Of a stretch of 64,000 bases of DNA, positions 1-64,000 are shown one piece after another. Within the stretch, counting starts at the first letter, position 1. Every line of letters begins with the position of its first letter. The stretch is from Variovorax sp. OAS795. GTDB taxonomy: Bacteria > Pseudomonadota > Gammaproteobacteria > Burkholderiales > Burkholderiaceae_C. A model generated the notes under the pieces. That model was not told the DNA's origin. It ran no database searches and was given only the letters and a program-made list of their open reading frames with translations. Both the position numbers and the translations under genes were made by a program. Where the stretch lies: the NCBI RefSeq assembly GCF_040546685.1, contig NZ_JBEPOH010000001.1:4836001-4900000 (forward strand), in the 5' to 3' direction.

Positions 1-723
1 GCCGATCTTGCGCGGGTCAAATGGATGCGCGCCGACGCCCATGCCGCGGCCGACAGCCCCCACAAGGCCCTCGGCACCCTTGCCTCACCGGCCGAGTCGC
101 TCGCGGCGCGTTTCCACGAAATGACAGCCACCGCGCGCTCGGACGTGATCGTCATATCGCCCTATTTCATTCCTGGCGACGAAGGCATGGCGCGCATCCG
201 GGAGGGGCGCGCGCGCGGCGTGCGAATCAGCATCGTCACCAACTCCCTTGCCGACAGCGATGAGCCGCTGGTCAACATCAACTACAACCGCTTCCGCGTC
301 GACATGCTCAAGCTGGGCGTGAACCTGTACGAGGTCAGCACCGAGCAGCTCAAGCGCAACCGCCAGTTCCGGACCCTGCTCAAGAAAGCCCGTGGCCGCC
401 TGCATGCCAAGCTGGCGCTGATCGATCGCGAATGGGTGCTGCTCGGCTCCATGAACCTCGACCCCCGTTCGGCGCGGCTGAACACCGAGTTCGGCGTGCG
501 CGTGCGCAGCTTCGAGCTGGCCCAGGCACTGCTCTACGCCTACCAGCTGGACGACATCGAGGGTGTCTACCGCGTGGTCCTCATGCCCGACGGCAAGAAC
601 GTGCAATGGATCGGCACCGGCGACGTCGACAACGAAGTGCTGGACAGCGAACCCGACTCGAGCTTGCTGACGCGGCTACAGCTGCTGCTGTTTTCGTGGT
701 TCGTGCCGACGGACCAGTTGTGA
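1..723 (+). CDS. Phospholipase D-like / cardiolipin synthase family protein (C-terminal part)
   Basis: The reading frame is open from the first base, so the gene starts upstream and only its last 240 codons are present. The visible part holds one complete HKD catalytic motif (H-A-K-L-A-L-I-D followed by GSMN, near positions 400-465), the signature of phospholipase D enzymes such as cardiolipin synthases, which use two such motifs. The first motif would lie off-window. The preceding segment, including VISPYFIPGDEG, is typical of the second half of these proteins. The family transfers phosphatidyl groups or hydrolyses phosphodiesters at the membrane, but the substrate cannot be told from this fragment. 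The gene ends converging on the lytic transglycosylase, with a hairpin between them. Confidence 0.85.
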   Translation, partial: ADLARVKWMRADAHAAADSPHKALGTLASPAESLAARFHEMTATARSDVIVISPYFIPGDEGMARIREGRARGVRISIVTNSLADSDEPLVNINYNRFRVDMLKLGVNLYEVSTEQLKRNRQFRTLLKKARGRLHAKLALIDREWVLLGSMNLDPRSARLNTEFGVRVRSFELAQALLYAYQLDDIEGVYRVVLMPDGKNVQWIGTGDVDNEVLDSEPDSSLLTRLQLLLFSWFVPTDQL

Positions 724-773
724 GTCTTGGCAACGTTGTACTTGAGTACCGATGCACTATCGACAATATCCCA

Positions 774-790
774 CGCGAGCCAAGCTCGCG
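774..790. terminator. Hairpin between convergent genes
   Basis: A perfect 7-bp stem (CGCGAGC / GCTCGCG) with a 3-nt loop lies in the 71-bp gap between the convergent phospholipase D-like and lytic transglycosylase genes. It has no clear T-tract, so a role as a bidirectional terminator is inferred from position. Confidence 0.4.
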
Positions 791-794
791 AAAG

Positions 795-1447
795 TCAGGC
801 TGCCGAGCGGTCCCTGTCCACGAATGTCCAGAGCCGCTGGTTCGAGAACACAGCGTTCGGGTACGGCGCCTTGCCCCGGCTGCCGTTGTAGCGCCCGAGG
901 GTCATGTACAGGTCGCCGTTCTCGCGGTCGAGGTAGTGGCGCAGGATGACGCAGCCGAAGCGCAGGTTGGTCTGCATGTGGAACAGCTTGGCGGGGTCGC
1001 TGTCGCCAATCACGCGGGTCCAGAACGGCATGACCTGCATGTAGCCGCGCGCGCCGGCGCTGGAGACGGCGAACTTGCGGAAGTTGCTCTCGACCTGGAC
1101 CAGGCCGAGCACCAGGCTCACGTCGAGCCCCGAGCGCTTGCTTTCGTACCAGACGGTCTGGAGGAATTCCTTGCGCGTCGGCCAGTCGGCGATTTTCTTC
1201 TTGAGCCGCTCGCTCATTTCACCGAGCCAGCGCAGGTACGTCAGGCGCGCCTCGGTGCTGGAGAACTCGGGCACCGGCGGCGCCTTGTTGTGCACGGCCG
1301 AACTCAGCGCCGTGCGCACCGAGTCGATCAGCGGCTCTTCGATCTGCGCGCCGGCGTGGGCCGCCTGCGGCAGCGACAGCACCGAGAGCGCGCCTGCCGC
1401 CGCGGCCCCGCCCAGGCACCGGCGTCGCGAGAGGCCGCCCTCCAGGC

Positions 1448-1451
<4 letters not shown>
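795..1451 (-). CDS. Lytic transglycosylase, SLT domain, secreted
   Basis: This is a 218-residue protein with an N-terminal export signal (double Arg, hydrophobic Ala/Leu core, AHA-type cleavage site near residue 30). It then carries a soluble lytic transglycosylase fold. Family signatures are visible: the catalytic Glu in VQVESNF, then [13 protein letters not shown] and YNG further on. The family cleaves the MurNAc-GlcNAc bond of peptidoglycan in the periplasm. The start was chosen at 1451 because its ATG overlaps the proS stop as ATGA, implying translational coupling. The pairing of a wall enzyme with a tRNA synthetase looks like a conserved neighbourhood rather than a pathway link. Confidence 0.88.
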
Positions 1452-3193
<1,742 letters not shown>

Positions 3194-3330
3194 CGGGATC
3201 GCGCGTGATGGAATCGGTAGGGAATGTGGGGGACAACTCTCGGGGGAGACCGCGAAAGCCTGGCATCGGTCGCTTGCCGAGTGCAACCCGGCATGCATAA
3301 TCGACTCAGTTCAAAAATTGGGGTTTGATT

Positions 3331-3996
3331 ATGCTCGACCGGGACGGCTTCAGGCCCAACGTCGGCATCATCCTGCTCAACCAGAGAAACCAGGTTTTCT
3401 GGGGCAAACGCATACGCACGCATTCTTGGCAGTTTCCGCAAGGCGGCATAGACCGCGGCGAAAGTCCGGAGCAAGCCATGTTCCGGGAGCTGCATGAGGA
3501 AGTGGGGCTCCATCCGGAGCACGTGCGCATCGTGGCCCGTACCCGCGACTGGTTGCGCTACGAGGTGCCGGATCGGTTCATCCGCCGTGACGCACGGGGC
3601 CACTACAAGGGCCAGAAACAAATCTGGTATTTGCTGCAACTCATCGGCCACGACTGGGATCTGAACCTGCGTGCCACCGACCATCCTGAATTCGACGCTT
3701 GGCGCTGGCACGACTACTGGGTGCCGCTCGACGTGGTCGTCGAGTTCAAGCGCGGCGTCTACGAAATGGCGCTGACCGAGCTTGCTCGCTACCTGCCGCG
3801 GCAGGATTTCCGCAACCGCTTCCTGCGCAGCAACGTGCGCGCCCGTGAATTCGAGCGCCACACGCCAGACGGCGGTGCACCCGCAGGCCTGGACCTGCCG
3901 CCCGGCGGCAGTTTCGACCCGCATCCCGACATCAACACCGCGAGCGATGAACCTTCTCCTCCCAGCAAAACGCCTTTCTTTCCGTCGCAACGCTGA
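3331..3996 (+). CDS. rppH: RNA pyrophosphohydrolase (Nudix)
   Basis: A 221-residue Nudix hydrolase that starts [15 protein letters not shown], the typical RppH/NudH beginning. It has an intact Nudix box ([23 protein letters not shown]). RppH removes pyrophosphate from the 5' end of triphosphorylated RNA, starting 5'-dependent mRNA decay. The ATG at 3331 is preferred over an in-frame TTG six bases upstream. The last ~50 residues form a Pro-rich, probably disordered tail not seen in the shorter enterobacterial enzyme. Its 3' end overlaps the next gene by 50 bp, in a different frame. Confidence 0.95.
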
Positions 3997-4537
3997 ACGC
4001 ATCCTTCTGCTTGCATGCTTCGGCGTCCTCGCCGGCTGTGCCTCGGGCAACCACGACACCGAGAACCCCGATTGGGCGCAGTCAGGCATGCCGCCACCGC
4101 CCAAGCGGTCGGAGGCCGATGCCGAGTGGGTGGAAACCGCCGCCCCACCGCCGCCGGCTTTCAGCGAAAGCCGCCTGCTGCCGATCGAGATGCCTCCGTA
4201 CATGAGCCTGAAATTCGGCATCGACCCGAGCACGATCGCGATCACCCGCGATGGCATCGTGCGCTACGTGGTGGTGGCGCAGAACCGCAGCGGCGGCGGC
4301 GTCAATGCGTTCTATGAAGGCGTGCGCTGCTCGACCGCGGAAGTAAAGAGCTACGCCCGCTACAACAACGGCGCATGGCAGGAAACCAAGACGCCGGAGT
4401 GGAAGCGCATCAACGACCTGAACTCGCGCTACGCCAAGGCGCTGTCGACCCAGGCGCTGTGCCGCGGCAACGCGCCGCGCAACTCGGTCGGCGACATGGT
4501 CCAGAACCTGCGCAATCCGGTTCGCGAAGTGCAATAG
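3947..4537 (+). CDS. CNP1-like family lipoprotein
   Basis: A 196-residue exported protein. The N-terminus has a basic stretch, a hydrophobic core ([15 protein letters not shown]) and a lipobox LAGC, so it is probably a lipoprotein anchored at Cys 31. The mature part contains a segment typical of the CNP1-like (DUF1775-unrelated, PF08750-type) family: [19 protein letters not shown] followed by YEGVRC. The molecular function of this family is unknown. The start was set at the ATG before the signal peptide, which overlaps the rppH end by 50 bp, suggesting co-transcription. Family assignment is from memory of the motif, not a search. Confidence 0.75.
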
Positions 4538-4543
4538 ACCGGC

Positions 4544-4564
4544 AACGGGGCATCGCGCCCCGTT
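4544..4564. terminator. Bidirectional terminator hairpin
   Basis: A perfect 8-bp stem (AACGGGGC / GCCCCGTT) with a 5-nt loop is followed by a short pyrimidine run. It lies exactly between the converging CNP1-like and proB genes, so it can serve both strands. Confidence 0.75.
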
Positions 4565-4569
4565 TCTCA

Positions 4570-5709
4570 TCAGCTGGGCATCAGCACCATGTTGTCGCGG
4601 TGGACCATCTCGGGCTCCGCCACGTAGCCCAGCAAACGCTCGAACTCGCTCGACGGCTTGCGGCACAGCAGCCGGGCTTCGACGCTCGAATAATTGGCCA
4701 GGCCGCGGGCCAGCTCCGCACCGTCGACATCGCGCACCGCGATCACGTCGCCGCGAGAGAATTCACCCGACACGCTGGTCATGCCGATGGGCAGCAGGCT
4801 CTTGCCCTCGGCGCGCACCTTGGCTGCAGCGCCGGCATCGACCGTCACGGCGCCTCGCAATTGCAGGTGGTCGGCCATCCAGCGCTTGCGCGCCTGGTGC
4901 TTGGCCGTTTGCGCCACCAGCAGGGTGCCGATGGGCTCGCCGCGCGTGAGGCGCAGCAGCGCATCGGGCTCGCGTCCCCAGGCGATGACGGTGGAGGCGC
5001 CCGACCCGGCCGCCCGCTTGGCTGCGAGGATCTTGGTGATCATGCCGCCGCGGCCGATGCTGGAGCCCGCGCCGCCCGCCATGGCTTCCAGTGCCGGGTC
5101 GCCGGCGGCCGCCTCGTGCACGAATTTCGCTTCCGGGTCCTTGCGCGGGTCGGCCGTGTAGAGGCCCTTCTGGTCGGTGAGGATGATCAACGCGTCGGCC
5201 TCGACCAGGTTGGCCACCAGCGCGCCGAGCGTGTCGTTGTCGCCGAACTTGATCTCGTCGTTGACGACGGTGTCGTTTTCGTTGATGACCGGCACCACGC
5301 GCAGCCCGAGCAGCGTGACCAGGGTCGAGCGCGCATTGAGATAGCGTTCGCGGTCGGCGAGGTCGGCGTGGGTCAGCAACACCTGGGCGCTGCCGATCTC
5401 GTTCTCGCGCAACTTGGTCTCGTACATCTGGGCCAGGCCCATCTGCCCGACGGCCGCGGCGGCCTGGAGTTCATGGATTTCATGCGGCCGGGTACGCCAG
5501 CCGAGCCGCTTCATGCCTTCGGCGATGGCGCCGCTGGACACCATCACGACTTCGCGCCCACCCTGCACCAGCACCGCCAGCTGCCGGCACCACTCGCCGA
5601 TGGCGGCCTCGTCGAGCCCGCGCCCGTCATTGGTCACGAGGCTGGAGCCCACCTTGACGACGATTCGGCGGGCATCCCGCAATGCAGTGGATCCGGAATT
5701 CGAGGTCAT
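4570..5709 (-). CDS. proB: Glutamate 5-kinase
   Basis: Phosphorylates L-glutamate to gamma-glutamyl phosphate, the first step of proline biosynthesis. The 379-residue protein has the amino-acid-kinase domain ([11 protein letters not shown] at the start, [16 protein letters not shown] and a KGLYTADP segment). A C-terminal PUA domain follows (about residue 280 on, [14 protein letters not shown]). Length and order match long-form ProB. The ATG at 5709 ([21 protein letters not shown]) is chosen over a long upstream extension that is a shadow of obgE. It sits downstream of obgE on the same strand, as in many betaproteobacteria. Confidence 0.97.
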
Positions 5710-5801
5710 GGAGGGCTGTGCGGTCGTGTCGTGAATACGGGATGTGCGGCTGTTCGTGCAATTGCACCGGCTGGCGGTGCTCTGGTTTTTTCCCCAGGCC
5801 G

Positions 5802-7215
<1,414 letters not shown>

Positions 7216-7227
7216 GGAATCTGCTCC

Positions 7228-7539
7228 TTAGCCGGCGATCGCGCCGATTTGCAGTTCGGTGAACTGCTGGCGATGGCCTTGACGTTTCTGATAATGCTTG
7301 CGACGGCGCATCTTGAAGATGTGCACCTTGTCGTGCTTGCCGTGCGACAGTACCGTGACTGTCACCGTTGCGCCGGACACCAGGGGCGTACCGACCTTGA
7401 TTTCGCTGCCGTTGCCGACTGCGAGAACCTGATCGATCACGATTTCCTGGCCTACATCCGCAGCAATCTGTTCTACTTTAATTTTTTCGCCGGAAGCAAC
7501 GCGATACTGCTTGCCGCCGGTTTTTATGACCGCGTACAT
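7228..7539 (-). CDS. rplU: 50S ribosomal protein L21
   Basis: A 103-residue protein starting [14 protein letters not shown] and ending in the basic [16 protein letters not shown] region typical of L21, which binds 23S rRNA. The ATG at 7539 is the family start; the upstream in-frame extension is untranslated leader. It is first gene of the rplU-rpmA unit and divergent from ispB. Confidence 0.98.
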
Positions 7540-7589
7540 GTGAACCTCTTGGGAATATGAGCTCCGCGGCGAATTCCGCAGAGCCCAAG

Positions 7590-7595
7590 ATTCTA
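7590..7595 (-). promoter_or_regulatory. Candidate -10 box for rplU
   Basis: On the minus strand a TAGAAT hexamer lies about 50 bp upstream of the rplU ATG. No good -35 hexamer is visible at the usual spacing, so this is a tentative call based on position and the -10 match. Confidence 0.35.
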
Positions 7596-7659
7596 GCACG
7601 GTATGCGTGCGCTAACATGGTTTGGCGTGGGTCGTGCCGGGATCGCACGCGCTGCTCCC

Positions 7660-7665
7660 TATAAT
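7660..7665 (+). promoter_or_regulatory. Candidate -10 box for ispB
   Basis: A perfect TATAAT lies at 7660-7665, reading toward ispB and placing a transcript start near 7672. No convincing -35 is seen. If it is used, the upstream in-frame ATG at 7603 cannot be translated, which supports the TTG start at 7729. Confidence 0.4.
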
Positions 7666-7728
7666 CTGCGCCTTTGCGGCCTTGTGCCGCTGCCACCTTC
7701 GTATTCAGACGCGCCGCGCGCAAACGCT

Positions 7729-8721
7729 TTGCCAGTTCACGCCGCCGATACCTCCCCCACCGCCACCGTGCTGGATTTGATCGCCGGCGACATGGTCGAA
7801 GTCGACCGTGTGATTGCGCGGCGCCTCGATACCGGCGTACCCCTGGTCAGCCAGGTTTCCAAATACATCATCTCCGCGGGCGGCAAACGCCTGCGGCCTG
7901 CGCTGCTGCTCCTGATGTCCGGCGCCCTCGGCTACACCGGCGAGCAGCGCTTCAACCTGGCAGCGGTGGTGGAATTCATCCACACCGCAACGCTGCTGCA
8001 TGACGACGTCGTGGACGAATCGACCCTGCGCCGCGGACGGCCCACGGCCAACGAATCGTTCGGCAACCCCGCCAGCGTGCTGGTCGGCGACTTCCTCTAC
8101 TCGCGCGCCTTCCAGATGATGTTGGATGCAAACAACATGCGCATCATGCAGATCCTGGCCGAGGCGACCAACGTGATTGCCGAGGGCGAAGTGCTCCAGC
8201 TGATGAACATGCACGACGCGTCGCTGGACGAGGCCGCCTACCTGCGCGTGATCCGCTCCAAGACGGCCAAGCTGTTCGAAGCCAGCACGCGGCTTGCGGC
8301 CGTGCTCGCGGGCGCCACGCCCGAAGTGGAGGAAGCCTGCGCCACCTACGGGCAGGCCCTCGGCACGGCGTTCCAGGTGATCGACGATGTGCTCGACTAC
8401 GCCGGGGACGCCCACGAAACCGGCAAGAACGTGGGCGACGACCTGCGCGAAGGCAAGACCACGCTGCCGCTGATCTTCGCCATGCAGCGCGGCAGCGCCG
8501 ACCAGGCCGCGCTGGTTCGCGCGGCCATCGAGGCGGGCGACACGGCCCAACTGGGCAAGATCGTCGAAATCGTCCACAGCACGGGTGCGCTGGACGCCTC
8601 GCGCGCGGCCGCGGCCGACGAGGCAAAACGCGCGATTGATGCGCTTCGCGACTTCCCGTCGAATTTGCACGCCGACGGTTTGCTACAATTGGCGGCTCAG
8701 TTGCTTGAGCGACGTGCCTGA
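7729..8721 (+). CDS. ispB: Octaprenyl diphosphate synthase (trans-isoprenyl diphosphate synthase)
   Basis: Elongates farnesyl diphosphate with isopentenyl units to make the side chain of ubiquinone. Both Asp-rich motifs are present: first LLHDDVVDES, second FQVIDDVLDY. GGKRLRPALL, which binds the diphosphate, is also present. With the TTG start at 7729 the protein is 330 residues, matching the usual ~323. The frame is open upstream to an ATG at 7603, but that extension has no family similarity and precedes a TATAAT. The product chain length (C40) is inferred from the family. tRNA-Pro follows 50 bp downstream. Confidence 0.92.
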   Translation: MPVHAADTSPTATVLDLIAGDMVEVDRVIARRLDTGVPLVSQVSKYIISAGGKRLRPALLLLMSGALGYTGEQRFNLAAVVEFIHTATLLHDDVVDESTLRRGRPTANESFGNPASVLVGDFLYSRAFQMMLDANNMRIMQILAEATNVIAEGEVLQLMNMHDASLDEAAYLRVIRSKTAKLFEASTRLAAVLAGATPEVEEACATYGQALGTAFQVIDDVLDYAGDAHETGKNVGDDLREGKTTLPLIFAMQRGSADQAALVRAAIEAGDTAQLGKIVEIVHSTGALDASRAAAADEAKRAIDALRDFPSNLHADGLLQLAAQLLERRA

Positions 8722-8771
8722 ACACCTCACCAGAGTTGGCAAGGACGATTTTCTCTTTTTTGCAACCAAAT

Positions 8772-8848
8772 CGGGGTGTAGCTTAGCCTGGTAGAGCGCT
8801 ACGTTCGGGACGTAGAGGCCGGAGGTTCGAATCCTCTCACCCCGACCA
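8772..8848 (+). tRNA. tRNA-Pro (anticodon CGG)
   Basis: A full cloverleaf is visible. The acceptor stem pairs CGGGGTG with CACCCCG, followed by discriminator A and an encoded CCA. The anticodon stem CTACG/CGTAG carries the loop TTCGGGA, giving anticodon CGG, which reads CCG proline codons. The T-arm contains GGTTCGAATC. It lies between ispB and pilB on the same strand. Confidence 0.97.
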
Positions 8849-8964
8849 GTCTTTTCGGCTGGCACCAATAATGCCCATGCCTGTTGCTGCGTAGCGATTT
8901 ACATGGCGAGGGCGTTCAGCGATGATCGTGAAGCACTTTTTCACATCTCTTGCAATTCCGCTGA

Positions 8965-10701
8965 ATGGCCGCTGCCGAACTTCCTGTTAAAGAAAATACG
9001 CAAATCGCCCTGCCGGGCCTTGCGCGCGCATTGGTCTCGGCCGGCAAGCTGCCGGCAAAGGCTGCGGAAGACATCTATCAGAAGTCGCTGAGCGGCCGCA
9101 CCAGCTTCATTGCAGAGCTGACCGGCAGCGGGGCCGTGTCGGCCGCCGACCTGGCCCACACCCTTTCCTCGGCGTTCGGCGCTCCTTTGCTCGACCTGGA
9201 CGCCATCGACCACCAGCGCCTGCCCAAGGACCTGCTCGACCCGAAGCTGTGCCAGGCCTACCGGATCGTGGTGCTCAGCAAGCGCAACAACCGTCTCATC
9301 GTTGCAACGGCAGACCCTTCGGACCAGCAAGCGGTCGAGAAGATCAAGTTTGCCTCGCAGATGGGCGTGGACTGGGTCATCGCCGAATACGACAAGCTGT
9401 CGCGCATGATCGAAGCCGCCGCCGTCACTGCGTCGGAAAGCCTCAACAGCATCGTCGGAACCGTGGAGTTCGAGTTCGACGACGTTGCGGCCGATACGTC
9501 GGGCGATGCGAACGAACAAGCCATCGCCGAGGTGGATGACGCGCCGGTTGTCCGCTTCCTTCACAAGATGCTGCTCGACGGCGTCAGCATGCGCGCCTCG
9601 GACATCCACTTCGAGCCCTACGAGCACAACTACCGCGTGCGCTTTCGCATCGACGGCGAACTGCGCGAGATCGCGAGCCCGCCCACGCTCATCAAGGACA
9701 AGCTCGCCTCCCGTATCAAGGTGATCTCGCGGCTCGACATCTCGGAGAAGCGCGTGCCGCAGGACGGCCGCATGAAGCTCAAGATCGGCCCGGACCGGGT
9801 GATCGACTTTCGCGTGAGCACGCTTCCCACGCTGTTCGGCGAGAAGATCGTGATCCGTATTCTCGACCCGAGCAGCGCGCGCCTGGGCATCGATGCGCTC
9901 GGCTATGACGCCGACGAAAAGGAGCGGTTGCTGAACGCGATCGGCCGCCCTTACGGCATGGTGCTGGTGACCGGACCCACGGGCTCGGGCAAGACGGTGT
10001 CGCTGTACACCTGCCTGAACCTGCTGAACCAGCCCGGGGTCAATATCGCCACGGCGGAAGACCCGTCCGAAATCAACCTGCCCGGCGTGAACCAGGTGAA
10101 CGTGAACGAGCGCGCCGGCCTGACCTTCGCGACGGCGCTGCGCGCTTTCCTGCGGCAGGATCCCGACATCATCATGGTCGGCGAAATCCGGGACCTCGAA
10201 ACCGCCGACATCTCGATCAAGGCCGCGCAAACCGGCCACCTGGTGCTGTCGACGCTGCACACCAACGATGCGCCGACCACCCTCACGCGCATGCGGAACA
10301 TGGGCATTGCGCCGTTCAACATCGCATCGAGCGTGATCCTGATCACCGCGCAGCGGCTGGCCCGCCGCCTGTGCCATGCGTGCCGCGCGCCGGCCGATGT
10401 GCCGCGGCAGGCCTTGCTCGACGCGGGCTTCAAGGAAGCGGAACTCAACGGCACCTGGAAGCCGTACCGGCCGGTCGGCTGCGCTGCGTGCAACGGCGGC
10501 TACAAGGGCCGGGTCGGCATCTACCAGGTGATGCCGATTTCCGAGGCCATCCAGGCCATCATCCTGCGCGACGGCAGCGCGCTGGACATCGCCCGCCAGT
10601 CGGAAGCCGAGGGCGTGCGCTCGCTGCGGCAGTCCGGACTCAGAAAAGTCATGCAAGGTCTCACCTCACTCGAAGAAGTGGTGGCTGTCACCAACGAATA
10701 A
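8965..10701 (+). CDS. pilB: Type IV pilus assembly ATPase PilB
   Basis: Hexameric cytoplasmic ATPase that powers pilus extension. The 578-residue protein has an N-terminal MshEN-type region, then a GspE/PilB motor. Walker A is GPTGSGKT (residues 337-344). The Walker B region is DPDIIMVGEIRD, with a His box near VLSTLHTND. A four-Cys zinc motif (CHAC ... CAAC) precedes GGYKGRVGIY. It is the first gene of pilB-pilC-pilD, with 29 bp before pilC. The conserved catalytic Glu in the AEDPSEI segment is present. Confidence 0.97.
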   Translation: MAAAELPVKENTQIALPGLARALVSAGKLPAKAAEDIYQKSLSGRTSFIAELTGSGAVSAADLAHTLSSAFGAPLLDLDAIDHQRLPKDLLDPKLCQAYRIVVLSKRNNRLIVATADPSDQQAVEKIKFASQMGVDWVIAEYDKLSRMIEAAAVTASESLNSIVGTVEFEFDDVAADTSGDANEQAIAEVDDAPVVRFLHKMLLDGVSMRASDIHFEPYEHNYRVRFRIDGELREIASPPTLIKDKLASRIKVISRLDISEKRVPQDGRMKLKIGPDRVIDFRVSTLPTLFGEKIVIRILDPSSARLGIDALGYDADEKERLLNAIGRPYGMVLVTGPTGSGKTVSLYTCLNLLNQPGVNIATAEDPSEINLPGVNQVNVNERAGLTFATALRAFLRQDPDIIMVGEIRDLETADISIKAAQTGHLVLSTLHTNDAPTTLTRMRNMGIAPFNIASSVILITAQRLARRLCHACRAPADVPRQALLDAGFKEAELNGTWKPYRPVGCAACNGGYKGRVGIYQVMPISEAIQAIILRDGSALDIARQSEAEGVRSLRQSGLRKVMQGLTSLEEVVAVTNE

Positions 10702-10730
10702 CGCACACACTGCAAGAAATCGGAGATCGA

Positions 10731-11960
10731 ATGGCAACAGTGGCATCCACCCGTGGCTCAAACACGCTCAAGGAATTCGTCTACGAGTGGGAGGGCAAGG
10801 ACCGCAACGGCAAGCTGGTGCGCGGCGAGCTCCGGGCCGCCGGCGAGAACCAGGTGCAGGCCGCCCTGCGGCGCCAGGGCGTTCTCGCGTCCAAGGTCAA
10901 GAAGCGCCGCATGCGCTCGGGCAAGTCGATCAAGCCCAAGGACATCGCGATCTTCACGCGCCAGCTGGCAACGATGATGAAGGCCGGCGTGCCGCTCTTG
11001 CAGTCGTTCGACATCGTCGGCCGTGGCAATGCGAATCCGAGCGTTGCCAAGCTGCTCAACGACATCCGCAGCGACGTGGAGACCGGGACCTCGCTTTCCG
11101 CCGCCTTCCGCAAGTTTCCGAAGTATTTCGACAACCTCTACTGCAACCTTGTGGAGGCCGGCGAAGCGGCCGGTATCCTGGAAGACCTGCTGGACCGGCT
11201 GGCCACCTACATGGAGAAGACCGAGGCGATCAAGTCCAAGATCAAGTCGGCCTTGATGTATCCGACCTCGGTGGTCGTGGTCGCGTTCGTGGTGGTGGCC
11301 GTCATCATGATCTTCGTGATTCCCGCGTTCAAGCAGGTGTTCACGTCGTTCGGCGCCGACCTGCCCGCGCCGACGCTGTTCGTGATGGCCATGAGCGAAT
11401 TCTTCGTCTCGTATTGGTGGCTGATCTTCGGCGTGATCGGCGGTGGCTCCTACTTCTTCCTGCAGGCCTGGAAACGCAATGAACGGGTACAACGATTCAT
11501 GGACCGCGCGCTGCTGCGCGTGCCGATCTTCGGCACCCTGATCGAAAAATCGTGCGTGGCCCGCTGGACCCGCACGCTGGCCACCATGTTCGCCGCCGGC
11601 GTTCCGCTGGTGGAGGCGCTCGATTCGGTCGGCGGCGCGTCGGGCAACACGGTGTACAGCGATGCCACGGCCAAGATCCAGCAGGAGGTCTCCACCGGCA
11701 CCAGCCTCACCACCGCCATGACCAACGTCAACCTGTTCCCCTCGATGGTGATCCAGATGACGGCCATCGGCGAAGAGTCCGGCTCCATCGACCACATGCT
11801 CGGCAAGGCCGCGGACTTCTACGAATCCGAGGTGGACGACATGGTCGCGGGCCTCTCCAGCCTGATGGAGCCCATCATCATCGTGTTCCTGGGCGTGATC
11901 ATCGGCGGCATCGTGGTGTCGATGTACCTTCCCATCTTCAAGTTGGGCCAGGTCGTCTGA
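10731..11960 (+). CDS. pilC: Type IV pilus inner-membrane platform protein PilC
   Basis: A 409-residue polytopic protein of the GspF/PilC family that anchors the pilus motor in the inner membrane. It has two homologous T2SSF domains (around residues 75-200 and 280-400), each with the Gly-Glu-rich EAGEAAGILEDLLDRLA and IGEESGSIDHML signatures. Three hydrophobic membrane segments are visible. The ATG at 10731 follows a GGAG-type ribosome-binding site. Its stop overlaps the pilD start by one base (TGATG), indicating translational coupling. Confidence 0.97.
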   Translation: MATVASTRGSNTLKEFVYEWEGKDRNGKLVRGELRAAGENQVQAALRRQGVLASKVKKRRMRSGKSIKPKDIAIFTRQLATMMKAGVPLLQSFDIVGRGNANPSVAKLLNDIRSDVETGTSLSAAFRKFPKYFDNLYCNLVEAGEAAGILEDLLDRLATYMEKTEAIKSKIKSALMYPTSVVVVAFVVVAVIMIFVIPAFKQVFTSFGADLPAPTLFVMAMSEFFVSYWWLIFGVIGGGSYFFLQAWKRNERVQRFMDRALLRVPIFGTLIEKSCVARWTRTLATMFAAGVPLVEALDSVGGASGNTVYSDATAKIQQEVSTGTSLTTAMTNVNLFPSMVIQMTAIGEESGSIDHMLGKAADFYESEVDDMVAGLSSLMEPIIIVFLGVIIGGIVVSMYLPIFKLGQVV

Positions 11961-12925
11961 TGCTGGTGTCGCAGGAGATCGACGCCGCTTTTGCCGGCGT
12001 CCTCGGGTTGCTGGTCGGCAGTTTCCTCAACGTCGTGATCTACCGCACTCCGGTGATGATGTACCGGGAATGGCTCGGCGACGCCGTCGCCAACCTGATG
12101 TCGTCCAAGGACATGCCGTCGCTGTGGTCGCTGGTGTTCGGCGCCAAGACAGCGCCGCCGCAAGGCCTCGAAGCCGCGGCGGACAAGGCAGCGCTCGCGA
12201 TCGAAGGCCTGCCGCCCTTCGACCTGGCGCGCCCGGCTTCGCGCTGCGGGGCCTGCGGCCACAAGATCCGCTGGTACGAGAACATTCCGGTGCTGAGCTA
12301 TCTTTTCCTGCGGGGCCGCTGCGGTGCCTGCAAGACGTCGATCAGCTTGCGTTATCCGCTGGTCGAACTGATCACCGGTGCGCTGTTCGCTCTTTGCGCC
12401 TACCGCTTCGGGGTCACGCCGACCGCCGCACTCTGGGCCGCTTTCGCGGCGCTGCTGATCTGCCAGTTCCTGATCGATTTCGACACCCAGTTCCTGCCCG
12501 ATGCGCTCAACTATCCGCTGCTCTGGCTGGGCCTTGTCGGCGCGGCCATGGGCTGGACCGGCGTCGCGCTGAGTTCGGCGGTCTGGGGGGCCGTGTTCGG
12601 CTACCTGAGCCTCTGGCTTGTGTACCATGGCTATCGCCTGGTCACGGGCAAGGAAGGCATGGGACATGGCGACTTCAAACTGCTCGCAGCGCTCGGTGCC
12701 TGGCTGGGGGCCGACTACCTCATTGCCATCATCCTCGTCTCGTCGCTGGTGGGCGCCGTGATCGGCCTGACACTGCGCCTGATCGGCAAGCTGGCGCACA
12801 AGGACATCCCGATGGCCTTCGGTCCCTTCCTGGCCGGCGCCGGCCTTGTCTGCCTCGTTGCGAGCCCCGAGCTCGTGCGGCAATGGATTCCCTTCGCCTT
12901 CCCCCTTGGCGCATTCGCCCGCTGA
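11960..12925 (+). CDS. pilD: Prepilin peptidase / N-methyltransferase PilD
   Basis: Membrane aspartyl protease that removes prepilin leader peptides and methylates the new N-terminus. The 321-residue protein has the N-terminal [10 protein letters not shown] segment and a four-Cys zinc motif ([19 protein letters not shown] ... CGAC). The catalytic Asp residues lie in the DFDTQFLPD and [18 protein letters not shown] regions. Eight or so hydrophobic helices are visible. It is translationally coupled to pilC and followed after 10 bp by coaE, the usual betaproteobacterial order. Confidence 0.96.
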
Positions 12926-12935
12926 AAGGCCAGTG

Positions 12936-13541
12936 ATGCGGCGCATCGGCCTGACCGGAGGCATCGGCAGCGGCAAGAGCACCGTCGCCTCACTGCTGGT
13001 GGCAGAGGGTGCGGTGCTGGTCGACACCGACGCCATCGCGCGCCGCATCGCACAGCCCGGAGGCCTTGCAATGCCGGCCATCGAAGCCGCCTTCGGGCAG
13101 TCCGTCATTGCGTCCGACGGTGGCCTGGATCGGGCAGGCATGCGGCAACTCGTGTTCTCCGACCACAGCGCAAGGAAGCGGCTCGAATCCATCCTCCATC
13201 CGCTGATCGGCGCCGAGACGGAGCGAATGGCAGCGGCCACGGGGCCGGGTGCCGTGGTGGTGTTCGATGTTCCGCTGCTGGTCGAATCAGGCCGCTGGCG
13301 GGCCAACGTTGACCGGGTGCTGGTGGTGGATGCGAGCGAGGAAACCCAGTTGCGGCGCGTCGTGGCACGCTCCGGATGGACGCCCGAAGCCGTGCACGCG
13401 GTGATCGCCCAGCAGGCCGCACGCAGGTTGCGCCGGGCCGCCGCCGACGCGGTCATTTTCAACGAGACGCTCTCGCTGGAGGAACTCGGTGTCGAGGTCC
13501 GGAGTCTGTGGAAGCGGTGGGCATCGCCCGGCACGCGATAA
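12936..13541 (+). CDS. coaE: Dephospho-CoA kinase
   Basis: Last step of coenzyme A synthesis: phosphorylates the 3'-OH of dephospho-CoA. The 201-residue protein begins [16 protein letters not shown], a P-loop typical of CoaE. It has the DTDAIAR segment and the [13 protein letters not shown] motif of the family, with a lid region near RVVARSG. The ATG at 12936 is preferred; an immediately preceding GTG is in frame. It is the last gene of the conserved pilB-pilC-pilD-coaE run, and is followed by the acyltransferase pair rather than directly by zapD. Confidence 0.96.
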
Positions 13542-13617
13542 TCCGAGACTTGCCGCCAGAGCGGCCGCATAACGACCAAGACAAAAAGGCGCTCGCCGGA
13601 GTGCCCCTCCTCCCGCG

Positions 13618-15111
13618 ATGCTTTTCAATTCGTATCCCTTCATTTTTGTCTTTTTTCCGCTGGTCCTGATCGGCTTCTTCCTGATCGGCAAGCGCAACGC
13701 CCGGTCCGCAGCCGGCTTTCTCGCCCTGGCCTCGCTGTTCTTCTACGGCTGGTGGAGCGTCAAGGCGCTTCCGCTTCTGGTGGCGTCCATCTGCATCAAC
13801 TACTGGTTCGGCCTGCACCTTTCGCCCGCGCCCGGCCGGGACGACCGCAAGCGCAAGACGCTCCTGGTGGTGGCGCTGGTCGTCAACCTGGGCGTGCTCG
13901 CGGTCTTCAAGTACGCCAACTTCTTCGTGTCGAACGTGAACGAAGGCCTGGCTTCGGCCGGCCTGTCGCAGATTCCGCTGCTGCACATCGTGCTGCCGAT
14001 CGGCATCTCGTTCTATACCTTCACCCAGATCGCATTCCTGGTCGATTGCTGGCAGGGCAAGGTGCATGAGCGCAGCTTCATCCACTACGTGCTGTTCGTC
14101 ACCTACTTTCCGCATTTGATCGCGGGCCCGGTGCTGCATCACGCGCAGATGATGCCGCAGTTCGCGAACCCGGCCACCTACCGGCTCGACCCCAACAAGG
14201 TGGCGCTCGGCGTGGCGATCTTCACCTTCGGCCTCGCGAAGAAGCTGCTGATCGCCGACCCCATGGGGCAGTACGCCGACATGATGTTCAACGGCGTGCA
14301 CAAGGGCATCGAGCCCACGCTCTATACCTCGTGGTTCGGCGCGCTGGCCTATACGCTGCAGATCTATTTCGATTTCTCGGGCTACTCCGACATGGCCGTG
14401 GGCCTCTCGCTGTGCCTGGGCGTGCAGCTGCCGCTCAACTTCCGCTCGCCCTACAAGTCGACCAACATCATCGAGTTCTGGCGGCGCTGGCACATCTCGC
14501 TGTCCAACTTCCTGCGCGACTACCTCTACGTGCCGCTGGGCGGCAACCGCAAGGGCCCGGCGCGGCGCTACCTGAACCTGTTCCTCACGATGCTGCTCGG
14601 CGGGCTCTGGCACGGCGCCGCATGGACCTTCGTGATCTGGGGCGCGATGCACGGCGTGTTCCTGATGATCAATCACCTCTGGAATGCCAGGGTGCGGCGC
14701 AATGCCAAGCCGGGACGCGTGGCCCACGTGCTGGGTTGGCTGCTGACGTTCCTTTGCGTGGTGGTGGCCTGGATCGTCTTCCGCGCCGATGGCGTGCACA
14801 CGGCCATGGCCATCTACAAGGGCATGCTCGGCATGCACGGCGCCCCGGCTTCGGCGTTCAGCGAGCTGGGTCCCGTGCCGTTCCGCAAGCCCGAGTTCTT
14901 CCAGACCATGCTGGTCGGCATCATCATCTGCCTTGCATTGCCCCCGACGATCTCGCTGGAGCGCTGGATTCCCCATCCGAAGGCGGTTGCGGGCCAGCCC
15001 GTCATGGCCTGGGTCTCCTCGGCCGTGCTTGCGATCGGCACCTTCCTGCTCTTCGCCTGGTGCGTCTCGAAGCTGGGCAACTACAGCCCGTTCCTCTATT
15101 TCCAATTCTGA
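13618..15111 (+). CDS. MBOAT family O-acyltransferase (AlgI/DltB-like)
   Basis: A 497-residue polytopic membrane protein of the MBOAT family, closest in character to alginate O-acetylase AlgI. It shows LPIGISFYTFTQIAFLVD, the FPHLIAGPV segment, DFSGYSDMAVG, and RRWHISLSNFLRDYLYVPLGG. The catalytic His lies in GLWHGAAWTFVIWG. AlgI-type enzymes pass acetyl groups across the inner membrane to a periplasmic partner. The next gene, only 6 bp away, encodes such an SGNH partner, so the two probably act together on a surface or exported polysaccharide. The acceptor polymer is not identifiable here. The pair interrupts the coaE-zapD neighbourhood. Confidence 0.9.
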   Translation: MLFNSYPFIFVFFPLVLIGFFLIGKRNARSAAGFLALASLFFYGWWSVKALPLLVASICINYWFGLHLSPAPGRDDRKRKTLLVVALVVNLGVLAVFKYANFFVSNVNEGLASAGLSQIPLLHIVLPIGISFYTFTQIAFLVDCWQGKVHERSFIHYVLFVTYFPHLIAGPVLHHAQMMPQFANPATYRLDPNKVALGVAIFTFGLAKKLLIADPMGQYADMMFNGVHKGIEPTLYTSWFGALAYTLQIYFDFSGYSDMAVGLSLCLGVQLPLNFRSPYKSTNIIEFWRRWHISLSNFLRDYLYVPLGGNRKGPARRYLNLFLTMLLGGLWHGAAWTFVIWGAMHGVFLMINHLWNARVRRNAKPGRVAHVLGWLLTFLCVVVAWIVFRADGVHTAMAIYKGMLGMHGAPASAFSELGPVPFRKPEFFQTMLVGIIICLALPPTISLERWIPHPKAVAGQPVMAWVSSAVLAIGTFLLFAWCVSKLGNYSPFLYFQF

Positions 15112-15117
15112 TTCGAC

Positions 15118-16134
15118 ATGACGACGCCCGCCAAAGTCTGGCTGCGATTCTTTCTCTTCGGCTACGTCGCCCTGATGGCGCTGTGGATCGTTTCGCTCAC
15201 CAGCCCCGTGCCCTACGGCGACCTCACGCGGATCGGGCGCCTGTCCGAACGCGAATTCGGCTGGACCGACCCGCCGCCCAAGGTCGATCCCGCCTTCCTG
15301 AAAGGCACGCCGGTCGACAAGGCCGACATCCTGGTCATCGGCGACAGCTTCTCGATGACCTTCCGCTGGCAGTCGGTGCTTGCCAAGGCGGGCTACCGGG
15401 TCTCGACCACCTACTGGGGCCAGTACGAGAACGCGCTGTGCAGCGACTTCGACCAGTGGATCGAGCGCACGGGTTTCAAAGGCAAGCTGATCATCATCGA
15501 GAGCGTGGAGCGCCTGCTGGGCGACCGGACCAAGGACAGCGTGAAGTGCCAGAAGATGATCCGGCCCTATGACGCCATGGACCATCCGCTGATCACGCCC
15601 GACGAGACCGTGCCCAGCCCCGCGCCCAACTGGAACGTGCAGTTCTTGACGGGGATCACGACCTACTACAACACCTGGAAAGCGAAAAATTCTGCAACAG
15701 ACGTCCACTTCGACTGGAACACCTGGGTCCGGCCGGTGCCTGACGGTTGCAAGCTCTTCTCGCACCGCTCCTGCGACAAGATGCCTTTTTTCGCCGAAGA
15801 TGACGACAACGGCCCGCTGACTCCCGCGCACCTGGAGTGGATGAAGAATTTCACAAAGGCGCACGGCAAGCTTCCTATCATGTGGATGGTGATTCCCAAC
15901 AAGACCACCGTGTACCTGAAGCCCGACTACTCCAAGGATTTCGAGGCAGGGTTCCGCGCCTCCGGCCTCGGGCCCGATCTCTACGCCTTCACGCGCGAAA
16001 AACACACGCAGATACGGGACTTCTATTTCTCGAACGACACCCACATGTCCATGCACGGCCAGCTCGCGCTGGGCGAACGCATGCTCGCCGCCGTGCGCGA
16101 AGTGCTGCCCACGCCTCCATCGAAATCGCCCTGA
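15118..16134 (+). CDS. SGNH/GDSL-type acetyltransferase partner (AlgJ/AlgX-like)
   Basis: A 338-residue protein with one N-terminal membrane anchor (residues ~8-28) and a periplasmic SGNH-hydrolase-like domain. The nucleophile Ser lies in ILVIGDSFS (Ser 77). The Asp/His pair is in NDTHMSMHG near residue 312. This arrangement resembles AlgJ/AlgX, which accept acetyl from the MBOAT partner and place it on a polysaccharide. The gene starts 6 bp after the MBOAT gene and is clearly in the same operon. Two pairs of Cys around residues 210-220 may form a disulphide. The assignment to O-acetylation is by motif and context. Confidence 0.8.
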   Translation: MTTPAKVWLRFFLFGYVALMALWIVSLTSPVPYGDLTRIGRLSEREFGWTDPPPKVDPAFLKGTPVDKADILVIGDSFSMTFRWQSVLAKAGYRVSTTYWGQYENALCSDFDQWIERTGFKGKLIIIESVERLLGDRTKDSVKCQKMIRPYDAMDHPLITPDETVPSPAPNWNVQFLTGITTYYNTWKAKNSATDVHFDWNTWVRPVPDGCKLFSHRSCDKMPFFAEDDDNGPLTPAHLEWMKNFTKAHGKLPIMWMVIPNKTTVYLKPDYSKDFEAGFRASGLGPDLYAFTREKHTQIRDFYFSNDTHMSMHGQLALGERMLAAVREVLPTPPSKSP

Positions 16135-16170
16135 AGCTATGATGGCCCGTCAGGAAACCGGCACATACGC

Positions 16171-16926
16171 GTGATCCTCTACGAGTACCCCTTCAACGAG
16201 CGCATCCGCACCTACCTGCGGCTGGAGCACCTGTTCCGCCGCCTCGGGGAACTGGTGCCCTCCGAGTCCGCGCTCTCGCATCACTACGCGCTCGTCACGA
16301 TCTTCGAGATCATGGACGTTGCCGCGCGCGCCGACCTCAAGGCCGACGTGATGCGCGACCTCGACAAGCACAAGAACGTCTTCAACGGGTACCGCGGCAA
16401 TCCGGCCATCGCGGAGGCCGTGCTCGACCAGGTGGTGGCCCAGCTCGAGCGCAATTTCGCCACGCTCAACGGTGTCGCCGGCAAGGCCGGCCAGGCCCTG
16501 ACCGAGAACGAGTGGCTGATGAGCATCCGCAGCCGCGCGGGCATTCCGGGCGGCACCTGCGAATTCGACCTGCCTGCCTACTACGCCTGGCAGCACCGCA
16601 GCGCCGCGAGCCGCCGCGCCGACCTCGAACGCTGGTCCGCCACGCTGTCGCCGCTGGCCGAATCCATCTACCTGCTGCTCAAGCTGCTGCGCGATGCCGA
16701 TGTGCCGTACAAGGTCATCGCCTCGGGCGGCCAGTTCCAGCAGAACCTGCCGCAAGGCCGCAGCTTCCAGCTACTGCGGCTGCGCATCGACCCCGCGCTC
16801 GGGCTCATTCCCGAGATCAGCGGCAACCGGCTCATGGTCTCGGTACGGCTGATGCGGCACGAAGCCGACGACCGGCTGCACCCGAGCACGGACGACGCGG
16901 CATTCGAACTCACCCTTTGCGCATGA
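16171..16926 (+). CDS. zapD: Cell division protein ZapD
   Basis: A 251-residue cytoplasmic protein of the ZapD (DUF1342) family that cross-links FtsZ filaments. It starts ILYEYPFNERIRTYLRLEHLF, the family hallmark, with the GxPGGTCEFDLPAYYAWQ segment in the middle. The start is a GTG at 16171. It normally follows coaE directly; here the MBOAT-SGNH pair lies between them. A short copy of a dispersed repeat lies between it and yacG. Confidence 0.95.
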   Translation: MILYEYPFNERIRTYLRLEHLFRRLGELVPSESALSHHYALVTIFEIMDVAARADLKADVMRDLDKHKNVFNGYRGNPAIAEAVLDQVVAQLERNFATLNGVAGKAGQALTENEWLMSIRSRAGIPGGTCEFDLPAYYAWQHRSAASRRADLERWSATLSPLAESIYLLLKLLRDADVPYKVIASGGQFQQNLPQGRSFQLLRLRIDPALGLIPEISGNRLMVSVRLMRHEADDRLHPSTDDAAFELTLCA

Positions 16927-16990
16927 GCAGCCCCAGTCCGGCCGCTCCGAAGGGGGCTCGCACCGCAGTGCGGAGCACGGAGGCTACCTG
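16927..16990. repeat. Degenerate copy of a dispersed GC-rich repeat
   Basis: The gap between zapD and yacG contains GGCCGCTCCGAAGGG and GCAGTGCGGAGCACGGAGG. These are diverged and partly deleted matches to the repeat found at 20564-20633 and inside the response-regulator gene at 26297-26395. Such elements recur between genes in Comamonadaceae genomes; the function is unknown. Confidence 0.5.
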
Positions 16991-17203
16991 ATGAGCGAAG
17001 TGAACAAGATCGGCGAGCGGATCGTCCGCTGCCCTGCGTGTGGCGGCGACAGTGTCTACGCCGAGAGCAATCCCTATCGCCCGTTCTGCAGCGCTCGCTG
17101 CAAGGGCATCGATTTCGGCGCCTGGGCCAGCGAAGAGTTCCGCATGCCGACCGAAGCGCCGGCCGATGACGAGCCCTTCGGCGATCCCACGAAGGTCCAG
17201 TAG
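16991..17203 (+). CDS. yacG: DNA gyrase inhibitor YacG (zinc-binding)
   Basis: A 70-residue protein with four Cys zinc ligands (C14, C17 in CPACGG; C33, C37 in FCSARCK), the YacG signature. In E. coli YacG binds GyrB and inhibits gyrase. It follows zapD, as is usual. The C-terminal acidic tail (EAPADDEPFGDP) is typical. Its stop is 12 bp from the convergent acyltransferase gene. Confidence 0.93.
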   Translation: MSEVNKIGERIVRCPACGGDSVYAESNPYRPFCSARCKGIDFGAWASEEFRMPTEAPADDEPFGDPTKVQ

Positions 17204-17215
17204 GCGCGTGTTGCG

Positions 17216-19162
17216 CTACGGCCCCAGGAAGACGCGGTCCATGTAGTCTGCGTACCGGCGAACGTACGCCGGGCGCAGGTGCTCGCGGTCCTTGTAGGCC
17301 GGCGCATCGTCGACGGTGGCGCGCAGGCACTGCCCCTTCTCGCACAGCCTTGCCATCGGCTCGATGGGTTCGGCTCCGCTCGAAAGCGCGATCGCGCGCA
17401 GCTGCTCGTTGAGCCGCGCCTGTTCGGCCGGCAGGGGCGCCACGGGGGTGCTGGTGAGCGCCACCATCCTGCCCATGCGGCTGCCTTCGATGAGGCGCCG
17501 CGGTTCGAAGTCGGGGCCGCTCGCATTGTCCAGCAGCAGGTAGACCTTCTTCTTGTGCTGCACCAGCTGCGCCAGCAGCTTCTCGAGCGCCGCCAGCGAG
17601 CGCCCGAGGCCCGCGCCGCCGTTGTTCACGAGGTAGGCCGAAGCACCGTCCTGAAAATAGAACGGCAGCGGAAAGTCGCCCGTGAAGTAGCAGTTCCAGC
17701 AGGCGCCGACCACCACCGTGTCGATCTGCGGATCCATGGCCAGTGTCAGCATTTCGCGCCGCGCCTGGCCGCAGCCGGGGTTGCCCTCGGCCACCATGCC
17801 GGGCACCGGCGGGCAGGCGCCGTAAGTCGCGAAGTACGCCGTGGCCATGCGCTCCGGGGTGCTGCGTGCGAGCGCCAGTGCGCGCGGTGCATATTGCTGA
17901 ACGTGGCTGTCGCCGATCAGCAGGACCTTGCGCGGTCCGTCGCCCACGCGCTTGACCGGAAAGGCGCCGAGCTTCTGCTGCGCGAAGCCGGCGTAGTAGT
18001 TGTCGTCCGCCGTGGCATCGGTCACCTTGCGCAGCAGGTCGCTGCCGTTGCGCGGCGGCATGCCACCCAGTGCCAGCAGTCCGGCCAGGGCAATCGCCAT
18101 GCTGCCGCCCACGAGCGTGCGCAGCATGCCAAGGTTCGCGCGCGCCCGCGTGAAGCGCTCGACGAACCGGTAGGTGAGCCAGGCCAGCGCCACGCTCGCC
18201 AGCACCATGGCCGCACGAACCCATGGCGACGGTTCGCCTTCGTTCACGATGCGTGCGTAGACCAGCAGTGGCCAATGCCACAGATAGAGCGGATAGCTGA
18301 TGAGTCCGATCCACACCATCGGACGGCTGGCGAGCACATGCCTGTTCAGCACCCCCGTGGGTCCGGCCGCGATACAGCTTGCCGCGCCCAGCGTGGGCAG
18401 CAGCGCCCACCAGCCCGGAAACGCCTTGTCGCTGCGCGTCATGACGAGCCCCAGCACGATCAGCCCGACCCCCACGCAAGACTGCAGGTGGCTGCGCCAG
18501 GCCGGCATCGGCCCCCTGGCAGGCCCCAGGCGCATGCAGGCCAGGATGCCGCCCACCATCAGTTCCCAGAAGCGCGAAGCGGGCGAATAGAACGCCGCCG
18601 TGCGAAAGGGATGGATCGTCAGCACATTGACCAGGAACGAAACCACCGCCAGCGCCCACAGCACCCGCAGCACCGGCCAGCGCCGGCGCCACGCCAGTGC
18701 GAGCAGCAGCGGCCAGACGATGTAGAACTGCTCCTCGATGCCCAGCGACCAGAGGTGCAGCAACGGCTTTGTCTCCGCGGCTGTATCGAAATAGCCGGCC
18801 TCGCCCCAGAAGATGAAGTTGGCGATGAAGGCGGCGCCGCCGGCCGCCTGCTTGCCGAGTTCGGTGAACTCCCTGGGCAGGAGCGCGAACCAGCCGAAGG
18901 CGAGTGTGGCCAGCAGCACCAGCGTCAGCGCAGGAAAGATCCGCCGGATGCGCCGCGCATAGAAGTCGCGGTAGCTGAAGTCGCCCGCCGCCTGGCTCTG
19001 CATGATGATCGTCGTGATCAGGAAACCCGAGATCACGAAGAAGATGTCGACGCCGATGAAGCCGCCCGGCAGCGCGTCGGGAAACGCATGGAAGGCCAGC
19101 ACCGAAGCCACCGCCACGGCACGCAGTCCGTCGATGTCGGCGCGGTACTTGGGATGCAACAT
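17216..19162 (-). CDS. OafA/YrhL-type acyltransferase fused to an SGNH domain
   Basis: A 648-residue protein. Residues ~1-370 form an acyltransferase-3 membrane domain with the conserved RADIDGLRAVAVASVLAFHAF start (His 25), SGFLIT and about ten hydrophobic helices, including SLGIEEQFYIVWPL. The C-terminal ~240 residues form a periplasmic SGNH domain with the nucleophile in LIGDSHVQQY and a terminal D-x-E-H motif (DREHLRPAY). Such fusions O-acetylate lipopolysaccharide O-antigen or other glycans at the cell surface. It is convergent with yacG and lies 3 kb from the MBOAT-SGNH pair, so two independent O-acylation systems are close together. The substrate is unknown. Confidence 0.92.
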   Translation of the reverse strand: MLHPKYRADIDGLRAVAVASVLAFHAFPDALPGGFIGVDIFFVISGFLITTIIMQSQAAGDFSYRDFYARRIRRIFPALTLVLLATLAFGWFALLPREFTELGKQAAGGAAFIANFIFWGEAGYFDTAAETKPLLHLWSLGIEEQFYIVWPLLLALAWRRRWPVLRVLWALAVVSFLVNVLTIHPFRTAAFYSPASRFWELMVGGILACMRLGPARGPMPAWRSHLQSCVGVGLIVLGLVMTRSDKAFPGWWALLPTLGAASCIAAGPTGVLNRHVLASRPMVWIGLISYPLYLWHWPLLVYARIVNEGEPSPWVRAAMVLASVALAWLTYRFVERFTRARANLGMLRTLVGGSMAIALAGLLALGGMPPRNGSDLLRKVTDATADDNYYAGFAQQKLGAFPVKRVGDGPRKVLLIGDSHVQQYAPRALALARSTPERMATAYFATYGACPPVPGMVAEGNPGCGQARREMLTLAMDPQIDTVVVGACWNCYFTGDFPLPFYFQDGASAYLVNNGGAGLGRSLAALEKLLAQLVQHKKKVYLLLDNASGPDFEPRRLIEGSRMGRMVALTSTPVAPLPAEQARLNEQLRAIALSSGAEPIEPMARLCEKGQCLRATVDDAPAYKDREHLRPAYVRRYADYMDRVFLGP

Positions 19163-19214
19163 GCCGTGCCTCAGGCCCGCGGTGCGCGTGCGCCCGACCG
19201 CGCGGCCCTGTCCA

Positions 19215-19676
19215 TCAGGCCAGGGTCGAAACCGCCAGCGCCGCCGACGCAGGCAGCCCGCGTTCCTGGGTCAGCCACTCGAGCACCGGCAGCGCACCCG
19301 GCAGCACCGGCGCCACGTCGAGCGGCAGCTGCTGCCAGCGCATGGCCTGCCCTTCGCGCATCTCGAATTCGCCGCTCCAGGACGTGACCTTGCACCAGTG
19401 CAGCCGCACCAGCGCATGCGGATAGTCGTGCTCGGTGACTTTCCAGACCTCGGCAGCGGCGATGGTGATGCCCAGCTCTTCGTGCAGTTCACGGCGCAGG
19501 GCCTCTTCCACCGTTTCGCCGGCCTCGATCTTGCCGCCTGGAAATTCCCAGTAGCCTGCATAGGCCTTGCCTTCGGGCCGGGTCGACAGCAGCAGGGCAT
19601 CGTCGTGCGGGCGAATCAGCACGCCCACTGCCACCTCGGTGTGCTTGCGATCCTGGGGTTGCGGCTGTGCGCTCAT
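19215..19676 (-). CDS. mutT: MutT-type Nudix hydrolase (8-oxo-dGTP diphosphatase)
   Basis: A 153-residue Nudix protein with the box GGKIEAGETVEEALRRELHEELGI preceded by YWEFPGG, characteristic of MutT. MutT hydrolyses 8-oxo-dGTP and prevents A:T to C:G transversions. The start at MSAQPQP (19676) overlaps the upstream ATPase stop as ATGA, so the two genes are translationally coupled. It lies at the end of the secA-argJ-ATPase-mutT run common in betaproteobacteria. Confidence 0.9.
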   Translation of the reverse strand: MSAQPQPQDRKHTEVAVGVLIRPHDDALLLSTRPEGKAYAGYWEFPGGKIEAGETVEEALRRELHEELGITIAAAEVWKVTEHDYPHALVRLHWCKVTSWSGEFEMREGQAMRWQQLPLDVAPVLPGALPVLEWLTQERGLPASAALAVSTLA

Positions 19677-20548
19677 GCAGAAGCCCGCCCGGCGTAGTCG
19701 CGCGCGAACTGGTAGGCCACGCGGCCGCTGCGCGAACCGCGCTCGAGCGCCCACACCAGCGCCTCGGGCCGAGCCGCCTCGATGGCCGCGGCATCCACGC
19801 CGAACGACGACAACCACTCGGCGACGATCGCCAGGTACTCGTTCTGGCTGAAGGGATAGAAGCTCACCCACAGGCCGAAGCGCTCCGACAGCGAGATCTT
19901 CTCCTCGATCACCTCGCCGGGGTGCACTTCGCCGTCTTCGGTGTGGGTGTAGCTGAGGTTGTCCTTCATGTATTCCGGCAGCAGGTGGCGCCGGTTGCTG
20001 GTCGCGTAGATCAGCACGTTGGGCGTGGCCGCCGCAATCGAACCGTCCAGGATCGACTTCAGCGCCTTGTAGCCCGGCTCGCCTTCGTCGAAGCTCAGGT
20101 CGTCGCTGAACACGATGAATTTTTCGGGCCGCTGCGACACCACCTCGACGATGTCGGGCAGGTCGGTCAGCTCGGCCTTGTCGACCTCGATCAGCCGCAG
20201 CCCCTGCGGCGCGTAGGCCTGCAGGCAGGCGCGGATGAGCGACGACTTGCCGGTGCCGCGCGCACCCGTCAGCAGCACGTTGTTGGCCGGCTTGCCCTCG
20301 ACGAACTGCCGCGTGTTGCGCTCGATCTTTTCCTTCTGGACGTCGATTTCCTTCAGCGAATCGAGCGCCATGCCGGCCACGTGCATCACCGGCTCGAGCA
20401 CGCCGTGGCCCGAGCTGCGGCGGCGGTAGCGCCAGGCGATCGACGCGTTCCAGTCGGCCGGCGCCGAAAGCGGCTGCGGCAGGATCGACTCGATGCGGCC
20501 GATCAGCTGTTCGGCACGCTCCAGCAGCTTCTGGAACTGCTCGTTCAT
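19673..20548 (-). CDS. DUF815-type AAA ATPase
   Basis: A 291-residue cytoplasmic P-loop ATPase. It has Walker A GARGTGKSSL, the Walker B-like FIVFSDDLSFDEGE, and the sensor-1 segment IYATSNRRHLLPEYM. These and the SYTHTEDGEVHPGEVIEEKISLSERFGLW block are the signature of the DUF815 family, whose cellular role is not established. The start at MNEQFQK (20548) is chosen because in-frame codons further upstream are encoded by a dispersed GC-rich repeat. It lies between argJ and mutT in one probable operon. Confidence 0.85.
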   Translation of the reverse strand: MNEQFQKLLERAEQLIGRIESILPQPLSAPADWNASIAWRYRRRSSGHGVLEPVMHVAGMALDSLKEIDVQKEKIERNTRQFVEGKPANNVLLTGARGTGKSSLIRACLQAYAPQGLRLIEVDKAELTDLPDIVEVVSQRPEKFIVFSDDLSFDEGEPGYKALKSILDGSIAAATPNVLIYATSNRRHLLPEYMKDNLSYTHTEDGEVHPGEVIEEKISLSERFGLWVSFYPFSQNEYLAIVAEWLSSFGVDAAAIEAARPEALVWALERGSRSGRVAYQFARDYAGRASA

Positions 20549-20563
20549 CGACGCCCGCCCGGC

Positions 20564-20633
20564 CGCCCGAAGGGCGTTGAGCGCCCCCTCGGGGGGCAGC
20601 GACGACACGAAGTGCGGAGCGTGGGGGCCATCA
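20564..20633. repeat. Dispersed GC-rich palindromic repeat
   Basis: The gap between argJ and the DUF815 gene is filled by a repeat containing the palindrome CCCCCTCGGGGGG and CGAAGTGCGGAGCGTGGGGG. The 31 bases at 20584-20614 match the reverse complement of 26312-26342 at 29 positions. A shorter relative sits at 16927-16990. It resembles REP-type intergenic elements. It may affect mRNA stability or transcription within the argJ operon, which is inference. Confidence 0.65.
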
Positions 20634-21860
20634 TGACCTGTAGTCGGCGTTGATGGTCACGTACTCGTGGCTCAGGTCGCAGGTCCACACGGTCTCGCTC
20701 GCATTGCCGCGGCCCAGGCCGATGCGCACGGTGATCTCGCTCTGCTTCATCACGCGCTGGCCGTCTTCCTCGCGGTACGAGGGATTGCGTCCGCCCTTGA
20801 CCGCCACGTGCACGTCGTCCAGGAACAGGTCGATGCCGGTCTGGTCCAGATCGGCGATGCCCGCATAGCCCACCGCCGCCAGGATGCGGCCCAGGTTCGG
20901 ATCGCTGGCGAAGAACGCGGTCTTGACCAGTGGCGAGTGCGCGACGGCGTAGGCCACCTGCTTGCACTCGTCCGCCGTGCGGCCGCCTTCGACCTGGATG
21001 GTGATGAACTTGGTGGCGCCCTCGCCGTCGCGAACGATGGCCTGTGCCAGCTGCCGCGCCACGTTCTGCATCGCGGTCACCAGCGCCTGGCCGTCGGCCG
21101 AGTCCAGAGAGGTGATGGGGGCGTGCGCCGCCTTCTGCGTCGCGATGACCACGAAGGAATCGTTGGTGGATGTGTCGCCGTCGATCGTCACGCGGTTGAA
21201 CGAAGCATCGGCCAGCAGCTTGGCCAGCGGCTGGATCAGCGCAGGATCGACTTTGGCGTCGGTGGCCATGAAGCCCAGCATGGTCGCCATGTTGGGGCGG
21301 ATCATCCCCGCGCCCTTGCTGATGCCGGTGATGGTGACGGTGGCGCCGCCGACCTCGGCCTGCTGGCTGAAAGCCTTCGGGATCGTGTCGGTGGTCATGA
21401 TGCCCTCGGCGGCACGTGCCCAGTGGTTCTCCGACGCATCGGCCAGCGCGGCGGGCAAGCCGGCCTCGATGCGGTCCACCGGCAGCGGCTCCATGATCAC
21501 GCCGGTGGAGAACGGCAGGATCTGCTCCGGCGCGATTTCCAGGTGGCGCGCGAGCGCGATGCAGGTGGAGCGCGTGCGCATCAGGCCGTCTTCGCCCGTG
21601 CCGGCGTTGGCGTTGCCGGTGTTGATCACCATCGCGCGAATGCCGTAGTTGGCGGCCAGATGGTCGCGGCAGACCTGCACCGGCGCGGCGCAGAAGCGGT
21701 TCTGGGTGAACACGCCGCCGACCGCCGAACCCTCGTCGATCAGAACGACGGTCAGGTCCTTGCGGTTGGCCTTGCGCACGCCCGCTTCGGCCACGCCGAT
21801 GCGGACGCCGGGCACCGCGAACAAGGCGGCAGGATCAGGAGCGGACAGGTTCACGGGCAT
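20631..21860 (-). CDS. argJ: Bifunctional glutamate N-acetyltransferase / amino-acid acetyltransferase
   Basis: Recycles the acetyl group in arginine synthesis by moving it from N-acetylornithine to glutamate; bifunctional forms also use acetyl-CoA. The 409-residue protein has the autoprocessing site [16 protein letters not shown], where the proprotein is cut before the Thr nucleophile to give alpha and beta chains. [15 protein letters not shown] is also visible. Length and motifs are typical. Whether it is mono- or bifunctional cannot be told from sequence alone. It starts 30 bp after secA. Confidence 0.95.
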
Positions 21861-21890
21861 GGCGGTTATTTCTCTTCGGAAGTTTCTGGG

Positions 21891-24683
<2,793 letters not shown>

Positions 24684-24873
24684 TGGCGTGGAGATGGGCG
24701 GGCGCCTGACACGACAGGCACTGCGACCGGATTCCCTAAGATATGGTGAAAGCAGTTGGGCGCGCCTTCTTCGAATGCAAGCCTCGAAAGCAAGCGGCTC
24801 CAGACCGATCTGCCGGCGCAAGCGTCGGCAAACCGGGCATTTTAGCTGTCTTGTTCCATCCCCCGGATTACCC

Positions 24874-25182
24874 ATGAATCGCCGCTCCGTCCCCCCGTTC
24901 ACGCTGCAGCAGGCCGCCGAAGGTTCGCCCACCCTGGCGAGCCTGATTGCGCGGGCCCGCGACGCCAGCGAGCGACTGCGGGCGGTCGAGGGGCTGATTC
25001 CGCCCGCCATGCGCCCGGCCGTCCAGGCCGGGCCGGCCGAAGGGGACGTATGGTGCCTCCTGGTCAACGGCAGCGCCGCCGCCGCCAAGCTGCGCCAGCT
25101 GTCGCCGATGCTGGTCACGCGGCTGCGCAGCCAGGGCTGGGACGTCAACACGATCCGGATCAAGGTGCAATCCGGGCGCTGA
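24874..25182 (+). CDS. DUF721 (DciA-like) small protein
   Basis: A 102-residue protein with a DUF721-type core ([25 protein letters not shown], then [30 protein letters not shown]). In other bacteria DUF721 proteins of the DciA group help load the replicative helicase, but short forms beside secA are mostly uncharacterised. It is divergent from secA across a 190-bp gap. Annotation is by motif recognition and neighbourhood. Confidence 0.75.
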
Positions 25183-25201
25183 CCGCGCTTCCCCCGAAGG
25201 A

Positions 25202-25906
25202 CTACCGCCAGGAAAACTCGTGGTTCAGCCCCACGACGAAGCCGCGCACGCGCTGCGGCCCGGCGATAGAGGCGCTGACGTCCACGCTGATCAGCGGCGT
25301 GAGGCTGAAGCGCCCGCCCACGCGCGACGTCCAGAGACCCGAGGCGCGGCTGCGTTCCGCAATCAAGGAAAGCTTGTCATCCAGCGCCCACTCCGCAGCC
25401 AGCCCGCCACGCCCCGTCCGGACGCCGGTGCCCGTGGCCCAGTCGGCGCCGAGGTTGGCATGGATCTGCAGGCTACCGGCCGGACGCCAGGTGACCGGCA
25501 ACACGAACTGCCCGCCTGCACGGCCGCCGCGCGTCAGGTCGAAAGCGGCGCCGAGCGACAGCGCCGCACTCAGCGGCGCATCCGCGGCCGGGCCCAGGAA
25601 GTTCCATTTGAGTTGCGGGCCCCCGACGATCGAGCGCACGCCGCCTACGGAAAGCCGGTCGAGGCTCAGCCCCAGTTCGAACGGGCCCACACGGCACGAC
25701 GGGCCGACATGCAGCACTTTCACCGGTTCCGGGCCGGTGCGCCCCCACCAGGCTTCGTACTGGCACTGGCCCGGATCGAGCGTCCCGGCATCGTCGACGT
25801 CGAAATGGCCGCCAGCCCGCGCCGCGTTTGCAAAAACGCAGGTGGCCGCCAGCAGCCACGCGGTTCGCGGCCATCGAATCGTTGTTCTGCGCTTGTTGTC
25901 GTTCAT
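25202..25906 (-). CDS. Predicted secreted or outer-membrane beta-barrel protein
   Basis: A 234-residue protein I cannot assign to a family with certainty. It has a signal peptide ([21 protein letters not shown], cut near residue 32). It then has a mature part rich in alternating hydrophobic/polar segments and ends in an aromatic-Arg terminus (NHEFSWR), features of outer-membrane beta-barrels. Two Cys near residues 48 and 70 could pair. The ATG at 25906 has a G-rich ribosome-binding site; another ATG lies 9 bp upstream. It converges on the DUF721 gene and lies upstream of nothing obviously linked. Confidence 0.6.
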
Positions 25907-25954
25907 CGCCAGCATCCCCCGAGGACCCGGCGATTCTATGGACGGCCGGCCCTC

Positions 25955-27064
<1,110 letters not shown>

Positions 27065-27078
27065 GGGGGCCTTGTTCT

Positions 27079-30000
27079 TCAGGCCGCGCTCACCGCGGCG
27101 GCCAGCGCCCGGCCCATGGCCTCGAACTGGAACTGGCGCGCGAGCACGCGCTGCGCCTCGGTCCATGCCGCGCATTCGGGTTGTTCGGCATCGATCTCGT
27201 CGAGCTGGTTCATGATGCCGCGAAAATAGCCCAGGCTCACCGCTTCGTCCAGCGCGCGCAGCCGCGACACCGCAGGCGCAAGCATGGCGCGCGGCAAGGC
27301 GGCGGGCGCGGGCTTGGCCGCAGTGTCCGTCCACCGCAGGCCGAGGCGGCGTTCGAGCCAGTCGAGCAACTCCGTGTGGCGCACCGGCTTGACGAAGAAG
27401 TCTTCCGGCGCAATGCCGGCGTCGTTGTCCAGGCCCTTGTCGAAGGCGTTGGCCGACACGATGGCGACCGATGCATCGGCCAGCCCGAGCTTGCGCGCGC
27501 GCCGGATCGTCTCCCAGCCGTCGATGCCGGGCATGGCAAGGTCGACGAACACCGCGTCGGGCCGGTAGCCGGCCGCGATCAGGTCGAGGGCGTCATGCCC
27601 GCTGGCGGCGGTGCGCAGCTCGAAGCCGAGCGGCGCCAGGACATGGCCGAGCAGGTCGCGGTCGGCCTCCTCGTTGTCGACCACCAGCAGCCGCCGGCGC
27701 GGGCCTTCGTAGCCGCGCCGCGGGCGCTGCATTGGAACCGGCCGGCCTGCGGCAACCGCCGCATCGTGCACGCGCGGCAGGAAGAGCCGCACGCAGAACA
27801 GCGAGCCTTCTCCCGGCGTGCTGCGCACCTTCATCTCGCCGCCCATCAGGTCGGTCAGCATCTTGGCGATGGTGAGGCCCAGCCCGGCGCCGGGCGTGGA
27901 AGCCGCCGCCGAATGGCCGCGCGCAAAGGGCTCGAAGATGCGCTCGATGTCCGCGGCCGTCATGCCGGGCCCGGTGTCCTCGATCTCGACCGACGCGAAC
28001 TCCCGCGCATACGACAGCCGCAGCGTCACCTCGCCCGCGCCGGTGAACTTGATGGCGTTGCCCAGCAGGTTGATGAGGATCTGGCACACGCGCTTCTCGT
28101 CGGCGCGCACCACCTCGGGCAAGCTGCCGGTCGTCTCGAAGCGGAAGCGCAGTCCCTTCTCGGCCGCCTGCAGCTCGAACATGTCGGCCAGTTCGCGCAG
28201 GGTATCGGCAAAGCGCATGGGCCTGGCATGGAGCGTGAGCTTGCCGGCTTCGATGTGCGCAATGGCCAGCGTGCCTTCGATGAGCGACAGCAGGTGCTCG
28301 CCGCCGCGCTTGATCACCGCCACCGCCTGCTGGCGGTGCGGCGGCACCGAATGGTCTTCGCCCATGAGCTGCGCATAGCCCAGGATGCTGTTGAGCGGGG
28401 TGCGCAGCTCGTGGCTGATGGCGCTGATATAGCGGCTCTTGGCCTGGTTGGCCTGGTCGGCGGCACGGCGCGCCAGGTCGGCTGCGAGCTTGGCCTGCTC
28501 GGCCACCTCGCGCGCTTCTTCCGCCGTCTGCTTGGCCGACTGCAGCGCCCGGTCGGTCGCGCGGTGCAGCTCGATCTCGCGCATCAGCAGGTGCGTCTGG
28601 CGGTTCGATTCCTCTTGCGCGACCCGGCGGCTCTGGTGCGCCAGCACCAGCCACCAGGCCACCACGCCGGCGATCACCAGCAGCGCCATGTAGGCCTTGA
28701 GAAAGCCCGAGCGCAACGCAGACTGCTGGGCATTCGCCAGGGCTTCGGCCAGTTCCGACTGCGACGCCATCTGCAGCACGCTGTCGGCCATGGCGCGCAG
28801 CTCCTGCTGGTAGAGCACGCCGAACACCACCGCCAGCACCGGCACGATGATCAGCATCAGCAGCAGGAAGTGCCCCAGCCCGGTGTCCAGATAGCGCCAG
28901 CTGAAGCGCGGCAGCAGCCAGCGCAGCACCGACGACCATTGCGCCGACAGGCTCGCATGCGGCTTGCACAGGTCGCCGCAGCGCGCATCGAGCGTGCAGC
29001 ACAGGGAGCAGATCGCACCCTGGTAGGCCGGGCAATGGGCCATGTCCGGCCCTTCGTACTCGCGCTCGCAGATCACGCAGTGCTGCACCTTGAGGCGCTG
29101 GTAGCTGCCCTCGGCGCCGCGCCCGTCCGCGTCGTTCTCGACGCGCGCCCAGCGGACCGCGCGCCCGCCCGCAGCCGGCGCAAACGCGACCGCGCCATGG
29201 GCCGCCGTGCCTCGCGCGAGGTAGTACTTGCCGCCGGTGGCCCAAGCCAGCAGCGGCGAGACCACCAGCGCCGTGCCGAGCGCGATCAGCGCCGAGAAAG
29301 CCTGCGCCAGCGGCCCGAAGAGGCCCAGGTGGGCGGTGATCGACAACAGCGAGGCCAGTGCCATCGCACCGACCCCCACCGGATTGATGTCCCACAGGTG
29401 CGCCCGCTTGAACTCGATGCCCGGCGGCGAAAGGCCCAGCGGCTTGTTGATGACCAGGTCGGCCACCACCGCCATCATCCAGGCGATGGCGATGTTGGCG
29501 AACAGGCCGAGCACGTCGCCCAGCGCCTCGAACACGTTCATCTCCATCAGCATGAAGGCGATGAGCGCGTTGAACACCACCCACACCACCCGCCCCGGAT
29601 GGCTGTGGGCCACGCGCGAGAAGAAATTGCTCCAGGCCAGCGAGCCCGCGTAGGCGTTGGTCACGTTGATCTTGAGCTGCGAGATCACGACGAAGAGCGC
29701 GGTAGCGGCCACGGCCCAGCCATAGTTGGGAAACACGTACTCGTAGGCCGCGAGATACATCTGGTTCGGGTCGACCGCACGCTCGACCGGCACCATGTGC
29801 GTGATCGCAAGGTAGGCCAGGAGCGCGCCGCCCAGCATCTTGAGCACGCCCAGCAGCACCCAGCCGGGCCCGCCTGCCAGCACGCCGGCCCACCAGCGCC
29901 GGGCGCTCCCCGCCGTGCGCGCCGGCATGAAGCGCAGGTAGTCGGCCTGTTCCCCCATCTGGGTGATCAATGCAATGCCGACGGTCAGCGCAGCGCCAAA

Positions 30001-30720
30001 GAGGTGCAGATCGAAACCCTTGGTGCTGGCTTTCGACCCGTTGTAGTGCACGATGCCCGCGAATGCACCAGGATCGCGCACCAGCACGAAGACAAAAGGC
30101 ACCACCAGCATCACCAGCCAGAGCGGCTGCGTCCAGAGCTGGAGCCTGCTGATGGCCGACACGCCATGGGTGACCAGCGGGATCACCACCAGCGCGCACA
30201 CCAGGTAGCCCCAGACCGGCGGCACGCCCAGCGCCAGTTCGAGCGCATAGGCCATCACCGCCGCCTCGAGCGCAAAGAAGATGAAGGTGAACGACGCGTA
30301 GATCAGCGAGGTGAGCGTGGAGCCGATGTAGCCGAAGCCCGCGCCGCGCGTGAGCAGGTCCATGTCGACGCCGTAGCGCGCGGCATACACGCTGATCGGC
30401 AGGCCCGCCAGGAAGATGATGAGGCCCGTGGCCACGATGGCCCAGAACGCATTGGCGAAGCCGTACTGCACCAGCAGCGTGGCGCCGACCGCCTCCAGGA
30501 TGAGGAACGACGCCGCACCGAACGCCGTGTTGGCCACCCGCCATTCGGACCACTTGCGAAAGCGCTGCGGGGTGTAGCGCAGGGCGTAGTCCTCGAGCGT
30601 CTCGCTCGCCACCCAGCTGTTGTAGTCGCGCCGGACCTTGACGATGCGTTGCGGCGCGTCATCGGTGGTGGGGGGTGTCTCGGCGGGATTCACACCGTTT
30701 CGGTGCATCTTTCGTGCCAT
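27079..30720 (-). CDS. Hybrid sensor histidine kinase with an N-terminal purine/cytosine permease (NCS1-like) domain
   Basis: A 1,213-residue fusion. Residues ~45-510 form a nucleobase-cation symporter-1-like membrane domain (about 12 hydrophobic helices, with [19 protein letters not shown]). Next come a Cys-rich module (548-588, eight Cys and terminal His, zinc-finger-like) and two further membrane helices near 615-690. A coiled-coil linker, a HisKA domain (His 770 in [12 protein letters not shown]), an HATPase domain ([25 protein letters not shown]) and a receiver (Asp 1060 in VDLAMPG) follow. Transporter-fused sensors such as CbrA are known, so the permease domain probably senses or moves a nucleobase-like or other nitrogen compound. 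It is divergent from ureA and leads the response-regulator gene. The start at 30720 is likely; a second ATG is at 30708. Confidence 0.9.
30691..30707. promoter_or_regulatory. NtrC-like dyad site
   Basis: The 17-bp sequence CACACCGTTTCGGTGCA matches the NtrC consensus TGCACC-N5-GGTGCA at 10 of 12 positions. It is centred about 70 bp upstream of the predicted ureA transcript start and overlaps the first codons of the hybrid kinase gene. It could activate the sigma-54 promoter and repress the kinase. No binding data; this is a pattern match. Confidence 0.5.
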
Positions 30721-30741
30721 CCATACGTCGTTTGGCGAACA

Positions 30742-30758
30742 CCGGCACGACTGTTGCA
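30742..30758 (+). promoter_or_regulatory. Sigma-54 promoter for the urease genes
   Basis: The sequence CCGGCACGACTGTTGCA matches the RpoN consensus YTGGCACGRNNNTTGCW at all but one specified position. The invariant GG (30744-30745) and GC (30756-30757) are exactly 10 bp apart. It reads toward ureA, placing the transcript start near 30769, about 42 bp before the ureA ATG. It lies in the 90-bp gap between the divergent hybrid kinase and ureA. Confidence 0.75.
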
Positions 30759-30810
30759 AAGCCCAAGCCTGCCCAATAATGGCCGACCTCCGCCATCCGA
30801 TGCCGCCCCC

Positions 30811-31113
<303 letters not shown>

Positions 31114-31142
31114 CTCCCCCGCCAGAACAAGAAAGACCTGCC

Positions 31143-31742
31143 ATGCGCCACAACGCTTCCAAGACCCTTGCCCTTGCCGCCCTGCTGCTGCCGTTCGCCG
31201 CCGCCGCCCATACCGGCGCGGACGCCGGCATGCACCACGGCTTCGCGGCCGGCTTCATGCACCCGCTCACCGGCGCCGACCACCTGGCGGCCATGGTCGC
31301 GGTCGGCCTCTGGAGCGCGCTGGCCGCGCGCCGCGCCTGGCCCGATCTGCTGTGGGCGCCGCTGGCCTTTGCCGGCATGCTGCTCGCGGGCGCGCTGATG
31401 GGCCTCGCAGGCGTGCAGTTGCCGGCGGTCGAACCGATGATTGCTGCCTCGCTGCTGGTGCTGGGCCTGCTCGTGGCCGCGCGCATCCACCTGCCGGCGG
31501 CCGCGGCCGCGGCAGTGGCGGGCCTGTTCGCCGTCTTCCATGGCCTGGCCCACGGTCATGAACTCGTGCACGCGCAGGGTGCGGCGCTGACGCTGGCCGG
31601 CATGGTCGCGGCCACCGTGCTGCTTCACCTCGCTGGCATTGCAGCGGGATGGGCGCTGCGCCATGCGAATGCCTGGCTGCCGCGCGTGGCGGGCGCCGCG
31701 GTGGTGGCGCTGGGTGCCACGCTGCTCTCCCAGGCCGCCTGA
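31143..31742 (+). CDS. ureJ: HupE/UreJ family nickel or cobalt permease
   Basis: A 199-residue membrane protein with a signal-like N-terminus, about six hydrophobic helices and the family motif [17 protein letters not shown] second His-rich segment ([12 protein letters not shown]) is also present. HupE/UreJ proteins import Ni2+ for urease or hydrogenase. Its place between ureA and ureB, with a 1-bp overlap into ureB (TGATG), strongly supports nickel supply to urease. Confidence 0.93.
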
Positions 31743-32047
31743 TGATCCCCGGCGAGCTTTTCACCGACGAGGGCGAGCACACGCTCAACCCCGGCCGCCG
31801 CACCCTCACCCTGGTGGTGCAGAACACCGCTGACCGGCCGATCCAGGTCGGCTCGCACTATCACTTTGCCGAGACCAACGGCGCGCTCGGCTTCGACCGC
31901 GAGGCCGCGCGCGGCATGCGGCTCAACATTGCCTCGGGCGCCGCGGTGCGCTTCGAGCCGGGCCAGCAGCGCACGGTCGAGCTGGTCGACTTTTCGGGCG
32001 ACCGCGTCGTCTATGGCTTTCGCGGCCTCATCCAGGGAAAGCTCTAA
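31742..32047 (+). CDS. ureB: Urease beta subunit
   Basis: A 101-residue UreB with [11 protein letters not shown] at the start, then [17 protein letters not shown] sequence ([16 protein letters not shown]) and [16 protein letters not shown]. It packs against UreC in the urease trimer. The ATG at 31742 overlaps the ureJ stop, and ureC starts 3 bp after its own stop, so all three are co-translated. Confidence 0.98.
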
Positions 32048-32050
32048 CCC

Positions 32051-33823
<1,773 letters not shown>

Positions 33824-33835
33824 ATGCTGCGGGCC

Positions 33836-34228
33836 TCAGGCCGAACGAGCTGCCATGTGGCCACGGATCCAGGTGGCAAAGCCCTTTTCGTCCATGGCGC
33901 TGGCGGCCACGTCGAACATCACCAGCGTGGCCTCGGCCTGCGTCGCCACCAACCGCTGGCCGTTGAGGGCAAGGAACAGACCGACGGACAGGAATGCTGC
34001 GCGCTTGTTGCCATCGACGAACGGATGGTTCTTGGCCAGGCCCACACCGTAGGCCGCCGCGAGATCAGCCACGTCGGGCGATCCGTAGTTCACAAGGTGG
34101 AGCGGGCGCGACAGCGCGGACTGCAGCATCGTTTCATCGCGAAGGCCCGAGGCCCCGCCATGCTCGGCAAGGCTTTCGTCATGCAACAGGATCAGGGTGC
34201 GCCCGTCGATCCAGCGCCAGGCGCTCAT
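33836..34228 (-). CDS. doc: Doc-type (Fic domain) toxin
   Basis: A 130-residue protein with the Doc-specific Fic motif HPFVDGNKR. Doc toxins phosphorylate elongation factor Tu and stop translation. The gene lies antisense within the urease cluster, converging on ureC with a 12-bp gap. Its ATG overlaps the antitoxin stop (ATGA), the coupled layout of a type II module. Confidence 0.92.
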   Translation of the reverse strand: MSAWRWIDGRTLILLHDESLAEHGGASGLRDETMLQSALSRPLHLVNYGSPDVADLAAAYGVGLAKNHPFVDGNKRAAFLSVGLFLALNGQRLVATQAEATLVMFDVAASAMDEKGFATWIRGHMAARSA

Positions 34229-34449
34229 TTGGCGAGCTGGTGGAAGGTATCGCGGAACTCACGCATGAATTCGCGGCCCAGCTTCAGCTGTTCTTCGACG
34301 TCGGGGTCGTACGGCGTGAGGGTGACGCCATTGGCAGCCTCAGTCAGGAACAGCGTATCGCCCTTTTCCACCTTGAGCCGCGCCAGCACTTCCTTGGGAA
34401 GAATCACCCCGACGGAGTTGCCGATCTGGGTCAATTTGAGTGCCGGCAT
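34225..34449 (-). CDS. AbrB/MazE-type antitoxin
   Basis: A 74-residue protein with a SpoVT/AbrB swapped-hairpin DNA-binding domain (KLTQIGNSVGVILPKEVLARLKVEKGD). A C-terminal tail follows that would cover the toxin. Doc toxins are often paired with this antitoxin type in proteobacteria instead of Phd. It precedes and overlaps the doc gene and likely binds its own promoter. Confidence 0.9.
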   Translation of the reverse strand: MPALKLTQIGNSVGVILPKEVLARLKVEKGDTLFLTEAANGVTLTPYDPDVEEQLKLGREFMREFRDTFHQLAK

Positions 34450-34462
34450 ACAGGGCTCCAAA

Positions 34463-34503
34463 GTTATAACAGACGTTATATTAACGACGTCTTCCCGCTG
34501 AAA
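34463..34503 (-). promoter_or_regulatory. Promoter and operator of the toxin-antitoxin pair
   Basis: On the minus strand, TTTCAG (-35, 34498-34503) and TATAAC (-10, 34475-34480) are spaced 17 bp. Two related repeats, GTTATAAC (34463-34470) and GTTATATTAAC (34475-34485), overlap the -10 and could be antitoxin operator half-sites. This stretch is markedly AT-rich compared with the surrounding DNA. Confidence 0.55.
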
Positions 34504-34513
34504 GCAAGTTCCC

Positions 34514-35098
34514 ATGCTCACCGCCAACAAACTCATGCCCCAGGGCCGCGGCCTTGCGCCCGTGCTGCGGAAGCGCGCCGCCACCATCGAACTGGACTGG
34601 GACGTGCGCCAGAAAAGCCGTTTCGACGTCACCGACTCGCAGGGCCGGCAGATCGGTGTGTTCCTGCCGCGCGGCACCGCGGTGCGCGGCGGTGACGTGC
34701 TGGTGGCCGAAGACGGCTCGCTGGTCCGCGTCATTGCGGCGCCGCAGCCGGTGCTGCGCATCACGCATTGCACGGCCCATGGCACGCCCTTCGACTTGAC
34801 GCGGGCGGCCTATCACCTGGGCAACCGGCATGTGCCGATCGAACTCAAGCCCGACCACCTGAAGATCGAGCCCGACCATGTGCTGGCCGACATGCTGCGC
34901 TCCATGCACCTGATCGTGGTGGCCGTCGAGGAAGCCTTCGAGCCGGAGGGCGGCGCCTACGGGTCGCACGAGCATTCGCATGGCGGTGGGCACAGTCATG
35001 ACCATGCTCAATCGCATGGCAACGACAAGGGGCCGAGGCCGCTTGTGCTCGCGCCGGAGCTTCTGGACGAGCATGACCATCACGGCCACTCTCACTGA
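34514..35098 (+). CDS. ureE: Urease accessory protein UreE (nickel chaperone)
   Basis: A 194-residue metallochaperone that delivers Ni2+ to the UreDFG-apourease complex. The N-terminal domain has [25 protein letters not shown], and the C-terminal domain has [13 protein letters not shown]. The tail is rich in His (two clusters, [13 protein letters not shown] and EHDHHGHSH), a Ni-storage feature. It is separated from ureC by 690 bp holding the antisense toxin-antitoxin pair, so ureEFG may need their own promoter or read-through. Confidence 0.96.
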
Positions 35099-35133
35099 GA
35101 CGCGCCCTGAACTGCAGCACCCAGAAAGCTGAC

Positions 35134-35805
35134 ATGCCCGACGCCCACAGCCTCCTGCAGCTCATCTGGCTGGCATCCCCCGCCCTGCCCGTCGGCGGCT
35201 TCTCCTATTCGGAAGGCGTCGAAGCCGCAGTCGAATGGGCCGGCATCGACTCGGAATCGAAGGCCATCGAATGGCTGTCCGACCAGTTGCATCTGGGCTT
35301 CGCGCGCGGCGACCTTGCACTGGTCGCGCAAGCCATACCCGCCTGGCGCGCCGGCGACGCCGAGCGCATCCGCGCGCTCAACCAATGGGTTCTCGCCACG
35401 CGCGAATCGGCCGAGTTCTTCCTTCAGACCGAGCAGATGGGCCGCTCGTTCGTCGAGTGGCTCAAGCTGCATCACACCGACACGGCGGAGGTCTTTGCGG
35501 ACCTGCCCGCAAGCTACCCCGTTGCCTTCGCCTTCGCGCTGAGCCGCACCGGCGCCACGACCACCGACGGCTGCCTGGCCTTCGCCTTCGGCTGGGCCGA
35601 GAACATGGTGGCCGCCGCGGTCAAGGCCGTGCCGCTCGGACAGAGCGCGGGCCAGCGCATCCTGGCGCGGCTCGCGAATGAAATTCCCGCCGCCGTCGAG
35701 CGCGCGATGGCCCTCGGCGACGATGAGCGCCAAGCCTTTGCGCCCCTCCTGGCCGTGTTGTCGGCACGCCATGAAACACAATACTCGCGCCTCTTCAGAA
35801 GCTGA
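35134..35805 (+). CDS. ureF: Urease accessory protein UreF
   Basis: A 223-residue accessory protein that forms the UreDFG activation complex. Family features are visible: [28 protein letters not shown] at the start and [16 protein letters not shown] near the end. It lies between ureE and ureG with short gaps. UreF normally needs UreD, which is not in this window. Confidence 0.96.
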
Positions 35806-35823
35806 TCGAACCGGACAACGCCC

Positions 35824-36474
35824 ATGACCTCCGCACTGCACCATATTCCCCATCGCACCAAGAAATTGCCGCCCCTTCGCGTCGGCATCGGCGGACCGGT
35901 CGGCTCGGGCAAGACCACGCTGCTCGAAATGCTCTGCAAGGCGATGCGCGACAAGTACGACCTGGTCGCCATCACCAACGACATCTACACCAAGGAAGAC
36001 CAGCGCCTGCTGACCGTGGCTGGCGCATTGCCGGCCGAGCGCATCATGGGCGTGGAGACCGGCGGCTGCCCGCACACCGCCATCCGCGAAGACGCCTCGA
36101 TCAACCTCGAGGCCATCGACCGCATGCTCGAGGACTTTCCCGATGCCGACGTGGTGTTCGTCGAATCGGGCGGAGACAACCTCGCGGCCACCTTCAGCCC
36201 CGAGCTGTCCGACCTGACCATCTACGTGATCGACGTGGCCGCCGGCGAGAAGATTCCACGCAAGGGCGGACCCGGCATCACCAAGAGCGACCTGTTCATC
36301 ATCAACAAGACCGACCTCGCCCCCTACGTCGGCGCCAACCTCGACGTCATGGAGCAGGACACGCAGCGCATGCGCCGCCAGCGCCCCTACGTGATGACCA
36401 ACCTCAAGACGCTTGCGGGCCTGGCCGAGGTGGTGGCCTTCATCGAAACGCGCGGCATGCTCACGGCTGCCTGA
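35824..36474 (+). CDS. ureG: Urease accessory GTPase UreG
   Basis: A 216-residue SIMIBI GTPase that drives nickel insertion. The P-loop is [13 protein letters not shown]. The Ni-binding Cys-Pro-His motif is in [15 protein letters not shown], with the G3 [13 protein letters not shown] and G4 NKTDLAP. It is the last urease gene, followed by a hairpin. Confidence 0.98.
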
Positions 36475-36480
36475 ATCCAC

Positions 36481-36500
36481 GCCCGGCGTCGCAGCCGGGC
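36481..36500 (+). terminator. Hairpin after ureG
   Basis: A perfect 7-bp GC stem (GCCCGGC / GCCGGGC) with a 6-nt loop begins 7 bp after the ureG stop. There is no T-tract. It is a candidate terminator or 3'-stabilising hairpin for the urease transcript. Confidence 0.5.
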
Positions 36501-36645
36501 CGTACTGCATCTGCACCTGCCGCGCGTTGGCGTCGGCATCGGATGACACGCGCACGCGCCCAACTTCCTCATGGCGCCGGCCGATGGCCACCTACGGTGG
36601 CCTCTCCGATTTACCGAACCACGCGCGAAAACGCCGAGAGCACCC

Positions 36646-37146
36646 ATGACCACCACCGACGAACACGCCAAGCTCTGGGACCTGATCAAGGACACCCGCT
36701 ACGGCATGCTGACCCATCGCCACGACGACGGCCAACTGCACAGCCATCCGCTGACCACGCAGAGCAAGAACCTCGAGGAAGGCTCCACGCTCTACTTCTT
36801 CGTTCCGAGGGATGGCGACATCGCGCGCCACGTGGCGAACGATCCCAGCGTGAACGTGGCCTACGCCAACACCGATGCCGACAGCTATGTGTCGGTGACC
36901 GGCCGCGCCCTGATCCAGGAAGACCAGGCGCGGAAGGAATCGCTTTTCAACAGCGCCGCCAAGGCCTGGTTCCCGGGCGGCGCGGCCGACCCGAACCTGG
37001 CCCTGCTCGCCGTCGAGATCGTCGGCGCCGAATACTGGGACGTGAAGGAAAGCAAGATGGTCCAGCTGCTGAAGATGGCCAGGGCCGCGATCGGCGGCGA
37101 CCAGCCCCCATCGCTCGGCGAGCACAGGAAGCTCGACCTCGGCTGA
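36646..37146 (+). CDS. Pyridoxamine 5'-phosphate oxidase-like FMN-binding protein (general stress protein 26 type)
   Basis: A 166-residue split-barrel flavoprotein-like protein. It has the DTRYGMLTHRHDDGQLHSHPLTTQ segment, LYFFVPRDGDIARHV and VNVAYANTDADSYVSVTGRA, typical of the GSP26-like family of FMN/F420-binding proteins. The substrate is not known. The ATG at 36646 is chosen over an upstream in-frame start that would extend into the urease terminator region. It stands alone downstream of ureG, with 171 bp between. Confidence 0.85.
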   Translation: MTTTDEHAKLWDLIKDTRYGMLTHRHDDGQLHSHPLTTQSKNLEEGSTLYFFVPRDGDIARHVANDPSVNVAYANTDADSYVSVTGRALIQEDQARKESLFNSAAKAWFPGGAADPNLALLAVEIVGAEYWDVKESKMVQLLKMARAAIGGDQPPSLGEHRKLDLG

Positions 37147-37312
37147 GCCACCCGCACAGCCCGTTCATCCGGTCTCGACGGGCCAGGCCGCGCGCTTGCG
37201 GGAGTGCGCGCGATTAGAGGCCGCAGCCAAGCTGCTTTGCTTGAAGGGCCGTCGCCCCGTGCCTAGACTGGATGCGAAGGCACCCGCAGTGCCGGGGGCC
37301 AAGGAGTCGGCC

Positions 37313-37759
37313 ATGTACAAGCGCATCCTTGTCGCCACCGATGGCTCGTCGCTCTCCGAAAAGGCGGTTGCAACCGCCATCGACCTCGCCGTGCTGACCC
37401 AGGCCGAACTGGTCGGCGTCAACGTCGTGCCGGTCCAGCCCTACGGCTACTTCGAAGGCTCCATGATGCTGGACCAGCGCGAGATCGAAGCCTCGCAGGA
37501 ACAGGCCGACCAGAGCGGCCAGCGGCTGGTCGACGCGGTTCGCAGCGCCGCCGCCGCCAAGGGGGTTCGCAGCGCGCAGGCCATCGTCATGAAGTCGAAC
37601 CACGTGGCCGAGTCGATCATCGCCACGGCCAAGAACCAGCAATGCGACCTGATCGTGATGGCCTCGCACGGACGCCGCAGCTTTGCGCGGCTCTTGATGG
37701 GCAGCGAGACGCTGCACGTGCTGACGCATTCGCACGTTCCAGTGCTGGTGCTGCGCTAG
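37313..37759 (+). CDS. Universal stress protein (UspA family)
   Basis: A 148-residue single-domain Usp with MYKRILVATDGSSLSEKAV at the start. The ATP-binding G-2x-G-9x-G(S/T)-like stretch is degenerate (MASHGRRSFARLLMGSETLHVLTHSHVPVLVLR). UspA proteins respond to stationary phase and stress. A ribosome-binding site (AAGGAG) precedes the ATG at 37313. Confidence 0.93.
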   Translation: MYKRILVATDGSSLSEKAVATAIDLAVLTQAELVGVNVVPVQPYGYFEGSMMLDQREIEASQEQADQSGQRLVDAVRSAAAAKGVRSAQAIVMKSNHVAESIIATAKNQQCDLIVMASHGRRSFARLLMGSETLHVLTHSHVPVLVLR

Positions 37760-37853
37760 ACCCCGCTGGCGCCCCTCGCAGCCACGCGGCGCTGCGAAAG
37801 GTACAGTGCACGGCATGGCTGCCTCACGCCAACGCCGTCTCAAGGGAGTCTGA

Positions 37854-39875
37854 ATGAAATCGATGTTCCCCCGCATTGCGGGTTGGACCCTGCTTCTCCT
37901 GTCGGTCCTGGTCGCCATCTGCTTCGTGGTGGCCCTGAACTTCGACTGGAACCGCGCCAGGCCGTGGATCAATCAACGCGTCGGCGAAGCGACCGGCCGC
38001 CCGTTCGCCATCAACGGCGACCTGGTGCTGCAATGGGACAGCCCCGAGGCAGAAACCGGCTGGCGGCGCTGGGTGCCGTGGCCCCGGCTGAAAGCGCAGG
38101 ACATCACCCTGGGCAATGCCGATTGGGGTCAATCGGGCCCGCACCTGGCACAGATCAGGCAGCTGACCTTCTCGCTCAACCCCCTGCCGCTGCTGAACCA
38201 CACGATCCGCATTCCCACGCTGGAACTCGACGGACCGGTGCTTTCGCTCGAACGCACCGCCGACGGCAAGAACAACTGGACGCTGGCCGCCGCCGACAAC
38301 GCGGCGCCATCGGCCTGGAAGCTCGACCTGCAGCGGCTGGTGCTGAGCCACGGCACGGTGAAGCTCGTGGATGCAGCGGCCAAGATCGACATGAAGATCG
38401 ACATCGACAGCCTCCCGCAGGAGAGCGCCGAGGGCTACGGCATCGGCTGGAAGCTCGGCGGCACGTTCCGCAACACGCCGGTGCGCGGAAGCGGCCAGGC
38501 CGGTGCAGTGCTTTCGCTGCAGCAGGACAGCAAGCCTTACCCGCTGCAAGCCGGCGTGCAGATCGGCGCCACGCGCATCGATGTGGCCGGCACGCTGACC
38601 AAGCCCGACGCGCTGGCGGCGCTGGACCTGCGGCTCAAGCTCTCGGGTGCCAGCATGGCGCACCTGTACCCGATCACGGGCATCACGCTGCCCAACACGC
38701 CGCCGTTCAGCACCGAAGGCCATCTGGTCGGCAAGCTCGACAAGGCGGGCGGGCGCTGGCTGTACGAAAACTTCAAGGGCAGCGTGGGCGCCAGCGACAT
38801 TGCAGGCACGCTGGAATACATCTCGCGCCAGCCCCGGCCGCTGCTGCGCGGGCAGGTCCAATCCAACCAGCTGCGGCTGGAAGACCTGGCACCGTTGATC
38901 GGTGCGGACTCCAACGCCAGCAAGGCCAAGCGCGGGGCCGCGGCCGTCCAGCCCGCCGGCAAGGTGCTGCCGGTGGAGAAGTTCGACACGGCAAGCTGGG
39001 GCAGCATCGACGCGGAGGTGAAGTTCGCGGGCCGCAAGATCCTGCATGCGAAGGACTTGCCCATCGAGAGCCTGGTGGCCGACCTGCATCTGGAGGACAG
39101 CGTGCTCTCGCTCACGCCCCTGAGCTTCGGCGTTGCGGGCGGCACGCTGGCCGCGACGGTCAAGCTCGACGGCCGGCAAAACCCGATCCGTGCGAACCTG
39201 CAGCTCTCGGCACGCCGCCTGAAGATCAAGGAGCTCATTCCGAGCATGGACACCATGCGGGCCAGCCTGGGTGAGGTGGGCGGCGATGCCGCGCTGTCCG
39301 CCTCGGGCAATTCGATCGGGACCCTGCTGGGCACGTCTAACGGCGAGGTGAAAGCCCTGGTGAGCAAGGGCACCATCAGCAAGTTCCTGCTCGAAGCCAT
39401 GGGCTTGAACATCGGCAACGTGGTCGCAACCCAGCTCTTCGGCGACCGGCAGGTTCAGCTCAATTGCCTGGTTAGCGACTTCAAGGTGACGCAGGGCGTC
39501 ATGCAGGCGCGGTCCTTCGTGCTGGACACGGACGAATCCATCATCGAGGTGACGGGCCTCATCAACCTGGCGACCGAACAGCTCGCGCTCGAGATCCAGC
39601 CGCGCAACAAGGCGCTGCGGGTCCTTTCGCTGCGCTCGCCGCTTTATGTGAAGGGCACGCTCAAGAACCCCGATGTAGGCGTCGACAAGGGTGCGGTTGC
39701 GCTTAAGCTGGGCGCCGCCGTGGCGCTGGGTGCGGTGGCACCGGTTGCCGCGCTGCTGCCGCTTTTGAACGTGGGCACGCCGCAGGAGTTTGCAGGATGC
39801 GCGCCGTTGGAGGCTGCGGCGCGCGAGAAGCCGAAGGCCCCTGCCACGCGGGCGCAAAAACCTCGGAAGCAGTAG
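37854..39875 (+). CDS. AsmA family protein
   Basis: A 673-residue protein with one N-terminal membrane helix (residues ~8-30, GWTLLLLSVLVAICFVVAL) and a long periplasmic repeat region. The AsmA-like segments are NADWGQSGPHLAQIRQLTFSLNPLPLLNHTIRIPTLEL and, at the end, GLINLATEQLALEIQPR. AsmA proteins are bridge-like lipid-transfer proteins between the two membranes. The protein is near the length of E. coli AsmA (617). The C-terminal tail is Ala/Lys/Pro-rich. Confidence 0.9.
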   Translation: MKSMFPRIAGWTLLLLSVLVAICFVVALNFDWNRARPWINQRVGEATGRPFAINGDLVLQWDSPEAETGWRRWVPWPRLKAQDITLGNADWGQSGPHLAQIRQLTFSLNPLPLLNHTIRIPTLELDGPVLSLERTADGKNNWTLAAADNAAPSAWKLDLQRLVLSHGTVKLVDAAAKIDMKIDIDSLPQESAEGYGIGWKLGGTFRNTPVRGSGQAGAVLSLQQDSKPYPLQAGVQIGATRIDVAGTLTKPDALAALDLRLKLSGASMAHLYPITGITLPNTPPFSTEGHLVGKLDKAGGRWLYENFKGSVGASDIAGTLEYISRQPRPLLRGQVQSNQLRLEDLAPLIGADSNASKAKRGAAAVQPAGKVLPVEKFDTASWGSIDAEVKFAGRKILHAKDLPIESLVADLHLEDSVLSLTPLSFGVAGGTLAATVKLDGRQNPIRANLQLSARRLKIKELIPSMDTMRASLGEVGGDAALSASGNSIGTLLGTSNGEVKALVSKGTISKFLLEAMGLNIGNVVATQLFGDRQVQLNCLVSDFKVTQGVMQARSFVLDTDESIIEVTGLINLATEQLALEIQPRNKALRVLSLRSPLYVKGTLKNPDVGVDKGAVALKLGAAVALGAVAPVAALLPLLNVGTPQEFAGCAPLEAAAREKPKAPATRAQKPRKQ

Positions 39876-39882
39876 CCGTTGC

Positions 39883-40140
39883 TCAGGGGGCGGAGGCCTG
39901 CTGGGCCGCAACTTCCGCCCGGCATGCCTGCGTGGCGCGATGCGAAGCAAGCTCGAAGCAGCGCATCTCCAGCGCGCGCGCAACCGCCTCGAGCGAGCGG
40001 CGTTCCTCGGCTGCCTCGACCTGCAGTTCGACGAGCCACTTCATGGCCATTGCGAGCACGATCAGGAGGCCGACCAAGGCGGCCGTCAATGTTCCCCGCC
40101 AGCTCTGGAGGCGAAAGCTCGCGGGTTCAGATTTGTTCAT
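39883..40140 (-). CDS. Small hypothetical membrane protein
   Basis: An 85-residue protein with one hydrophobic helix (TLTAALVGLLIVLAMAMKWL, about residues 17-36). A charged, probably helical tail follows (VEAAEERRSLEAVARALEMRCFELASHRA), possibly coiled-coil. No family recognised. The ATG at 40140 is chosen since the in-frame extension upstream lacks features. It converges on asmA-like gene with a 7-bp gap. Confidence 0.5.
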   Translation of the reverse strand: MNKSEPASFRLQSWRGTLTAALVGLLIVLAMAMKWLVELQVEAAEERRSLEAVARALEMRCFELASHRATQACRAEVAAQQASAP

Positions 40141-40456
40141 TGGTCGCGTGAAATAGGGGGAAACCGTTCCGGACAGCGCCAGCACGCCGGCAAAGGGCGC
40201 CAAGATAGGCGGCGCCGCCGGTTCCTTCGAGGAAATGTTTCACGCTCGGATTTGTTTTACGCCGGCGGGGCTATCTAAGATGCAACTCTGCCCAGTACTT
40301 CACGCTCATGAGAGGACGCGCGAGGATTTGATGAACGATCAGCGACATCCTTCACAGCACTGATCGAGAATCACGCCGCGCATTCCGTCAAACTCTCTCT
40401 CTCTGTTTGGCCAGCCCAGAATTTCCCCACCGTTCTACTGAAAAGGAACCCCTGCT
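40141..40456. other. Intergenic region upstream of hupB
   Basis: A 316-bp stretch with no gene I can support. It contains two direct copies of TTCACGCTC (40239-40247 and 40299-40307) and a plausible sigma-70 promoter (40252-40281). No RNA structure was recognised. Confidence 0.6.
40252..40281 (+). promoter_or_regulatory. Candidate promoter for HU
   Basis: TTGTTT (40252-40257) and TAAGAT (40276-40281) are spaced 18 bp, a fair sigma-70 match reading toward the HU gene. The transcript would have a leader of about 170 nt. Confidence 0.4.
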
Positions 40457-40735
40457 TTGAACAAGACCGAACTCATTGCCGCCATTGCGGAAGACACGAA
40501 CCTCAGCAAGGCCGACGCGGGCCGCGCATTCGATTCCGCGCTCGAACAGCTGTCGCGCGCCCTGGTGCGCGGCGAGTCCGTTCAGTTGATCGGCTTTGGC
40601 ACGTTCACTGTGGCAAGCCGTGCCGAACGCACCGGCCGCAACCCGTCCACGGGCCAGGCGATCACCATCAAGGCGAGCAAGAGCCCGAAGTTCGCCGCCG
40701 GCAAGGCGCTGAAGGACGCCATCAACGCGGCCTGA
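40457..40735 (+). CDS. hupB: DNA-binding protein HU
   Basis: A 92-residue nucleoid protein. It begins (TTG start) NKTELIAAIAEDTNLSKADAGRAFDSALEQL and has the DNA-arm GFGTFTVASRAERTGRNPSTGQAI. The TTG at 40457 is supported by the conserved N-terminus and an AAGGAA ribosome-binding site. HU bends DNA non-specifically. The long leader may carry post-transcriptional control. Confidence 0.96.
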   Translation: MNKTELIAAIAEDTNLSKADAGRAFDSALEQLSRALVRGESVQLIGFGTFTVASRAERTGRNPSTGQAITIKASKSPKFAAGKALKDAINAA

Positions 40736-40777
40736 CCGCCTTCCCCTTTCAACTGCAACCGGCCGCGCGCAAGCCAC

Positions 40778-43700
40778 TCAGCCCTGCGCGCCGCCCCAGC
40801 CTCCGCCAAGCGCCTTGTACAGGTTGACGACGTTCACGGCCGCCTTGAGCTGCAGCTCGATCAGCTGCTGCTGTTCGGCATAGAGCTCGCGCTGCGCATC
40901 CTGGCTCGAAAAGTAGTCTTCCAGGCCGCCGCGAAAGCGCGTGCGCGAGATGCTGGCCACTTTCTCCAGCGACTGCACGCGGGCCTGCTGCGCCTCCAGC
41001 TGCGGGCGCAGGTGGTCTTCGGCAATCAGCGCGTTGGCGGTTTCCTTGAATGCGACTTGCGCCGCGTACTCGTACGAGGCCATGGCCGCCGCAAGCCGCT
41101 CTTCGTTGGCGGTGATGTTGGCCGACCGACGTCCCCAGTCGAACAAGGGCAGCGACACGCCCAGCACGCCCGCCCAGCTGCGGTTGCCGCTGCTGAGCAG
41201 CGACGACAGATCCCCGCTGATGCCGCCCGCGAGCGCCGTGAGCGAGATGGTCGGCAGCATCGCGGCCTTGGCTGCACCCACGCCCGAGTTGGCGGCTTCG
41301 ACCCTTGAATAGGCAGCCAGCAGGTCGGGCCGGCGCTGCAGCAGGCTGGAAGGCAGGCCCGCCGTCACCGGCGCCGTCGAACGCTCGGGCCACGGCCGCG
41401 TGCTGCCGGTGTCGGGTGGCACCGGCTGGCCGACCAGCACATTGAGCCACTGGAGATCCTGCGCCACGCGCATGCGGTATTCCTCCTGCCGCACGCGCGC
41501 GTTCTGCAGCAGCGACTGCGCGCGGTACACGTCGAGCTGTGCGGCGCCGCCGGCCGCCTTGGCGCGCCCGATCATGTCGGCATTGGAAGACAAGCCGGAC
41601 TCGTTGGCATTGGCCAGCGCAAGCAAGGCGCGGTCGGCGCGCAGCGTGAGATAGGCGTTCGACACCTCGCCCACCAGGTTCATGCGCGCGGCCGCAAAGT
41701 CCTTGTCGCCTGCTTCGGCCAGCGCGCCGCTTTGCTGCGCCGTGCTTTGCTGGCGGCCGAAGAAGTCGAGCTCGTACGAGGTGACGCCGGCCTGCACGTC
41801 GAAGCTGTTGGACACGCCGCCGTCGGTCGGCACGTTGCCGATCGGGCTCAGCGAGCCCTGCGGCGTGGTCTGCGCGCGCTGGGCATGGCCGGACAACCCG
41901 ATCTGCGGGAACAGCGAGGCGCGGCTTCCGGCATAGATGGCCCGCGCTTCGCGCGCCTTGGCGGCATAGACGCGCAGGTCGCGGTTCTGCGTCAGCGCAG
42001 TGGCGATCAGCCCGCGCAGTTCGTCGTCCTGCACGAAGCCGCGCCAGTCCACCGGCTCCGCCTTGGGCACCGCGGTGCCCGCGGGCCACTGCCCGGGCAG
42101 GGCCGTGTCGGGCTGCTTGAGCGGCGGCGTGAGATTGCATCCGCTCACCACCAGCACCACGCTCGTCGCGAGCACCAGCAGGCAGATGCGCAGGAACAGG
42201 CGCATGAATCCCGCGCCCGGCGCGCCGAACCCCGCACTCGCGAGCAGCGCCGAAGCCGCGCCCCATGGCCGCACCTGCACGGCGACGTGGCTCGGCGGCA
42301 CGTTGAAGACGTGGCTCACCAGGCTCTCGCGCTGGGCCTCGGTGATGCCGGCGAATTTCAGCTCGGCGCCGGCGGAATTCCTGCCGGCCACGAGCGCCGG
42401 CAGCCAGCCCACGGAATCGACGTAGACCTCGAGCGGCTGCCCTGCGCGCAGGCGCTTGAGCGGCGCCTTGGCTTCCATCAGCGCACCATCGAGCGCAATG
42501 TTGACGAAGCGCGCCTCGCCCTCGCCCGCCGCGGTGCGCACCCTGGTGCGCGCGCGCCAGGGAAAGCGCTCTTCCTGGTCGGGGCGCGGGAGGTCGACGC
42601 AGGCCATGAGCGCGGCCAGGCACAGCAAGAGCGCAATGCCGGTCCACACCAGGTTGAGTTCGTCGCCCGGCGTGAGCGCCTCACCGCTCAGGGCCACCGA
42701 TGCGCCGCCGAGTTGCAGCGCCACCAGCAGCCCGCCGAACATGGCGACCAGCTTCCAGTGAACGACGGTCTTGGTGCGGTCCAGCCCCTTGTTCGTCACC
42801 TTGAAAGGCCGGCCGAAGGGCCGCAGCATGGCGCTCGCGAGCGTGCTGGTGACCGCCATGGCCGCCACCAGCTGGCTCACCTCGCTGAACACGGGCAGGC
42901 AGCGCCGCTCGCTGATCCAGTAGCTGTAGGCCCAGAACATCACCAGCGGCGGCAGCCCGTAGGCGGCAAAGGCCTGCGGCGTGGCATGGAAGACCGAGAC
43001 GCCGGCGTACCAGTAGAGCGCCGGCGCCAGCATGATCAGCGCCATGAAGGGCTTGCCGAGCCAGTGCAGCAGTCCGTGCAGGAAGTGCATGCGCGCGGAC
43101 AGGCTGTAGCCCTTGCCGCGCAGCGGCCCCTGGGGCAGGAGCGCGAGCTGCACCGTGCCCAGGCACCAGCGGCTGCGCTGGTTGATGTAGTCGATGATGC
43201 TCTCGGCCGACAAGCCGTTGGACAGCCGCTCGCCGAGCCAGCGCGTGATGTAGCCGTGGCGCAGCAGCAGGTAGGTGGTGTGGATGTCTTCGCACACGCT
43301 GCCCACCGGGAAGCCGCCGGCGGCCGTGATCAGGTCGCGCCGCACGATGAACGACGTGCCCACGCAAAAGGCCGAGTCGACCGCATCCTTGGCGGGCTGC
43401 AGCACGTCGAAGAACACGCGCTGCTCGTCCACCCAGCTGTCGGTGGCGCGCAGGTTGTGCTGGATCGGGTCGGCGTTGTAGTAGAACTGCGGCGTCTGCA
43501 CCAGCCCCACCTTGCGGTCCGAGAACAGGCCCAGCATGCGGTAGACGATCTGCCGCTGCGGCGCGAAGTCGGCGTCCAGCACCAGGATGTAGGGCGCGTT
43601 GGTCACGTCCGCCGAAATGCGCAGGCCGTTGTTCAGGTTGCCGGCCTTGGCATGGCTGTTGTCCGGCCGCCGCGCATAGTGCACGCCCTTGCGCTCGCAA

Positions 43701-44188
43701 TAGTCGCGCAGCCAGTCGCGCCGGGTGTCGTCGAGCACCCACACCTTCAACTGCGGATAGTCGATGGCCTGCGCCGCGATGATGGTCTTCTCGAGCACGT
43801 CCAGTTCTTCGTTGTAGGTGCAGATGAACACGTCCACCGCAGGCACCTTCGCGCCCAGGCGGCGCAGCTCGGCTTCACCGCGGTCGGCCAGGTGGTGGTT
43901 GTCGCGCCGCCGCACCAGCATGTGGATGGACATCAGCGTGTAGACGATGGCCGTCAGCTCGAACGCCAGGAACACCCAGGCGAAGAGCGTCTCGAAGCCC
44001 AGGTCCGACGGCGGCATGGTGGCCACCACGCGCCATACCGCATACCGCATCAGCAGCAGCGCCGTGAGGCCGCCGAACAGCATGCGGTCGGAAGCGCGCT
44101 GCACCCGCCCCCAGGTCATCAGGAGGAGCGCGAGCCCCGCAACCAGTGCGTTGAGCTGGAACTCCGGTGTGGCGATCAGGTGGGACAT
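40778..44188 (-). CDS. BcsA-like glycosyltransferase with PilZ domain, fused in frame to a NodT-type outer-membrane factor
   Basis: One open frame of 1,136 codons holds two proteins. Residues 1-~661: a GT2 polysaccharide synthase with membrane helices at both ends, the catalytic VLDDTRR, LDADF, CED and QRSRW motifs, and a C-terminal PilZ-like domain (RARTRVRT, then NIALDG). Residues 662-1136: an outer-membrane efflux protein with its own signal peptide and lipobox (VVSGC, ATG at 42205) and two OEP repeats. There is no stop between them. Either a fusion is made and cleaved at the lipobox, or the second part is started internally at 42205. The PilZ motif lacks the usual Ser (NxA instead of NxS). 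Its start overlaps the upstream gene by 13 bp. Confidence 0.85.
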   Translation of the reverse strand: MSHLIATPEFQLNALVAGLALLLMTWGRVQRASDRMLFGGLTALLLMRYAVWRVVATMPPSDLGFETLFAWVFLAFELTAIVYTLMSIHMLVRRRDNHHLADRGEAELRRLGAKVPAVDVFICTYNEELDVLEKTIIAAQAIDYPQLKVWVLDDTRRDWLRDYCERKGVHYARRPDNSHAKAGNLNNGLRISADVTNAPYILVLDADFAPQRQIVYRMLGLFSDRKVGLVQTPQFYYNADPIQHNLRATDSWVDEQRVFFDVLQPAKDAVDSAFCVGTSFIVRRDLITAAGGFPVGSVCEDIHTTYLLLRHGYITRWLGERLSNGLSAESIIDYINQRSRWCLGTVQLALLPQGPLRGKGYSLSARMHFLHGLLHWLGKPFMALIMLAPALYWYAGVSVFHATPQAFAAYGLPPLVMFWAYSYWISERRCLPVFSEVSQLVAAMAVTSTLASAMLRPFGRPFKVTNKGLDRTKTVVHWKLVAMFGGLLVALQLGGASVALSGEALTPGDELNLVWTGIALLLCLAALMACVDLPRPDQEERFPWRARTRVRTAAGEGEARFVNIALDGALMEAKAPLKRLRAGQPLEVYVDSVGWLPALVAGRNSAGAELKFAGITEAQRESLVSHVFNVPPSHVAVQVRPWGAASALLASAGFGAPGAGFMRLFLRICLLVLATSVVLVVSGCNLTPPLKQPDTALPGQWPAGTAVPKAEPVDWRGFVQDDELRGLIATALTQNRDLRVYAAKAREARAIYAGSRASLFPQIGLSGHAQRAQTTPQGSLSPIGNVPTDGGVSNSFDVQAGVTSYELDFFGRQQSTAQQSGALAEAGDKDFAAARMNLVGEVSNAYLTLRADRALLALANANESGLSSNADMIGRAKAAGGAAQLDVYRAQSLLQNARVRQEEYRMRVAQDLQWLNVLVGQPVPPDTGSTRPWPERSTAPVTAGLPSSLLQRRPDLLAAYSRVEAANSGVGAAKAAMLPTISLTALAGGISGDLSSLLSSGNRSWAGVLGVSLPLFDWGRRSANITANEERLAAAMASYEYAAQVAFKETANALIAEDHLRPQLEAQQARVQSLEKVASISRTRFRGGLEDYFSSQDAQRELYAEQQQLIELQLKAAVNVVNLYKALGGGWGGAQG

Positions 44189-45507
44189 GTTGAAGTAGCT
44201 CCTGCGGCAGTGGTCTTGCCGGTAAAGGGGTTGAAGCCGGTCGCGGCAAGCGCGATCCAGGCGGTAGCGCCCAGGTGGGGCCAGCGGTAGTAGAAGAAGT
44301 CGGCTCCGGCCGAGTCGGGGCCGATGGCCAGGCCGGTGGAAATGCGCGAACTCGGTGTTGCGTAGTAAAGGCCGTTGGCGGCGCGCTGCGATGCCAGCAA
44401 CTGCCACAGGGGCTCGGGTGCCGCGCCCTTGCGTGCCACCAGCGTGGCGGCCGCTTGCGCGGTGCCCTCGGTCCAGATGCCGTCGGGATTGCGCGAGAAG
44501 CCATAGCCCTCGCCGGAGCGATGGTTCTTGTCCACCCAGTCCAGCCCGCGCGTCCAGGGGCACGAGCCCTCGGGCGCGGCCAGCAATGGCCACAGCTGCG
44601 CATCCAGGCCGGAGCTCTCGGTGGAGATGGTGGCGCCGTCTTCCTTCGTGCCGATATGGAAGCGCTGCTCCGACGGGTTCCACATGCGGCGCACGAACTC
44701 CAGCGCGGTGCGCGCCTGCTGCCGCTCGGCGTCGGCCTGCCCGCCCGCGGCACGCGCCGCCCATGCGGCCGCCATGGCGATGTCGATGTTGTGCTCGGTC
44801 GACTTCCAGGTCTGCGCGCGCTGCGCGTTGTCCCAGCCATACCAGCCGCCGTTGTAGCCGTCGGGCGCGTTCCTCGCGCGCGTGCGCTGCTCGATCCAGC
44901 CCAGCAGCTTGCGCGCGCTCGCCAGGTAGGCGGGCGAAGGCTCGGCCTCGTTCAGGTTCAGCAGCAGCAAGGCGGCCCAGGCCACGTTGCCGGTGGCCGT
45001 GCTCACCTGGTAGGCGTCGGCGATCCACTGGTTCTTGGCCGTGTCCCAGCGCCCCGGCAATGCGGCCTTGTCCTCGGCCATGGGGCCGGCGCGGTAGGCA
45101 TTGCGCACGCGCCCGTCGGCCACGTTGGGGTCGCGCTCCATCGCACGCACCACTGCATCGCCGATGCGCCTGGCCGATGCGGTGTCGCCGCACGCGAGCA
45201 AGGCGATGCCAGCCAGTGCGTTGTCATAGGTGAAGGCCACGCCCACCAGTGCGGGCTCCAGGGGCGTCCCCTGCCTCGCGTCCGCCAGCCGGTAGCTGGT
45301 GAGAAAGAGCGGCCCCGAGGAAGCGCCCTTCTGGTCTTCCACCACGGCACGCCGCAACCCCTCGCAGCTTTGCCGCGCCAGCGCCTGCTGCGCGGCGCTT
45401 GCGGGCTGCCGGGCCTGCTGGGCCAGGGCCGCGGACATCGGGAGCGCCAGGGCCATCGATGCCAGGGCGCAATGCGCCAGGGTCCGGGACAAGGGGAAGA
45501 CCTGCAT
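44176..45507 (-). CDS. Secreted six-hairpin (alpha/alpha barrel) protein of an exopolysaccharide cluster
   Basis: A 443-residue protein with a signal peptide (SMALALPMSAALAQ, cut near residue 30). The mature part has repeated Trp-rich helical segments (YNGGWYGWDNAQRAQTWKSTEHNIDIAMAAAWAARA), as in alpha/alpha barrel glycosidases and polysaccharide lyases. The EHN-x-D segment could hold catalytic acids, but activity is not proven. It lies between the adaptor and glycosyltransferase genes and overlaps the latter by 13 bp, so it is likely a periplasmic enzyme of polymer maturation. Confidence 0.7.
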   Translation of the reverse strand: MQVFPLSRTLAHCALASMALALPMSAALAQQARQPASAAQQALARQSCEGLRRAVVEDQKGASSGPLFLTSYRLADARQGTPLEPALVGVAFTYDNALAGIALLACGDTASARRIGDAVVRAMERDPNVADGRVRNAYRAGPMAEDKAALPGRWDTAKNQWIADAYQVSTATGNVAWAALLLLNLNEAEPSPAYLASARKLLGWIEQRTRARNAPDGYNGGWYGWDNAQRAQTWKSTEHNIDIAMAAAWAARAAGGQADAERQQARTALEFVRRMWNPSEQRFHIGTKEDGATISTESSGLDAQLWPLLAAPEGSCPWTRGLDWVDKNHRSGEGYGFSRNPDGIWTEGTAQAAATLVARKGAAPEPLWQLLASQRAANGLYYATPSSRISTGLAIGPDSAGADFFYYRWPHLGATAWIALAATGFNPFTGKTTAAGATSTCPT

Positions 45508-45547
45508 GGGTGGCTTTCGTTGCGGGGTGGGACGTTCCTGCCTGCGC

Positions 45548-46849
45548 TCAGGACTTGAGCGTGGCCGTCACCACCTTGCCGGGCGCGCACAGGTTGCCGC
45601 CCTCGGCCGCGGTGGCCGTCTGGACGTCCTTGCCCTCGATGCGCGCGACGGCGTAGATGGAGCCCTGCTCGGCATAGGGGAAGGGCACGCTGTAGGTGCT
45701 CTGCAGCTCTTCGGACACCACCGGCAGCAGCTGCTCCACGCGTGCCGGGACCGCGGCGCCCTTCTCGGTGAGCGTCACGTCGAGCAGCGAGCCGATGCTC
45801 AGGCGCTTGGCCACGCGCGCCGGAAACACCGCCACCACGCCGAGCCGGCTGCAATCGGTCACGCGCACCAGCGAGGCACCGGCCGTGACGTAGGCGCCTT
45901 CAGGTGCGAGCACGGAATGAACCTGCCCGGCTTGCGTCGCCTTGATTTCGTAGGCAGACAGTTTCTCGACCCGGCGCCGCTCCTCGTCTTCGAGCTGGAT
46001 CACCTGCTTGAGTTGCTGGAGGATGGCCGCGCCGTCCTGCTGCGCACGGCCCACGCTGTTGCGCAGCACCTCGCGCCGGCTGGCGAGCGTCTGGAAAAGG
46101 CTGTTGCCGCCGGTGCCCACGAAGGCGCCCTGACCGGCACTGGCCACGGTCTGGGCCTGTCCGGCAAAGGCCTGCTCCGCGACCGACGCAGCGGCGCGCG
46201 CGGTGTTGAGCTGCGCCTGGGACGCGTTCATCACCTGCTCGCTGATGGCGCCCTCTGCGAGCAAGGCCTGGTTGGTCTTGACCTTGTTCTCCTGCTCTTC
46301 GACCATGCTGTGCGCCACGTCGCGCTGCCGCCGCGCGATCTGCCAGGCCTCCCAGGCCTGCGCCACCGACGCCTCGCGGTGCACCGTGGCCTCCTGCCCG
46401 ACCGACCGCATCTCCTGGTTGTCGGCCTTGAACTGGTTGCCCAACTGCGCCAGCTGGCTTTGCAGCGCGAGGTGCTGCGACCGCAGCGTGGTGAGGATTT
46501 CCTGGCTCACGGTCGGGTTGCGCACCGTGGCCACGGTGGTGCCGGGCTCCACCGTGTCGCGCGCATGCACCACCATCTGGGAGACCACGCCCGCAATCGG
46601 CGAAGTGATCAGGCCAACGGGGGCCTGCAGCACCGCACGCGTCGCCTGCGAAGACAAGAGCGGCTGGACCAGCGTTGCGATCATCAGCCACAGCACGAAG
46701 GCCAGCAGCGCGTAGGCCGCCAGCTTGGGAACGAAGGCGCCTCCCTGTCGGCCTTTGCAAGCGCCGCGCGGAGTGTGGCGCGCCCTGGGGCTGCCGGCGC
46801 GGCGCTGGCCGCGGGAAAAAACGATGAAAGGCAGTTTCGACACACGCAT
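45548..46849 (-). CDS. HlyD-family periplasmic adaptor (exopolysaccharide cluster)
   Basis: A 433-residue membrane-fusion protein. It has one membrane helix (AYALLAFVLWLMIATLVQPL, about residues 35-55), a long coiled-coil hairpin (residues ~125-310, rich in Gln/Ala/Glu) and lipoyl-like halves either side. A C-terminal beta-barrel follows (GKVVTATL). The ATG at 46849 has a strong GAGGTGGGG ribosome-binding site. With the downstream outer-membrane factor it could form an export channel for the polymer made by the glycosyltransferase, similar in layout to Alg44-type systems; this is inferred. Confidence 0.85.
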   Translation of the reverse strand: MRVSKLPFIVFSRGQRRAGSPRARHTPRGACKGRQGGAFVPKLAAYALLAFVLWLMIATLVQPLLSSQATRAVLQAPVGLITSPIAGVVSQMVVHARDTVEPGTTVATVRNPTVSQEILTTLRSQHLALQSQLAQLGNQFKADNQEMRSVGQEATVHREASVAQAWEAWQIARRQRDVAHSMVEEQENKVKTNQALLAEGAISEQVMNASQAQLNTARAAASVAEQAFAGQAQTVASAGQGAFVGTGGNSLFQTLASRREVLRNSVGRAQQDGAAILQQLKQVIQLEDEERRRVEKLSAYEIKATQAGQVHSVLAPEGAYVTAGASLVRVTDCSRLGVVAVFPARVAKRLSIGSLLDVTLTEKGAAVPARVEQLLPVVSEELQSTYSVPFPYAEQGSIYAVARIEGKDVQTATAAEGGNLCAPGKVVTATLKS

Positions 46850-47879
46850 ACCCCACCTCTTTGATTGAGCGACGGCGTGCGCCGAAGGACCGGCGCAACA
46901 TCCAATGAATGAAAAGGAACTTGCCTGCAACCTGATCGGAGCCGTCGTCGCCCAGGGGCCGCCGCGTCCGCATGTTGCAGTGCAATACAAAGGTACGGCC
47001 AAAGGCGCTTTACGACTGCTTCGGTGAGCAACAAGATGTGCAAACTTCACATGTTTGCCGACCGTCGGGTCGAGCTAAGGTCCTACACGGCGGCCGGGGT
47101 CGACGGGGTTGACGACGAAAGGCCTCGTCCTGCATGAAAAGACATTCGGGTTTCTACTCCCCCAGTGGAGAGGGCTCGGCGAGACCTCGACAGCGCGGAT
47201 CACGCGTTTTGCCATGTGGATGAGCAGGCGCTGTGTAAAGCGTTCGGCGGAAAATATCCCGTAACCATCGTGTTCGACTCTGATGGTTTTGGACAACGGC
47301 GTGAGCGCAAAGCATTCGCCTCGGCCGCGCTGCGGCCCCGTGCGGGCGCGCTTACAAGGGCGATACGCGAGACACAAGGCCATACAGGCGGGGCCCGCGT
47401 TGACTCCATAGTGCTCTCCCGCCGTTGCGGACGCCTTGCCAGGGCGCTCTCGACCGGCGGTTGCCATCAACGCCCTTCGGCCTTCGTCCGGGGGCCCCAC
47501 CGGAGTACAAGCCGTGCCACCGCTGCAATCGAAGACCGCCTTCTTGCACACGTGGCTTGCGTGCGGCGCCAAGGTGCCGCATTGCGACGTCGGGAAAAAC
47601 AGGCCTGGCTCGCGCATGCGCAACGCACGTCGTGCACGTGGGCGTAGCACTATTTCGTTAGTTTCATGTAACGCCACCGGCGGCGGGCGCACGCAACGCG
47701 GGGCCAGTGCCCCTGTATGCACCCGCCCAGCCCACCACTACCCGAGGAATCGAATCCACTGAGCAGACTTGTCGAAGAAGACCTTCGCCACCGCGCACAC
47801 CTCAGCGCGGCGGACCCACGTTCTGGTCGAGCTTGCCCCTTTTTGCGTGACGTTTCCGGCAACGTCAGAAGGGCATGCC
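46850..47879. other. Gene-poor region of about 1 kb
   Basis: No ORF here has a recognisable family, a convincing start or neighbour-like codon use; open frames on both strands look like chance. It includes an inverted repeat (GCAAAC-N7-GTTTGC, 47040-47058) about 190 bp upstream of the HlyD-like gene, a candidate operator. A fragment at about 47460-47480 shares CGAAGGGCGTTGA (in reverse) with the dispersed repeat. Confidence 0.6.
47040..47058. promoter_or_regulatory. Inverted repeat, possible operator
   Basis: Perfect 6-bp arms GCAAAC and GTTTGC are separated by 7 bp, the size of a dimeric regulator site. It lies upstream of the exopolysaccharide cluster. No regulator is identified. Confidence 0.35.
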
Positions 47880-48275
47880 ATGTTCACACGCTACGCCATC
47901 CCCGCGCTCATTTGCATTGTTGCCATCCCCGCCATGGCGGATGAACCGGCGCCCATCCACGATCGCGTCTTCCTGAGCAGGGCGGAGATCGAGAGCACCC
48001 TCATCGGCAAGGCCATCGTCTCGAACAATCTTGCGACCGGCATGGTGTCGCACTGGCAGTTCTATTCGGACGGCCGCGTCGACTTTGCCAACCGCAGCGG
48101 CCCCGGGCGCGCATCCGGCAAATGGTTCATCAACCCCGACGGCTCCATGTGCGTGACGATGATTGCGCGCACCGGCTGCCGCTACTGGTTCAGGAACGAA
48201 AAGGACGGCGCCATTGCGAATGCCAACACGCGGGAACCGAACGCGCCGACCGTCGCGCAGATCCGGTTCGAGTGA
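47880..48275 (+). CDS. Small secreted protein of unknown function
   Basis: A 131-residue protein with a clear signal peptide (MFTRYAIPALICIVAIPAMA, cut before DEPAP). The mature part has paired Cys in CVTMIARTGCRYW and a Trp/Gly-rich core (HWQFYSDGRVDFANRSGPGRASGKWFINPDG). The pattern (G-x-W-x-NPDG-x-x-C) recalls DUF995-like periplasmic proteins, but I am not certain. The gene precedes an XRE regulator on the same strand. Confidence 0.65.
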   Translation: MFTRYAIPALICIVAIPAMADEPAPIHDRVFLSRAEIESTLIGKAIVSNNLATGMVSHWQFYSDGRVDFANRSGPGRASGKWFINPDGSMCVTMIARTGCRYWFRNEKDGAIANANTREPNAPTVAQIRFE

Positions 48276-48340
48276 CGGTAGCTGACACCGTGAAACTTCA
48301 TCCCGTGGAGGTTTATGCGGTACAACTCGACCATTGCTGC

Positions 48341-48619
48341 ATGGTCAAGACAGGTACTTCAGACAAGCAGATGGCACCCGAACTTGTTGCCTTCGGCGCG
48401 GCCGTTCGCCGCCGCAGAAAGGACCTTGGCTATTCCCAGGAACCGTTCGGTGATTTCTGCGGCATCGATCGCAGCTATATGGGAGGAATCGAACGTGGCG
48501 AACACAACCTCGCGCTGATCAACATTCTGAAGATCATCGAAGGGCTGGGGGTTCAGCCATCCGAGTTTTTCAGGGACCTCGACAAGCCGTCGGGCCCTGT
48601 GCGGAAGGGCAGCCGATAG
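48341..48619 (+). CDS. XRE-family transcriptional regulator
   Basis: A 92-residue protein with a helix-turn-helix of the Cro/C1 type (FGAAVRRRRKDLGYSQEPFGDFCGIDRSYMGGIERGEHNL). Its length suggests it is only the DNA-binding domain. The start at 48341 is uncertain; an in-frame GTG at 48305 and an ATG at 48371 are alternatives. The second position of the HTH consensus ('SQE-x-FG') is intact. It sits just upstream of the convergent type I secretion genes and could regulate them; not proven. Confidence 0.8.
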   Translation: MVKTGTSDKQMAPELVAFGAAVRRRRKDLGYSQEPFGDFCGIDRSYMGGIERGEHNLALINILKIIEGLGVQPSEFFRDLDKPSGPVRKGSR

Positions 48620-48669
48620 GCCAGAGAAGCCTCAGGAGGCCTGAGCGCCAGACACGGGGCCGCGGCGCA

Positions 48670-50007
48670 TCAACGCTCGCGCGCGGCGCGGCGCAGCACC
48701 TGGGTGATCGGCTCCATCAGGTACTGGAGCGCAGTGCGCTCCTCCCCCTGCAGGTAGATTTCGGCCGGCATGCCTGCGAGCAGCTTCAGGTCTCCCGCCG
48801 TGGCGAGCGAAGGCGGATCGGCCTCGACCAGCACCGAGTAGTAAGGAGCGTTGGTCGCACGGTCGATCAGACGGTCGCCCGATACGTAAACCACCTTGCC
48901 GCGCACCAGTTGCGTGGTGCGGTACTTGAACGCCGTGAAGCGGATGTCGGCCGCCTGCCCGCGCTGGATCCGGCCAATGTCCTCGGGACGCACGCGCGCG
49001 TCAGTCATCAGCCGGCTGTCGTCCGGCACGACGTCGGCGATGGTCTCGCGAGGCGGAATCACTGCGCCGGGCGTGGAATACTTCAGGTCGATGATCTCGC
49101 CGCTGGCCGGCGCCGTGATCACCTGACGCGCCGAGGCATCGGCCGACTTGCGCCGCTCCTGCTCGATCTCGGCCAGCCGGGCCGCCGTGACCTTGAGTTG
49201 ATCGCTCGCCTGCTGACGGTACTCGCTCTCCAGCGAGCGGATGCGCAGGTCTGCATCGACCGTGCGCTGCTCGGCACGCGCAAGCTCCGCGCGCCGCTCC
49301 TCGATCTTCACGCCATAGTCGGCCACCGTGCCTTCGAACTGCGCGATACGCGCGGCCGAAACGAAGCCGTCTTTGAGCAGCTTGCGGTTGGTCTCCAGAT
49401 CGCTCTTCTGGAACTTCATCGACTCGCTCGCCTGCATGATCTGGGCGCGCAGCGCAACAATTTCCTCGGCCACCTTCTCGCGCTGCGAACGCAGCAGCCG
49501 CACCTGTCCGACCAACGCGTCACGCCGCGCCTCGAACAGTGCGCGCTCCTTGTCCAGCTGCGCTGCCAGGCGCGGGTCGGCCGCCGCGGTCTCGATCACG
49601 TCGGGAGGAAAGGCAATGGCGCGCGCCATGGTCTGCTCCGCGTCCAGCCGCGCGAGACTGGCGCGCTCGGTCTTGACGCGGTGATCGAGCCTGTTGCGGT
49701 CGGCATCGACCGAGACATCGCCCAGCACCAGCAGGGGCTCCCCCTGCCGCACATGCTGGCCATCGCGCACCAGGACTTCACGCACGATGCCGCCTTCGGC
49801 GTGCTGTACCGGCCGCCGGTTCAGATCCACCTTCACATGGGCCTGTGCCACAACGGCGGAAGACAGCGGCGCAAAGCCCAGCCACGCAGCAGCCGGGAAC
49901 AGCCCACAGACCAGAACGGCCAGGCCCCAATGCGTCAGGCGACGCGCTTCGCGCACGTGGAGCGCCAGCGGGTCGTTGGCCGCGATCGCATGCCCCGGAT
50001 GAATCAT
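48670..50007 (-). CDS. Type I secretion membrane-fusion protein (HlyD family)
   Basis: A 445-residue adaptor with one membrane helix (HWGLAVLVCGLFPAAAWLGFAPL, residues ~26-48), a lipoyl half (VQHAEGGIVREVLVRDGQHVRQGEPLLVLGD), a long coiled coil (residues ~110-290) and the HlyD signature GDLKLLAGMPAEIYL near the C-terminus. It pairs with the upstream ABC transporter to export the RTX adhesin. A gap of 61 bp separates it from the transporter gene. Confidence 0.94.
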   Translation of the reverse strand: MIHPGHAIAANDPLALHVREARRLTHWGLAVLVCGLFPAAAWLGFAPLSSAVVAQAHVKVDLNRRPVQHAEGGIVREVLVRDGQHVRQGEPLLVLGDVSVDADRNRLDHRVKTERASLARLDAEQTMARAIAFPPDVIETAAADPRLAAQLDKERALFEARRDALVGQVRLLRSQREKVAEEIVALRAQIMQASESMKFQKSDLETNRKLLKDGFVSAARIAQFEGTVADYGVKIEERRAELARAEQRTVDADLRIRSLESEYRQQASDQLKVTAARLAEIEQERRKSADASARQVITAPASGEIIDLKYSTPGAVIPPRETIADVVPDDSRLMTDARVRPEDIGRIQRGQAADIRFTAFKYRTTQLVRGKVVYVSGDRLIDRATNAPYYSVLVEADPPSLATAGDLKLLAGMPAEIYLQGEERTALQYLMEPITQVLRRAARER

Positions 50008-50068
50008 CGGGCAACCTCCATGCTGCGCACGGCTGTGCGATCTTGCCTGGAGCGGCCGCGCGTTGTAC

Positions 50069-51781
50069 TCATGACACCTTCTCCGCAGTGCGCGGCGGCA
50101 TCACCACCACCTGGGCGCTGCCCGTGCCCTGTCCCGAACGCCTGATCGTCTGCATCACTTCGGCCACCGGCCCGTACTGCTTGACTCGGCCAGCCTCCAG
50201 CACCAGAAGCTTGTCCATGTGCTGCACAAGAGCGCTGCGATGCGTGACGACGACCACCGTGACCTCCCCGCGCAGCGCCTTCAGGGCCTCGCCCAGCGCC
50301 AGTTCGCCCGCCCCGTCCAGGTTGGAGTTGGGCTCGTCCAGCACCAGCAGCTTTGGATTGCCATAAAGCGCGCGGGCCAGCGCAATGCGCTGGCGCTGGC
50401 CCGGCGACAGCATCACGCCCATGCTGTCGACGACGGTGTCGTAGCCCTCGGGCAGCGTCAGGATCAGCGCATGCACGCCGGCACGCTGTGCCGCTTGCAC
50501 GACCTTGTCAGGGTCGACCGTGCCCAGCCGCGCGATGTTGGCGGCAACGGTACCGGCGAACAACTCGACATCCTGCGGCACGTAGCCGAGCCAGGGGCCG
50601 AGTTCTTCGCGCGGCCATTGAGCGAGGTCGACACCGTCCAGCCGCACGACACCAGCATTCGGTTCCCACAGGCCGGTCAAGAGACGCACCAAGGTCGACT
50701 TGCCGGCACCGCTCGAGCCTGTGATTGCCAGCGACTCGCCGGGCTCCAGGCTCAAAGAGACGCCGGCGAGAATCATCCGCTCCCCTTGCGCGGGCCGGAA
50801 CACGAGGCCCTCCGCATGCAGGCGGCCGCTCGGCGCCGGCAGCGCCATGCGCGGCGGCTGACGCTCGGCAGCGCCCAGTACCTTGGACAGGCGCGCGAAG
50901 GCCAAGCGCCCCTCGGCCAGTACGCGCCAACTTCCCACCACCTGTTCGATCGGCGCAAGTGCCCGGCCGAGCAGGATGGTGCAGGCCACCAGGATGCCCG
51001 GCGTGCCTTCCCCCGTGATGACGAGGTAGGCACCCAGTGCTTGCAGCAGCACCTGCACCGCCTGTCGCGTGGTGCGCGTAAGCGCAGCCATCGCCACCGA
51101 CTTGCGCGCGGTCGGCCCCTGCAGGGCAGCAACGCCGGCGTTGAGATGCCGCCAGCGCCCGATCACCGCCTCCCCCATTCCAAGCGACTGCGCCAGCTCT
51201 GCGTTCTGCATCGAGGATTCCAGGTAGCGCGTGGCCCTGGCCGCTTCCTTCTGCAAGGATTCGATATCGCGGCGCGTGATGCGATCGTTCACTACGGCAA
51301 GTACGAGCATCAATACCGACGCGGCGGCCGCGGCCATACCGAGCATCGGATGCGCGAGCCAGATGACCGCGACATAGACAAACGTCCATGGCACATCGAA
51401 CAGGGCGAGCAGCCCTTGGGAGGAAAACAGATTTCGCAGCGCCGCGACGTCGCGCAAGCCTTCGCAAGGCGCGCGCTCGGCGCGGCGTGCTGCGCGTGCC
51501 AGCATGACCCTGGCCACGACCGGGGACAGCTGGTCGGCGATCAGGTTGCCCGCGACGCCCTGCAACCGGCTGCGCAGATAGTCCAGCATCAGCATCAGGC
51601 CAAGCGCCACGGCGACGCCAAGCAACAGCACCAGCAACGTCTCTCGGCTCTGGCTCGTCAGCACGCGGTCAAAAACCTGCAGCATGAATAGCGCGGGGGC
51701 GAGCAGCAGCAGGTTCACCAAAAACGAGAAGCCCGCGACAAAAAGAAGCGGTCGCTCAAGAAGCTGGAGAAGAGGCTTCAT
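50069..51781 (-). CDS. Type I secretion ABC transporter (PrtD/HlyB family)
   Basis: A 570-residue exporter with a membrane domain (residues ~10-300) and an ATPase domain: Walker A GSSGAGKST, signature LSPGQRQRIALARAL, Walker B LLVLDEP, His switch VVTHR. There is no N-terminal C39 peptidase domain, as in PrtD-like transporters of RTX proteins. It is encoded 52 bp after the adhesin gene and is its probable exporter. An outer-membrane TolC-type partner is not encoded next to it. Confidence 0.94.
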   Translation of the reverse strand: MKPLLQLLERPLLFVAGFSFLVNLLLLAPALFMLQVFDRVLTSQSRETLLVLLLGVAVALGLMLMLDYLRSRLQGVAGNLIADQLSPVVARVMLARAARRAERAPCEGLRDVAALRNLFSSQGLLALFDVPWTFVYVAVIWLAHPMLGMAAAAASVLMLVLAVVNDRITRRDIESLQKEAARATRYLESSMQNAELAQSLGMGEAVIGRWRHLNAGVAALQGPTARKSVAMAALTRTTRQAVQVLLQALGAYLVITGEGTPGILVACTILLGRALAPIEQVVGSWRVLAEGRLAFARLSKVLGAAERQPPRMALPAPSGRLHAEGLVFRPAQGERMILAGVSLSLEPGESLAITGSSGAGKSTLVRLLTGLWEPNAGVVRLDGVDLAQWPREELGPWLGYVPQDVELFAGTVAANIARLGTVDPDKVVQAAQRAGVHALILTLPEGYDTVVDSMGVMLSPGQRQRIALARALYGNPKLLVLDEPNSNLDGAGELALGEALKALRGEVTVVVVTHRSALVQHMDKLLVLEAGRVKQYGPVAEVMQTIRRSGQGTGSAQVVVMPPRTAEKVS

Positions 51782-51833
51782 GTCGATCTCTCTGGTGTGC
51801 GGCCACCCGCATCCGCAGGCGGCAGGCGGAAGC

Positions 51834-54800
51834 TCACAGGCCGACCTTGATGTCGTTGCTGTCGAAGGTGTCGGCCGGATTGGCCAGCGTCAGCGTCGCC
51901 ACCAGCGTGCGATTGGCGGCGCTCAGGCCGTCGGTGTCGTAGTACAGGTTGCCGGTCGCACTGTCGTAGATCACATGCACGCCTGCCCCTACCGTGCCTC
52001 CTGCACCACCGCCGTCCAGGGATGCAAATTCAGCCGCCGACAGCGTGCCCCCGCTCGCGGTCGTCAGGGCCGTGAACGTGCCGCGCGAGAACTCGATCAG
52101 GTCGCCGCTCGCCGCCGATCCGGACGCATCGAAGTCGGTGACCGAATCCACCGCGTTGGGTGCCGAGTCGAAGACGAAGGTGTCGTTGTCCGCGCCGCCG
52201 GTGAGTATGTCGGCACCAGCTCCGCCGACGATGCGGTCGTCGCCGGCAGCGCCGTTGATCGCATCGTTGCCGCCCCCTCCGCGCAACTGGTCGCTCGACG
52301 CCGAACCGGTGATAGTGTCGCTGAAGGCCGTTCCCATGACGCCTTCGAAGTTCCTGTAGTTGTCGGTCCCGAGCCCCGCAGCGCTGGCATTGAAGCTTGT
52401 CGTGCTGCTGCTCTGGGTCAGCGTGAAGGTGAGGCCGGAGGTGCCGTCGGAAAAGTCGAGCAGGTCCGCGTTTCCGCCGGCACCGTCGAGCGTGTCGTTG
52501 CCCTTGCCACCCCGGAGGATATCGTTCGCTGCGCTGCCGGTCAGGGTGTCGCCCAGATCGGTGCCGATCACGCCTTCGATGTTCAGGTAGGTGTCGCCGT
52601 TGCCGAGCCCGGCGGTGCCGTTGGCGATGCTAGTCGATGCGGCGCTCTGGACCAGCGTGAAATTGAGCGCCACGGTGCCGTCCGAGAAGTCGAGCAGGTC
52701 TTCGCTGCCGGCGCCGCCGTCCATTGCGTCGTTGTTGCCGAGGCCGCCGCGCAGCACATCGTTGCCCGCGCCGCCCGACAGTGCGTCATTGCCGTCGCCG
52801 CCGATCAGCAGGTCGTTCCCGGAGGATCCGAGCAGCGTGTCGGCCCCGTTGCCGCTTCCTCCGATGAAAACGTCGCCTCCCGCACCGCCGGTCAGGTCGT
52901 CGGCACCGCCGCGGCCATCGATGAAGGAGGCCTGGTAGGTGCCGCTCGTGCTGAGATCGATCGTGTCGGCGCCGTTGCCGCCGGACACTGCCCTGACGTC
53001 GATCGTTGCCGTAGCCGTGGTAGTGCCCCCGGCTCCATCCGACACGGTGTATTGGAAGCTGCCGGCCGTGGCACCCGCCGTGCTGCCACTGGTGAAGCTG
53101 ATCGTGCCATTGGCGGCGTCCAGGGTCAGGCCCGAAATCCCGACTGCGCCGCTGACGCCGGTGATCGTCAAGGCGAGACCGTCGATATCGGTGTCATTGG
53201 CGAGCAGCGAGCTCGCCGACAGCGTGACCAGCGTGCTGCTCGACACGATGATCCTGTCGGCCGCGGCGACCGGGTTGTCGTTCACCGCGTTGACGGCAAT
53301 GCTCGCGGTGTCGGTGGTGTTCGAGAACGCAGAGCTGTTCCCGTTCGCGACTGTGCTCGCCGTGGTTCCCGCCGTCCCGCTCGTCTGATCCCAGGCGCGG
53401 AAGGTGATGCCGTCGCTGACTGTGCCGGTGAAGTTCGAATTCGCCTGGAAGTAGACACGCGTATTCGCGTCCGCGGCCAGCAGCAGTGCTGACGCGCCCG
53501 ACACCGCACCCACTGCCGCCCAGTTGGTGCCTCCGTTGGTGGAGTACCACCAGCTTCCGTTGGCGGCATTCACACCGGTCAACGCGATGCCGGTGACGGC
53601 GCCGCTGTCCGCATCGGTCACGTTGTCGAGGCCGCCGGCCGGCGGATTCAGATTCACCAGGCTGGATACGAGCGTCCCGACGGCCCCGATCGGTGCGCCG
53701 GCATCCTCGTTGACCGACACCAGGAGGGGTGTCGCGGCAGCACTCAGGACAGGTGCATCGTTGGTGCCAGCGATGGTTACGGTCACCACCCGGCTGGCGG
53801 TCCCGTCGGAAGACACGGCCGTGAAGCTGTCGATGAGCGACTGACCCGCACCCAGCTGCTGGATCGCTGCCTGGCCGTTGCTGGCCGCATAAGTCCAAGT
53901 GCCATCGGCCGCCAGCGCGAAGCTGCCGTAGCCATTGCTGCCGGCGGTGCTCGCCTGTGGGGCGAAGTTCGACTGGCCTTGGTCGACATCGGCAATCGTC
54001 AGCGCGCCGCTGACGCTCAGGTTCGGTGCTGAGCCATCCTCGTTCACCGCGCCGGTCGAGACGCCGCCAATCACTGGAATGTCGTTCGTGCCAGTGATCG
54101 TCACCGTGACCACTTGGCTGGTGGTCCCATCGGAAGACACGGCCGTGAAGCTGTCGATGATCGACTGACCCGCACCCAGCTGCTGGATCGCTGCCTGGCC
54201 GTTGCTGGCCGCATAAGTCCAGCTGCCATCGGCCGCCAGCGCGAAGCTGCCGTAGCCATTGCTGCCGGCGGTGCTTGCTTGAGGCGCGAAGGTCGACTGT
54301 CCCGCATCGACATCGGCGATCGTCAGAGCACCGCTGATGCTCAGGTTCGGTGCTGAGCCATCCTCAATCACCGCGCCGGTCGAGACGCCGCCAATCACAG
54401 GAATGTCGTTCGTGCCAGTGATCGTCACCGTGACCACTTGGCTGGCGGTCCCGTCGTAAGACACGGCCGTGAAGCTGTCGATGATCGACTGACCTGCACC
54501 CAGCTGTTGGATCGCTGCCTGGCCGTTGCTGGCCGCATAAGTCCAGGTGCCATCGGCCGCCAGCGCGAAGCTGCCGTAGCCATTGCTGCCGGCGGTGCTC
54601 GCCTGTGGGGCGAAGTTCGACTGGCCTTGGTCGACATCGGCAATCGTCAGAGCACCGCTGGTGCTCAGGTTCGGAGTCGAGGCATCCTCGCTGACCGTGC
54701 CGGTGGCCACACCACCGATCACCGGGACATCGTTGGTCCCTGTGATGGTCACGGTCACAAGCTGGCTGGCGGTCCCGTCGGACGAGACTGCCGTGAAGCT

Positions 54801-57800
54801 GTCGATGATCGATTGGCCCGCACCCAGCTGCTGTATCGCTGCCTGGCCGTTGCTGGCCGCGTAGGTCCAGCTGCCATCGGCCGCCAGCGCGAAGCTGCCG
54901 TAGCCATTGCTGCCGGCGGTGCTTGCTTGAGGCGCGAAGGTCGACTGGCCTTGGTCGACATCGGCAATCGTCAGAGCACCGCTGGTGCTCAGGTTCGGGG
55001 TCGAGGCATCCTCGTTGACCGTGCCGGTGGCCACACCACCGATCACCGGGACATCGTTGGTCCCTGTGATGGTCACGGTCACAAGCTGGCTGGCGGTCCC
55101 GTCGGACGAGACTGCCGTGAAGCTGTCGATGAGCGACTGACCTGCGCCCAGCTGTTGGATCGCTGCCTGGCCGTTGCTTGCCGCGTAGGTCCAGCTGCCA
55201 TCGGCCGCCAGCGCGAAGCTGCCGTAGCCATTGCTGCCGGCGGTGCTTGCTTGAGGCGCGAAGGTCGACTGGCCTTGGTCGACATCGGCAATCGTCAGAG
55301 CACCGCTGGTGCTCAGGTTCGGGGTCGAGGCATCCTCGTTGACCGTGCCGGTGGCCACACCACCGATCACCGGGACATCGTTGGTCCCTGTGATGGTCAC
55401 GGTCACAAGCTGGCTGGCGGTCCCGTCGGACGAGACTGCCGTGAAGCTGTCGATGAGCGACTGACCTGCGCCCAGCTGTTGGATCGCTGCCTGGCCGTTG
55501 CTTGCCGCGTAGGTCCAGCTGCCATCGGCCGCCAGCGCGAAGCTGCCGTAGCCATTGCTGCCGGCGGTGCTTACTTGAGGCGCGAAGGTCGACTGGCCTT
55601 GGTCGACATCGGCAATCGTCAGAGCACCGCTGGTGCTCAGGTTCGGCGTGGAGGCATCCTCGCTGACTGCCCCACTCGAGACGCCGCCAATCACTGGAAT
55701 GTCGTTCGTGCCAGTGATCGTCACCGTGACCACTTGGCTGGCGGTCCCGTCGGACGAGACTGCCGTGAAGCTGTCGATGATCGACTGACCTGCGCCCAGC
55801 TGCTGGATCGCTGCCTGGCCGTTGCTGGCCGCATAAGTCCAGGTGCCATCGGCCGCCAGCGCGAAGCTGCCGTAGCCATTGCTGCCGGCGGTGCTTGCTT
55901 GAGGCGCGAAGGTCGACTGGCCTTGGTCGACATCGGCAATCGTCAGAGCACCGCTGGTGCTCAGGTTCGGGGTCGAGGCATCCTCGTTGACCGTGCCGGT
56001 GGCCACACCACCGATCACGGGCACGTCGTTGGTCCCTGTGATGGTCACGGTCACAAGCTGGCTGGCGGTCCCGTCGGACGAGACTGCCGTGAAGCTGTCG
56101 ATGAGCGACTGACCTGCGCCCAGCTGCTGGATCGCTGCCTGGCCGTTGCTGGCCGCATAAGTCCAGGTGCCATCGGCCGCCAGCGCGAAGCTGCCGTAGC
56201 CATTGCTGCCGGCGGTGCTCGCCTGTGGGGCGAAGTTCGACTGGCCTTGGTCGACATCGGCAATCGTCAGAGCACCGCTGGTGCTCAGGTTCGGAGTCGA
56301 GGCATCCTCGCTGACCGTGCCGGTGGCCACACCACCGATCACCGGGACATCGTTGGTCCCTGTGATGGTCACGGTCACAAGCTGGCTGGCGGTCCCGTCG
56401 GACGAGACTGCCGTGAAGCTGTCGATGATCGATTGGCCCGCACCCAGCTGCTGTATCGCTGCCTGGCCGTTGCTGGCCGCATAAGTCCAGCTGCCATCGG
56501 CCGCCAGCGCGAAGCTGCCGTAGCCATTGCTGCCGGCGGTGCTTGCTTGAGGCGCGAAGGTCGACTGGCCTTGGTCGACATCGGCAATCGTCAGAGCACC
56601 GCTGGTGCTCAGGTTCGGGGTCGAGGCATCCTCGCTGACCGTGCCGGTGGCCACACCACCGATCACGGGCACGTCGTTGGTCCCTGTGATGGTCACGGTC
56701 ACAAGCTGGCTGGCGGTCCCGTCGGAAGACACGGCCGTGAAGCTGTCGATGATCGATTGGCCTGCGCCCAGCTGCTGTATCGCCGCCTGACTGTTGTTCG
56801 CCGTGTAGGTCCAGCTGCCATCGGCCGCCAGCGCGAAGCTGCCGTAGCCATTGCTGCCGGCGGTGCTTGCTTGAGGCGCGAAGGTCGACTGGCCTTGGTC
56901 GACATCGGCAATCGTCAGAGCACCGCTGGTGCTCAGGTTCGGGGTCGAGGCATCCTCGTTGACCGTGCCGGTGGCCACACCACCGATCACCGGGACATCG
57001 TTGGTCCCGGTCACCGCCACGGTGATCTGCTGCTGGACCGTGCCGCCGTTTCCATCGCCGATGCTGACAGTGAAGGTCTCCGTCGCCGTCTGACCCTGGG
57101 CCAGATACTGCGTGGCCGCATTGGCGACGCTGTAGTGCCAGCTCACCATGCCGTCGCCCGTGCCCGTGGCCGTATCGCTGACGCCGGCCATCAATACCCC
57201 GCCCAGCGTGTTGCCTGGACCGGCCGCGACGCTGACGCTATGCGCATCGCTCAGGTCCACGTCGTCGAACGTGATCGTGCCGCTGTTGACCAGGGTGGGC
57301 GACGCTGCATCCTCGGTCGCCGCTGCGGTGGCATCTGCCGCACCGATCGTCGGCACGTCGTTGGTGCCGGCGATGGTCACGTCGATCTGCCGGGTGACGA
57401 TGCCGCCGTGCTGATCGTTCAATGTGAGGGTGAAGCTCTCGATCCGGGTCTGGCCGGCGGCCAGGTACTCGACAGCGGTGCCGGGCACGCTGTAAGTCCA
57501 GGTGAGCTGGCCGCCCGTGCCGGTTCCCGTGGTGTCGGCGTTCTTGACTGCAGTCAGGCTGCCCAGCACGCTGCCAACCGGCGTGCCGGTAGCGCTCACC
57601 AGATGCACGTCGCTCAGGTCCAGGTCGCTGAAGCCGATGACACCGCTGTCGCTCAGCACGCCCGCCGGCGCGATCTGCTCGCTCACCGCGCCCGCCAAAT
57701 CCTGGGAGGTGATCACCGGACCGTCGTTGGTGCCGGTGACGGTGACCGTCACCGTGGCCAGTCCCGTTCCGCCATCGGCGTCGGTCACCTGGTAGCTGAA

Positions 57801-58547
57801 GGTGTCGGTTGCGTTCTCGCCCGCGGCGAGATGCTGAAAATCGGCAGCATGGGGCTGATACTGGAAATACCAGGTCGACGGATCGCCCATTGCCGGCTGC
57901 ACGAGCGTCGCAGTCCCGTGGGCCGGCGCCGAGGCCAGCGCCAAGCTCTTGACCAGGTCAGGGACCAGATCGTTCTGCAAGACATGGATCTGGATCCCCG
58001 GGCCGTCTTCCGTCGTCGTGCCTGCATCGCCCAATGCCCTTGCAACTTCGTTGGCCGGATTGACCTCGACCCCATCCACCAGGACTCTCAGGACTTCGGT
58101 CATCTGGACGGTCAGCGTGGACGATCCGAAACTGAAAACGAAATCGCTTGCCGAGCCATTGGAAACTTCACCGGTCTTCGCGTTGGTCACTGCCGCAAGA
58201 TGGGCCAGATAGGCGGAGATCTGCGTCTGGGTGGCAGAGTCCAGCCACTGGGCCCGCGTGAACTGGATCTGGAGCGCATCGACGCCCGCTCCGCCGGTGT
58301 ACACGTCTCTGGTGCCTGCCGCGGTGTTTTCGCTGACGTTGTAGATCAGGGTGTCGGCCCCCGATCCTCCGTTGAGCTGGTCACTACCACTGCCGCCATC
58401 GAGCGTGTCGTTTCCCGCGCCGCCATTCAATGAATCGTTCCCAGCTCCGCCGTTGACGCTGTCGTCCCCGTTGCCGCTGTTGATGGTGTCGCTGCCGGTC
58501 GTGCCGGTGAGAACGTCATTGCCATTGGAGCCGGTAATGGTGGTCAT
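51834..58547 (-). CDS. Giant RTX/VCBS-repeat adhesin secreted by type I secretion
   Basis: A 2,237-residue protein. RTX nonapeptide repeats (GGxGxDxLx, Ca2+-binding) lie at both ends: residues ~5-70 and ~1855-2130. Two diverged VCBS-type domains come next, then ten VCBS repeats of exactly 108 residues (53769-57008) and a cadherin-like segment (LLANDTDIDGLALTITG). The C-terminus (DSNDIKVGL) has the hydrophobic-acidic end of type I secretion substrates. There is no N-terminal signal peptide. The ATG at 58547 follows a strong AAGGAAG site. It probably mediates surface attachment or biofilm formation, in operon with the exporter. The repeat array risks misassembly. Confidence 0.93.
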   Translation of the reverse strand: MTTITGSNGNDVLTGTTGSDTINSGNGDDSVNGGAGNDSLNGGAGNDTLDGGSGSDQLNGGSGADTLIYNVSENTAAGTRDVYTGGAGVDALQIQFTRAQWLDSATQTQISAYLAHLAAVTNAKTGEVSNGSASDFVFSFGSSTLTVQMTEVLRVLVDGVEVNPANEVARALGDAGTTTEDGPGIQIHVLQNDLVPDLVKSLALASAPAHGTATLVQPAMGDPSTWYFQYQPHAADFQHLAAGENATDTFSYQVTDADGGTGLATVTVTVTGTNDGPVITSQDLAGAVSEQIAPAGVLSDSGVIGFSDLDLSDVHLVSATGTPVGSVLGSLTAVKNADTTGTGTGGQLTWTYSVPGTAVEYLAAGQTRIESFTLTLNDQHGGIVTRQIDVTIAGTNDVPTIGAADATAAATEDAASPTLVNSGTITFDDVDLSDAHSVSVAAGPGNTLGGVLMAGVSDTATGTGDGMVSWHYSVANAATQYLAQGQTATETFTVSIGDGNGGTVQQQITVAVTGTNDVPVIGGVATGTVNEDASTPNLSTSGALTIADVDQGQSTFAPQASTAGSNGYGSFALAADGSWTYTANNSQAAIQQLGAGQSIIDSFTAVSSDGTASQLVTVTITGTNDVPVIGGVATGTVSEDASTPNLSTSGALTIADVDQGQSTFAPQASTAGSNGYGSFALAADGSWTYAASNGQAAIQQLGAGQSIIDSFTAVSSDGTASQLVTVTITGTNDVPVIGGVATGTVSEDASTPNLSTSGALTIADVDQGQSNFAPQASTAGSNGYGSFALAADGTWTYAASNGQAAIQQLGAGQSLIDSFTAVSSDGTASQLVTVTITGTNDVPVIGGVATGTVNEDASTPNLSTSGALTIADVDQGQSTFAPQASTAGSNGYGSFALAADGTWTYAASNGQAAIQQLGAGQSIIDSFTAVSSDGTASQVVTVTITGTNDIPVIGGVSSGAVSEDASTPNLSTSGALTIADVDQGQSTFAPQVSTAGSNGYGSFALAADGSWTYAASNGQAAIQQLGAGQSLIDSFTAVSSDGTASQLVTVTITGTNDVPVIGGVATGTVNEDASTPNLSTSGALTIADVDQGQSTFAPQASTAGSNGYGSFALAADGSWTYAASNGQAAIQQLGAGQSLIDSFTAVSSDGTASQLVTVTITGTNDVPVIGGVATGTVNEDASTPNLSTSGALTIADVDQGQSTFAPQASTAGSNGYGSFALAADGSWTYAASNGQAAIQQLGAGQSIIDSFTAVSSDGTASQLVTVTITGTNDVPVIGGVATGTVSEDASTPNLSTSGALTIADVDQGQSNFAPQASTAGSNGYGSFALAADGTWTYAASNGQAAIQQLGAGQSIIDSFTAVSYDGTASQVVTVTITGTNDIPVIGGVSTGAVIEDGSAPNLSISGALTIADVDAGQSTFAPQASTAGSNGYGSFALAADGSWTYAASNGQAAIQQLGAGQSIIDSFTAVSSDGTTSQVVTVTITGTNDIPVIGGVSTGAVNEDGSAPNLSVSGALTIADVDQGQSNFAPQASTAGSNGYGSFALAADGTWTYAASNGQAAIQQLGAGQSLIDSFTAVSSDGTASRVVTVTIAGTNDAPVLSAAATPLLVSVNEDAGAPIGAVGTLVSSLVNLNPPAGGLDNVTDADSGAVTGIALTGVNAANGSWWYSTNGGTNWAAVGAVSGASALLLAADANTRVYFQANSNFTGTVSDGITFRAWDQTSGTAGTTASTVANGNSSAFSNTTDTASIAVNAVNDNPVAAADRIIVSSSTLVTLSASSLLANDTDIDGLALTITGVSGAVGISGLTLDAANGTISFTSGSTAGATAGSFQYTVSDGAGGTTTATATIDVRAVSGGNGADTIDLSTSGTYQASFIDGRGGADDLTGGAGGDVFIGGSGNGADTLLGSSGNDLLIGGDGNDALSGGAGNDVLRGGLGNNDAMDGGAGSEDLLDFSDGTVALNFTLVQSAASTSIANGTAGLGNGDTYLNIEGVIGTDLGDTLTGSAANDILRGGKGNDTLDGAGGNADLLDFSDGTSGLTFTLTQSSSTTSFNASAAGLGTDNYRNFEGVMGTAFSDTITGSASSDQLRGGGGNDAINGAAGDDRIVGGAGADILTGGADNDTFVFDSAPNAVDSVTDFDASGSAASGDLIEFSRGTFTALTTASGGTLSAAEFASLDGGGAGGTVGAGVHVIYDSATGNLYYDTDGLSAANRTLVATLTLANPADTFDSNDIKVGL
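53769..57008 (-). repeat. Ten tandem 324-bp VCBS repeats
   Basis: Exactly 3,240 bp, ten in-frame units of 324 bp (108 residues), each from GTND[V/I]PVIGG to VTVTI[T/A]. Most differ at only a few residues (for example S/N at NED or SED, STF or SNF, SIID or SLID). The near identity points to recent unequal recombination or gene conversion. Confidence 0.97.
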
Positions 58548-58957
58548 GTGCTTCCTTGGTGGACGCCGGAATGCCGGCGCGTGCCGATATCGACTCTGAA
58601 TTGCTTTTGTTCGCAAATTAGATCGCGCCAGCAAGGCGAGCACACGGAGAGAATGTCCTGCGTTCTCTATCGATAAGTCCCGGATCGCCACTCAAAAGCC
58701 TGGTACTTTTGTCCTGCCCTGCATCCGCGTCGACGGGCAATGCCACTGGTAGCGGACCTGGGCGAAAGGGAACAGCGCGGGCACGGTCCCACATTGATGG
58801 CCGGAAAATCAGGACGAGTTGGCCGGAGCGAGGTCGATGATTGCCATTGCGGCAATCCCGAAATGCTTCCGCATACCGACCGGGGGCTGACTCAAGCAAG
58901 CTCGGTCCCGATGCCGAGAAGCTTGCTGCCTGGCTCACGATCGAGATATCAGGCTTC
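58548..58957. other. Intergenic region between adhesin and tRNA-Ser
   Basis: A 410-bp stretch upstream of the adhesin gene. The minus strand must hold the adhesin promoter, but no convincing -35/-10 pair is visible. An open frame at 58618-58938 has no family or start support. Confidence 0.55.
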
Positions 58958-59045
58958 TGGCGGAGAGTGTGAGATTCGAACTCACGGACGCTTTCACGTC
59001 GGCAGTTTTCAAGACTGCTGGTTTAAACCACTCACCCAACTCTCC
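58958..59045 (-). tRNA. tRNA-Ser (anticodon TGA)
   Basis: An 88-nt class II tRNA with encoded CCA. The acceptor GGAGAGT pairs with ACTCTCC, with G discriminator. The anticodon arm GCAGT-CTTGAAA-ACTGC gives anticodon TGA. A long variable arm follows, and the T-loop is GTTCGAATC. It reads UCA serine codons. Confidence 0.97.
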
Positions 59046-59075
59046 GAACCGTCGATTTTATGCTGACCTGCGGCC

Positions 59076-60335
59076 TCAACCCTCGGGCAGGAAAAGCGTC
59101 TGCAGGTCGCTCAGAAAATCCAGCCCGCGCTCGGTGGGCCACACGCGGTGCAGGTCGCGAGCGACAAGGCCCTTGCGCTCGGCTTCTTCCAGGCCTTTCT
59201 GGATGCTGGTCATGGCCAGGCCGGTGCGCTCGCTGAACTGGGGCAGCGTGAAGCCTTCTTTCAGGCGCAGGGCATTGAGCATGAACTCGAACGGCAAATC
59301 GGCCAGCGCGACTTCTTCGCTCTGCGACACGGCGGCGCCCGCGCGGGCGTTGTCCATGTACAGGCGCGGCTCACGAAAACGCACCTGGCGCACGATGCGG
59401 TGGGCGAAGCTGAGCTTGCTGTGCGCACCGGCGCCAATGCCAAGGTAGTCGCCAAACTGCCAGTAGTTGAGGTTGTGCGCGCAGGTGTGGCCGGGGCGTG
59501 CATAGGCCGAAACCTCGTAGCGCGACATGCCAGCTGCGGCGGTGCGCTCGGTGATGCGGTCGAGCATGGCATAGGCCGTGTCGTCCTCGGGCAGCGTGGG
59601 CGGAAACTTGGCGAACCAGGTGTTGGGCTCGATGGTGAGGTGGTACACCGAGACGTGCGGCGGCGCGAGCGCCAGCGCCTGGGTCAGGTCGGCATCTAGG
59701 CCCTCGACGGTCTGGCCCGGCAGCGCGTACATCAGGTCGAGGTTGAAGGTGTCGAAGGCGCTCGCGGCCTCTTCGACGGCGGCAATGGCCTGGCCGCGGT
59801 CGTGCACGCGGCCCAATGCCTTCAGGTGCTCGTCGTTGAAGCTCTGCACGCCCACCGACAGGCGCGTGACGCCTGCGCTTCGATAGGCGCGAAAGCGGTT
59901 GCGCTCGAAGGTGCCGGGGTTGGCCTCGAGCGAGATCTCGCAGTCGGGTGCCAGCTTGAGGCGCGCGCGCACGTCGCCGAGCAGGCGGTCGATGGCCTGC
60001 GGCGAAAAGAGGCTGGGCGTTCCGCCGCCGATGAAGATGGTGTGGACGGTGCGGCCCCAGATGAGCGGCAGCGCGGCATCCAGGTCTGCAACCAGCGCGT
60101 CGATGTAGCCTGCCTCGGGAATGCCGTCGGCCTCGGCCTCATTGGTGGCTCGCCACTCGTGCGAGTTGAAGTCGCAATAGGGGCACTTGCGCAGGCACCA
60201 CGGCAGGTGGATGTAGAGCGACAGCGGCGGCAGCGCCGCAAGTTGCAGCGGGCCGGGCCGCATCCAGTGCAGCACGTCGTTGGCCTTCGGCGCGCCGGTG
60301 GGCTGCGCAGACTGGATAGGGACGACAGTGGCCAT
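59076..60335 (-). CDS. hemW: Radical SAM heme chaperone HemW
   Basis: A 419-residue radical SAM protein. The cluster motif CLRKCPYCDF (Cys-x3-Cys-x2-Cys) follows LSLYIHLPW. GGGTPSLFSP and EANPGTFE are typical of the HemN/HemW family. HemW lacks the extra Cys ligand and Gln of HemN coproporphyrinogen oxidase and binds heme. HemW rather than HemN is inferred from the short N-terminus and its rdgB neighbour, separated by 2 bp. Confidence 0.9.
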   Translation of the reverse strand: MATVVPIQSAQPTGAPKANDVLHWMRPGPLQLAALPPLSLYIHLPWCLRKCPYCDFNSHEWRATNEAEADGIPEAGYIDALVADLDAALPLIWGRTVHTIFIGGGTPSLFSPQAIDRLLGDVRARLKLAPDCEISLEANPGTFERNRFRAYRSAGVTRLSVGVQSFNDEHLKALGRVHDRGQAIAAVEEAASAFDTFNLDLMYALPGQTVEGLDADLTQALALAPPHVSVYHLTIEPNTWFAKFPPTLPEDDTAYAMLDRITERTAAAGMSRYEVSAYARPGHTCAHNLNYWQFGDYLGIGAGAHSKLSFAHRIVRQVRFREPRLYMDNARAGAAVSQSEEVALADLPFEFMLNALRLKEGFTLPQFSERTGLAMTSIQKGLEEAERKGLVARDLHRVWPTERGLDFLSDLQTLFLPEG

Positions 60336-60337
60336 GC

Positions 60338-60937
60338 TCAGAACCAGCGTTCGCGTATCAGCGCCAGCATGGCCTTGGCCGCCTGGCCCCGGTGGCTGTT
60401 GGCGTTTTTTACTTCGGGCGGCAGCTGCGCAAAGGTCTTGCCGAAGCCGGGCAGGTACATGACGGGATCGAAGCCGAAGCCGTTGTCGCCAATGGGTGCC
60501 CGGGTGATTTCGCCGACCACGCGGCCGAAGGCGATGAGCGGCTCGGGGTCGTCGTGCCCGCGCAGCGCGACCAGCGTGCTGACGAGCGCGGCGCGCCGGT
60601 TGACCACGCCGTCGAGCTGCTCGAGCAGGGCCTTGACGTTGTTGGCGTCGCCCTTGGCATAGCCGAACTGCGTGGCATAGAAGGCGGTGTCGACGCCGGG
60701 CAACCCGCCGAAGGCATCGACGCAAAGGCCGGCGTCGTCGGCCATGGCGGGCAGGCCGGTCGCGGCGCTGGCGTGGCGGGCCTTGGCCAGCGCGTTTTCG
60801 ACGAAGGTGCGAAACGGTTCCTCGGCCTCGCCCACGCCCAGTGCCGACTGGGGCACGAGCGTGACGGCCAGCTCTGCAAACAGCTGCTGGAGCTCGGCCA
60901 GCTTGCCGGCGTTGTTGGAGGCCAGGACCAGTTGCAT
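60338..60937 (-). CDS. rdgB: dITP/XTP pyrophosphatase
   Basis: A 199-residue Ham1/RdgB enzyme that hydrolyses non-canonical purine nucleotides (dITP, XTP). It begins QLVLASNNAGKLAEL, with FVENALAKAR, ADDAGLCVDAFGG and GDNGFGFDPVMY, all typical. The ATG at 60937 is preferred to an in-frame GTG at 60946. The gap to rph is 15 bp. Confidence 0.96.
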   Translation of the reverse strand: MQLVLASNNAGKLAELQQLFAELAVTLVPQSALGVGEAEEPFRTFVENALAKARHASAATGLPAMADDAGLCVDAFGGLPGVDTAFYATQFGYAKGDANNVKALLEQLDGVVNRRAALVSTLVALRGHDDPEPLIAFGRVVGEITRAPIGDNGFGFDPVMYLPGFGKTFAQLPPEVKNANSHRGQAAKAMLALIRERWF

Positions 60938-60952
60938 TGCCTTCACTTGAAA

Positions 60953-61684
60953 TTACTTCGAAACCAGAGACTGCTGCTGCATCACGACGAGTTCGCCGAT
61001 GCCCTTTTCGGCCAGGCCGAGCAGAAGGTTCATCTCGTCGCGCGAGAAGGCGGCGCCTTCGGCGGTGCCCTGCACTTCGACGAAATGGCCGGCGCCGGTC
61101 ATGACGACGTTCATGTCGGTGTCGCAGGCCGAGTCTTCGGTGTATTCCAGGTCGAGCAGCGGCGTGCCGGCCACGATGCCGACCGAGATGGCGGCCACGT
61201 GGCCCTTGATGGGCGAAGCGGCCAGTTTGCCGGTGGCCAGCAGCTTGTTGACGGCGTCCTGCGCGGCAACGAATGCGCCGGTGATGGCCGCGGTGCGGGT
61301 GCCGCCGTCGGCCTGCAGCACGTCGCAGTCGAGGTGGATGGTGCGTTCGCCCAGCGCGGCAAGGTCGAACACGGCGCGCATCGAGCGGCCGATGAGGCGC
61401 TGGATCTCCTGCGTGCGGCCGCTTTGCTTGCCGCGCGCGGCCTCGCGGTCGCTGCGGGTGTGGGTGGCGCGCGGCAGCATGCCGTACTCGGCCGTGACCC
61501 AGCCTTCACCGCTGCCGCGCTTGTGCGGCGGCACGCGCTCTTCGACCGAAGCGGTGCACAGCACGCGCGTCTGGCCGAACTCGATGAGCACCGAACCCTC
61601 GGCATGGATGGTGAAACCTCGGGTGATGCGCACCGGGCGCAGCTGGTCGGCGGCACGGCCGCCGCTTCGTGTGAAAGCAGTCAT
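60953..61684 (-). CDS. rph: Ribonuclease PH
   Basis: A 243-residue phosphorolytic 3'-5' exoribonuclease that trims tRNA 3' ends. It begins [18 protein letters not shown]. The conserved segments are [59 protein letters not shown], and [19 protein letters not shown]. Length is standard. It is downstream of a PP2C gene by 73 bp and upstream of rdgB. Confidence 0.97.
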
Positions 61685-61757
61685 TGTTTGTGAGGGGTGC
61701 GTGGATGTGGAACGGAACGCATCGGCCGCGGCCACGCAAGGCGCGGCACGCCGGATG

Positions 61758-62663
61758 TCAGATCTTCTTTTTCGCGGAGCGGCGAATGGCCTCGTTGATT
61801 TCGGCAATGGAGCGCTCGATGGCGTCTTCGTCCATGTCTTCGAGCTCGCCGTCGGAGGGCATGCCGGCCTGGATGGTCGAGGCAAAGACGCCTTCGTCGA
61901 TGGTCTCGGTGGAAACGCCGCGGTCTTCGCGCGTGGAATCGGGCTGCTCCCATTCGAGCGCGATGAGCGTGACGTTGTCGCTGTGGACGCCGCCTTTGCG
62001 CAGCGCCATTTCGGCCAGGTCGGGCGCGGCATCGGACACCGGCTTGTCGGAAGACAGGGTGTGCACGATGACGGCGTCGTCGAGCACGCCCCAGACGCCG
62101 TCGGAGCACAGCATGATGCGGTCGCCGCGCTGCAGCTGCAGCGGGGCTGCAATATCGAAAAGCGGCGTGGTCGGCGAACCCAGGCAGGTGAGCAGCAGGT
62201 TGCGGTTGACGGGCATGTCGGAACCGTGCGGGCGCGGGCGCTCGGCATGCGAATGGTCGCGCGTGCGGGTGAGCAGGCGCCCGTCACGCACCACGTAGAG
62301 GCGCGAGTCGCCGCAATGCATCCAGGTGGCGGTAGTGCCTTGCAGCAGGGCCGCGACGACTGTGGTGCGCGGCGTGTCGAGCATGGCCTTGTGGCTGGCG
62401 TACCGCATGATCTGCTGGTGCGCGGCCATGGCCGATTCGGCCAGGAAGGCCTTGGCGTCCTTGACGGTCGGGCGGGCCTCGCGCTGGTAGAGCGCCGCGA
62501 TGGTTTGCAGGGCCAGCTGGGCCGCAACCTCGCCCTCGGGGTGGCCGCCCATGCCGTCGGCCAGCACAAAGAGGCCGGACTCCCGCGTGTAGCAATAGCC
62601 CATGCGGTCTTCGTTCTTGAGACGGCCGCCCTTGCGGCTGACCTGGAATACCGAGAATTTCAT
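61758..62663 (-). CDS. PP2C-type Ser/Thr phosphatase
   Basis: A 301-residue metal-dependent phosphatase with NEDRMG, the [13 protein letters not shown] motif, [13 protein letters not shown], and [10 protein letters not shown] and [10 protein letters not shown] motifs. These are the metal-binding Asp residues of PPM phosphatases. Its ATG overlaps the upstream kinase stop (ATGA), so kinase and phosphatase are made together. It would reverse the kinase's phosphorylation. Confidence 0.94.
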
Positions 62664-63667
62664 GCCGGACGCGTGGTTGGTGCCGCCGCCTTGGGCGCGG
62701 CCTTCTTGTCGAAGGAACGGATGTTGTCGAATGAAAGCCGCACCTTTTCACCCACGGTGAGCTTGGTGTAGCGCCGCTCGCCTTCGCGGCTCAGTTCCTT
62801 TTGCAGCGCAAAGACGGACTGCGGGCGCGAGAGCGGATCGAGCGACATGCACCACTCGACCACTTCGATGAGATTGTCGGAATACACGCCGCGCACACGC
62901 GACAGCGACAGGCTGAGCCGGTCTTTCTCGATGCGCCGCGGCGCGTCGTTGGGCGGGTAGCCCTGCATGCAGGCGTAGATGCACGCGCCAATGGCATAGA
63001 TGTCGGTCCAGGGGCCCATGGACGAATCGCGCCGGTACATCTCGGGGGCGGCAAAGCCGGGGGTGTACATCGGGCGGATGAAGATGCCCTCTTTGCTGAG
63101 CACTTCGCGCGCGGCGCCAAAGTCGATCAGCACCGCGCGGTCTTCGTCGGTGACGAAGATGTTGGCGGGCTTGATGTCCAGGTGCAGCATCTTGTACTGG
63201 TGCACGATGCGCAGGCCCCGGAGGATCTCATCGAACAGCGAGCGGATGGTCGATTCGCGGAAGACCTTGGGCCGCTTGAGGTCGCGCGCGGTCACCACGA
63301 AGTCCTGCAGGGTCGCGCCCTCCAGGTAGTTCATGACCATGTAGACGGTCTCGTTCTCGCGGAAGAAATTGAGAACGCTCACCACCGAGGCGTGGGAGAT
63401 CTGGGCCAGCGAGCGCCCTTCCTCGAAAAAGCTCTTCAGGCCCAGCCGGTAGAGCGAGAGCTTTTCGGGCGGAACCTCGGGCGTGAGTTCGCCCGGCCCG
63501 CGCGTAGCCAGCGAAGACGGCAGGTATTCCTTGACGGCTACCTGCTGTCCGCTGGGGTCGATGGCGAGATAGACGACGCCGAACCCGCCTGCTGAAAGCC
63601 GGCGAACGATGCGGTAACCGCCAATGACCGTATCGGGCGGCAGGGGCGAAGGCTTGACCTTTGACAT
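62660..63667 (-). CDS. Eukaryotic-type Ser/Thr protein kinase
   Basis: A 335-residue kinase. Gly-rich loop RRLSAGGFGVVYLA, catalytic Lys in VAVKEYLP, Glu in EEGRSLAQI, catalytic loop HLDIKPANIF, DFGAAR, and APE (in FAAPEMYRR) are visible. The catalytic Asp is in an HLDIKPAN variant of HRDLKPEN; the RD Arg is replaced by Leu, a non-RD type. There is no membrane segment. The start at 63667 is chosen; the longer frame extends into the yicC promoter region. Targets are unknown. Confidence 0.93.
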   Translation of the reverse strand: MSKVKPSPLPPDTVIGGYRIVRRLSAGGFGVVYLAIDPSGQQVAVKEYLPSSLATRGPGELTPEVPPEKLSLYRLGLKSFFEEGRSLAQISHASVVSVLNFFRENETVYMVMNYLEGATLQDFVVTARDLKRPKVFRESTIRSLFDEILRGLRIVHQYKMLHLDIKPANIFVTDEDRAVLIDFGAAREVLSKEGIFIRPMYTPGFAAPEMYRRDSSMGPWTDIYAIGACIYACMQGYPPNDAPRRIEKDRLSLSLSRVRGVYSDNLIEVVEWCMSLDPLSRPQSVFALQKELSREGERRYTKLTVGEKVRLSFDNIRSFDKKAAPKAAAPTTRPA

Positions 63668-63759
63668 AATCCGGGAGTTTCGCCCGAAGGCGATGGTGCG
63701 GCAAGCGAACGCCATGCCGTCGCCTCGGTGCATGCAAGCAAAAACCACAGTGAGGCGCA

Positions 63760-64000
63760 ATGCCAGTTTACAGCATGACCGGCTATGCCAGTGGCCAGAA
63801 CGGCCCCGTTGGCAGCCACTCCGAAGCCGAAGCACGGCCTACCGCCGCGGGACGACTCGGGGTCGAGATACGCTCGGTCAACAGCCGTTTCCTCGACCTC
63901 ACCTTCAAGTTGCCGGAGGAACTGCGCCAGCATGAAACCGCGCTGCGCGAGCTGCTCACGGGCAAGCTCAAGCGCGGCAAGGTCGAGGTGCGGGCCGCCA
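63760..64000 (+). CDS. yicC: YicC family endoribonuclease (N-terminal part)
   Basis: The gene continues beyond the window. The visible 80 residues begin MPVYSMTGYASG and continue with VEIRSVNSRFLDLTFKLPEELR, the YicC_N hallmark. YicC-like proteins were shown to be endoribonucleases in other bacteria. An ATG at 63775 (MTGYAS) is an alternative start; the 63760 start has a GAGG site. It is divergent from the kinase gene. Confidence 0.93.
   Translation, partial: MPVYSMTGYASGQNGPVGSHSEAEARPTAAGRLGVEIRSVNSRFLDLTFKLPEELRQHETALRELLTGKLKRGKVEVRAA

Follow-up and report, generated by a model that had tools for sequence, protein, structure and literature searches.

The locus lies in a window of 64,000 nucleotides from the Variovorax sp. 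OAS795 genome, and it carries a hybrid sensor kinase gene, the gene of a partner response regulator just downstream and a divergent urease operon. The features, in positions of the window, are the following.

25955..27064, minus strand, partner response regulator with receiver and LuxR/GerE helix-turn-helix (ATG 27064)
27079..30720, minus strand, hybrid sensor kinase gene (MARK start 30720)
27361..27687, minus strand, C-terminal receiver domain of the kinase (Pfam Response_reg)
27778..28443, minus strand, HisKA (His772) and HATPase_c (Pfam)
28639..28893, minus strand, two further hydrophobic stretches between the Cys module and HisKA (about residues 612-643 and 671-696)
28966..29079, minus strand, eight-Cys module (residues 550-587)
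29197..30603, minus strand, NCS1-like permease domain (about residues 42-510)
29671-29673 and 30265-30267, minus strand, codons of K352 and E154 within the NCS1-like permease domain
30705..30719, minus strand, sigma-54-like box toward the kinase gene, TGGCACGAAAGATGC
30724..30739, no strand assigned, candidate operator copy TACGTCGTTTGGCGAA, one mismatch to TACGYCNNNNGRCGTA
30743..30757, plus strand, sigma-54-like box toward ureA, CGGCACGACTGTTGC
30811..31113, plus strand, ureA (urease gamma)
31143..31742, plus strand, ureJ/HupE
31649..32047, plus strand, ureB open frame (the Urease_beta match starts at residue 34, and the frame start may differ from the true start)
32051..33823, plus strand, ureC
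34514..36474, plus strand, block of ureE (34514-35098), ureF (35134-35805) and ureG (35824-36474)

The open frame of the kinase spans 27079-31098 on the minus strand, and its candidate starts are MARK (30720), MHRN (30708) and perhaps a GTG at 30693, which could serve as the start should the sigma-54-like box at 30719-30705 prove real. Residue numbers refer to the translation P0001, which begins two codons ahead of MARK. In the gap between the kinase gene and ureA, sigma-54-like boxes point in both directions and flank the one-mismatch candidate operator; the divergent position to a urease operon, noted in the sequence-only reading as a sigma-54 operon, was borne out, with ureA, ureJ, ureB, ureC, ureE, ureF and ureG all present. 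The partner combines a receiver with a GerE helix-turn-helix (Pfam), as response regulators of the NarL/LuxR type do, and Pfam found in it no AAA+ domain of the kind that marks a sigma-54 enhancer-binding protein. A sigma-54 promoter requires such an enhancer-binding protein, for example NtrC, and because no AAA+ domain was found, the partner should not alone fire the sigma-54-like ureA promoter. The tie to urease and to the LuxR-type partner, as first proposed, is supported, and control of urea nitrogen is probable.

Pfam places HisKA at residues 762-828, HATPase_c at 876-983 and Response_reg at 1014-1122, behind a transporter-fold domain in the same chain, as in transporter-type sensor kinases; Pfam and the predicted structure together confirm the earlier description of one protein with a permease-like membrane domain, HisKA, HATPase and receiver. 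The two more helices described after the Cys module were recovered as two hydrophobic stretches (19-residue windows, peaks at 620 and 678), the first of which is also a helix in the predicted structure. Among the NCBIfam matches listed (25 of 124), kinase and regulator families remained below their cut-offs. The N-terminal 517 residues had no Pfam match even at E<=10, PF02133 matched 0/21 family members at E<=1, and the family profile (A1) searched against PDB sequences hit no NCS1 protein and gave only chance matches at E 2.6 and 3.9. A plain Pfam search thus speaks against the NCS1 similarity claimed for the N-terminus, but this negative was overturned by profile-profile alignment (hhalign) and by structure prediction. 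Against six PF02133-positive NCS1 proteins the alignment reached a probability of 99.0 and an E-value of 4.2e-18 over 401 columns at 13% identity, which is similarity over the full length, and the predicted structure (mean pLDDT 82.2, pTM 0.83) has the NCS1 version of the LeuT fold, with the NCS1 structures CodB and Mhp1 as its top matches. An SLC5 (SSF) transporter domain was not found in the kinase, and its Pfam matches include no STAC domain, which is meaningful only if Pfam includes a STAC model. Judged by these comparisons, the permease domain is NCS1-like and a distant branch; it is not called a PF02133 member because PF02133 is unmatched and because, in the inferred alignment described below, one of the two base-sandwiching aromatics is kept.

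Genes of urea and amide metabolism surround the relatives of this kinase. Urease, urt or amidase/formamidase genes were present within about 10 kb in 39/40 relatives of a broad Pseudomonadota sample, related loci whose neighbourhood counts share kinship, and in 0/20 control stretches. The 40 were fetched from 42 long matches listed, excluding the own genome and the partial G224, and include short stretches at contig ends (L139, L150, L153); the 30% distant frame G193:C40 and the fragment G236 were not counted. None of the searched genes was present in 16/80 named loci (the best 80 of 594, with a bias toward urease-type relatives) and in 9/55 of those with at least 19 kb of sequence. Stand-alone permeases were represented by 9 annotated and 2 unannotated loci, of 18 records among the 30 matches listed; seven of the nine annotated ones adjoin urea or amide genes and two adjoin none, and none of the queried urea/amide genes was found at the unannotated loci L035 and L036. 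Stand-alones with identical TM6/TM8 pocket residues lie next to genes for urease or amidase/formamidase, in stretches where no kinase is annotated, and some stand-alone relatives carry the names cytosine or allantoin permease by annotation only. Seven annotated kinase loci contain no purine/hydantoin catabolism genes per annotation, except near the Shinella kinase, where hydantoinase/oxoprolinase-type genes lie about 3 kb away.

We consider it quite probable that the protein is a transporter-type sensor of urea or short-chain amides which acts through its LuxR partner. In its central pocket the NCS1-like domain would bind urea or some short-chain amide closely related to it, and pocket occupancy would shift the transporter bundle, a movement that would be relayed via the eight-Cys module and the two further helices to HisKA. 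The phosphate would then pass to the LuxR-type partner, whose gene lies immediately downstream, and in its phosphorylated form this regulator would bind a 7-2-7 palindrome (TACGYC-N4-GRCGTA) upstream of urtABCDE, the urea ABC transporter operon, and also the weaker copy in the gap before ureA. In this way both the uptake of urea and urease would track urea supply. Because both promoters in this gap look sigma-54-dependent, general nitrogen control by an NtrC-type activator may be layered on top. A second subtype, present in other Pseudomonadota, is located at urtABCDE, frequently together with amidase/formamidase genes, and presumably has short-chain amides as its signal. The domain might instead read the flux or state of the UrtABCDE-urease pathway, internal nitrogen or ammonium, rather than urea itself, which is compatible with all results here and with the nitrogen control indicated by the sigma-54-like boxes; yet the kinase-free stand-alones with the same pocket beside urease or amidase genes fit a substrate pocket, and we regard this explanation as rather unlikely.

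The operator proposed for the urea/amide sensor was derived from the kinase promoters of other lineages; in the Variovorax genome it afterwards matched urtA, and its one perfect match in 6.1 Mb is found 190 kb away, immediately upstream of that gene. The palindrome precedes urtA in 28/32 kinase-bearing loci and, at <=1 mismatch, in 0/21 usable genomes without the kinase (a set of 30 loci from 40 urtA genomes, one of which, L215, had no upstream DNA); a two-mismatch copy occurs in the kinase-free genome G354. The operator was absent at the urtA found in five genomes whose only kinase is a more distant one (65-66%), and a perfect palindrome stands at the kinase promoter (L134) of G170, the only one of the five whose kinase promoter was covered. 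The 44 upstream regions scored for the palindrome include the 38 that yielded the motif. Genome-wide enrichment was absent, with 13 real against 139 reversed-pattern places at <=1 mismatch, and in three other genomes at 0 mismatches the reversed pattern had 2, 5 and 4 places against 1, 1 and 3 real ones. The ureA gap holds a copy with <=1 mismatch in 10/54 cases (shuffled mean 0.12), and since the operator is weak there, the case for control is less firm at ureA than at urtA; the clearest predicted target of the partner is urtA, elsewhere in the genome. The compared loci are related and not independent, and ownership of the palindrome by the partner is predicted; the palindrome might instead be the site of another urtA regulator and co-occur with the kinase only by shared ancestry. 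This is unlikely in view of the origin of the motif at kinase promoters of other lineages, its absence, at <=1 mismatch, from all 21 usable urtA regions without the kinase and its 7-2-7 spacing, which is that of NarL-type sites, the partner's class.

The eight cysteines of the module (550, 553, 565, 573, 576, 577, 583 and 587) are all kept in 120/120 homologues (the best 120 of 7999 scored, 81-96% identical), in agreement with the Cys-rich, zinc-finger-like insert first described in this NCS1-type sensor. Its Pfam matches are weak (Prok-RING_1 in 3/23 members and Zn_ribbon_11 in 2/23, best E 0.022 and 0.029), its profile matched a zinc finger best among PDB entries (E 0.064), and the module modelled alone (mean pLDDT 72.2, pTM 0.52) gave weak RING/PHD structure matches with a best E of 0.23; it appears to be a zinc-finger-like insert, the fold of which these weak matches do not fix. 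Stand-alone permeases without the kinase have a four-Cys form, a degenerate form or all eight (Methylovirgula), and the module therefore belongs to the permease lineage. In the tree, where kinases and stand-alones were labelled by length, 10 stand-alones all fall on one side of one branch (support 100/99) and a single clade of 40 kinases was not rejected (p-AU 0.486); the outgroup branches are very long, so the root, and hence fusion versus fission, is not fixed. Urease requires nickel, and together with the full conservation of the cysteines this could suggest that the module itself is the sensor (of zinc, of nickel for urease, or of redox) and the permease domain a passive anchor. It is distinctly improbable, as the module also occurs in kinase-free permeases and as residues E154, Q256, E259, Q260, K352 and N354 are invariant in a 30-sequence alignment including actinobacterial stand-alones, in which the Cys residues vary.

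The pocket of the proposed urea/amide sensor was mapped to CodB by MAFFT with hand-set motif anchors. In this inferred alignment the base-sandwiching aromatics W108 and F204 of CodB fall on F150 and L253, so that one of the two is kept, and the TM6 stacking aromatic (F204) is replaced by Leu253 in 78/78 kinases compared. The sodium-site Thr/Ser pair on TM8 (CodB T278/T279) is not kept, being aligned with K352/I353 if anchored on Y285=Y359; the profile-profile register differs and places V355/T356 there, T356 being Met/Ala in some members. By analogy, Lys352 may fill the sodium site like lysine K196 of CbrA, which occupies it according to the cited passage (PMC13022988). The purine, pyrimidine, hydantoin or allantoin ligand of the sequence-only reading, with urease controlled since such compounds degrade to urea, has in its favour the fold match to CodB and Mhp1, the names of some stand-alones and the ring compounds mostly transported by characterised NCS1 proteins in the passages cited (PMC9379551, PMC13390362), but it is not supported and highly improbable against the urt/ure/amidase-formamidase neighbours in 39/40 relatives, the annotated kinase loci lacking purine/hydantoin genes (Shinella excepted) and the leucine on TM6. 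Residue 255 is Thr in 49/51 urease-type kinases and Ala/Val in 24/27 urt/amide-type kinases; in the comparison of residues 255 and 253 the latter group comprised 27 of the 37 loci L131-L167, leaving out L150, L155, L156, L157, L159, L160 and L164-L167 (ten loci). As a urea-versus-amide discriminator Thr255 is only a lead, the two groups being separate clades, and the exceptions are Ala in two ure-adjacent kinases (L165, L167) and Met in urease-linked stand-alones.

Transporter-type sensors are few in kind, those described in the cited passages being of the SLC5/STAC and Amt types (PMC13022988, PMC5764959), and no NCS1-type kinase or urea-sensing permease-kinase was described among the matches listed from the open-licence PMC literature. 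CbrA and other SLC5/STAC sensor kinases (CrbS, RpuS) likewise fuse a LeuT-fold transporter domain to a histidine kinase, whereas the Variovorax domain is NCS1-like with SLC5 and STAC absent among its Pfam matches, its link consists of the eight-Cys module and two helices, and its ligand class appears to be urea/amide. In the ammonium sensor kinase Ks-Amt5, too, a transporter fused to a kinase has become a nitrogen sensor, but it has the Amt fold and is a trimer, and the cited passages describe DHp and CA without mention of a Cys module or receiver (PMC5764959). CodB and Mhp1 share the fold and, in CodB, the TM6 D..R motif (D262 and R265 on D213 and R216), and differ by an identity of 13-18%, the lack of a PF02133 match, Leu for the TM6 aromatic, the lost sodium-site hydroxyl pair and the extra Cys tail of the Variovorax protein. 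MetT, an NCS1 metformin transporter reported as likely proton-coupled, is by description an NCS1-type protein with an acyclic nitrogen substrate, as is proposed here, yet is a free transporter (PMC13390362). The urtABCDE operon III of Ectopseudomonas guguanensis with its HK and LuxR genes is likened by gene arrangement alone, the relevant part of that genome description mentioning no permease domain, ligand or operator (PMC13296017).

The evidence is about evenly balanced on the wider proposal of an undescribed class of transporter-type sensor kinases. Its sodium-independent NCS1-like domain, with K352 in place of sodium, would bind urea or short-chain amides directly, and the Cys module shared with the free permeases of the clade would take the role of STAC in coupling pocket and kinase. 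The class would have a dedicated 7-2-7 operator and a urea/amide regulon across Pseudomonadota and hundreds of Klebsiella plasmid records (sequence matches), and the stand-alones, some annotated as cytosine/allantoin permeases, would be unrecognised urea/amide permeases. An NCS1-like kind would thus be added to the transporter-type sensors; its ligand and operator are predicted and its regulator is named, which makes the mechanism directly testable. If true, bacteria would gain a dedicated urea/amide sensor, and the stand-alone 'cytosine/allantoin permeases' would be re-annotated as urea or amide carriers. A kinase-family gene also lies beside the urt-formamidase cluster of a Klebsiella plasmid, where the proposal would place a regulator; a 2026 preprint linked such a cluster type, to which this one is likened by type only, to urinary fitness, and a histidine kinase goes unmentioned in the cited part (PMC13060141).

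The kinase is encoded by one gene, with a response regulator gene as its partner:

27079-30720, minus strand: hybrid sensor kinase gene, about 1,200 residues, one gene
25955-27064, minus strand: receiver-LuxR regulator gene (by domain search), the next gene after the kinase on the same strand

The HisKA, HATPase_c and receiver domains of the kinase were recognised by Pfam, and the part before HisKA gave nothing convincing there. Among the 120 homologues listed of 7999 scored, the N-terminal part showed 81-96% identity; many of these carried the name Variovorax, and the label "purine-cytosine permease-like" is used for them in some sources. The genes ureA, ureJ, ureB, ureC, ureE, ureF and ureG are divergent from the kinase. 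An open frame of 225 aa between ureC and ureE (33824-34501, plus strand), at most a possible gene, had no Pfam match. The sole UreD match of the genome lies at positions 4641824-4642429 of contig 1 (C1), closer to urtABCDE than to ureABC, from which it is separated by about 225 kb.

Kinase matches were found in 39 of 299 sampled Pseudomonadota genomes, counting this genome, which has one copy, and a fragment in G236. Two genomes, G225 and G246, carry both urease-type and urt-type copies. The N-terminal 640 residues were also matched by 525 plasmid records, 342 of them named Klebsiella; a few of these 342 may be stand-alone permeases rather than kinases, and the gene region of one Klebsiella plasmid kinase was examined.

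The ligand class would be given by the gene neighbourhood, since the kinases lie beside genes of urea and amide use. Forty of the 42 long Pseudomonadota matches were fetched with about 10 kb on either side, as contigs permitted. Urease or urt genes were near 37 of the 40, amidase or formamidase genes near 29, and at least one of these kinds near 39, the exception (L150) being at a contig end; none occurred in 20 control stretches taken at arbitrarily chosen places of the same genome set (Fisher 5e-15, relatedness ignored). A regulator match was near 36 of the 40. Among the named close relatives (best 80 of 594), urease genes were present at 55 and urease or urt genes at 64. In annotated records, urtABCDE is divergent from the kinase in S. 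meliloti, where three small genes intervene, and in Shinella, Rhizobium and Klebsiella plasmid copies, while urt adjoins the regulator gene in Thioclava and both urease and urt genes neighbour the kinase in Roseateles.

Permeases of the same clade without the kinase part have similar neighbours: seven of nine annotated stand-alones adjoin amidase, urease or formamidase genes. These are an aliphatic amidase gene in Arthrobacter U41, urease genes in two Acinetobacter records and one Klebsiella record, a formamidase gene in Moraxella and Tsukamurella, and both formamidase and amidase in Methylovirgula, whose cluster also contains the kinase and regulator. No such neighbour was seen in the annotated stretches of Arthrobacter NicSoilB11 and Streptomyces angustmyceticus. 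With the searched neighbour-gene queries, unannotated L035 gave no match and unannotated L036 only the regulator; L036 comes from Acinetobacter and has a kinase gene and a stand-alone of the clade in divergent orientation. The Klebsiella and Acinetobacter stand-alones within or adjoining urease operons (L170 9971-11578, L168 5663-7270, L169 9980-11587) are annotated as a permease for cytosine or for allantoin or as a hypothetical protein, and are likely urea permeases.

A dyad count in the upstream regions of 38 kinases outside the close kin of the window kinase gave ATACG-N8-CGTAT in 13 and TACGT-N6-ACGTA in 12, and the condensed pattern TACGYC-N4-GRCGTA was set after inspection of these sequences. 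It preceded 14 of 44 such kinases, the motif-yielding 38 included, when up to one mismatch was allowed and 29 when up to two were, against 0.12 and 1.52 in shuffled sequence; for 54 urease-type gaps the counts were 10 and 11 (shuffled 0.12 and 1.41). The 6.09-Mb genome has one perfect match (C1:4674829-4674844), about 90 bp from the predicted ATG of urtA with urtBCDE downstream, and twelve more places with one mismatch, including 30724-30739 of the window. The reversed pattern gave 139 places, i.e., no genome-wide enrichment by this control, so the case for the palindrome depends on its position. Of the 32 urtA genes at named loci with the kinase, 28 had the pattern upstream with at most one mismatch, 18 of them perfectly (shuffled 0.04); at the same threshold it was absent upstream of urtB (0/20), urtC (0/17), ureC (0/53), ureG (0/37) and the regulator (0/76), and with two mismatches it preceded 3 of 53 ureC genes (shuffled 1.98). 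The sole perfect match of G019 and of G225 is directly upstream of urtA. G246 has three, one at the urt-type kinase promoter (4630028) and the others at C1:1295080-1295095 and C1:4639971-4639986, and none near the one urtA found (E<=1e-100). Across the order, 30 urtA loci of 40 urtA-bearing genomes were examined, eight of the 30 with the kinase: G000 and G019 had a perfect site, G450 a two-mismatch site, and five genomes with only a 65-66% kinase no site at urtA. In 21 usable genomes without the kinase, a site with at most one mismatch was found at urtA in none and one with two mismatches in one.

When up to one mismatch was allowed, sigma-54-like boxes faced ureA in 30 and the kinase in 18 of 54 divergent kinase-ureA gaps, as compared to a mean of 0.74 and a maximum of 3 in dinucleotide-shuffled gaps. 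The kinase-facing box of the window overlaps the MARK codons, which makes GTG 30693 a possible alternative start of the kinase; among the 29 nearest homologues shown, 4 start at this codon and the remaining ones upstream.

The most economical account, in which we infer ligand, phosphotransfer and DNA binding, is a urea/amide sensor acting through its LuxR partner on the palindrome. The kinase would sense urea and its sister subtype short-chain amides; the phosphorylated partner would bind the palindrome at urtA and, less strictly, between the kinase gene and ureA, and nitrogen control through sigma-54 would probably be superimposed. Among the open-licence PMC papers listed, none described an NCS1-type kinase or a urea-sensing permease-kinase. 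"Histidine kinase" occurs zero times in a Klebsiella preprint on an acquired UrtABC/AmiF cluster (PMC13060141), and a genome paper notes a histidine kinase and LuxR gene adjoining a urtABCDE operon (PMC13296017).

TM3 and TM6 of the kinase align to CodB through clear motifs, which places CodB W108 at F150, F204 at L253 and D213/R216 at D262/R265. Provided that Mhp1 W117 corresponds to F150, Mhp1 Q121 would match E154. With TM8 anchored on CodB Y285=Y359, K352 and I353 fall at the sodium-binding T278/T279; the register of the profile alignment instead sets K352 against Mhp1 A309, with V355/T356 opposite the hydroxyl pair. In Mhp1, A309, S312 and T313 are sodium ligands. In both registers the hydroxyl pair is lost and an invariant Lys occupies a sodium-site position. 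The core pocket residues are common to 51 urease-type and 27 urt/amide-type kinases, and the two sets differ at 251, 255, 257 and partly 252, near the TM6 break, differences confounded with ancestry. The CodB residues used for this mapping come from PMC9379551. A Lys in the sodium site is also described for CbrA, which belongs to a different family of transporter-type kinases (PMC13022988).

All eight Cys of the module are kept in the 120 close homologues listed of 7999 scored. The Methylovirgula stand-alone also has all eight, the Klebsiella, Acinetobacter and Moraxella stand-alones have a CxxC and CxxC ending, two Streptomyces plasmid stand-alones have five Cys, and the actinobacterial ones shown mostly have one or two left. 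Since stand-alones have such Cys too, the module belongs to the lineage of the permeases and did not come in solely with the kinase. Two kinases (L159 and L166), with frames of 894 and 899 aa that are too short for a domain set including the receiver, lie near an fmdA match and adjoin the stand-alone permeases in the tree.
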